Positions 1 to 64,000 of a stretch of DNA of 64,000 nt are shown piece after piece. The notes under the pieces were generated by a model. That model was not told where the DNA came from. It saw nothing but the letters and a program-made list of their open reading frames with translations, and did no database searches. The translations under genes and the position numbers were made by a program. This stretch comes from Cornus controversa. Its lineage: Eukaryota > Streptophyta > Magnoliopsida > Cornales > Cornaceae. How positions within the stretch are numbered: position 1 is the first letter of the stretch; every line of letters begins with the position of its first letter. The stretch lies in the NCBI GenBank assembly GCA_026545225.1, contig CM048851.1:36714456-36778455 (forward strand). The letters run 5' to 3'.

Positions 1-441
1 TCACATAAACTCGCTGGCGCCATCTGTTAACAGGTCCATACTCTCAATCCTGTCTCTCAATTCAACAAATGAGGATGCGAGTTCACACAAAATCCAATTC
101 CATTTCATTTTAAGGCTGCAAAAGTTCTCTCATTATATACTTATTAATTGAAATCTATTTAAATCCAATCCCCAATTCAAATTCTATGATTCTATGGAGC
201 AAAAATCCATCATGGGTTTTTCTACATTGATGAGTGTGACAAAGTCATTGAATTGAGAGACACGTCCTCCTCGTGTTGCTCTCCCAATCCAAAGGGAGGT
301 TCTCTCAATAGAGCACACCGATGGACTTCCTCTTCTGATAATCTAAATTTAAAATCCAATTTCTATTAAATCCCATTGTTCAAAGCAATGTTTAATTAAA
401 TAAAACGATTATACGAGTAAAGAGTGATTGAGTACTCTTAC
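1..441 (-). other. Part of the CLV1-like gene intron
   Basis: This stretch lies downstream of the 5' splice site of the CLV1-like gene; the intron starts GTAAGA, reading leftward from 441. I searched the reverse strand for the expected next kinase block (Glu-Tyr-Ala-Tyr-Thr after the APE-region proline) and did not find it. The intron therefore continues beyond the window edge, or the gene is interrupted there. No other gene is visible. Confidence 0.6.
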
Positions 442-3040
442 CTGGTGCAATGTAACCGTAGGAGCCTGCAATGGAGGACATGCACTCGGACGCACCTGCG
501 TCCTGCAAGAACTTGGCAAGCCCAAAGTCAGCCACATGAGCCTCAAAATCAGAATCAAGCAATATATTGTTGGACTTCACATCCCTGTGTATGATCAGAG
601 GCGAACAGTCATGGTGTAGATAACACAGCCCTTTCGCGGCCTCCACGGCGATCCTGTACCTCATCTCCCACTGCAAGTGAGACCCTTTAGACCCATGCAG
701 TCTCTCTCCCAGACTCCCATTGGGCATGTATTCGTACAGCAACAAGTTGGTGTCCTTGTTCGACACATACCCCAACAGCCTCACAATATTCCGATGCCGG
801 ATTCTTCCCAGAGTCTGAATTTCAGCGGAGAAACCATAATCACTCCGTCCACTACCTCGACCAACCAACCGTTTGATCGCGACCTCAACGCCGTTGGGCA
901 TGGACCCGCGGTAGACGATCCCAGCACCGCCTTTACCGATGATGTACTCTTCTTTTAAGCATTCCAGAACGTCCTCAGCTTTGAAATCGAGACGCTGGAA
1001 TGCCGTGAGCTTCCAAGCTTTTGATCTCTGAAGCCTCTTCTTTCTGATCCTCATCAATGTAACAGCCAACAGTAACGCAACAGTAACGAATATGATTGTA
1101 GTGATAATGAGCTTCGACGTACCAAACGACGTCGGATGAGTTTTGTGAGAGGATTGTGCTGGACTCTGGATGGAGGGGCAAATCTGATGGCGTGACAAAC
1201 AGAGGTTCGGATTTCCGGCGAAAAACCGGTCGTCGAAGTTTCTTAACTGCCCGCCGGTGGGAAGCCTGCCGGATAAGTTATTAACAGAAAGGTCTAGGAT
1301 TGTTAGGCTAGTCATCAGTCCCATTTCGCTAGGTATTTGACCGCTCACTTGATTCCATGACAAGTTGAGAGCGTTCAAGTTTTTGAGCCTAGAAATTTCT
1401 TTGGGAATTTCACCTTGTAAATTGTTCCGACTCAAATCGATTGAACTTAGTTTAGCACAATGTCCAATTGAGGCTGGAATTTCACCTGTTATGTTGTTCG
1501 AACTGATGTTTATGGTCGTGAGGATCTTTAGATTGGAGATTTCCGTCGGAATTTCCCCGGAAATTCTATTCATTTCGAGGGATAAAGTCTCTAACCTTAC
1601 CAGATTTCCGATTGCCGGAGGAATTTTTCCGGTGATCCTATTGTTTGACAACGTAAGACTTCCGAGTGTTCTGGCCGACATCTCCGTCGGGAGTCCGCCG
1701 GTGAAGTAGTTGTCTCTGAGCTCGAGCATTTCCAGTAATGGCAGGTTGAAGAACCCAGAGGGAACGGTGCCGTTGAAAAAGTTCTTCATGATACGTACTT
1801 TAGTCAGTGACTTGCACTCACCGAGTTCTTCAGGAATCGATCCGAAGAAGTAGTTGTCCATCAGTATCAACGTTTTTAATCTCCCTCCTCTGCACAAATC
1901 ATGAGGAATTGTTCCGGTGAGGTGGTTTATCGACACGTCGAGTAGCAATAGCTTCCCGTTGCGGCCGAGATTTTCAGGCAATTCGAACGTGAAGTTGTTC
2001 CCCCAAATCTGTAAGACCTCGAGGTTCGGTAGCTCGCCGATGAACAACGGAATGCGACCGTAAAGATGGTTGGTGAACAGGTTGATCAGCGTCAGATTTT
2101 TCAACTCCGAGAAGCTTTCCGGTATTTCTCCGGTAAATTCGTTGATGGAGAGATCGAGTGACATCAAGCTGACCAAACCAGACAGCTCCGACGGAATGTG
2201 ACCGGTGAGGTTATTGATTTGCAGAAACAAAGTGTGTAACATCTTCAAATTGCTCAGACTCGTCGGAATCTCACCGGTGAGGTTGCAACTTCCGAGATCA
2301 AGTTTTCGAAGGGAGCTCAACAATCCCAACTCCGGAGGAATACCTCCTTGGTACTGATTGTAGTAGCCAAGGTATAGTTCTTGAAGGTTGGACAGACGAG
2401 CCAAACTGACCGGAATCCTTCCGGTGAGCCAGTTACCTTGCAAAGCTAAGATCTCCAAGCTCTGAATCTCGGAGTAAGATTCCGGAATCACTCCGGTGAA
2501 ATAGTTCCCGCCGAGATGAAGAGCTTTGAGTTTTTTCAGCCTCACAAACTCCGCCGGGAGCTTTCCGGAGAAGTTGTTGTTGTAAACGTCGAGCACTTCA
2601 AGCTCCGTCATTGTGACAAAAATAGTTCCGGGGAAATCGCCGGAGAAGTCGTTCGCGGAAAGGTTGATGAACTTGATTGACGTGAGGTTCGCCATCTCCA
2701 TCGGAAGCCGACCGGTGAGATTGTCAGCGACGAGAGTGAGATTGACGAGCTTGTCCAAAAGCCCAATCTCCGACGGGATGGTGCCGAAGAGACGAACGTT
2801 GGAGATGTTGAGAGAAACCACTCGCGAGTCCTCATCACACGAAACTCCAGAAAACAAACAATGCGACGAGTGGGATGGGTCATATTCCCAATCATGGAGT
2901 CCAAAACCTGCTGGTCCGATCATGGAGGCTTTGAGCTTCAACAGCACTTCAAGATCTGAAAAGCCATCAGAGGATGAAGAGAACAAGAGAAAAACAGAGA
3001 AAATGTGAAGTGGAAGACAACTGAAATGTGTTCTCATCAT
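442..3040 (-). CDS. CLV1: CLAVATA1-type LRR receptor kinase, exon 1 (3' part outside window)
   Basis: Plasma-membrane receptor kinase that senses CLE peptides and restricts stem-cell number in shoot meristems (family knowledge). The 866 codons seen show: a hydrophobic signal peptide (about 1-27); an LRR N-cap with a Cys pair (CLFSGVSC); about 21 plant-type LRRs to about residue 600; a second Cys pair (CLSRHQIC); one membrane helix (about 645-665); and a kinase domain. In the kinase, the Gly loop is GKGGAG (702-707), the lysine is K723, the C-helix glutamate is E740, the catalytic loop HRDVKSNN has D820, and the DFG motif is at 838-840. Exon 1 ends at GSYGYIAP (859-866), followed by GTAAGA, a phase-1 intron. 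CLV1 genes usually have a single intron in the kinase region, and similarity to Arabidopsis CLV1 runs along the whole length. All kinase residues seen are intact, so it looks functional. The start is the first ATG ahead of the signal peptide. BAM paralogues are the main alternative, but the match is closest to CLV1. Confidence 0.93.
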
Positions 3041-6000
3041 CTCTGCGCTTTCACTGTTCCTTCAGAGCTGAAACGAGTATCAAATAGACTTCGCAGTCCA
3101 AATGTGTACTACTCTTCTAGTCTCTACTAGTCCAGCATTGTGGACTACTAAAGAGAATCGAACACTCTAAAGCATCAAAATTGAATGAATAAAAAAAAAA
3201 CAACGATGGAGATATAGAGAGAGAAAGAGAGTTTTAGAGAGAGAGAATGAGTGCAACTCGCATGACTGGCAGGACACGGTCTTTAGCGGAGAGTTAACGC
3301 TGGTTTCGATTTTCTTGCTTAATTAGCGTTACATATTTGACGGAGTTGAGGGGGGTATAATATAGGTGGTGAGCAATAGTACTGGTGCTATGCTCTTAGC
3401 GTGATAGTACTTATCTGAGAAGTGTCTGAGTTTTGACGGCGTGATATGGCGGTTTGAATGACAGGCTCATCATAATCCGATGCCATTTGATATCGTGTCA
3501 AATCTGCCAGTTATAAAGCTGACGTGGCTTTTTCTATGTTATCTTAGGTGAGACGGTGTCGTTGTTGATTCTTGTTTTTCTTTGTTTTGTTTTGTTTTTT
3601 CTCTCTCTCTAACTTTTGGTTTCTTCAAGTCTCAATGTGGATGCTGTCCTTCTCGAGAACTGCTAGCATAATGGGCTCTGTAGCGGGGCTAGGTTAACTG
3701 CTGTCTTTCTGGTTACATGCTAATATGTAGAGTTTTTTAACCCAATTAAATTTAATTACTTTCTATTTGATTCAATGACATACTGTGTTGACAAACAGAA
3801 TAAATGTATTGAAAAATGTAATTAAATATGTTAAAAAATAAATTCAATTTGTTGAGAAATTCTAACACATATACAACACAATTTGTTACTAACAGAAGAT
3901 CTGATCGGGTCCTAATGATTTTTATATATCTATTATTTTTGTATTTCTTAAGATCTAATCCAAAGAGAGAAGGAGTGCAAGGAAGTGGTGGTGGGCCTGG
4001 TGGCAGAGAAACTGAATCCATTTGGAGGATGCATGGGCCCAAAGCAAAGGCTGTTTCTGTCTTTTCCGAAGCAGCCACTTTTCCCTTCTGACTCGATTTG
4101 GCAGTGACCAAAAAGTCTACTCTTTTTGTTTTGTTCTTCATCTTCCTCCATTTGAGTTCACCAAGATTGTGGGCCCTTCTGCACACAGCTATTACTATCT
4201 TTGTTCACTAGTAAAGAGACATTGCTAGATATGTCCTCCTCTCGAAGAAAGAAATTAAAATCCAAATCCAGTGAAGTTTAAGTATCATGCAGGCCTATTT
4301 CGTAAACTCACATCCCAACTCTTCACCGGTGATAGAACTAACCTGTTTATCAACCGTTCGAACCTCGCTCGTTTAATAAATAAGTTAATTTTAAATATAA
4401 ATCATAAATTTAGATTCGTATAAACTCATGTAAATTCGTATAAGTTTATGTAAAAGCTAAAATATCTCGAACACGAGTTCAAATTTAATTCAAATGAATT
4501 TTTTTATTAAACAAGACGAGTCTAACTTTGATTATTCTGAGTTGAACCTACAAGCAAACGAGCTGAGTCCAAACAGAATCAAGCTCGGCTTGACTTAACT
4601 CTCTTCGTTTACAATTTCATCAAATAAAATAATAGTCTAATGATGTCTCCTCCATCTCTAGAATATTAAATAATTCAAATTTGCATAAAAATAAATGAGT
4701 GTGTTTGTACTTTTGTCAAAAAAAAAAAAAATCCATTCAGGGAACAAAACGCGAATTGATTTAACATTTAAAATTCAAATGATACTTGGCATCATTCCTT
4801 CATGTCGTTACACAACTAGTCTGATTGTGGACTTCTAATATATATATATATATATATATTACTTATATGGAGAATAGATACCTTCAACTCTCGGACAAAG
4901 TAGCTTTATAAACATCTTTATGCCAAAAAATAAAAAAATAAAGAGGATAAACATAATGGAATGGACATCATATCACTGGTTAGTAGATTAATGGGAATTG
5001 GTAAGCCACACAAGTTGTAACAAGAAAAAATGGGCATTTATTCTCTTTTACCATCAACATTAATCCACTATGAGAAAGAACATATTCATATTCTCATCAC
5101 TATGTGTTAGTGGATGGAGAATTCTGAATTAGAATCTAAATGAGTGATATAAAGAATGAAGGAAGGAAGTGGGGGAGGAAAACCTCTTCCCTCTAACCTC
5201 ACCATCTTTTCCTTTTAAAAATGGAAGGAAAGGAAAGGAAAAGGGAAGCATACTTCATTCCTTGTTCTATTTTTGCCCTTCTAAAAGAGCCTCCACCTTT
5301 TCTCTAATTATGAAAAAGTATAAAATACTCAAATCATGCAATAATCATTAAAATTATTTCTAATCAACCAAACAACACACGAATTTTTTTTTTTTTTTTT
5401 TAAGACGATGAAATATGGTTCTTTTTCCGCCTAATGAGAGATGGATAAAGCGCTGACTATTTGTTGAGGTTCTATTCCGACATAGAATAGCTATCCCCTT
5501 TTCGCATTTGGGAATGGATATATCCAATCACAAGTACATTCAAACAAACAGGACTTTTGATAATAAAAAGTCCACCCGCAACAAAGACTAGTCACTACCA
5601 AGTACCAACATAACTCCTCTTTCTATATTTCCTTCATTAGATATATGGATAAAAGAGTTGGTCATAAAAAAAGTTCTAGAAATTCTCACTCAGATCTTAA
5701 GCAACTATATATGCGTGCGTGCGTGCGCGCGCATGAAAATTATATGTCAACTGCGATCCTTTATGCCGAGTTTCAAATTTTGATTCAGCTTAGTCATCCT
5801 AACCATCCTACAAAGTCATAAATAAAACCTTTAACAAAAACTTCCAAAGCTAACAAACAGAATGTCTTGAATTTCAAATTCCTTTACCCATAGGTGAAAA
5901 GCTTTAATGCTGTATAAATTAAGCTTGTGCCACTCTACTTGAAGTCATAACCCTCTTTGTGTCTCTCAATATGCTTCACAGACAAATATGATTGAAATTT

Positions 6001-6337
6001 CAAGAACAATGAGCCTCTAACTCTATGCTTGAAAGGTAATTTTGTATGAAACCTGTCAACAACATAATGTCCTTTTTCATGAATTACTGTAAACATTAGA
6101 AATGTTAGTGATACATATTTGAAAATCTCAAAATAGTTTCAGCAGACAATTCTTGTTGCAGCTTCTTAGCAAGAGGCAAGTGTGAAAATAAGTGAGACAG
6201 GGACAACTCACCCAATATTTTGATTGAGATGTCTAAATACAACATGAACTTCCCGCTGGAACAGAACTAAAAAAATAAAATTATCCTCAACAGAGAGAGG
6301 GGGAGGGGGATCCTGTGCTAGCACAACTATAAAAACG
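3041..6337. other. Intergenic: CLV1-like 5' flank and TOP1 3' flank
   Basis: No convincing gene. The first 250 bases upstream of the CLV1-like start are GA-rich on the plus strand (runs near 3213-3250), so the CLV1-like leader is CT-rich, which is common in plant leaders. A TA microsatellite lies at about 4838-4859 and a GCGT-rich run at about 5711-5733. The stretch 4310-4600 has the repetitive 'gctcgtttaataaa' flavour of dispersed plant repeats, but I could find no ends. Short ORFs here have no recognisable domains. Confidence 0.5.
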
Positions 6338-9300
6338 TCAGAATCTGAAGCTGGGATCAATGTCCATTGCCCATGCAAACTTCGCCAAAAGTGACTTGTT
6401 GAATATCTGCATAAAAGGGGGAATAATAAGCAATAACACGAGAATTAGAGAAAACGTATTTATAAAAACTATTTGCAAGCTATTACCTTCTCAATGGGAA
6501 CTTCATGTCGCTTGCACCATGCAACTGTGATTCTAGGATCAAGGTAGTTGATCTTTGATGTGCCCAATGCCACAGTTTTCAGATTCTCTTTGGTCTCCTT
6601 ATCCCGCTCCATTTTCTCAATCTTTACGTTGGTTTGGGCTATCTTTCTTTCTAACCTGTATATAATATTTACGGTTAGCTACAACGAGACAACACCCAAT
6701 TAAAACGCTACATCAGGCATGAACAAGGACACTAGTGCTATTACGCTTCAGGGGTCAAGTTCTTCTTTGTCTTCCCATCAGCGTTCTTCAAAGGGGGCTT
6801 CCCTTTCTTTGCCCGAGCCAAATCTGTTTGCAGCTCATCCAGTATGCCCTACAGACAAGAGAATCAGCTTAAGAACCATGAAACAAGACAACATCACAAG
6901 GCTCAAGAGAGTATTAAGGGAGTTCACTACATGTACACCCAAGTACATATAGGTTTGCCGCACATGCTCAGATCCCAGACACTGTATGGATAAATTCCAT
7001 GTAAAAACCAATACTTCACACTCAATCCCGAGATACAGCATCACTCTCCCAAGTATCAGCAGCCAAGCAAGATTCCAGAAACGATCATTACCTTTAGTTC
7101 ATCTATCTTCTCATTCAACCTCGTCATTTGTGCAGAGTGAGACTTTGAGACAGTACGTTGATGATTACAAATGATTGCAACCTGCAGAAAGACGAAATTG
7201 AACTTTCCAAGAATAAACTTGAAATGAACACAATGACTAGCTCGTAAAATCCTTTTACCAATGGATGTCTTTACCTCCTTGTTTGCATGCTGATAAAGTA
7301 CAACTTTCTCAGCAACATCTCCACCCTTTGTTTCACTGCTCAACTGTCATCATCCAAAACAAATTTTAAAGAAGAACAAATCTAAGAGGAAATTCAAACG
7401 AAGACATCCCATGAAAGGGAAACTATACAAGAGAAGGTGGAGGACTTCTTTCTCTACAAGTAACCAGCTTTCTTGTCATAAATTATGAACATAAGAGGTC
7501 TTGAGACTATTATCCAATGTGGTCCTCGTTAATTGAGGGTGTTAGGAGGGGTAAGATGGATGCAAACATAATCTTTGACATTATTTGCACAAAGAGACCA
7601 CTCTCAAACTCATACAGCTTTTTTAAACTTGGAAAACCGAGTTTTTACCATCGCGCCAAAAAATGACCCCCTTAATAATGAACATGTTCATAATTTACAT
7701 GCTCACAAAACTAATGACCTCATAATTACATCTACTGACTACCGTTATGGCTCAAGATTATTCATGTGTACATTATAAAGTTGCTCATTTGCTCTAAATT
7801 AAATGTAACTCCCTACTAACCCCGAAGTTAAAGGAATTCATGAAGATTTTGGTGAGCAAAGAAAAAAAAAAAAATTTAGGAGGAAGAGGAAGAAGATGAA
7901 TTCCACATCAAATACGCAACTTTGCTCCAATATTTTCCACTCTCTCTAATTCGCAAAGACAGGCCTAATAATTTTAATAAGTAATTGGACAACACAGGCA
8001 GTATGTAATAAAGCATGATAATATCACGACTTTGATAACTACCACTGGATTGACCAAAATCATTCCATAAGCCTCTCTTGCAGACTTCTGCCACATAAAC
8101 TTCCAGTGAAATGGGCTTGTCCTAAAAGCGCATCCATACCACCTCATCAAACACTCATATTTTTTAGGGAAGGTCTTCTGGGTCTTAAAAACCAGTTTTG
8201 AGCTTCTCAAGATCTCCCAAAACACTAGTCAAGACTACAAATTTGCTCTACTTTCAGTACTCCAAACCATGATCAATTTTTTAAAGTTAAATACCCTCCT
8301 TGTAGACACGGGGAATATATTGCTTGGTGCAATGCAGAGAGATTGGCCTGCAAAGCATGAGAGTCTCTTTTAAAAACTGAGTAGCAAAGGGCAACCACAG
8401 ACGCAAATAAATCCAGAGATTAAGTTTGTACTCAGTCCACCATTCCCAGCATCACAGCGACATGGATTTTATGACCTTCGGCAACGCCCTTCATAAGAAC
8501 TCACGTAGTATCAAAAGATATCCACAAAGAATCAAAGTAGTGTGCCTATATGATACAGACTAGGTTGGGATACATATACAGATATGGAAACTGCACAAAA
8601 TGAACCCAACTATTTTCTCCAAACGAAGTGAAGAAGAAGAAGATCACAATCAATTCCAGCTACTTTCTAGTCCATATTGCAGCTTCAGATCATCCCTACT
8701 GCTCCTTTTGTATGAGGGACAAAAGGTGGAAGGAAATGAAAGAACGAGAGTAGAAAAAGTATCTCTACGAAGGGTCTTTCCTTCATTTTGTTTGGTTGAG
8801 TAAAAAGGAATGATGAAAAGAAATGGGGATTACGTCATATTACCATTATAACCTTACATATTAAAGAAGGGTGTTAAACATATTTTGTTCAGAACTTTGT
8901 TGGACTGAACTTACAGGTTTTATTTTTTCTCCGATAAATTGAAGGCTTTTGAAGGGTAAAAACATATGTATGTTTATAAATATAAAGGGAGCCCTTCCTG
9001 TCCTGTTTTCCAGCCCCTTTTGGGAGAAAAGGTCTTAGTGGTCACTCTCCCCACTCTTCCTTTCCAACCCCCTCCTCCTCCTCCTCCCCCCCACCCCCCC
9101 TCTCTCCTCCTCCTCTTGAAATCTTTCTCTGCTACCAAATGGACCATAAAAGCTTTTAGGGTTTCCAAAAAGAAGTACACTAGAGAATACTAACTTTTAT
9201 TATAAGAGTTTAGTTAATAACCCCTACTACTTTCAACAATTCAATTAACCCCCTATATATTGCTATTTTCCAAAATTGAATCACCAATGTATTTTGTAAT

Positions 9301-12300
9301 ATAGCCCACATTGTTTAAATTTTTTGAAACTTCACCCTTGTACTACCTTTTCAGAAAAAGCATCACAACCAGTAACATAAAACATATATGGCGCACAAAA
9401 GAAAACTAACTTCAAGGTCTGGAAAGTTCCATCTGGCACCTTACCATCTCATCCAATGTGATAGATGCATTATAAGTACGGAAAACTTTAGCCGTGAGGC
9501 CAGGCATCAGTTCCTTTAGATGAGCATTCAGTTTACTGGTATCCAGCTTGTCAAAAAGATCATCACCACCCTTTTTCCCTGAAGACATACAAAAAAATAC
9601 TTGTAGATCCCAACCAATAAACAGAAAGACATTTACCGGCATTCATAAAAAAAAGGTGTACTAACCAGTTCGAAACTGTTGAATAGCCTTGTACACAGGA
9701 AGTTCGACTTCAACCTCATTTTGATATCTAATTGAGTCTTTACCAAGGAAGTCAAACTGGAACACAAGAACACGTTGCTGAAATGAGTTGTACTATTGAG
9801 GAACAAACAATATTGCATGCTTACAAGTTTCTACAAGCTTAAATAGATTCCACTTTCAGTATGAAAGAAATTCATTCAAAGTTATTGAAATGAAAGTTCA
9901 TTTTCAATTCTATGTTTTGCTGCAAAATCACAAAACCCGCAAATATTTCAACCTCCGTGGCAACCAAAACCCAACCCTATGTCATTTTAAAAACCTTACT
10001 ACCTGAGAAAAAAAAACTCACCATACCTTCAAAATATTTGGAGGGCTTGGTTCTACATTTTCTACTTTCAACGTACAGCAACCAACAGTATCAGCTTCAT
10101 CATCATCCTGCAGAATGTGCCAGCCACATTATAAGAAGTCTACATAACTAGTCGTTTTTTCCTTTTATTTTTCTATTTTTCTTGCCAAGCAAGATTAAGA
10201 ATATTTTTTTCAATACACAAAAAATGCAAATAAAACACAGGTATGATTAATTATTTGCCACTTTCTTCTTAATTATTTGCCACTTTCTTCTTAACATTCT
10301 CTGCATCACTGTGTCCTCTCTTCACGCAAAGAAGTACTCCATCCACTCAGCAGACTTACCCAATGCCTTGGGTTGGCTACACAAACACTTATTCAGAACC
10401 ATGCTGCTTGGCTAAAAAACTTTAGTGCTCAAGAAAATTAAACAGAAATATAAATAGGAAAACTGAAGCACATTTGTACAAACTATACCTTCTCATTGCC
10501 TGCTCTGAGAGCTAATTTATCAATAAGATAAGTAGCAACCGCAATTTGCCGCTTTGTGACATCCTTACTTGCAAAATCCTTGGTGTATGCTGCTCTGATG
10601 CCTCCTATGTAGTCCTGCACTCAAATAGTGTTAAATTGCTGGAAGCGAAGATACTAGATATTATCTGAAGCAGAACAAATGAAACTGAATAGATGTTCCT
10701 TTTCTTTTGACCCCCATAACCCCACACCCTCCCTTCTAGATGCCATTCCAGCAGATAACTCCCATTAGGAAGTTCATTGGTGAAATTTTATAAGAAGTAC
10801 CTTCAACATCCTTGCTTTCTCATATTTCTCCTTGTCACTTTGCCCCTTCAAGGAACTGCTAGCGGCCAAGAACACGTATTTGAATTCCTTTGGATTGATT
10901 GGATCATTCCAAAAAGCTAACCACGTAACCGTATTGTCATGCCTTATTTCTTTCCAGCTGCAAAGATAAAATATATTTAAAAAATTAACCTTACTACAAG
11001 GAAACAGCTTCAACAGAGAATGACTGTGTTTCTTTTCCAATTAAAATTGTGAGGAAGAAAACAAGGTAAAAAATCAATCACCACCTTTCACCAGGGATGG
11101 GACATTCTGGAATTGGGGCATTCTTTCCAATATTAATAGTAATGTCTCTTGGATGGATCCGTCTTTTTAATTTTCCCATCTGACACCATAAAGTACCAAA
11201 AAAAGAAAAAGAATTAAAGGCAAATTCAAATGACAATTTGAGAAATATTTTAAATCCTCCAGATACAGCTGTAACATAGTAAAAGTTTCAGTTTGAACTA
11301 TTTTAAATTCTTCATTGTTGGTAGAAAGATGCCACTAGAACCTTTGGATGCTCTCCACGGCCTCGGAACAACCCAGGTGGTTCAACTCTGAAGTTTCCAA
11401 CCTGCAGTTAAGATCATCATCAGATTCTACATGCATGCTTTGAAAATAATGAGAAAATGCATCAAAACCAAATATAAAAATTTGCCTGAATTAACATTTC
11501 AAAAAAAAACTTTGCCTGAATTATGTCACGACAACAAGCAAAACTAATATATTTCACAAGCATAAAATGAGGAGAATATATGCAAGGTCTTTTCAAACTT
11601 CAAAATGCAGAACATATATACTGAAAACAGCAAAATAAGAATTGTACTTATCAGGCAGACATCATCACTTTGGTGAAATACTAAATACATGGTACAAATG
11701 CTACTTCGTGATGCCTCTTGGAAAACATTTGCTGATTGCAAAGGGGAAAAACATAAATTAAACTTATTAGATATCAACACATATTATCATAAATGACAAT
11801 ATAATTTATCACATCCTGCAAAACCCACGAACTAACACACACCTCATGTGGTATTTGCATGAGAACATAGTTCAGGAGGTGCAAAAGAATTCTTTCAGAA
11901 CCTCCTCAAGCTCAAACGCTTCACAAAAATGCCAAGGCATATGCACAATTTTTTTTTCTTCCATATATAAGTGGTTCAGAGTTCAGACTTGAGGCCAACA
12001 AGGAGAAGATACGATAAGAGAAAAAAGCAAAAAGGAAAGTGAGCGTGTAACCTAGTGCATTCAACACAAAAACCATTTTCCCGAAACTGTCCAAAACAAT
12101 GAAATAAGAATTATGTAACGCTGACGTGTTTGATGATAAAAACCTGGACTTTTAAGAGAAACCAAAGTGGTAAAGTAGAAGAAATGAAGATAGAACAAAC
12201 ACAGAAGAGATGATGTAATGTTATTTCGTTTAATTAAATTAGTTTCTGATGCAAAAGGGCCCAAGTGTTACCATGAAAGGTTTCAACTCAAACAACAGTC

Positions 12301-15300
12301 TGGCACATTAGTTCAAAATATACTTGTGGTGAAATTTTCAACCGAGAGATGAGAGATGTCAAAGCTACTCTCTAGCCTCGAATTTCTTGTCCAAGCACTT
12401 TAGCTAAGATGGATGGCTGCCAAGAAGAGGAAACGGGCAGGAGGGCAGATACCCACACGCACACACACACTAATTGAAGTTAAACCCCTAAAGTCTTTAT
12501 ATGTCAACTAACAATTACTGATATTCCTGAATAAACAACTATTATTATTGTTCTCTAATTCTTTGATCAAGAAAAAATTCAAACTCACTACACCGGATTT
12601 TTCTTATTATTTTCCAATTTGTGACAGATAAATAGTAAATTTTATATTCTCAAAACAAGGCAACACCCCAAATTCCAAAGCCATAAATCAAAGCTAAAGG
12701 CAACCTTCTCTTTGACACCATCAACGACAGCCCACATATACTTCTCCTCTTGTTTCAATTTCTCTTCTTTCAAGGCCTTCTTCTCCTGCATAAACATCAA
12801 CCATTAGATATATTTTGAAACTAGATGGATAACCAAAATTAAGCACACTATAAATTACCAACGGTAGTTATCATGCGAAAACCATCTGACAACAAAATCT
12901 GAATCTACCTAGGCGGTTCAAACATAGATAGAAGCTCAGCAATATTATGCTCAATGTGGGAGGGGGACGTACCTTTCATAAGACCAGGAGGTAGCAAGTT
13001 TTAATAGTCCAAAAATGTCACCAAAAAATTAGAAATAATTGGCATTATATCCATTGTGATAACACAATCGCTCTAATTTACAATTAACAATTGATACACC
13101 AATTATTATTCTATAGTGAACCAATGGCTATGCAAAGTTGCAGTGTCAATTAAGGATGTTAAAATAATTTCACCAAGTTCTATTAACCCATAAGTTTTGC
13201 AATAGAAACTAGCAAAAATGTTACTTTTAATACTATAAATTTCTTCTTTTTTTCTTTTCAGTATATGTGTTTTGGCCAAGTTAATCAATCATATAGAACA
13301 TTCTCTCATATAGAAGTCAACAGCTTCCAAGAATGCAAGGGCAGCAGGTGAATATTTTTTCCCCAAAAAAAAAGCTGTTGGAAATCCAACAAAACAATTA
13401 AAAAATTACCCATGAAAATTTGCCTCTGGCCAGAATCACACCTAAAAACTTCAATCGAGCATGGAACTCATTTAATTTGATTGTCAAATTCATTAGCAAC
13501 TACAATCATATTTATTGCTACACGTAACTCATTACAAAAACTAGACACATTTTCTAATGGTGAATTATGGAAGAAAAAGTCACATAAAAATGAAAATTCC
13601 TGGTTTGGTATAAATTCAGTATTAATTCAAAATGTTGATTTACAATATCCTTTTGCATAACAAAGTAAGGAGAGTTTATAAGAGCAATTAACTTACATCA
13701 GTACTCATTTGTTTCTTCTTCTCCTTTTCCTTTTGATGCCATTCATATATTGGGGTAAAATTGCAGTCTTCCAACTTCTGAATTACATGGTTTTTCCCAA
13801 GTATCTTTCTCCAGTCAGTCATGAAATTCTCTTTGAATTTAGGTTTGTTCAAATAATCAGTATCTAACATCACAGCAAACATTGTTGCAACCTGGAAAGA
13901 TGATTTATAAATAAAGCAGACAACTTAGCAACTCTGTTGAGACAACTTTAAGGATTTCAAGGTAATCAATCACAGAGCACCCATAACCAACCCCCCCACC
14001 CAAAAAACAAAAGAAGGAAATAAGTGGTGAAGAAATGCACAAGTGAGTTATGGGAGCAGAGCGCACCTCCTCTTGTTCAGGAGTCAAATCAACTGGCTGC
14101 CCTTTGTAGAGCATCTTGACCCCATGAGGCTTGTATGGAGGCGGAAAAATGACACCATTGTGAACCAAGGTAGTCCATTTCTGCCCTTCACCAGAGCCAG
14201 GAGGCATCTTTGATGACTTAGAGTATTTTGATTTTTTCATAACTTTGTTAGGCTTCTTAATCTTTTTCTTGATTGAAGAAGCAACTTTTGTTTCTTTTTG
14301 TCTTGCAGATGATGATTTATTACCTGATGCAGCTGACTTTTTCATTCTCTGAGATATTGGAACATCATCATCATCATCTGCCTTTAGTTCTACTTTCACA
14401 GATACTTGCTTACTACTAATTGTTGTAGATGCATTTGAAAGCTTTGGTTTTTTAACTGAACTCTGACCTGAAGATTTGATCTCACTTAGAGATCTCTTAT
14501 TTACCACTGTAGAAGATTTTTTTAGTTGATTATCCCTTGTGATGGAACCATTTTGCTGAAGTCTTGATGCCAAAGGTTTATCTTCATCAGAATCATAAAA
14601 ATTACTAGTAGATGCCCCTGCATTGGACTTCAATTGGAACTTTGATGACAAAAGAACTTCATCATCAGAATCATCGGAATATTTATTGACTTTTGGTTTC
14701 TGAGATGGTGGTGAAACCAAACCAGAACTCCCAGGTCCTCTGTTACGAAGGTTGGAGTTTCCCTTTAATCCAACAGTATGTCTAGCGCTCACAGGTTTAT
14801 CATCTTCAGAATATTTATTGATTCCTGGTTTCTGAGATGGTGGTGAAACCAAACCAGAGCTTCCAGGTCCTTTGTTACGTTGATTGGAGTTTCCCTTTAA
14901 TCCAACAGTAAGTCTAGCGCTCAGGGGTTTATCATCTTCAGAATCTTCGGAATCATCATTTGACCGCTTCTCCTCCTTAACAAAAGTGCTTGTATTCTGT
15001 TTAGTTGAATGCTTTGACTGACTATCTGAGGTTGATGCTTTTGAATTTGCTACTGCTGAATTTCCCACTGATGCTTTGGCAGATGATGTTGATGCCTTTG
15101 GACTTGCTATAGGTGATTTTGCTGGTGATGTCCTGGCAGATGAAACAGTCTTACCCTTTTGAGAACTTAAGTTCTGACCATTGGGAGAAACTATATCAGA
15201 GACCTGCCTCCCTGATTGTCCATCAATCTTTTGAGATGATGACTTTTTTGCTTCTGAGCTGAGTTGATTTTGCTTTGATGTCCGTCTAAAAACTAGGGGC

Positions 15301-15362
15301 ATATCATCATCTTCATCAGTGTCATCCATCATTTTTGGTTTGACACAAGCCTGAACAGCCAT
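6338..15362 (-). CDS. TOP1: DNA topoisomerase I (type IB), complete, 15 coding exons
   Basis: Nuclear enzyme that relaxes supercoils by transient single-strand cleavage through a 3'-phosphotyrosine. Exons in transcription order: 15362-14067, 13891-13697, 12785-12705, 11401-11342, 11179-11085, 10957-10801, 10614-10489, 10107-10027, 9756-9666, 9578-9445, 7343-7275, 7181-7092, 6848-6745, 6655-6487, 6406-6338. All joints are GT/AG and keep frame, giving 938 aa. Residues 1 to about 390 are a Ser/Lys/Asp-rich disordered tail. The core starts near [20 protein letters not shown]. The catalytic set is complete: R665 (LALRAGNEK), K703 (FLGKDS), R761 (KVFRTYN), H802 (CNHQR) and Y897 (SKINYLDPR). A charged linker (about 810-880) precedes the C-terminal tyrosine domain, and the protein ends FRF. 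It is slightly longer than Arabidopsis TOP1 because the tail holds a tandem 44-residue duplication. Exons 3 and 4 have weak donors (GTTGCC, GTTCTA), so those edges are a little less certain. Confidence 0.95.
7344..9444 (-). other. Large TOP1 intron (2.1 kb)
   Basis: Intron between the exon ending in TLDEM and the exon starting LSSETK. It is by far the longest coding intron of the gene. It contains a very pyrimidine-rich tract at about 9060-9120 (CTC/CCT runs and poly-C) and otherwise AT-rich unique-looking DNA. No ORF here has a recognisable domain. A MITE could lie in 8770-9150, where the flanks are weakly inverted, but I could not define ends. Confidence 0.6.
14679..14942 (-). repeat. 132-bp in-frame tandem duplication in TOP1 exon 1
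   Basis: Two adjacent 132-bp units (14811-14942 and 14679-14810) encode residues 141-184 and 185-228. Each begins SEDDKP, runs through TVGLKGNSN and [15 protein letters not shown], and ends NKY. They differ at a handful of residues (for example L/V, L/H, Q/L, K/R and GI/KV). The unit is exactly 44 codons, so the frame is kept. It lies in the disordered tail, away from catalytic residues. Confidence 0.95.
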
Positions 15363-17200
15363 TATCCAGATATGTACCGTGTCAATGTATGTATCAGATC
15401 AATTTCTGAAAACATTTTTTTCCAGTGTGAGGAGCAGGGGGAGAAAAACAATAACGTTAAAACCCATATGAATTTAGAAGGAAAAATAAATATGAATCAG
15501 ACTTGTGTTCCTACTAAGAAATCGAATGTGTGGATCATATCTACAAAAAGACCACCAAGTACTATCTCGTATCAATAAAGAATGACTATGATGCAATGAA
15601 ATCTCATCTAAAGGGAACAGCAACTGCAGACACGAATCTGATTTCAGAGATGGGCAAAAGAAGCCATTCAGTTTACACATTCTCATTAACCTTAGACCCC
15701 ATAATACTAATGTAAACAAATTAACACTGATATAAGAGAAAGAAACTGCTAGGCATCCCTTAGCTAGAAGAGGCAAAACCTGTCCAGAATTCAGCCAACA
15801 AGAAACCAACCCATTGGCATTTGACAACTTGTCAATTTTAATTTTTTGTTTCTTAAATGAAATCGAATCCACTGATTACTTTTGGGTAGATCAACTGATA
15901 AAATGCAGTTTATGCAAAGCTTAACATATCAGTTTTGGATAGGTTATTGTTTTACTTAACCCATTGCAAGCCATACTCAAAGAATTCCAAAGCAAGTAGA
16001 TCCAATTACAGAATTCCATCAATTAATATAAAGCCATACTCCAAGGCCTTTATAAGTGTCTACTCACTCTGAATGTCACGCAGTACTTCAATACACATAA
16101 TTGAAGCAGACCTGAACTTAGAATGGTTAAATGCAAAAAACAACCTTAAGGCTCTACAACCTTGCATTGCCATGTTCCAGTCACCCTGCAAGGTGCATGC
16201 CTGAGAGGAACAACACACTAATTTCCGCAAATAATTAACAAATACCCTTGTTATATAAAGTACTTTTTTATATTTTTTCGATAGGTAAAAAACACAAGTA
16301 CATAACCATGCAATATGCTGAAATATATATATTAACTGGCGTATATAAAAATATAACTAGCCTAAACAGAATTTTGAATGATGCCTAACATAGTGAGCAT
16401 GACAATTCAGCAAAGGAAAATGACTAATTCAAACTAGAATTTACACTGCAACAGAATCCAAATTGCAGATTCTATACAAAAGGAAATATTTTTAAAAAAT
16501 GGATACTTTTTTATTCACATTTTTATTTCTACAAATCATTAGAACAACAATTGAGATTTTTAATACACACACGTCTATTTGTTTGTGTGTAATGTAAGTA
16601 GCTATCATTCATGACGGGAAACAAATAAGAGTGATAAAATGAAAATAATTTTCTAAACTACTTACAGAAGGTTGGGTAGATTCGGATTCCAGGAAATAGT
16701 CAGCGGCTCAACAACAAATTCATATATCTATATGGTATTTATTATACGAATTAGAAGAAAACGAGGGACCCTCCTAGCGTTTTCAAACCCTAAATATTAG
16801 ATATCAGGCTCAATAATACCATATCCAGCTTTTCTTGTGTTCCAAACCCTAGAATCTAATTTTCTGTTCTCTTGTTAAAGAACAAAAAAAAAAAGCAAAC
16901 ATGCATAGAGGTATATATATGTATAAGACCGATAGAGGGGGATGCTTACCACCAAAAGATAGAGGATGAGTAGGATCCGTGAGGAGAAGGAAGAGAATCT
17001 GAATTTGAGGTTCTTTGAAACGCAGGTACAAAGATGGGGATGATGATGATGGTAGAGAGAGAGAGAGAGAGAACCTAAGATGAGCTGAGGAAGTCCATAC
17101 CAAATAAACCCAACCCACAAGAACGAATAGAGATAGATAGGTCTTAGGCGCAGTATCTTTCTTGTTTCTGGTTCCCGACGCTAAACCAGACAAGACCCGA
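15363..17200 (-). other. TOP1 5' leader: two non-coding exons and a 1.5-kb leader intron
   Basis: Upstream of the TOP1 start the minus strand has a strong 3' splice site (tttcag then AAATTG), giving a 43-nt leader exon 15363-15405. A good 5' splice site (GTAAGC) at 16949 would end a first leader exon of roughly 16950-17200. The implied leader intron is 15406-16949. The first exon is CT-rich on the transcribed strand. Its upstream edge is a guess, because no clear TATA box was found. An ORF on the minus strand at 16849-17193 runs across the proposed donor and looks like leader sequence. Confidence 0.55.
16785..16853 (+). promoter_or_regulatory. Two telo-box motifs in the TOP1 leader intron
   Basis: AAACCCTAAA at 16785-16794 and AAACCCTAGA at 16844-16853 match the plant telo-box (AAACCCTA). 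This element is common near the 5' ends of genes expressed in dividing cells, which fits topoisomerase I. Function here is inferred from motif and position only. Confidence 0.4.
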
Positions 17201-17399
17201 GCAGAGACGGCTACGCTGTTGGAACTTCAAGTACAGGCCCAGACCCAGACCAGACCCTCAAATGAATTTTTGTTTAAGGGCCTGTTTGGGAATCTTGTTT
17301 TATTGACTAGTACAGTCTAAAACCAACACCAGCACACTTTCATTTCATATTGACCTGCTTCACTTCTTTGTACCAAAATAATGCATTTGCATGGGTGAC

Positions 17400-17489
17400 A
17401 AAATTTGGACACCTTCCATTAACACAATTCAAACCTAACACCAGAAAATTTGGACACCTTCCATTAACACAATTCAAACCTAACACCAG
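17400..17489. repeat. 45-bp tandem duplication
   Basis: Two adjacent, apparently identical 45-bp units begin AAAATTTGGACACC and end TAACACCAG. They lie about 200 bp upstream of the proposed TOP1 transcription start region. Confidence 0.9.
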
Positions 17490-18851
17490 ATTTGTAGTTT
17501 TGGATTGATCTTAATCATGCTCGAGTTAATCCGATTAATATATTGAAATATTTGTATTGTGTTCATGATTCAATCTATTTTAATTCGATTTGAAGTTTTA
17601 GTTAATCATGTCAAGTTAATCTGTATCAACCCAATTTAAATGTGTCAAATCAATTAGTTTCAACTTGTTTAATAAGTAAAAAATATATTTAAATCAATTA
17701 TTTTTGTCAATTCATGGTATTAATACAAAACTCAAGTAAGTCAAATGTATAATTTATTAAAAAAGATAGAATATTTAGTAATTTCTCAAATTTTCATTCA
17801 TTTTTTATTTATTATATTTGCATTTTATAGTTAAAAAAAATATTAAACTAGTGATTAAACAAGTCATATCATGTTACATATTTTGGTCGTCCCGCTTTGT
17901 ACGTGATAAAGACAAAAATAATAATGACAATACCATGTTAAGTATTTAATAAACAAATAGTAACCAAATCAATAATTTCTAACACAGAATAATAAAATAC
18001 GATCCATTAATACAATGTCACTTTTGTGCATCAGAAAACTACGATGCACTGAAATCAACTCAGTAGCGAGTGAGGTTTATTGTTAAGTTGATCTTAGCCT
18101 TCCCTAGTGCAACACATAGTGGAAAGGATTTTGATTTCTACCCTGTTTGGGTTGGCTTTTGAAAAAACCCTTTCCAGATATTGGAACTTCAAAGTTTCCT
18201 TAGACTTAAAATTTTAACTGAGTTCATTAATCTAAGGGCCATTATGCAACGATAAAAGTTTAGATTGTTAATATTGAACATTAGTTTTTAACACTCAATT
18301 TGTGCAATCGATGCCTAAAGTTAGGTATGATCTAGTTTATCAATAGAAAATGTTAAAAATCATGAATATAATTCATGATTTAGTATCTCTGATTAGGGAA
18401 CTGATTATTTGGCATTACGTGGCTCATTATTTGACAACTTTCTATATTTTAAAAATAATTATTTTAAGAGAATACAGAAAAGGAAAAACAGAAAAAATAC
18501 CAAACCTATCATTATAGAATACAAAACTTAACATAACTCAATAACATAGAATTCAAATTAAATTTTATGTGTGTTTCTTCCTTTGAAATATCCTTTCCAT
18601 TAAATCTTCAAATAATTAAGACAAGAAATTTCAAGAAAAAATCATAATTTCTTTAACATAAGTTTGGAAGTCTTTCTCTTGAATAAAAATTCTAATTTTA
18701 TCCACTATTTACATGTGTGAATAATTAAATAAACACATAATATACTTAAAGTTTCTTATAATTTTATTTTGATTTGGTATTTTTGATCACAGTTGAATTT
18801 TAAAGAAAAACCTAGTAAAAATGGAGAGAAGTTGAGGGTGTGGAAAAGAGA

Positions 18852-18888
<37 letters not shown>

Positions 18889-19440
18889 AGACAAAAATAG
18901 AATCAACCTCCAGACCATCACAATGAACATTCTTTTATTATTATTATTATTATTATTTTTTTCATTCTTTTATTGAATAGTAAAAATCGGAGATCAAATA
19001 TCTATTGAAATTTATATAATCACCATTTTTTAAATGACATGAATGTTAAATAGTCATTTATTTATTAAATTAGGGTTATAGAAAATGAGAGTACAAATAT
19101 TACCTCCCTAATTAATGAACAATGTTTGTCTCATGCCATATAAGCAGGAGCCTCCTACTTACGGTCGACGTGGACCATTAAAAGAGTAACACTTGTTTAA
19201 AATTTTAAAAAATTAAAGATGGGTCAAAATGGTAAAATTTTACGGGTTTGGTTGCCTATACAGAGTTTGATATAGTAAGGATTTTATGAGTTATTCAAGG
19301 TTGTATAGAGTTTGATATATTACTCATAACTAATCTTTTTAGAAGGATAATGATTCAACTAAGTACTGAGATCTTTCTTCGTCTCACTGAACTAATCGGC
19401 CACTAAAATACGCAAAGACGGTTGAACCAAATCTCCAATA

Positions 19441-19749
19441 TTGTTGAGGCCACGAGTCTCTAAAACTTTGTTCTTTCTCATCTCCAGTCATCGACTCTCT
19501 CTCTTCTCTAGCAACAGCACCGAGAACAATCCTGCACCATCCCAAAATCTTCGGCTAATACATTTTCTGAATGAATCCTCCTGTAATAACAATGATAATA
19601 TTGCCCAGGAAAAACAAAATGGTAATATTAGTGGTAGAGAAAACGGCCGTTCACTAACGAAAATATTTATTATTTTTATGTTTCTATCTTCTAAAAAGGT
19701 AAAAACAAAACAAAGATTATGTTTAATAAAATATTTTTGTTCTGTGTAA
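19441..19749 (+). pseudogene. Unrecognised 102-codon ORF, possible gene fragment
   Basis: The first 45 codons are rich in Arg, Ser, Leu and Phe and nearly free of acidic residues (it opens MLRPRVSKTLFFLISSHRLS), like an organelle-targeting presequence of the kind found on PPR-type proteins. After about codon 70 it runs into AT-rich sequence that reads as non-coding. No domain is recognised and no promoter is evident. It could be a captured first-exon fragment or chance. Function unknown. Confidence 0.2.
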
Positions 19750-21583
19750 TGAAAAATGTTTCTCATTTTTGTGAAAGGAGGAGGAAAAAAAAAAAAAAAT
19801 GTTTATTCACTTTAGTAAGAAAATATTCTCTCCACTGTAACGGACCCATTTAGTTTTATAATATATAATATTAAACATAACTTTCATTATTCATAAATTT
19901 TTGCACAATTGTTTTCTTATTTAGGTATTATAATATTTTTCTTGTCTACTTACTTAAATAATATATAATAAATTAATATGATAATATATGATGTGCATAA
20001 ATTATCTATATTAAAATAAAAAACACTTTGAAAATGCTTTTACTTTCATCTTCTTTTTTTAATTTAATTTTCACATATACATGATATCATACTTATGGAA
20101 GACTAGTTATATTGGAAAGATCTTTTGTATTGTTTAATAATTACATGTTCAAATAAAAATAAAAAAAAAATTGTGTAACAAATGTGTTACTAAACACTGG
20201 TTTTTTGTTATCAAAAATGTGAAAAAGAACAAGTTTTAATAAACGAAATTTCTGTTTTTAATTTGCACTTAAAAAAATAAGAATATATTTATATTTTTTT
20301 TCGAGTGCAAAAACAAAAAATATTTTCATTAATGAGTGCACAAGTCTCTGAAAATCGTTTCCCGACAAAAGCAGTGGACTTGGATGTTAGTCTATTGTAA
20401 TGGTTTACATTCATTTGATTTCTATCCGTAACCTTTCATGTACCTTAGTGTGTGACTACGGTGAGGTTTTCATGAATATTAACTATGACAATGGGAACCA
20501 TTTTTTAATCTTGAGAGTTTATTTTTCATGTCATCTCTCTATAGTAAAAGGTCATGTTGACTGATTTAAGAGCAAGTCCTCTGTGGAACAAATCTTTCAA
20601 GTCATGATTATAGTAGTTGACTTTTCCAGACCTAAAGAGAGAATGGGTAACGTTTCTCATACGTGAACGCGATATTATTTATTTTGGAAACCCGTAAGTC
20701 CTATACGTTGACCCATTATTAATATTAATTAATTAATTATTCTTTGGCCTTTAATTACTCTAAGCCTCCATTTGATTGGATGAAAATAGTAAGATTAAAA
20801 AGGAAATGGAATTTTTCTTATCCAAATTTGGATAACAAGAAAATGAAACTAATAGTAAAAATTGAAAGTAAAAAAAATATATAAAAAAAACAAAGCAGAA
20901 GTGAAGTGAATGGATGTAAAATAAATTTACTAGCATTCATTTGATTATAATGAATTTTTTTCTAAAATGCTTCAGGAAATTACCATTTAATGATTTAGAA
21001 TGCATGGAACTTGCAAGAAAATAAAGGGCAATATTGAAACTTCATAAAACTTTCTCAAGCAATAAGAACTTCCCTGTGATTTTTGTAGAAATTTTTCATA
21101 GAAACTTTTTATGGGAAGTCAGGTGACTGGAAAATTAATTTCCTTCAAAGTAATTCCTTTTCCTGCAATCCAAACTCTTAAAAATTTACAACTTTTTTGT
21201 AAACATGTAGTTTAAAAGGATATTAGTAATACTTTTTAAATTTATAAAAAGACGTTAAAATGTTATAAAAATAGAAAATATATACATTTTAAATAGTAGT
21301 ATAGATATAGATTTACAATATGGATGTTAATAACCGCATCAAATCCTGAATCATTTAATCCATGTAACCATATTTGTTTGCCAGAAGAAAAAGAAAAAAA
21401 AACCACTGATGTAAACATATATATACACACTGGTCAAGGCAAATCTCTTTCCAGCATATATAATATAAAAACTATTTAAATACAGAAACAAACAATTACA
21501 TGCATGCTATGAAACTAGAAACCCAGTGAAATCTCTGTTGTTTCCCATAACAGCCAAAATCCGAAAAGAAAAAAGCAACAACC

Positions 21584-24500
21584 TCAAGATGAAGTTCTCC
21601 ATTGCATCTCGATCTGAATCCGACCATTCTTCGAATCAATGAGGTGGTACCTCTGATTGATTCTCTTGTTGCTGACCACGTCTGAGAGGTTTATATCTAT
21701 ATAACCCAGAGCTTCCTATTTTATAGTCAAACAAAAGAAACATGTGTTATCTAAACTGCTGCTAATAAAAGACAAGCAATTACTGGAACAAGTGCACAAT
21801 TTTGGAACCAATAATTCAAAACATAACAAAGGAAATGGTTCGAAGGATTAAAAACTTCATTCAGAATTAAAAATTTTCAACGGTGAGGAAAAATATAAAA
21901 AAGTGAATCCGTCCCAAAATAACCCAGTTCAACTCAACACCGTCTCTCCAGACTATTTGGAACCATATGAATCTTACTTTGTCATCTTCATATAATTTCT
22001 CACGAATATGATCACTTATAGTTTTATCCTCTTTTATTTTCCCATGCATCCATTTCACTATTGACATTTCAACCATGTCTATTTTTTTTATAAGTTGTTT
22101 ATCAGCAGCCTAATGTTCTGTCCAATTGTAGAATTTATTTTTCAATTCTAAAGATACACATTGAACACACTATGCCATCAAAACTCCGCTATCCAACTAT
22201 AATACTTTAGTTATATAATTAATATTATCCTCAATTTCTCTCTATCATGCCATCAACACACTCCTCTAGGTCTTGACCCTCAATATTCACTACGTCTCCT
22301 CTTGTGTTTTTAGGTTCCAACTAAGAACACAAATTTACCCTTCATATCCTTTATCATGCCCATATATATACTTCTGACTCCAGTCGTTGCTAAAACCCAC
22401 CGTATTATATCTATATGGACTCGTATGAATAGGATTTTTCTTTTTATATATTTCCATTGACCTCCTCAGTAACTAAATAGCTTCCATTGTAGATCTCTCC
22501 GACATAGATCCAAATTGATTACCCAACCCTATCGGTTTACATTTTAGTCATTCAATCGCTCTCTTCCAAAGTTGCATGGTATGACATTTGATAATATGTA
22601 AAACATCACATAATATCCTCATTTCTAAGTATTAAAATACTTTAGCGATATTCTAAATACTACAGAAGAACGATTACAATTTCTTGTTTCCATATCCCCC
22701 AGAAAACCCACTTTCTAAAAGTTGGATCCGTTAAAGTTATAAAATGCAGGATTGTGGCAGAATCAACAAACTGATGAAATAGGTACCTTGGGATGCAGTA
22801 GACCCATCCTTGACGAGGAACTGATAACTTCCACATGAATCCTATCATTCGTGGGTGGTTCATCCAGCATAAACTGAAACTCCTCGTCCCATCTGGGATC
22901 TCTGTTTTTCTTTACAGGCTGTATCGATGTCAAAGAGTCATCAGTTGCAAACAATAAAACTAAACCTACATTGAAATAACTATAAATGGTATTCCAAATC
23001 ATAAAATAATAAGGCTTTAACCAAAGGAAGCATTACAACATGACTGAGGTTCTGCATCAATGTCAAAATAAATAAACATTCAGCTGCCAACAATAAGAAC
23101 TAAACCTACACAAAAAATCTAGAAATGAGAATTTCAGATCTCAAAACATTAAGGCATTTCACAAAAGCAGCATTACAACATGATTGAGGATGACTAACTA
23201 CTCATTAACAAAAGGTCTATATTTTAAAAAAAAAAAAGCTACCTCAAGTGCATTGATAAAGAACAAAAAGATAAGCATAGAAACAGCAGCTTATCTTTTT
23301 ATCACAACTGCCCATTTATCAAAATGTATATCATTTTTTTCTTGGGGGGGGGGGGGGGGGGGAGGGGGTGTAAAAATTTATCAAAGTGTATTGCCATTAA
23401 TAAGGGCCAAATTATGCATCATATTAAAAAGTGACACATTAGAGGATGCAGCAATATCATTGGCAAAAAATTAGCAAATTAATTGTGGCCCACTTGTTGC
23501 TTAGTTTCTTGAGTTTGTCATTTATCACTGAAGAAATAATTAAAATCTACAATTTCAGACATGAATAAGGGCCAAATTATGCATCATATTAAAAAGTGAC
23601 ACATTAGAGGATGCAGCAATATCATTGGCAAAAAATTAGCAAATTAATTGTGGCCCACTTGTTGCTTAGTTTCTTGAGTTTTTCATTTATCACTGAAGAA
23701 ATAATTAAAATCTACAATTTCAGACATGAATATGCGAAATATCTTACTACTACTCAGCCAGGTATATTCCCATAATAATAGTAGGATACAACTCACCTTA
23801 GTTCTTCTCTCCTCTCCTTTGAAAAGTAAGCGCACATGTGGATTTATGTGGTGCTTTCCTTCAAGATCTTGAGCTTCATGGACAATAACCACAAGCAAAC
23901 CTCCACCAGCAGGTGTTCCTTCAGGAGCCTTTTGTACCTCATTTGAATCTTCAATATCCTTTGGCATTTCATCTTCCTTGAAAGGCTTGTACATCACTTC
24001 AAGAACTATCTGCCCACGTGACTTTTCGTTTTGAACATCATTTGGATCCATATTTTTTAGCAGTTCAAGAGTCATAACTTTTGGCTCCTCAGGTGTAAGC
24101 TCTTTCAGTGGTAAGACATTCATGCCCATCTTGTCGTGCTTGCCAACCTTAACAACAGGAATGTGCAGCGTTTGAGAAACATTGAAGAAGGAGAAGGACA
24201 GTTCATTACCATGGGCTGTATCCTAATGGTATATCCTCTACCTCCTAAAGTGGAAGGTGAGGATTCAAGTCTGGACAAAATGGGTGTGAGTTCTTGCCAA
24301 GGTAAAAAAATGGACAACAGTTTATTATCATCACACAGAGCAACCAACTACGTCTAGAAAGCAAGCAGCCTTCATATCACACTTTTATCTTCATCCTTTT
24401 GGCCTAAAAATAAAATACTAAACAGAAACGGGGCCACAGCATAACCTGTCGCCATTCTCCTACTGGTCCAAAAATAATCTGAATAAGAAAGAAAATTTTA

Positions 24501-35728: not shown

Positions 35729-37034
35729 AAATTGTGCAGAAATATCTTCATTTCAATCATTCAATTTTAGCCAAGTTGGATCTGGTATGAAGCAAACTAA
35801 AACTATTTTATCACCCACCTAATCTCATCCTAGACTCTTCTATTTTTTATATTTTTAAGTATTGCACTGACTTTTTGTCCATGAATTTTCTTATGTTTTT
35901 GTTTGGAAGTTTGAATAGGCGAATTATAAATAAAAAAAATTAGTTCAAACTTTAAAATAAATTTTCTTCAATTCTAATTTCAAGAAGCTGTTTTCAAAAA
36001 TAATTTTAATTTAAATCATAACTATTTGACTAAAATTGTTAGTGATTCATAAGAAAAAGAGAAGAGTGTTAAAAGTACAAATTTTTTCATTATTTACTTT
36101 TAATTGCGTTGTTGGGAGGGTACTTTGTTCATTCTTGCCTTGTTTTGTACCTATTGCATGTTTTCCTTGTTTGTCAAAAGGATTATTCCATTCTTGAAGT
36201 CTCTTCTTTTCTACATTCTACACACCTTCCCTTTCATCTATTGTTATGAGACCAATTTGGCATCCTTTTGTGTGTTTTTGTTTTTGATTTAATTTTTTTG
36301 AATAGTAATCGAAAATACATTTCGTAACAAAAATGTATTTTAAATTTTTTTTAATATTTTTTTTCTTTACAACGGTCAAAACATAATAAAAAAATACCAA
36401 AATGTTGTTTCCAATTTCGATCTAAATTTTTGGAACTTTTGGTCGTACCAAACATGTTTTATTTTTATAGTGCTGAAATAAAACAGGAAAAATAAAATGT
36501 ATGTCATACTGGCCATAACATTTTATTATATCCACATAATGCGATGACGTTGTAAAAACAAACTAATCCTATACTCCTATTTAATATTTCATACACGGAC
36601 AAGTAATCAAGTGATATTTTCTCTCCTTTTAAAATGAAATATGGAAGATTCGAGTATATATTCATTGTGAGAGTTAATTAAACTTACACATATATTATAC
36701 TCGAATTTATCTGACTTAGGAGACTTGTGAAGTATTAGAAGTTTATACAAGTGTTTGACGATCCGTGTACATTCTTTACTTTGACGTAGAAGTGTTGTAT
36801 CTCCACAGTCCACGCTGATATTCCAAAAAAAAAAAAGAAAAGGACATGCATGTAACAAAGAGTAAAGTTGAATATTACTTTCGGTCTAACTGCATGAGAT
36901 TATGCCAAAGTTTCATCTAACCAAATAACTTGCCTTTGCATATGTCTGCTCAATGGGTTTATAGCACAACACAAGACAAGATAACTTTTTGCTTGATCTT
37001 CTTTTGAGTGATCGAGAGAGAGGCGGGGAACCCA

Positions 37035-37037
<3 letters not shown>

Positions 37038-37100
<63 letters not shown>

Positions 37101-37246
37101 CAGGGTAGGCAACGCTCTGTTCATGTGATGTTATATATATATATATATATATTACAGGGTAGGCAACGCTCTGTTCATGTGATGTTATATATATATATAT
37201 ATATATATATATTACAGGGTAGGCAACGCTCTGTTCATGTGATGTT
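37038..37246. repeat. Minisatellite: three 36-bp units separated by AT microsatellites
   Basis: A 60-bp AT run is followed by three identical units (37097-37132, 37151-37186, 37211-37246) beginning ATTACAGGGTAGGC and ending TGTGATGTT. (AT)n tracts of different length separate them. The pattern suggests expansion by slippage or unequal exchange within AT tracts. Confidence 0.92.
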
Positions 37247-38880
37247 GATGGAGATCATTTCCGTTTTAGTGGTCACCATTACAGTGTTCAAAAGTTATGT
37301 GAAAGCAACTTTTTGCCTATAATAAGAAGGAGAGAAAAGACAAGGGAATTGACAGCTTCCTTTGGAAGCAAAATAAAACAAGTTACCAGAGAAAAAAAAA
37401 TTATAGTGTTCATCATTCCACATAATTGGATAATTAACACTCAATCTAGATTAAAAAGACTGAAAGTAAAAGAAAAGGAGGGGTAATTCAAATCGTGTTT
37501 AATTAATTAAAATGTTCTTTTACTAGTTACAAAAATAAAATATATTTTTTTAATTTTCTTTCCACTTTCCTATTCCAAACATGAGAAAATAGCTTTTTAT
37601 TTGCTTTGCCTAGAATTTAAGAAAGAGAGAGATAGAAGAAACAAAATTTAAAAAAAATTATTTGTTGCCTTGATATGTTATATGAGGAAACAAAATACAT
37701 GAAAGTTAATTTGTAGAATTAGGTTTCTAAGATGGTGTTAGTTTGGAAAATTTGTAATAATTTTTCAAAATTAAAAAAATTAAATTGCAATCTGTAACCG
37801 TAAATATTAATTAGTCTATAAGATTTAATATCAATACATATTTCACACTTAATTTTGAAATTTAATTAGGTTATATGTAACATACATGTATTAAATATTT
37901 TTGAAATGTAAATTCAAATGAAAGTAAGATGTAATTGCATATTTTTTCAAAATTTTCAATTTTCACTTTTTAGTAAAATTTGTAATTGTATAATTACAAA
38001 CATACAAATTTTTTTTTCAAATTTTAAAGCTTCAATATATCTAATATTAATGGATGTACAAGTATATATCTTCGAATTTTGTAAATTAAATGCAAATTTA
38101 TTATGGATTTTGAATATACAATATTTATTTATGTATTTATAATTATATCAATATGATCAAATTTATTTAAGACTGTTTTTGTGATACCACATACATACAG
38201 ATATATCAGTCATCATTACAAAGAAATAACTTTGTCATTTTGTAGTAGTAAGGGCAATGTTGTAATTTCACTTAAATATTTTTTTACAGCGCTGACGGCC
38301 GCCTAGTGGACTAAAAAAAATTGAGAAGTGTTCAGCAATAATTTATCCTAAAGAATAAAGACAACAATAGAATGAATACAGTAAAATCCACTCCAGAGTC
38401 CAGACAATTGGCGGGCCTGGGTCGGGCCCACTTACAGAAGTGTTCTAAATTTGGCCAATCCAAATGTGGGCTCTACAAAATAAGTCATGCCCACAAAGTT
38501 CAGAATATCAATAATTAGGCCGGGTATCAACCCAACCACCACCACAAATAAATGCAGCATTTGCACATTTGCAACACCACATCCCCCAAATCACCACTAC
38601 ATTGGACTTGAAATGGCCCTAATTTGGAGCGGATTCATGTGAATTTATATCCAGATCCATTTTTGTATGTAAAGATCCATATTTGAATACGAAATCGAAT
38701 TGAATCATATGAACGTGATTTGTATCCGACCCATATAATTTATACAGGATCCAATAGGGTAAAAAAATGTTTGGGTCAGATCAGAATGGATCTTGGATCA
38801 AATTCACTCCATTTCGAACTCTACTTTTACATGCTAGTGCACACAACCTGTTGGATCACTGTATAATGTTAAAGGAAAGA

Positions 38881-38933
<53 letters not shown>

Positions 38934-40588
38934 TAATGATACACCGAATTTAGTAATTTTTTACAAAAAAAAAAATATATATATCAAGGTGGTGGATCCC
39001 CATCTAGATATATATATATTTTGGAATAGTAAGTAAAAGAGATATGTAAGTGAAATGTGAGGAGTTTGTGGTTATCTTCAAATAAACAACACTTTGTGTG
39101 AGAGAGAGGAAAATGCCCCCACCACGTGCTGAGAGAGGGGGTTGCCAATAACAACTCACGTAATGATAACTGTAAGAAGACAACACTAAACATTGAAGGG
39201 TCATATTCCATCCTCTTATACAATATTAACCCCCTCACACTCGAATGATAAATTTATCAAATAATACAATTTTAGATAAATTTAGGCTTGTCATGAAGCT
39301 AAATAATCAACTCTTAATTAAACTCGAATGATACAAGTATATATCAAAGTGAAGGTCATGACTAGCAATGGTTTTATAAATTAGAGGCTGACTTTGAGAC
39401 AGTTTCTAGAACTATTTCACTTCACCCTTCTTCTCCAAGGAGATTGAAAGAGTTAAAAGAGAAAAATTGATGGCCAATCAATCAAAAAGGAACTTCTTCA
39501 ACTCAAGAGAGACAGCTATGGAGTCGTAGAGAAATAAGAGGGAAAGAAAAAGCAGCTATTGTCAAAGGGGTTTTGAGAATTTTTAAGAGGTATGCAACTT
39601 TAGAATTATTGATGCACAGTCATATACCAAAAAAAATATAGGAGAAAGACAGGGAAAGAAAAGGAAAGGAAAGAAAAGAAAAGGGAAAGAAAGATATAAA
39701 AAAAAAAAAAAGAAAAGATTGAAAGGGCTGCATGCTGCCCCCACTTGAGCAGTTATTGTGCTTATAGCAACTTATACTAGAAGTATTTGAGGAAAAGTAA
39801 CCAAACCAGGAGGCAACTTTATATTCAGAATTATGTATTTAATATTTGGTGGAGGTGATTCAATGACCGACTCCTCTCATTATAGAGGATTCATGATAGT
39901 TTTTATAGAGCAGTATGTAGTTGTCGTAGTATGGTATCTTGTGATATAATTATGGGATATTTAATGTTATCTTTATTTGAATTTTAAGTTAGATCTGCTT
40001 GTTGTTAGGAATTGTGTTTCAGATTTTCATTATAATTTAGTTTCTATTTTAGAGCTGTAATTTATTGATAATTTCATATTAGGCGCGTTTTGGAATTCAA
40101 GTAATTATAATGCTTGTGTGACAAGAAATATGTTTTGAGACTTTATAAATAGAGGTGAGTTATGTGATGAGATGAGAGAGTATGTATAATTTCGGAGGAA
40201 CGATACCAAGAGAGAGTGAAAAAAAGTGTGTGGTAGGTAGGGATGACAATTTGTCCCCTCCTGGATCATCCCGTTTATGAAACCATTTAAGGAAATTGGG
40301 CGGGGATTGGATTTAGGAAAAATAACCAGCGCGGTGTAAGGCTCTACCCTGACGTGTACCCACCCCACCCCTTTTAGATGTATATATATATATATAAAGA
40401 AAACCTATATATATTTCCTTCTCTGTATGTTTGTGTGCGTGTGTTTTATTATTTTTTTATTCGTGGATGGAAAAATAAGGACTGGGTTAAATTTTTGCAT
40501 ATATATTAAATTTTTGTCTATATAAATTTTTTCTGATATAAAAGAAACCTAAATATTAAATTTTTGCCTTAAAAAAAATCTAAATGAT

Positions 40589-41564
40589 TGTTGAAAAATA
40601 TATGCGTATATGTTACTATTTAAAATATAAAACAATTGTACTAACATGTTAAATCACATAAATTATATATCCTCTAAAACATCTTAAGAAAATCTCTTAT
40701 CATTTCACAATATATAAAAAACCTTTTATAAGTTTCTATATCAAGTAAAATTATAACAAGTGTAATAGCTAGTCTAGACTATATAGTACATATATCACAT
40801 GTTATATAAACTATAAAAAATATAACACAATCAAGTAACTCATGCTAATTTTATATTTTATAACTTAAAATAAATATTGAAAACTGTAAATCGAGGCTAG
40901 AGTTAGATTCTATGTCCTTAAGACAATCGATGCCCGCATGGTGCTAAACGGACTTCATGGCGTTTATCTCCCAGGATACAACGATATCTCACCGATCAAA
41001 AGCAGCACTCCAATTTGATTGTTTTAGCGAACTAGTTTTACTCTCTTGGACTTGACTCACTTGACCTTTGATATCAGATCCAAACATAATGACTCACGAA
41101 GAAGGTTGACGTCTTGAGTTACTTTGTAGCAAGTGATAGAATACTACGCTGGGAAAGAAAAGAGAGAAATCTGAAAAATCTATTCATATCCAAATGAGAC
41201 TTAGTAACCTATTTATAAACATAGTGGTACCCTTTCAGAAGTACCCGAATAGTCATGAGAACCCTTTCAAAAGTACTCGAATAGTCATGAGACATATACT
41301 TTCGTGCTAAAACACTAAGGGCTAGTTTGGTATACAGGAATAGAAGTGAAATTGAATGGTCATTCCACCTTTGATTCTCTTTCTCTCGTTTGTTGTGTTA
41401 CATTAAAAATGGAATGATCATTCCAACTCATTCCATTGGAATGCTCATTCCAACAAAATCATTCCACTTCTTGAGTTATTGAATGATCATTCAATTTCCA
41501 CTTATTATTAAAATCATCATCTCTCTCTTCATTAATGTATCTCTCTCTTTTACAACTAACTTTA

Positions 41565-41614
<50 letters not shown>

Positions 41615-42070
41615 GGTATATAGGTTATTGTTTTATCACTTTTAGTTTTTAATAAAGTATTAATTTTTTTTCGTATAAAATATTATATTAATATTGACTA
41701 GAAGAAAAAGACGAATTATATCTTGATTTATAAAGTTTTAACTAAATGGGTAATTAATATTTTTTTTCACATGGTAATTAAATTAAATTGGCAAAATGTC
41801 CTATTTTTAAAACTGATTCTATTTTATATAGAAAAATATAACATGTTGGAAGGTAATACCATTTCATTCCTACATCATTCTCTATCTGTAGCCAAACATT
41901 AGAATGAGAATAGTCATTACATTCTATTCTCATTCCATTCCCACTTCATTTCATTCATGCGTACCAAACTAGCCCTAATAGTGTCTATTCGATACTAACA
42001 GATACTTTTAGTGTTTGTTCAGTGTGAATCGCATTATTTCACCTTCAATTTTCATTCAATTTTTCTAACA
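40589..42070 (-). repeat. 3' LTR of the element (carries a MITE)
   Basis: About 820 bp after removing the 657-bp MITE and one 3-bp target copy. It matches 44245-45331 along its length, for example at ATGTCCTTAAGACAATCGAT and the TTGGACTTGACTCACTTGACC block, with scattered substitutions. Confidence 0.9.
41319..41975. mobile_element. PIF/Harbinger (Tourist-like) MITE inside the 3' LTR
   Basis: The ends are GGGCTAGTTTGGTA at both termini (inverted). The flanks are TAA at 41316-41318 and 41976-41978, the 3-bp target size of PIF/Harbinger elements. The other LTR shows the unoccupied site ACACTAATAGTG, confirming the boundaries. The interior is AT-rich, includes an (AT)n microsatellite at about 41568-41611, and has no transposase. 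Confidence 0.92.
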
Positions 42071-44244
42071 ATCCCCCACATGAATGAAAATTAATATAAT
42101 TTGAAAAGTAGACTTTGACTTACACTAAGAGAGTACAGTTGAAAAGTTATTGCATCAGGATAGATAGTTTTTGGCCTTGAATCTTCCGTAGTGTAATACT
42201 ATGAATTTACTTGGCTAACTGGTGACGTAAAGTCTTGAACTATTTAACTGTTTGTATAAAATCAAACAATAGTATACACACAATACCTTTTCGCACAAAC
42301 TTGGTTCTTTCGATTGTGTTCATTTCAGCCTTAAACAAATTATGTTATTCATAAGTGCTCTAGAGAACTTAGTCTTATCATTCTCATAGAAGCGGCCCAC
42401 TTCACACTCGTATAGGTGATTCTCTATTAAAAGTATCATGCTATACTCCACTTGGATTTTCAAGGTATAGGAATCACTAAAAGCATTTGTTTAACCTGAT
42501 ACCCACGACAGACAGCATTATGTCATCATAAGAATGGGTAGAAGACAAAATCTTCGAGTGTTACTGGCGAGTCACTCAAAAATTTCAATTGTCCATTTGA
42601 ATCTAGATATTGGGATCTCCAGTCAGCTAGATAGGGGTTTTATTAAGGTAACTCGTTAGTTTTAGGCTTTAAGTCTATTTCCCTCGATGACATCATCACT
42701 TGCTCTCTGATTCAACATTTCTTATATGTGGCCACCAGGTTGTTCTTTGATTTATATACTCTATAAAGATTTTCTCATTTGAGAGCAGTGGCGCATGTGT
42801 TAGCCAATTTGGAATATCCTTTAAGAATTTTACAACTTCTTAATCATTCTTATTTTATTTAAAGCAACTAGCTTATATTCCATGACTACACCTTTAATAT
42901 TAAAGACATGTCTATTCGTGGATCTAAAGTCTTTTATATCCCTTAATTCTAATGTCGATCATTGATAAATGTAATCATTAATTTTAAGATGGATCTCAAC
43001 CACCTCAATACATTTAGTATTCTCTCGGATTGCTTGTATATCAAGTTATGTGCAACTTGTCATTTAGATCACAACCACATAGTTAGAAAACATATCAATC
43101 TAGAGTATCTTTAGCATGCATCATACTCATTGACATGTAACCACCTAACTTATGTCATTGATTTAGTGTTTGTTTCAATCTACACATAGATTTTTCAAGT
43201 TTGCACACTCTTTGTTCATGATCTAAAACTATGAACCCTCCTTGGTTATTTCAAATCAATTAAGTCACGTATATCATTGTAATTTAATGATAGAGGTACA
43301 ACACTCTTTTGTATGGGTGAAAATAAACTCTAGTTAATTTTCTTTCACATGTGCCAAATTTGAGTTAGAACATTCATTAATCCACATAAGTAGGAAAATT
43401 AACTTGATTCCAAGCTTATAATATATCTCTTATCCACCCTTGGATTTAATATACATTAATTAATATAAAGACCAAGTAGAACTCATTGAAGAACGAGTTC
43501 TCTCACTAAGGTTATTTCTAATACAACCTTATTTTGGCAGTAGATAATTTTCTTAAGAAGATTTAACCTTCATATTTGATAAATAATACAATCCTCATGT
43601 CGGAGTAGATATGATGAGGAATATCGACTCATCACCCTCTAATTTGACTACTAGGTTGATTTTAGAAATTATGATAAACACCATTTATTATGTACCCTCA
43701 AATTGTCTTATAATTTCTAATATGTTGTATATCTCTCTAACACCATGTGTCTTAGAGAATTTCTCAACATTTCTCCTTATTTTCGACAAGAATAATTATC
43801 TCTATTACACTTGTCATTCGTCATATTATAAAAATATTGATAAATAAAACACTAATTTAAATGTAACACTACATCAATATTTTATAAATATTGAATATCA
43901 TACTTAAACTTGTCACCAAGATATAAGCATATTACATGCAAATTATAAAACTACCAAATAAAGACATTCAACTCAAATCATATGATTTGCATATAGATGA
44001 ATGTACAAAATAATAAAATGTATATTCAATATCGCACCAATATTGAATTAAGGCATACCACAAACTTAACAATATTATATCACAAATATTGAATTTCACA
44101 AAATAAACAATTCTCTATGTGGTACTGATATTTCACAAATATTTAGCTAATATTGAACTCGTCAATATGTTCTACGTAGTATAATATCACTATCTTAAAT
44201 AGTATCATATATTCAATAGTAGAGCAAATCGATTATCTTAGGAT

Positions 44245-45331
44245 TGTTGAAAAATATATGCGTATATGATACTATTTAAGATATAAAATAATTGTACTAA
44301 CATGTTAAATCACATAAAATAAATATATATCCTGTAAAACATCGTAAGAAAATCTCTTACCATTCCACAATATAAAAAAAACATTCTATAAGTTTCTATA
44401 TCAAGTAAGATTATAACACATGTAATAATCTAGACTACTAAACTCATGTATAGTACATATATCACATATTATATAAACCATATGAAATATAATACAATCA
44501 AATAACTCATGCTAATTTTATATTTTATAATTTAAAATAAATACTGAAGAACCTATAGATCGAAACTAAAGTTAGACTCTATGTCCTTAAGACAATCGAT
44601 GCCCCGCATGGTGTTGAACAGACTCAATGGCGTTTGTCTCCCATGATACAACGATGTATTATCGATCAAAAGCAACACTCCAATTTGATCGTCTTACCAC
44701 CAATGTGTTGTAGTATCTTGGACTTGACTCACTTGACCTTTGGATCCAAACCTAAACACAATGGCTCATTAGGAAGATTCACATCTTGAGTTACTTTGTA
44801 GGAAGTGATCAAATACTAAGTTGGGAAAGAAAGAGAGATGTCTGATAGATGTGTTACTTTGTAGGAAGTGATCAAATATTACGTTGGGAAAGAAAGAGAG
44901 AAGTCTGAAAAATCTATTCATATCCAAATGAGACTTAAGGGACCTATTTATAGGCCCTTTCAAAAGTACCCGATTAATCATGAGACATGTACTTTCATGC
45001 TAAAGGTTGAGAATCAAACTGTTTCACTTCAATCGCCTTCCGCTGTGGGTATCAACCGTACTGAAATGGGATTTTTACAAGAAAGAATTACTTATACTAA
45101 AGAAGCGTCCATAACTTTTATTCAAGCAGTTTATGTACCTGCAACGATTTGACCGACTCGGCTCCCGTTACGACATTTGCATATTTAGATGCTACTACCG
45201 TACTATCAAGAGGATTAGTTGCCAAAGCTATCAACACTAATAGTGTCTCTTAGATACTAACTGACACTTGGTGTCTTTTTAGTGTGAATTGTACTATTTC
45301 ACCTTCAATTTTTTATTTAATTTTTCTAACA
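44245..45331 (-). repeat. 5' LTR of the element (carries plastid DNA)
   Basis: Homologous to 40589-42070 but without the MITE. It holds an extra segment of about 229 bp (45005-45233) derived from plastid atpB. There is also a short internal duplication near 44790-44900, where GTTACTTTGTAGGAAGTGATC is repeated. Confidence 0.9.
45005..45233 (+). pseudogene. atpB: Nuclear insertion of plastid atpB fragment (NUPT)
   Basis: From about 45034 the plus strand resembles the chloroplast gene for ATP synthase beta subunit: GCCTTCCGCTGTGGGT, then a stretch reading [19 protein letters not shown] and IQAVYVPA, then CATATTTAGATGCTACTACC. After a frameshift it reads [11 protein letters not shown]. Substitutions and indels break the frame. 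The insertion is absent from the other LTR, where the sequence runs straight from GCTAAA into ACACTAATAG. The first 29 bases are filler I cannot place. Confidence 0.9.
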
Positions 45332-45359
45332 ATGATAACATAAACGGGGCGGGGCGAGG

Positions 45360-46376
45360 AAAGTTAAATGGTTTCGGAGATGGGGCTTGGGGATGATTTT
45401 GTAAACAATTACGAGACGAAAAAAGTTAAATGGTTGCGGGATAGGGAAAGCAAAACCCGTCCCACCCCGTTGCCATCCCTAATGGTAGGCATGTTTTTCG
45501 CGTGAGTGTGTTTGATTTATCTCGCTTTTATGATTGTAAGGAGATGATATGTTTCCGATGTGCTGAACAAAAGGAGATTAATTTCAAACACTTATCTCTT
45601 ATCTTGCAAGTTGTTGATTACGCTCATCTCTTCACTTCATCATACAAACACATGTGGATTACCGATCAAAATTTCTTTAATAATTGCCCCTGTTCCTAAT
45701 GTATTGTTTGTCAAATACTAGGAATGCAATTTTTTCTTGGTATTTCCATGACACATGTGCCGAGTAGATATCACTTGTATGTAGGTGCGATGTCACATCA
45801 ATATTTTTTTTTGAATTGTGCTCGGTAATTTTTTTTTCATAGTCGGGTTGTATTAACCTAACCAAATATATGTAGTCATTTCCATTTTGAAACTTTAACA
45901 AGGCTAGTAGTTGCATTTAGCTCCCCTTTAATAAGGAGTAAATTCTGAACTTAACTTGTACATACCCTTTAATAAAGGTTAATGTAGTCGTTCCAAGCTC
46001 CATGAGCTCACCCCTTTGGGAAGTGAAGTAGATTGTTCGAGCTTTTTGAGCTCACCCCTTTAATAAGGAAATTTGTCACTCGATCCTTTAATAAGAGTAT
46101 TTGTGAACTTCACTCAACTCCTCCTTTTAATAAGAAAATAACTTTTTAATAAAGGGAGAACTTTTTTAAGGGGGGCTCTTTGAGAGAGAGACATTTTCAG
46201 AGTTTCACTCGGCTTGCCTTTTTAGCAAGGAGAGTCATTGTAACCCTGAACTTCACTTAGCCCTTTAAAGGGTTTGTAGTCTCGCTTCTTTAATAAGGAG
46301 ATTCGTAGTCTTGAACTTCACTTAGCTCTCACCTTTAGTAAGGAAAGTCATAATCCCAAGTTTTGTGAGCTCACCC
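45360..46376. repeat. Left arm of a large inverted repeat
   Basis: The reverse complement of this arm matches 48661-49683 over about 1 kb, including TGATTATGACTTTCC-type and AATTTCAAACACTTATCTCT-type words and the right end of the hAT-like element. Inside, a degenerate motif (CTTTAATAAGGA followed by 'tgaacttcac' type words) recurs about ten times between 45930 and 46390. Confidence 0.9.
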
Positions 46377-47800
46377 TTTTAATGAGAGGATTAGATATTC
46401 TTTCCAATGTCTGGGGCCAATATGCTCCCAGTATTTGTCAATGAATGACTCTACAATGCCCCCAGTTGAGGGTCAGATTTTCCATTGTTGGGTACTTAGC
46501 ACTCCAAGTTGTAACTTGATCGCTTCTTAGCTCGTCGATACCATGCTCGGTTAAGAAGTGATAGGTGCAAGTGATGATAGGTTGTTTACAGGTAGATGTG
46601 TAACCTACCACAAGAGGTCCACCATCACTGTTGTTGAGGTGAAGAGCCTGAATCACAAACCACTTTTCTGGTTTGTCTATGTTGAATTACCTTCCAACTT
46701 CATTTATTTCGTCAGGTGACTTTAGAGTGAGGACCTCATGTCAAGATCATGCTATTGTTTCGTGAGCCCAATCGACTCGATCCCGTTAACTTGACAGCTG
46801 AAGCTCGATCAATTGAGCAACTCAAAGCTCGGTCAATAGATCCGTTGCCAGTTCAGCAAATCTATTGGCAATCTGATTCGACACGAGTTTCTTGCAAGAC
46901 CAATGAAATGTGACCAGTACCAACACCAAATCGCCAACAAATTTTTGTATCACCGTTGACAAAAAGAAACCAAGTTATCATTGAAGAAAATACTTGAGCA
47001 CCTACTCCTGAATCCAAAATAAAATGCAAATTGAACTAGAGTGACGCCTTAAATAAAATAGAAACCTAGATACGTTGCCATTTGATTTATGCTTACAAGT
47101 TACCACAAATCAAAGCAACTCGATACAGTATGAACTATTTAGCTAAATCTAATAGATATAAAATTATAAATATAAGGGTTTATCTTATATTTGCTTGATA
47201 TCTAAAAAAATCATTTAAGTCATTTCCATTCTTCTCTATCATTATTCTCATCATAGATCACATCATTATTTATCATTGTTGCAATTATTGGTTCAAAATG
47301 CTCCCCAACCTCTCATTTAAATTATTATCATTTTCTTATTGTCAATTAAAACAACAAAACTTAGTCATGAATTGCCTAATCAATTCATCCAAAATTAATG
47401 TAAAAAAAAAATACATAAGAGAATTTATTAATGTGCAAGGTTCCTGAACAACCTAACAAAGGCCACATTCATTGATCCGATAACCCAAGCCCAAGTCCAA
47501 TGCACCATAGAACTAAATTAAACAATAAAATCTTAACAAAGGCCACTTTCAAATACAGAAAATTTGAATAAAACCCAAATTTGAACATGGGTCAAGATGA
47601 ACTTTGGTTTCTAAACTTTCCCTCTCTCTTACTTTATCACAACAAAATATGTGCATGAACAATCTTTATTCTGATCATAAAGCATCCTAATAACAATATG
47701 CAGACAACATGGACTTTAATCAAATGGTCGGTGCCCAATGAAAGTGCCTTATAACAACTACTCAAATCTGTATGTATATGTATGTATGTATGTATGTATA

Positions 47801-47852
<52 letters not shown>

Positions 47853-48660
47853 AACCCGCGTTAATCAAGTGGTCGGTGTCCAATGCAGGTGGCAATATTA
47901 TTACTATTCAACTGACTGCCAAGAGTGTCAAAATTATCAACCTCTCAATCTTCCCCAAGTCCCAGCATTTTATTATATATATATATATATAAGCTATTGT
48001 TTTAAAGTTTTCATGAAATTTGGATAAAGAAAATTGGTGTGTTGACATTTTGATAGTGATGGTGTTAGTGAAAAGGATTGTGGATATCTATATCCTAACC
48101 CAAATATAAAGAAGAGTGCTTTTCCTTTTTTTTTTCTTTCCCTTCCAAGCTTATCAAATGTTGAACATTTTGTGATACCTTATACTCTTATATTTTATAA
48201 AATGTCACCTCAAAAAAGTAACTCAATTGCTCTATCTCCCTCTTTAGTTAACTTTAATTGTAGTTCACATGTCTTTTCTTTAACTAAAGTAACTTTCCTA
48301 TGTCTAAGTACTACAATTTGGTAGGCCATATAAGAGAAGTGGATGAACAAAAAGCTGCTGGTTACCGTTGTAACACACACATATATATACATATATGATT
48401 TGTGTTACATTACTCAAATTAAGATCAACCTCATGATAAAATTTACTCTCTTCATAGTTATTTAAGATTTGAACTTACTAAAATATATTATTTTAACAAA
48501 TTTATAATGATATTTGATGGAGTTTCATTCTAGATTACATGTTATATTTGGTCACACAAAGTCGGTGTTTTGAAATTAGAATTTTTAAACTAAAATTTCT
48601 CTAATTCTAATTTCAAGACACAAATTTCATGAAACAAAACATAACAAAAGAGAATTATTG
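46377..48660. other. Spacer between inverted-repeat arms
   Basis: 2.28 kb with no recognisable protein domain. The portion up to about 46980 reads like transposable-element sequence (a 72-codon minus-strand ORF at 46438-46656 has no known domain). The rest is AT-rich with (AT)n tracts near 47800-47840 and 47975-47990. A short diverged repeat ('gtcggtg.ccaatg') occurs at about 47724 and 47870. Confidence 0.5.
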
Positions 48661-49683
48661 GGGTGAGCTCACAAAACTTGGGATTACGACTTTCCTTACT
48701 AAAGGTGAGAGCTAAGTGAAGTTCAAGACTACGAATCTCCTTATTAAAGAAGCGAGACTACAAACCCTCTAAAGGGCTAAGTGAAGTTTAGGGTTACAAT
48801 GACTTTCCTTGCTAAAAAGGCAAGCCGAGTGAAACTCTGAAAATATCTCTCTCTCAAAGAGCCTCCCCTTAAAAAAGTTCTCCCCTTATTAAAAAGCTAT
48901 TTCTTTATTAAAGGAAGGAGTTGAGTGAAGTTCACAAATACTCTTATTAAAGGGTCGAGCGACAAAATTCCTTATTAAAGGGGTGAGCTCATGAAGCTCG
49001 AACAATCTACTTCACTTCCCAAAGGGGTGAGCTCATGGAGCTTGGAACGACTACATTAACCTTTATTAAAGGGTACGTACGAGTTAAGTTCAGAATTTAC
49101 TCCTTATTAAAGGGGAGCTAAATGCAACTACTAGCCTTGTTAAAGTTTCAAAATAGAAATGACTACATATATTTGGTCAGGTTAATATAACCTGACTATG
49201 AAAAAAAAATTACCGAGCACAATTCAAAAAAAAATATTGATGTGACATCGCACCTACATACAAGTGATATCTACTCGGCACATGTGTCACGGAAATACCA
49301 AGAAAAAATTGCATTCCTAGTATTTGACAAACAATACATTAGGAACAGGGGCAATTATTAAGGGAATTTTGATTGGTAATCCACATGTGTTTGTATGATA
49401 AAGTGAAGAGATGAGCGTAATCAACAACCTGCAAGATAAGAGATAAGTGTTTGAAATTAATCTCCTTTTGTTCAGTACAGCGAAAACATATCATCTCATT
49501 ACAATCATACAAGCGAGATAAATCAAACACACTTATGCGAAAAACATGCCTACCATTAGGGATGGCAACGGGGCGGGACGGGTTTTGCTTTCCCTATCCC
49601 CGCAACCATTTAACTTTTTTTCGTCCCGTAACTGTTTACAAAATCATCCCCAAACCCCATCTCCAAAACCGTTCAACTTTCAA
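48661..49683. repeat. Right arm of a large inverted repeat, with truncated hAT-like end
   Basis: Inverted copy of 45360-46376. It contains the same hAT-like terminus, starting TAGGGATGGCAACGG at 49557, preceded by CCTACCAT, which is the complement of the ATGGTAGG target octamer at the left copy. Homology stops near 49683 inside the hAT-like element; the far end of that element is missing here. Confidence 0.9.
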
Positions 49684-50931
49684 TAAAATTTAATGATAGA
49701 ATTCTAGAAATCTTAGGAGGTGTGTCGATCATAAGAAAGTTGAAGGGTTATAGTTGCAAATTACAACAATACTCAAAGAAAATAGTTGCAAATTACAACA
49801 ATACTCAAAATAAAAATAATATATTTTTTAAATTCAGTTGTTTTTTAATAAGTTTACGTGAGTGAAATATAACATCACGTGATGTCATTAAAGTGATAAT
49901 ATCATTTTTTAACCACAAAAAATTCATAAGAAACAGTGAAATTTGATATTTGTATCGTTAGTGGAACTCAAATGTTTGTCAGGATAGACAAAAAAAAAAA
50001 TATATATGCAATCAACCTTGGTGGATTAGGCAAATTAAGTGGGGTCCAGTTTAATATCCAATGATTCCAATTTGAAACTGTAGAAAACACGGCAGTACTG
50101 GTCAAGATCTCGCGTCCTTATTCAAGACCATGAAAAGCTACTTCATCCGGTGACCAACATAACTTCTCCATCGCCGTGGGGTCTACTGGTTGCACTGTGC
50201 ATCAAGGCAGTGATGAGAGGAGGGCCTACCAGTCTTTCAAGTAATATCTAAGGAGTCTATGGTAATTTAACATGCATGACCCAGACTCCAGTCACCCCCA
50301 AGTTAAAGTTAAATTGTTATCGTTCCTTTTCAGCGCAAAGGACTAGGTTTTGATTGGATAAAGAAAATAGTAAAGAAAAAAAAAAAATGATAAAATTAGT
50401 TATAAGAGAAAAGAAATTAAATAAAAAGAAAAAATAACATGTATTCATGTTTAGATAAATTATAAAGAAAAAGAAAAAAAATGATTGTATTATTATTTGA
50501 GAAGGGTAAAGGAGAGAGAAGAAAAAAAAATTATTTTAATCAATTAACTTTCATGTTATTTTATCTTTACATTACAAGATATATCTAGATATTTTTTAAA
50601 TTTTGTTTTTTAAAATGTTAGAGTTATTTTGGTATTTTGAAATATTCACATATTCTTATCATTTATCTCCAAATCTTTTCAGAAGGATCGCATTTGAGAG
50701 ATTTGGAGGGATAAGTTATCCCTCCAAATCACTCTTAATCATGTCTTTTCACTTACTAATGACAATTCAAACACAAAAAATATTATTCTTTTCTTTCTTT
50801 TCTTTTCTTTTTCTTCCAATTCCTTTAATCCAAACGAGCCCTTAGCCTTAGCCTTACTTGAATTCTAAGTGTTAAAAAGAAAAAGAGAGAAATGAAAATT
50901 TCTCTTATAAGTAGAAAGTGCATCTGATAAT
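49684..50931. other. Intergenic, with one MITE-like segment
   Basis: No supported gene. The segment of about 50339-50845 has edges resembling plant MITEs ('ggttttgattggataaag' at left and 'ctttaatccaaacgagccc' at right, roughly inverted) and a simple A/T-rich interior. The target duplication could not be settled. Confidence 0.35.
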
Positions 50932-51716
50932 CTAAGAAGCATGGACACAGACACGGGACACGGGTACGACACGACACGGACGGTGACACGGCAAATTTTA
51001 AAAAAATAGGACACGACACGACGGGGATACGGCTATAAAATAATATATTAATATATATTCAACAAGTTAACCAATATCCACAATACCATAAATCTAACAA
51101 TAAAAAAATAATAAATCACACAAATACTTCAATTTATTATCAAGCAATTAATGTATTTTCAAAAAGGATGTTCATTATATTCAAACCCACTACTAGAATC
51201 TTGCATATTACTCATTTTTCTAATAACAAACAAATAAATTTAAATACAAAATACCAAATAAACCAACATGACTTTATGTTAAATAAAGTTCTATTGGATT
51301 TTTTATTTTTTTGTTTCTAAATTTATTATTTAAGAATTTTATCTTACTATTTTTTATTTTTAAAATTTTTTATTTTAGAAAATACTATATTTATATAGAA
51401 AAGGGCATAATAGTCATATTAAATGGTATATATGTCATTATAGTTATTTCAAGGGATCAAGATGTCAACTTTTAGAAGATGAGGGGCTGAAATGCTCAAA
51501 AAAATAGTTCAAAGGATTTTTTTGTAACTTTGGAAAAGTTTAGGGGTTTTTTTGTACTTTTAAAAATTACAAAATGTACCCCGCCGTGTCCCCCGAGTGT
51601 CCTTGCCGTGTCCTAAAAAAAAAATTTTAGGACACTTCTAAAGAGTGTTTGACACGTGTCCGAGGAGTGTCCAACACGGACACGGTACTCCTATACGAAG
51701 TGTCCGTGCTTTCTAG
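50932..51716. mobile_element. hAT-like non-autonomous element, 785 bp, ACACGG-rich ends
   Basis: A perfect 8-bp target duplication CTGATAAT (50924-50931 and 51717-51724) flanks imperfect inverted ends CTAAGAAGCATGGACAC and CTAGAAAGCACGGACAC (17 bp, 3 mismatches). Both subterminal regions are packed with ACACGG/CCGTGT words, with an AT-rich middle. This texture is familiar from dispersed plant repeats. No transposase ORF. Confidence 0.85.
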
Positions 51717-51918
51717 CTGATAATAAATTATTGTATAATTGTAATGCCGTGTTTGGCAGGAGGAATGAAAGAGAAAGAGAGAGAAGATAAGGGATGGAGT
51801 ATCTTTTCACCAAATCTTCTTACCCACGTTTTCACTCCAAATAATGATATTTGCTCACTCTATTCCGACGAATTTGCGTAGTCAGTGCGGTGAAATTTCC
51901 TTCTTGACAGCTTTCCCC

Positions 51919-52423
51919 CACGTGTCCGCTTTTTGGGCCGAGAGGTGGGCCCAAACAGATCGGCCCAAAATAAATAAATAAATAAATATTCCTTATTTAA
52001 TTGTGTTGCCTAACCCAATACCCTCCACGTGAGGCTACAGCGACTTTCAGCCCCATACTCCAAAAAAGGTCCACACCAATTGATGCTCAAAACGTGTATG
52101 GCCAGGATTTCTCCAAATCCCTTTCAGTCCAGACTACCTTCGAGGAACCCGAGGACGAGATCAACGATCACAATCGCCTCAACGGCTATATCCTAATAAC
52201 CGTATCCAACGGTCGACATCGCATTGGCGGTTGCCGCCCTACTGTATATCCCGGTATTTGTTTTTCAGCAAATTGTATAAAGCCGTAGCCCGTAGCTGAC
52301 TACAACGGTTGTCGACGAATCAGGAAGAAAATAGTTACGTATATACTACTAGTATATAACATGAATTATATATTAATAAAAAATAAATAAAGTAGCCGTT
52401 GGAGTGTTCGTCATCTATAAAAG
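51919..52423 (+). promoter_or_regulatory. Promoter of the PNRC-like gene: two G-box/ABRE cores and a TATA box
   Basis: CACGTGTC at 51919-51926 (a G-box overlapping an ACGTGTC abscisic-acid response core) and CACGTG at 52026-52031. A TATA box, TATAAAAG, lies at 52416-52423, placing transcription start near 52450. The leader of about 370 nt contains a TA microsatellite (about 52519-52543) and may contain an intron ending at TTACAG near 52704. Regulation by bZIP or bHLH factors is inferred from motifs only. Confidence 0.6.
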
Positions 52424-52518
52424 GAGAGGCCTAGAGACATATTCATGAAAGTGTCATTCTAAAAGCTTGTTCAACAAACCCTCTGAAAAATATCAAGGGT
52501 TCCTAATTGTATATCTGT

Positions 52519-52549
<31 letters not shown>

Positions 52550-52814
52550 ATATAAATATATATGGTTTCTATATCTATTTAGATTAGTGGAAATTTTGAG
52601 TTGGGTTTGTAAATTTAGTTCTCTTCTGCATACAAAAATCTAATCTTTGATATTTGTGGGGTGTGTGTATATATACAAGGAGTTAGCTTTCTACTAAATT
52701 ACAGGCTGTTGATCTTTGCTTATTTGAGATCATCGTCGCTTTTTTCTTTATTTTCTTGTTTGGTTTAATTTTCTTCTCTCACTTTCTCTCACTTTCTCAG
52801 CCTCGAATCTGACT

Positions 52815-53510
52815 ATGGAGGCAGTTCTGTTACATTCATCTATGGATCAATCAATCTCTCCTTACAAATCCATGAGAAACCATAAGAGAAACAACAATCA
52901 ACCGATCATTTCACGACCTTCTGAGAATTCAGTACCTCCTTCAAGCCTATATTCTAACTTTCGTGGAGGACTTTTTCATGCGCCTCCATTTTCTGTCTCC
53001 TTCTCGCACCCTCCTTCACTTTCAGTTCTCAATCCACAACAACAACCACCTCTCCTTCCTCTTCCGATCTCCAAATCTTATAACAACTCTCGAAATAGAG
53101 TCCTCTCGTGCCCTCCGATCAACAGAAAAATCAACAGAGCAAGAGCTCAATCTCTCACCCCGAAGAAATCAAAGCCCTCCATCATCAGTCCCAAGAAAGG
53201 AGATGATACGCATCGAGACTTGAAATCGATGATATCATCAGAGTGTTTGATGATTGCATCGACTAATCGGTTGGGACCTGAACCTAAGGATTTTCTGAAG
53301 GATGTTTCTAGGGGTTCGTCGTCATCATCCTCTGGCAATAACAATAATTTGGAGAAGTTTTCAGGTTCGACGTCGATTCTGTCTCCTCCGCCGAGCAGCT
53401 TGCCTTTGCCGACTTTTTCTCTCAGGCCAAAGCGCAGCTGCAACCCGGAAGCCGGCGGGATCGATGCCGGAGCGACAGACAATCTCAGGCGACTCCTACG
53501 ACTCCGGTGA
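52815..53510 (+). CDS. Disordered plant protein with PNRC/Edc1-like proline motif
   Basis: 231 codons, no visible intron, first ATG in the frame. The protein is low-complexity: Ser, Pro, Asn and basic residues dominate. A Pro/Leu-rich part (about 53-84) is followed by a basic stretch (about 94-128), a conserved-looking block GPEPKDFLKDVSR (154-166) and a Ser/Asn run. Then comes FSGSTSILSPPPSSLPLPTF (182-201), and the C-terminal end TDNLRRLLRLR (221-231) is probably an amphipathic helix. The 182-201 block has the layout of the proline motif of PNRC proteins and yeast Edc1 (a G-containing aromatic box, then SPxPSxLPxPxF), which binds DCP1 and activates mRNA decapping. That assignment is inference from motif shape. 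The gene has its own TATA box and poly(A) signal and looks expressed. It converges with RPA12. Confidence 0.75.
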   Translation: MEAVLLHSSMDQSISPYKSMRNHKRNNNQPIISRPSENSVPPSSLYSNFRGGLFHAPPFSVSFSHPPSLSVLNPQQQPPLLPLPISKSYNNSRNRVLSCPPINRKINRARAQSLTPKKSKPSIISPKKGDDTHRDLKSMISSECLMIASTNRLGPEPKDFLKDVSRGSSSSSSGNNNNLEKFSGSTSILSPPPSSLPLPTFSLRPKRSCNPEAGGIDAGATDNLRRLLRLR

Positions 53511-53821
53511 AGTGATAAATATCGCTTTCAATGTGGTGTGTGGCGGTTAACTACGGTTGGTTGGTGTCAAAGTTGGAGCTTTTACGTAAATAAGTGCATG
53601 GACTCGAACATGCTTTGTTGTTGCTCATAAAAATATGTAATTCTAGTTTTACATTTATATTTTGGGTGTGTAGTAGTAGTTTTGTGATCACCACCTGTGT
53701 TTTTGATTGGGGTGCACAAATATATATATATATATTAATTATTTAGACACACCAGACTTTTAGGTAAGAGGTAACTGCGCCTGAAGTTTTACATGTATTT
53801 TGTTTTCTTTTCCATTTCCAC

Positions 53822-53827
53822 AATAAA
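53822..53827 (+). terminator. Poly(A) signal AATAAA for the PNRC-like gene
   Basis: A canonical AATAAA 312 nt after the stop codon, just past a T-rich stretch (TTTTGTTTTC). It is the first good candidate downstream of the gene. Confidence 0.5.
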
Positions 53828-54213
53828 ATGTAAACGATACTCTCTATTTTCTGCTCTACTGATTGTGTCTTCCAATATACTATCTTACTTATGTTTAAAT
53901 GAATTGAATTGCTACAGAGAGAGTAACATAGAAATATGAAATTTAAGAATTTTAAAGTTAATTTTTTTTTTTTTTTCCCCGAAGTACATCAAAAGTTCCC
54001 AGCAACAAAAAAGTTGGGCAAAAAAAACCGTGTCATTAAACATCAATAATAACTTGGAATCAACCAAGTACAATTGAAGAGACTGGCACCAAAACCTGTC
54101 ATTGACTCTGATTTTTGAAAATCAGTGTTTAAATACAGCTCTGACATGTAGATAGAAAGAGAGAGAGAATTCGCTGAAATAGTGTTCGACATGTATAGAT
54201 AGAAAGAGAAGTT

Positions 54214-57200
54214 TCATGAATTCTCGGATCGCCTGTGTCCGCAATGCATGCATTCATAAAAAATAGTCTGTCCTTCATCGGCAGATCGGATCTGTAGAGA
54301 GAAGATACTGAATTACTGATAGAGATCAACTCCTGAAAAGACCGGAAAAAAAATGCTTATCAGAGTTAAAAGGATCACCTGTTTCGTGTAATAATAGAGC
54401 CCTGTCTTATTGCACTCTTTACATTTTGCATTATTGTCCTATTGCCAAAAATTTAACATCAGAACAATCAAATCAGCTGCCCAGAAAAGTTTTTTTTTTT
54501 TGTTTTTGTTTTAAAATTTTGGTAGTTAATTAAGAGTTCAATATCACAAATTGCAATTACTATTTCTCGCTTCGTCTCCTCTTCTTCTTCCTCAGTATCA
54601 TCTAATGAAGGCATGCCCAGCTCCCTTCTAATATCCTGCAAATGATATATATGAGCTGACATGTAAACAAGATGGTCTAACACGCAACAAAGAAGGCTCA
54701 CTTAGATTTACTTAAACGGTACAGTTTATGAGACTATACTTGCCTCCATGTTTAATTGTCTAGATAAAAATGGAGAGTGGGCAAATATCATTATTAAATA
54801 AGCCATACACAGCCGATGGGATACTCAATTGACCTAGTCAGCCTGCAATCTCATTGGACGTCACCTTCCTGATGAAGTGGCGGTCCAATATGATTCACAC
54901 CCTGTCCATGTTTGTTAAAATATTTATAGCTACAATAAAAAGAGCTCGAATTATTGTAATAATCTTGGCCATCAACCAGAAATTCAAGTAGGCGTTCAAC
55001 ATTATTAACCGACTAACCATGAGAAAATATGCATTCCTCTATTAAAATTCTTTCTATTACTGCCTGAATTGACATACTACAGTATCCAAGGCACACATAA
55101 AATAATAAAATCAAAATAAAATAGAATTTTAATGCAAGACTTGGACAACAGCCTTTATGCATCCCTTAAAGAAAATTTCATTTGAGAGTATCATTCCAGC
55201 CAATATTCACACAGTAATTTGGCTATGAAACATACATTTTGAGATGGGACTTTAACCTTGTTAACCCACTAACCACGAGCAGTGTACTATCCTGTTGAAA
55301 CACTAGATCTCACGACCTTAGGTTGACATACTACAATATTAAAGGCAACGGCCAAAAAAATTAATATGGAAAATGCCAAAACCTAATGTTAGTCTTACAC
55401 TTGAACCAAAAACAACAACAATATAGTGATTGACAAAATAGAATATGACCGTTACTATAACAATTTAAGAATTGTTACTTCGAGAATATCATTCTCTCCG
55501 CTAAGCTGTGATTTGTGTTCTCTCATTCGTGTAAGGTAACTTTAATGATCTAATTGCACAAAATAATCATTAAAGAAATGCATAAATAGATTGACGCACA
55601 CAAATACAGAACTCAAATAACATGAAACAAAAATATATGAAAGTGCTACTTATATTAAATATTTTCAAGTTCTCAATTTGGTTCTCAGCTTTAGATTCAG
55701 ACAAATATAATGCATGGTAACTTGCTCAAAATCCTGTAAAAGTACTCAAAGGCATACCTCAGCAGATACAGTGTAAACTATCTCTTTTCCAGCAAACTCT
55801 GAAAAGAGAGAGAGAGAGAGGTACAAACCCGTGTTATATGATATAGCTGCCATAAAATTTCTAGCATACTTCAAAATTAAGATAGAACAGCAAACTTTGA
55901 ACTACAAATGAAAGATCCAGAAAATCTAGTAAATCTTTCTAGTATGAACTGTCACAATCATGCAAACATGCACTTGCAAATATATCAAGAGAAGAATGCA
56001 GTCATATATGCGATATATGCTTGCTAATTTATAAATTTCATCTCATATGGGAGCTTGAAAAAAAATTCATGACTAACCAGTCTTCTTATTAGGAAAACAA
56101 TTTCAAAACCTTGTTCAGCACTTGTTTTTGTTTTAAACTATTATGTGTGCAGGTAGTAAAACAATCTTATGGTATTTCAACTCGACAAATATATTCCCCT
56201 TGCCATGAAGTCCTCCAACTATCCCTCGAGCTCTCCAAATTCCACGGACAATTAATATAACATTTTCCCAATTCAACATTATTAGTACTTATGTTGAGCA
56301 AAGAATTGAGCTTTCTCAGTAAATATAACTTTTAAACAACAACAACAAATATGACCTCCAATTTTTTAAACACACTCACCACACAGCATTCAAAGTGTTA
56401 CCAAAAAGGCACTATCTAAAACTTTTAGTTGTACAGGTAACTAAAAATCCATGGATAACATTCCCTCATTAAGGGATTGCTTAGGAACATTCTAAGCCCT
56501 TTCAATTTATCTAGGCAATTATAAATAACCAAACATGCATTAAGCTTACTTAACAACAATGCAGTAAACTTTTAAACATTTTCAGTAGTCCATAATGAGA
56601 AGAATTAACTGCCCCACTTTCCAAGAAAAAGATAATATTAGAGAAGAGTTGAAAATTTCACAAATCTTTCACAGCGTTTGCCTAATTAAGGCACTGTCTA
56701 AATTCAAAAAGATTAGTAGATATAAGTAGCTTTGCTACTAAAATCCATGAAACATATTTTCTCAAATTAGGATCAATTGAGTACATTTAGTACGACCCAT
56801 AAATAATATAGGCAACTATGAAAAACCCACCACATTCAGTGATGCAATGGAACCATAACATCTTCCATTTTAAGAGTGATGCTAATTAATTTTCTTATCT
56901 TACCAAAATAAAAATAATGATTTGCCTCAATGATGACTGCTAGGGAAAAGAATGAACAAGGGGAGGTGAAAATTTGCAAAAAAAAACACAGTCTGCATTT
57001 TACTGAATAGGCAATTATAAATAACCAAACATGCATTAAGCTTACTTAACAACACTGCAGCAAACCTTTAAACATTTTCAGTAGTCCATAATGAGAAGAA
57101 TTAACTGCCCCACTTTCCAAGAAAAAGAACGTTTGCTTAATTAAGGCACTGTCTAAATTCAAAAAGATACTTAGCTTTGCTACTAAAATCCATGGAACAT

Positions 57201-58251
57201 ATTTTCTCAAATAAGGACCAATTGAGAACATTTAGTACGACCCATAAATAATATAGGCAACTATGAAAAACCCACTACATTCAGTGATGCAACGGAACCA
57301 TAACATCTTCAATTTTTGGAGTGATGCTAATTAATTTTCTTATCTTACCAAAATAAAAATAATGATTTGCCTCAATGATGACTGCTAGGGAAAAGAATGA
57401 ACAAGGGGAGGTGAAAATTTACAAAAAAACACATGGCCTGCAATTTACTGAATAGAAATTACTAAAAACAGTTGGGCCCTATAAACAGATCTAGGCAATC
57501 TTCACTGATCCAACTTATTTATTATTTTATTTCAGAGAGCAGATTTTATCAAAGTACTCTAGTTAAAAATATTTGTGAGTTTTCAATTACTCTGCTGACT
57601 ATCCTATCTGATCAATCAAAGTATCAATTAAAATCCATTAAAAAAAACAAAAAAATTAAAAAAAAAAGGGTAAAATAAATGTGAATAAATGAAAAAATTC
57701 AAAATTATTTACAGCAGGAATTTTTTCAATTACTCTGCTGACTATCCTATCTGATCAAAGTATCAATTAAAATCCATTAAAAAACCAACAAAAAATTTAA
57801 AATAAAAAAGGTAAAATAAATGTGAATAAATGAAAAAATTCAAAATTATTTGCAGCAGGAATTTTTGTCATCACTGACAAAAATCCCAAATACTCCTAAA
57901 AAAGGCGAGCCCAGAAAGAATTCTTTAAACTTTTATAATGTTGATTTAATTAAAAACCACTGTCTGATAAAGGCATGCATAAGGTGCATATAACATAGCA
58001 GAATCCCTCTAATCCACTTTTTCTAGCAGTTCTCATTACAAGTCATGTAGGAGATTTCTCGTAACGACACAATATGTAAAAACAAATTGAGCATACAATA
58101 ACTAAGAGGAACTAAAAGGATAGACAACAAAACCTTTCGCGCTTCGCTTGAATTTACACAAAGGGCATTGGGCATACTTAGTGGAGGTGAAAGATAGCAT
58201 TGTTCCACACAAGTCGCAGAACAAGAAATCACGTTTACGGCAAAATGCCAT
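54214..58251 (-). CDS. NRPA12: RNA polymerase I subunit RPA12 (TFIIS-like zinc-ribbon protein), complete, 5 exons
   Basis: Small subunit of nucleolar RNA polymerase I, related to RPB9 and TFIIS; it supports transcript cleavage and termination (family knowledge). Exons: 58251-58134, 55798-55758, 54635-54561, 54438-54379, 54291-54214, giving 123 aa (Arabidopsis protein about 119). The N-terminal zinc ribbon has C12, C15, C29 and C32 ([18 protein letters not shown]). A conserved linker VSAEDIRRELG leads to a Glu-rich tract (68-73). The C-terminal ribbon has C84, C87, C112 and C115, with the RSADEGQT hairpin carrying the acidic pair D103-E104. All joints are GT/AG and in frame. Exons are so short (41-118 nt) that no single ORF reveals the gene. 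Exon 1 has a weak donor, GTTTTG. The start is the only ATG ahead of the first ribbon. Confidence 0.93.
56513..57455. repeat. Tandem duplication, about 496-bp unit, in RPA12 intron 1
   Basis: Copy 1 is 56513-57008; copy 2 is 57009-57455. Both start AGGCAATTATAAATAACC and end TTACTGAATAG. Copy 2 lacks about 45 bp corresponding to a stretch near 56630-56675 and has scattered substitutions. Confidence 0.92.
57581..57866. repeat. 143-bp tandem duplication in RPA12 intron 1
   Basis: Two adjacent units (57581-57723 and 57724-57866) beginning TTTCAATTACTCTGCTGAC and ending near GCAGCAGGAATTTTT. The differences are mostly in A runs and a 4-bp ATCA insertion. Confidence 0.9.
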
Positions 58252-60360
58252 GAGTTACTACCACCTGCTAAAATAATCTGCGAACAAAAAAATATTTTAA
58301 AATAAATAAATAAGGGGAAAAAGGTTCTTTATCTGTAAATGCATATTGCTTTCAAAGTTTTAAAAATGCTTTGCACATGGGATAACCTATAGTTAGACAA
58401 GGTTCTCCTAGTTGAATAAATTTGTGTAAATTGTATTAGTATGGGGATAGAAAGGGTACACATCAAAAAAGAATACAACGTAATTCATTTTTCATTTGTA
58501 AAGGAAAACAACGTGAGAAGTTGAGGTTTTACTGAACATGAATTGTTTTTGATTCAATTATATTTGGAATACAAAATATCATTGTTAATACTCAGTCAAA
58601 ACTCAAAACTAAGATAAGACATTTTTTTTTCTTTTGCACTGATAATATTCATCCTTCAATATAATACAATTAGGAAACAATCAACAGACATTTTTGCACT
58701 CATAAATAATCTTCCTTCAACATAATACAAATAGGAAACCATGACCAAACATAAACCCATGAACCAGAAAAAAAATGACAATTTTCCAATACCACAGCTT
58801 GTCAGTGACAACAACCGCTAACCATTAGCAACATTTCCCGTCAATCATAACTCAAGCAAGCTTATATTGCCACCTTGTTTTATAAATGAAAAAAATTGAA
58901 ACTACTGCAATGGTTTAAGAAAGCTCTCGCCTTGAAGAATTATTTAATTATTTGCTGGAAAATTCTGATGATCAACATATCTGATTTGATGTTAAGCTAG
59001 GGCCTTCTGTTGTCCATTGTACATGTCAATCAAATGCTCAAAATGAACATCCAAACATTTAGTGCACCAACCGATGCTTTAAGTCATTCATCGAAGCACA
59101 CAATTTGATCAGAACATAAATCAGTATGAAAATTTTGCCGTATTATTTCTAAATGAAATTCGCTAGATGTAGCAATCGGGATGTGTCATGTCAATGTAGG
59201 GATGTTCTATCAAATTATCAAACCAAACATGGTCCATTGACTCCATTTGCTAATTGTGTCAATATACTCAATCCTAACTCAACCTGTTTATGAAATGGAT
59301 GACATTACATGTCCTTGTTAAATTCACAGGTTGTGTTCCACTGACACGAATCTGTGAACCCAATAAGACACAGCCTGTTAAAACTGATGTTCGTACTAAA
59401 ACCTGACCCCTTGTTTGATTGTTGAGAAAACCAAGGAAAAGAATATAATAGGGTTCAAATTACATGTTATCATCCATCAGCTTCCTAGACAATAAAGGAA
59501 AAATCAGCTGATTATTGAAATACATAAAATTTAACATTTATATGTTTCCTCATTACACATTCTTGGCAAGCAAACAGCATAAAAAGAGAGACAGAGCAAA
59601 AAATGACGTGAGAACCTATCAAAAAAGCCTTGGAAAAAAACCCAATGTTAAGATAAAAACCTTCAATGGAAAGTGTAGCAAAGATTTCGTCCTATTTGTA
59701 AATATCAATCCTGTTAATAAGATTTGTGACCTGTCAATTCAACCTGATAAAGTACGAATTTTTTTTTTTGATAAGTTTTCATCTATCAAATAACAGGGTC
59801 TTATTGTATCTGGTAAAACCTTAGAAAAATTCTCTCTGCCCTAAACTCAAGAGTAAAGAGAAGACACCCAAACTCTCACAAGCTGCTAAAAACTCTTCTT
59901 TTCATCTCAAATTTCGGCAGCAATCAAATTAATATCTAATATCAATTCACTCCTGTAAGTTTCTTGCCGAGATATGAAATCAATGCAATTCAAAGAAGAA
60001 ATTACAAGCTAAATCATAAACTTCCAATAACCAACTAGTGAAGATTATAGAATCTTAAGGGAGCAAATCATCAAATACTTAACATAAAAATTAAGAAATT
60101 TCAGCAGATGACAGTAGATAGAGAATTCTAATCATAACAAAAATCAGATTTTAAATTCTCTTCAAAATTAAACAGAGTTTTAGAGTCCATAGAGAGATTG
60201 ATTTCACCTGAAGAAGATGGGGTACCGATTTTCTTGGAAGAATAACAGTAGATAAAGACGTTTGAGGAGATATCCAACGTACGATAGGCTTCAAAGGTCG
60301 GAACGCCGACGTTCGTTGCAGTGTACAGCGGTTTCAGCGACGGCGTGGAGGTCTATTGCG
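58252..60360 (-). other. RPA12 5' leader with a 1.9-kb leader intron
   Basis: A good 3' splice site (GTTCGCAG) at 58278 would place the start codon 25 nt into exon 2. A 5' splice site (TTCAG then GTGAAATC) at 60207 would end a first leader exon of about 60208-60360, which is noticeably GC-rich (several CG dinucleotides). The transcription start is not defined. Confidence 0.5.
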
Positions 60361-60605
60361 GCGCGGGCAAACAGAGTGAGAAATTGAGCATATTTTTGAA
60401 ATTTCATTATATTAACCCATTCCCTGTAAGAAAACCCATTATCTAGCCCACTGAAATAAGGCCCACAAGGTAGAGTTGGGTTGTCCTACAATATGTTGAT
60501 ATGTTTCATAGCATGTTGTACAACTATGGATGTTTCAAGAGACGTCATGAGTTCATCTCACGAGTCTTGCCACGAGCACTACTTTTATAGTAACAATTTA
60601 AGCTG

Positions 60606-62691
60606 TAATAATATTGTAACAATATGTTGATGATTCAATCTTTTTTTTGCGGAGCGAATTGTTATGAGGCCTCAATTCTAAGATCAATTCTAAATGTGTA
60701 TGACATTATCTTATGCCAGCATATCAACTATGACAAGTCCAACATCTTTTTCAATCCAAACACAAGTACTTTCACAAGAGCTTTCATCTGAAATCTGTTG
60801 AGAATTTCTAATCGAAATTGGTCAAACAAGCACCTGGGCATGCCACCTGTGGTTGAGAGATTTAAGTATGCCTCGTTCAAATTTCTGTCGAAAAAAATCT
60901 CTGTCAAGGTTCAAGATTTGAAGGGCACTCTTTTGTCCAAAGCATGGAGAGCAGTTTTACTTCAAACTGTCATTGCAGCAATGCCGACTTATGTTCTCCA
61001 ATACAATAAGATTCCAATCAAGCTATGCAAGGAGCTCACAAGTAAACTCATAAACTTTTGGTGGTCGGGCATGAATAAATCTTCAAAAATCAAATGGATA
61101 AATTGGGACACAATATGTGATGTAAAACCTAGAGGAGATCTAGGTTTTAAAGATATTTAAGCTTTCAATCTATGCTTTGTTGGCGAAATTTGCTTAGAGA
61201 TTGGAGACTGAAGAGGATTCTTTATTCTGCAAAATTTTTAAACAAAAATATTTTCCAAACTGTTCCTTCCTATCATCCGAGTGCAAAGGTGGTGCATCTT
61301 GGGGTTGGAAAAGTATTTTTTTCAGCCAAAGAGGTGATTAAAAAAGGTCAAATGGCATATTGCAAATGGTCAAAAGGTAAAATGTTGGATTGACCCATGG
61401 TTACCAGGCCCACCAAATTTGAGAGTCTTTACAATCACTTTAGCAGAAAGCATTGATACAGTGGCTGACTTGTTTCTCACCAACATGAGATAATGGAATC
61501 CTGAGTTAATTCACACTATTTTCAATCAAAGAGATGCAAACTTGATCTTGCAAATGCCTGTTCGAGAAACTGAAGGAGAAAATAAGAAAATTTGGGCCTT
61601 AAGTAGAGATGGTCTTTTTTCTGTGAAAACAGTATATCGAGTGGCCATGGAGCTTATTAATTCTGCAAATCCTATTTATAGGAATTCTCAAGAGTCTCAA
61701 AATTTATGGAAGTCAATTTGAAAAGTGAAGTCCAAACCAAAAATCTTATTCTTTTTATGGTAGTATGCTCATGAGAGGATGCCGATTGCTTCAGCCTTAC
61801 AAAGCAGAGGTATGGCGGTTATTGATGTTTGTGCTCTTTGCAGTATGGTTTCTGAAACCTTAGTTCACCTGTTATGTGAATGCCTTGTGGCAAACACAGT
61901 CTAGAAACTTAGTCCCATGAAAATTGATTGGTCTACTTTTTTTGCTGTAAATTAGAAGTCTAGATGGCTTCAATTTGTGGAAATATGCCAAGCTACTGAT
62001 CATCCTTCAGACCTAATTAGTTTGGGATCCTTTATTTGGTGGCAAATTTGGAAGGCTCGGAATGATAAGATTTTCAACCAACAATCTTGGGCTCCTCAAG
62101 ATATTTTGGACAGAGCAGTTTTTCATTTTCATGAGTTTCACTCTTGCAACTTATCTGTTCCAAATCTCAATGAGGGAAATGTTGACCCCTCTCCCCATCC
62201 TGCAACTTGGTTACCTCCGGGTCAATTTGATGCAGCTTTTGACCCTTATACAAAGAAATGAGGTGGTGGTTTAATACTGTGAAATCACGAAGGGATTCCT
62301 ATCAAAATTTCAACTGTTTATTTTTCCAAAATTTTCAATTCAGGAGCTGCAGAGACTTTAGTTCTAAAGAAAGCTTTGCATCTTCTTGATCAATGGGGTA
62401 TAAAGAATGTGATTGTTGAAGGTGATTGTAAACCTTTAATGACGCTTGTTAGTTCTGACGATACTTCGTTGACGATTATTGAAGATGTTAAATTTTTACT
62501 CCAGCATCGATCTTTTCTCCTTTCGTAGGTACCTAGAATTAGCAATGGCATAGCACATGCCCTTGGCAAATGGGCACTTAGATCAAAGTCTGTCCCAGAG
62601 TGGGTTCATAAGCCCACATGGATTGACATTGTATGTAACTTTGACATCCTTACTTTCTAATATATTTCTTTTTTGGTAGTAAAAAAAAAAA
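60606..62691 (+). mobile_element. Decayed L1-type LINE: reverse transcriptase end, zf-RVT and RNase H, poly(A) tail
   Basis: 5'-truncated copy. In broken frames it reads YVDD at about 60612, then INYDKSNIFFNPNT, a run from LGMPPVVERFKYASF to RGDLGFKDI (60838-61158), and the zf-RVT region (about 61700-61910, CALCSMVSETLVHLLCEC). An RNase H region follows (about 62330-62640, AAETLVLKKALHLL and VIVEGDCKPLM). It ends with an A run at 62681-62691. Several in-frame stops and frameshifts make it dead. The RNase H domain places it in the plant L1 group that carries one. No target duplication was found. Confidence 0.88.
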
Positions 62692-64000
62692 TTAAATGAA
62701 ATGCAAAATATCTTAAAATAAAATCACATGGGTCAAAGACGACATTTCAATTTGGTAGAATATGATTAAAGATCAGATACGGATAAAAAAAAATATGAGC
62801 AAAAAAATAAAATTTTGACTAAAACATGAGATCTATTATAAATATATTTTGATTCAAAATTATGTGCACATAATCCATTATTTCCTCACAGGAGTAGGAG
62901 TATTTCAAGTCGTGTATTAATAATATTTATTTGTTAATCATCTAGGTCAAAATTCAGATTGCTCACATGAGTATTTTTTTTTTCTTTTGTCCACAATAAT
63001 AATGTCAGGGCCGCCCATCTTAGAGTCTAAATACAATATTCTCGTCTAAAAATTTTCTTAAAAGTAACTCCAAGAAAATTCAATATTCGAGAATTCAAAC
63101 TCCTCACGATCCAAAACTATCCCCTTGGGTTGTTTACAGGAGCCCATCCCATTATGTTATTTTTATCAATTATGATCATACCCCTTTTCTTTTTTAAAAA
63201 GAACGGTCATAGATAAGGTGAGTAGACTCACGACTCTCACATAGCCCCCACCTGTGAGGCTTAGTTCAAAACCCAAGTTGGGTTTTGTTTGTGAGTTCAA
63301 TTTGTTTGTTTCTTTCGCAAATTTCAATTTTGTGATTCAGATTTAACTATTAAATTAAACAAGACGATGAAATGGTTAAATTTGAACCGCGTGATTAAAT
63401 TCTACAAAATTCAAAAAAGAAATTTCACTGGAGAGAAACTTTCTTCAAATTAGCTTCCCCTGTTTCAAGAGTTTGATCTTCGCATCATATTTTAAAATGT
63501 CAGCTGAATTTCTTATCCAAATTTTCATGTGTCTGTTGAACATGAAGGGACAAGGCTTCCATATTCGTTATTAGCTCCTGAAATAAGCATCGCATCGCAG
63601 ACTTTTAATCGATAGAGAGATGCGAACGGGTTATCCATGGCCTATTGCATGCTACTCTGAACTCATCCTGAATAAGCATCACTATTTACATAAAATTCTA
63701 AATTCAAGTATTCATAGGCTGAATTTTGTAATACTCAGAGATTTACTACTGCAAAACACACACAATCGAGCAATGTGATTGTCCACAAGTCTATAACCAC
63801 ATTCTTATTTCTGCTAACAAATGTTTCTCAGTGTTCAGATATATCAGAAACAATTATTAATCCCATGATCAAAATACAATGAAACAGATTTTTACCATCC
63901 CCCAACCCACCCCCCCACAGACAAAATAACAATAATAAAACAAAATAAAATATTTACATAAAAAGGAGAACCAACCATGATTATTATTGACACACGCAGA
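62692..64000. other. Right-end intergenic stretch
   Basis: AT-rich sequence with no ORF, RNA gene or mobile-element end that I can support. A short C-rich patch lies near 63899-63916. It may belong to the 3' flank of a gene beyond the window. Confidence 0.4.

Follow-up and report, generated by a model that had tools for sequence, protein, structure and literature searches.

The stretch of DNA analyzed here, hereafter the window, comprises 64,000 nucleotides of Cornus controversa (C7:36714456-36778455, in a genome of 771.7 Mb and 61 contigs) and contains a stack of mobile elements nested one within another, which lies upstream of an apparent minus-strand gene, roughly 4.6 kb from where that gene starts. 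The gene has a C2 domain in one exon-like stretch (Pfam, E 7e-24), the three other exon-like stretches tried gave no match in the Pfam search, and the stack most likely lies in plant intergenic DNA. Every feature named in a preliminary description of this DNA is present, namely a hAT element, an LTR element, a MITE, an atpB piece and a pair of inverted arms, and the whole is an ordinary kind of transposon nesting. Positions below are those of the window, and features lie on its plus strand unless stated otherwise.

The outermost layer is an older multicopy repeat, the left remnant of which (39829..39997) has weak matches of 63-66% to L003/L055 (C3) and L004 (C1), and the continuation of which lies at 46384..46833. 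At L003/L055 and L004 the left-remnant matches adjoin a homologue of the right part of the repeat. Within this repeat sits a solo-LTR-like element that begins with TGTTAGG and ends with AAACA (40003..45590), is interrupted by the hAT and measures about 335 bp without it. The element, to which 40003-40237 belongs, is high-copy (40 places scored of 1520 candidates). Its flanking targets, CTTGT on the left (39998..40002) and CTTAT on the right (45591-45595), are identical at four of five bases, and two of the three relatives fetched are single LTRs with exact 5-bp target duplications, read by eye as CTTTC (L095 with L098) and AATTT (L096 with L100); in the third (L097 with L099) no 5-bp target duplication was found by eye. 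L003 and L004 run uninterrupted through the site of the solo-LTR-like element, so that the left and right parts of the older repeat meet, and because these two loci are only 63-71% identical to the older repeat, theirs is the least secure of all the empty sites. The first step would have been the entry into the older multicopy repeat, at a target CTTAT, of an LTR-type element that is now solo-LTR-like.

The solo-LTR-like element is in turn split by a non-autonomous hAT-like element of about 490 bp (40238..45481; 40 places scored of 197 candidates), which has the ends TAGGGATG and CATCCCTA and is itself split by the LTR element. The claim that the hAT sits in an older repeat is correct as to the nesting, but the host consists of two layers, and it is the solo-LTR-like element that the hAT directly occupies. 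Read directly, the two target copies are GTGGTAGG on the left (40230..40237) and ATGGTAGG on the right (45482..45489). This 8-bp target is real and identical at seven of eight positions, but the TGGTAGG offered earlier as the octamer consists of the seven bases common to both copies. Across the family, the duplication agrees at six or more of eight positions in 7 of 9 loci and at 5 and 4 positions in the remaining two. All three fetched host relatives are contiguous across the empty site, with the target in single copy as one GTGGTAG followed by CATG, L096 having one changed base. Compared with these host relatives, the window lacks about 90 bp just to the right of the hAT. Known non-autonomous hAT elements have the same 8-bp target duplication and the same ends, TAGGGATGRCAA, and the window copy differs from them in carrying a 4.7-kb insertion; a literature search with the string TAGGGATGGCAA gave six hits, none on transposons judging by titles. 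The second step was the insertion of this hAT of about 490 bp into the solo-LTR-like element at the target GTGGTAGG.

Inside the hAT lies the LTR element, running from TG to CA (40589-45331) between two copies of the target ATGAT (40584..40588 and 45332..45336), a target that is single in relatives. With two direct LTRs, TG...CA ends and a target duplication in the 4-6 bp range, it has the terminal features of an LTR retrotransposon. The 5' LTR (40589..42070) holds the MITE and a deletion of about 32 bp, and the 3' LTR (44245..45331) holds the plastid piece and, internally, a tandem duplication of 63 bp. A long ORF was sought in this element and none was found; its internal region (42071..44244), for which related interiors were found, has two ORFs that reach 50 aa or more, and the longer of them measures 78 aa. 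In the interior of one relative, L053, only two of the listed stretches free of stops reach 90 residues, with 135 and 91 residues. The family search scored 40 of 653 candidates.

That the LTR element arrived later than the hAT, as the preliminary description proposed, is borne out by the relatives: eight of the nine hAT relatives at hand were aligned (L059, with an incomplete right part, was omitted), and all eight are continuous through the site, where a single ATGAT is exact in seven of them and differs at one base in L060. The layering of the LTR element in the hAT, and of the hAT in its host, can be regarded as virtually certain, and the third step was the entry of an element of about 4.7 kb, devoid of long reading frames, into the hAT at ATGAT. 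The idea that either LTR can stand in as the empty site of its partner is only roughly right: at the very spot of the plastid piece, about 32 bp are gone from the 5' LTR, and consequently the two LTRs are not clean controls for each other, and the relatives are. Nested plant LTR retrotransposons, in the parts of PMC6911290 and PMC7251063 available to us, have the same insertion of element into element with target duplications, and nesting is likewise reported to clash with LTR age. The window differs from the systems in those parts of the two papers in that its LTR element sits in a hAT and in that a repair-type inverted copy is added.

The element in the 5' LTR is a MITE with the end GGGCTAGTTTGG (41319..41975), flanked by the target TAA at 41316-41318 and 41976-41978. 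It occurs in the 5' LTR only and belongs to a family for which 40 places were scored of 1633 candidates, the window copy counted. Among 22 copies, made up of the window copy and 21 relatives, 19 have an exact 3-bp duplication, and 17 of these 19 are TTA or TAA; judged by its target, the MITE is PIF/Tourist-like. Tourist and PIF-Harbinger MITEs have the same 3-bp TTA/TAA target and short inverted ends. PIF/Tourist elements prefer the palindromic target CWCTTAGWG. The oriented target consensus of the family, C-W-C-TTA-G-W-G, agrees with this preference, with palindromy that is borderline against shuffled flanks (37/76, p 0.047), and a literature search with the motif string CWCTTAGWG found no paper. 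A query with the MITE gave two weak matches, at L023 and L027 (64-67% over about 140 bp of the AT-rich middle), neither of which is a MITE end at the site.

The piece in the 3' LTR is probably a decayed plastid atpB fragment of 198 bp (45035..45232), confined to that LTR, with ATC common to its right junction and the LTR. At the protein level, the 48 codons at 45003-45146, a stretch within which the piece begins, have a match to chloroplast ATP synthase beta (E 1.6e-8), and the roughly 30 bp preceding the piece are ordinary LTR sequence, as in the relatives. The rest of the assembly holds only three other atpB places, all partial. LTR relatives read GGTTGAGAATC, further on TTCAATC and directly thereafter AACACTAATAG; the plastid piece sits at the boundary between the last two, and the LTR has lost no base there. 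The 5' LTR, for its part, is short of about 32 bp to the left of this boundary, and the MITE lies 8 bp to the right of the boundary.

The site could be read by pattern at 14 of 28 relative LTR loci, and the MITE, the plastid piece and the deletion of about 32 bp are absent from all 14 of these readable sites. Together with the occurrence of each insert in one LTR only, this upholds the earlier placement of the MITE and the atpB piece after the LTR element. The MITE and the plastid piece are placed later than the LTR element and not relative to each other or to the inverted duplication. After the LTR element was in place, then, a PIF/Tourist-type MITE entered the 5' LTR at TAA, and a 198-bp atpB fragment was captured in the 3' LTR. 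Also considered was a MITE once present in both LTRs and later lost from the 3' LTR, a course rejected on the same 14 relative sites. Tourist-type excision is generally precise, according to the accessible portion of PMC4561436. Lying 8 bp from the MITE site and with no LTR base lost, the plastid piece is not an excision product.

Judging by its junctions, the plastid fragment is most likely filler in the end-joining repair of a break, and end-joining capture is a reported route for short nuclear plastid pieces in the part of PMC6215612 at hand. The NUPTs treated in that part of the paper are likewise short organelle pieces with microhomology at one junction, and what sets the window piece apart is its place within an LTR, where it sits 8 bp from the target that the MITE used in the sister LTR. 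Three lesions, a MITE insertion, a deletion end and a plastid capture, thus fall within about 8 bp across the two LTRs of one element, a cluster that was noticed post hoc and to whose coincidence no probability is attached. It is a long shot that the palindromic spot of this LTR family, ACACTAATAGTGT, is fragile or targeted by transposase, and that plastid capture may favour breaks near PIF-type palindromes.

Downstream of the LTR element lie the inverted arms. The left arm (45359..46376) contains the right end of the hAT, the right end of the solo-LTR-like element and part of the older repeat; the right arm (48661..49681, minus strand) is a truncated inverted copy of 45359-46376. The arms are about 95.6% identical and are separated by a spacer of 2.3 kb. 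Since the older repeat continues to about 46833 at the left arm, as it does in relatives, and since the hAT has both of its ends there, the left arm is parental. The junction of hAT and flank is identical in both arms, and both have the flank deletion of about 90 bp, a loss that therefore predates the duplication; the claim that the hAT insertion preceded the inverted duplication accordingly holds. The spacer consists of the older-repeat continuation and then of 46834-48580, which among the matches listed (40 scored of 79 candidates) has only a simple-repeat match within the spacer itself. Beside the right arm is a small hairpin repeat (48540..48649, strand unassigned), of which 48580-48649 matches three other places, and the DNA past the right arm, compared with the left flank of the hAT, gave a single weak match of 39 bp and nothing more.

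Arms of about 1 kb that flank a 2.3-kb spacer have the outline of a transposon whose terminal inverted repeats are long, of the foldback or Mutator type. The left arm, however, is part of an unbroken older stack that continues past both of its ends, the spacer opens with a continuation of the older repeat, the hAT encloses the outer ends, and inspection by eye showed no target duplication. A long-TIR transposon is thus extremely improbable and was rejected on the embedding of the left arm and the content of the spacer, where 46834-48580 has no place outside the spacer among the matches listed. In view of a copy that is truncated at both ends and has no target duplication by eye, templated repair or template switching probably produced the right arm: at some time after the hAT insertion, a 1.02-kb slice spanning the right end of the hAT gave rise to an inverted copy some 2.3 kb farther downstream.

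The preliminary description had also reasoned that the LTR element, being present only in the left copy, must postdate the duplication. The observation is true, but it has no bearing on order: the right arm stops 22 bp before the LTR-element target (45332-45336) and is without the insertion site, so that absence of the LTR element from it is uninformative. The inference that the duplication came first is therefore invalid, and it is probably wrong in direction as well. Once one tandem unit and the two inserts, MITE and plastid piece, are set aside, the LTRs differ at 100 of 772 positions (67 transitions, 33 transversions; K2P 0.144, bootstrap 0.116-0.175), and the arms at 45 of 1021 (38 transitions, 7 transversions; K2P 0.046, bootstrap 0.034-0.060). 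LTR divergence is thus about three times arm divergence, with non-overlapping intervals (Fisher p 7e-11 for all substitutions), and transversions amount to 4.3% in the LTRs and 0.7% in the arms, about sixfold (Fisher p 3e-7). The arms look slightly too old, since 3 of their 45 differences are situated just beyond the inner arm end, and the alignment is off in a few LTR columns next to the inserts that were taken out; at this effect size both blemishes are immaterial. An LTR divergence greater than that of the arms is the very result the preliminary description had named as contrary to its order, and on this divergence the LTR element was probably inserted before the inverted duplication.

Two other readings of these divergences are to be weighed. 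In one, the duplication preceded the LTR element and gene conversion between arms 2.3 kb apart kept them alike; the nesting permits that order, and inverted repeats are, as general knowledge, plausible substrates of conversion. Against it stand the threefold and, for transversions, sixfold excess in the LTRs and the even spread of the arm differences, in which there is no converted patch (p 0.50 for the maximum gap and 0.19 for the gap sum of squares, over 42 positions), so that there is no sign of patchy conversion. Conversion of a whole arm would leave no patches. Conversion has also been proposed for similar paradoxes between LTRs in the part of PMC7251063 open to us, where, across fifteen plant species, 25% (1042/4126) of nested LTR elements have less similar LTRs than their host elements, and paradoxes of this kind make any order based on divergence weak. 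The duplication-first course with conversion is a doubtful candidate, if one to be taken seriously.

In the other, exchange with other copies of the family has altered the two LTRs, or the pair does not stem from one integration, and their divergence is no insertion date. A tree of 30 LTRs sets the window LTRs apart, joining them as sisters in 0 of 200 bootstrap trees; at least seven listed relatives are nearer to the 5' LTR than its partner is, each window LTR having nearer relatives elsewhere, and the distance between the pair, 0.134 across 576 sites, comes close to the family median of 0.154. The ATGAT targets nonetheless match on both sides, the AU test does not reject sisterhood (p-AU 0.34), and the tree is star-like; of seven other LTR pairs that lie close together on one strand, taken from their position to be single elements, it joins four with strong support and leaves three unjoined. 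This second reading is unlikely. With the pair unjoined in the tree and sisterhood not rejected, the LTR divergence could be inflated.

Taken together, the likely order of events is older repeat, solo-LTR-like element, hAT, LTR element and, last, inverted duplication. The place of the duplication relative to the LTR element comes from a clock by itself. More broadly, a missing layer dates an event only where the copy covers the site of that layer, and it is the relatives elsewhere in the genome, serving as empty-site controls, that order most of the stack firmly.

The two LTRs of the LTR element that lies within the hAT-like element have three lesions at the palindrome ACACTAATAGTGT (41305-41325 in the 5' LTR and 45030-45240 in the 3' LTR), all inside a span of some 8 bp, namely the end of the 5' LTR deletion, the plastid insertion and the MITE target. 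The 3' LTR alone also carries a 63-bp tandem duplication (44787-44912). The host of the hAT-like element, which the preliminary description did not include, is a high-copy, solo-LTR-like element (40003-40237 and 45490-45590). In a genome search part of its copies lay at an even spacing of 782-941 bp, in which they resemble small tandem LTR elements.

Close to the right arm of the inverted duplication, with its end a few bases away from the arm's inner end, lies a hairpin repeat (48540-48649), the right part of which has three other matches in the genome. Elsewhere in the window are near-identical tandem duplications of 165 bp (23395-23724; 99%) and 102 bp (30780-30983; 98%), as well as three copies of a unit of about 33 bp, ACAGGGTAGGCAACGCTCTGTTCATGTGATGTT, with TA runs between them (37095-37250).

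Exon-like stretches lie within 24463-35191 on the minus strand. One matches the Pfam C2 domain at E 7e-24, another has an N-terminal membrane-like segment, and three others had no match in Pfam. The stretches resemble a plant synaptotagmin.
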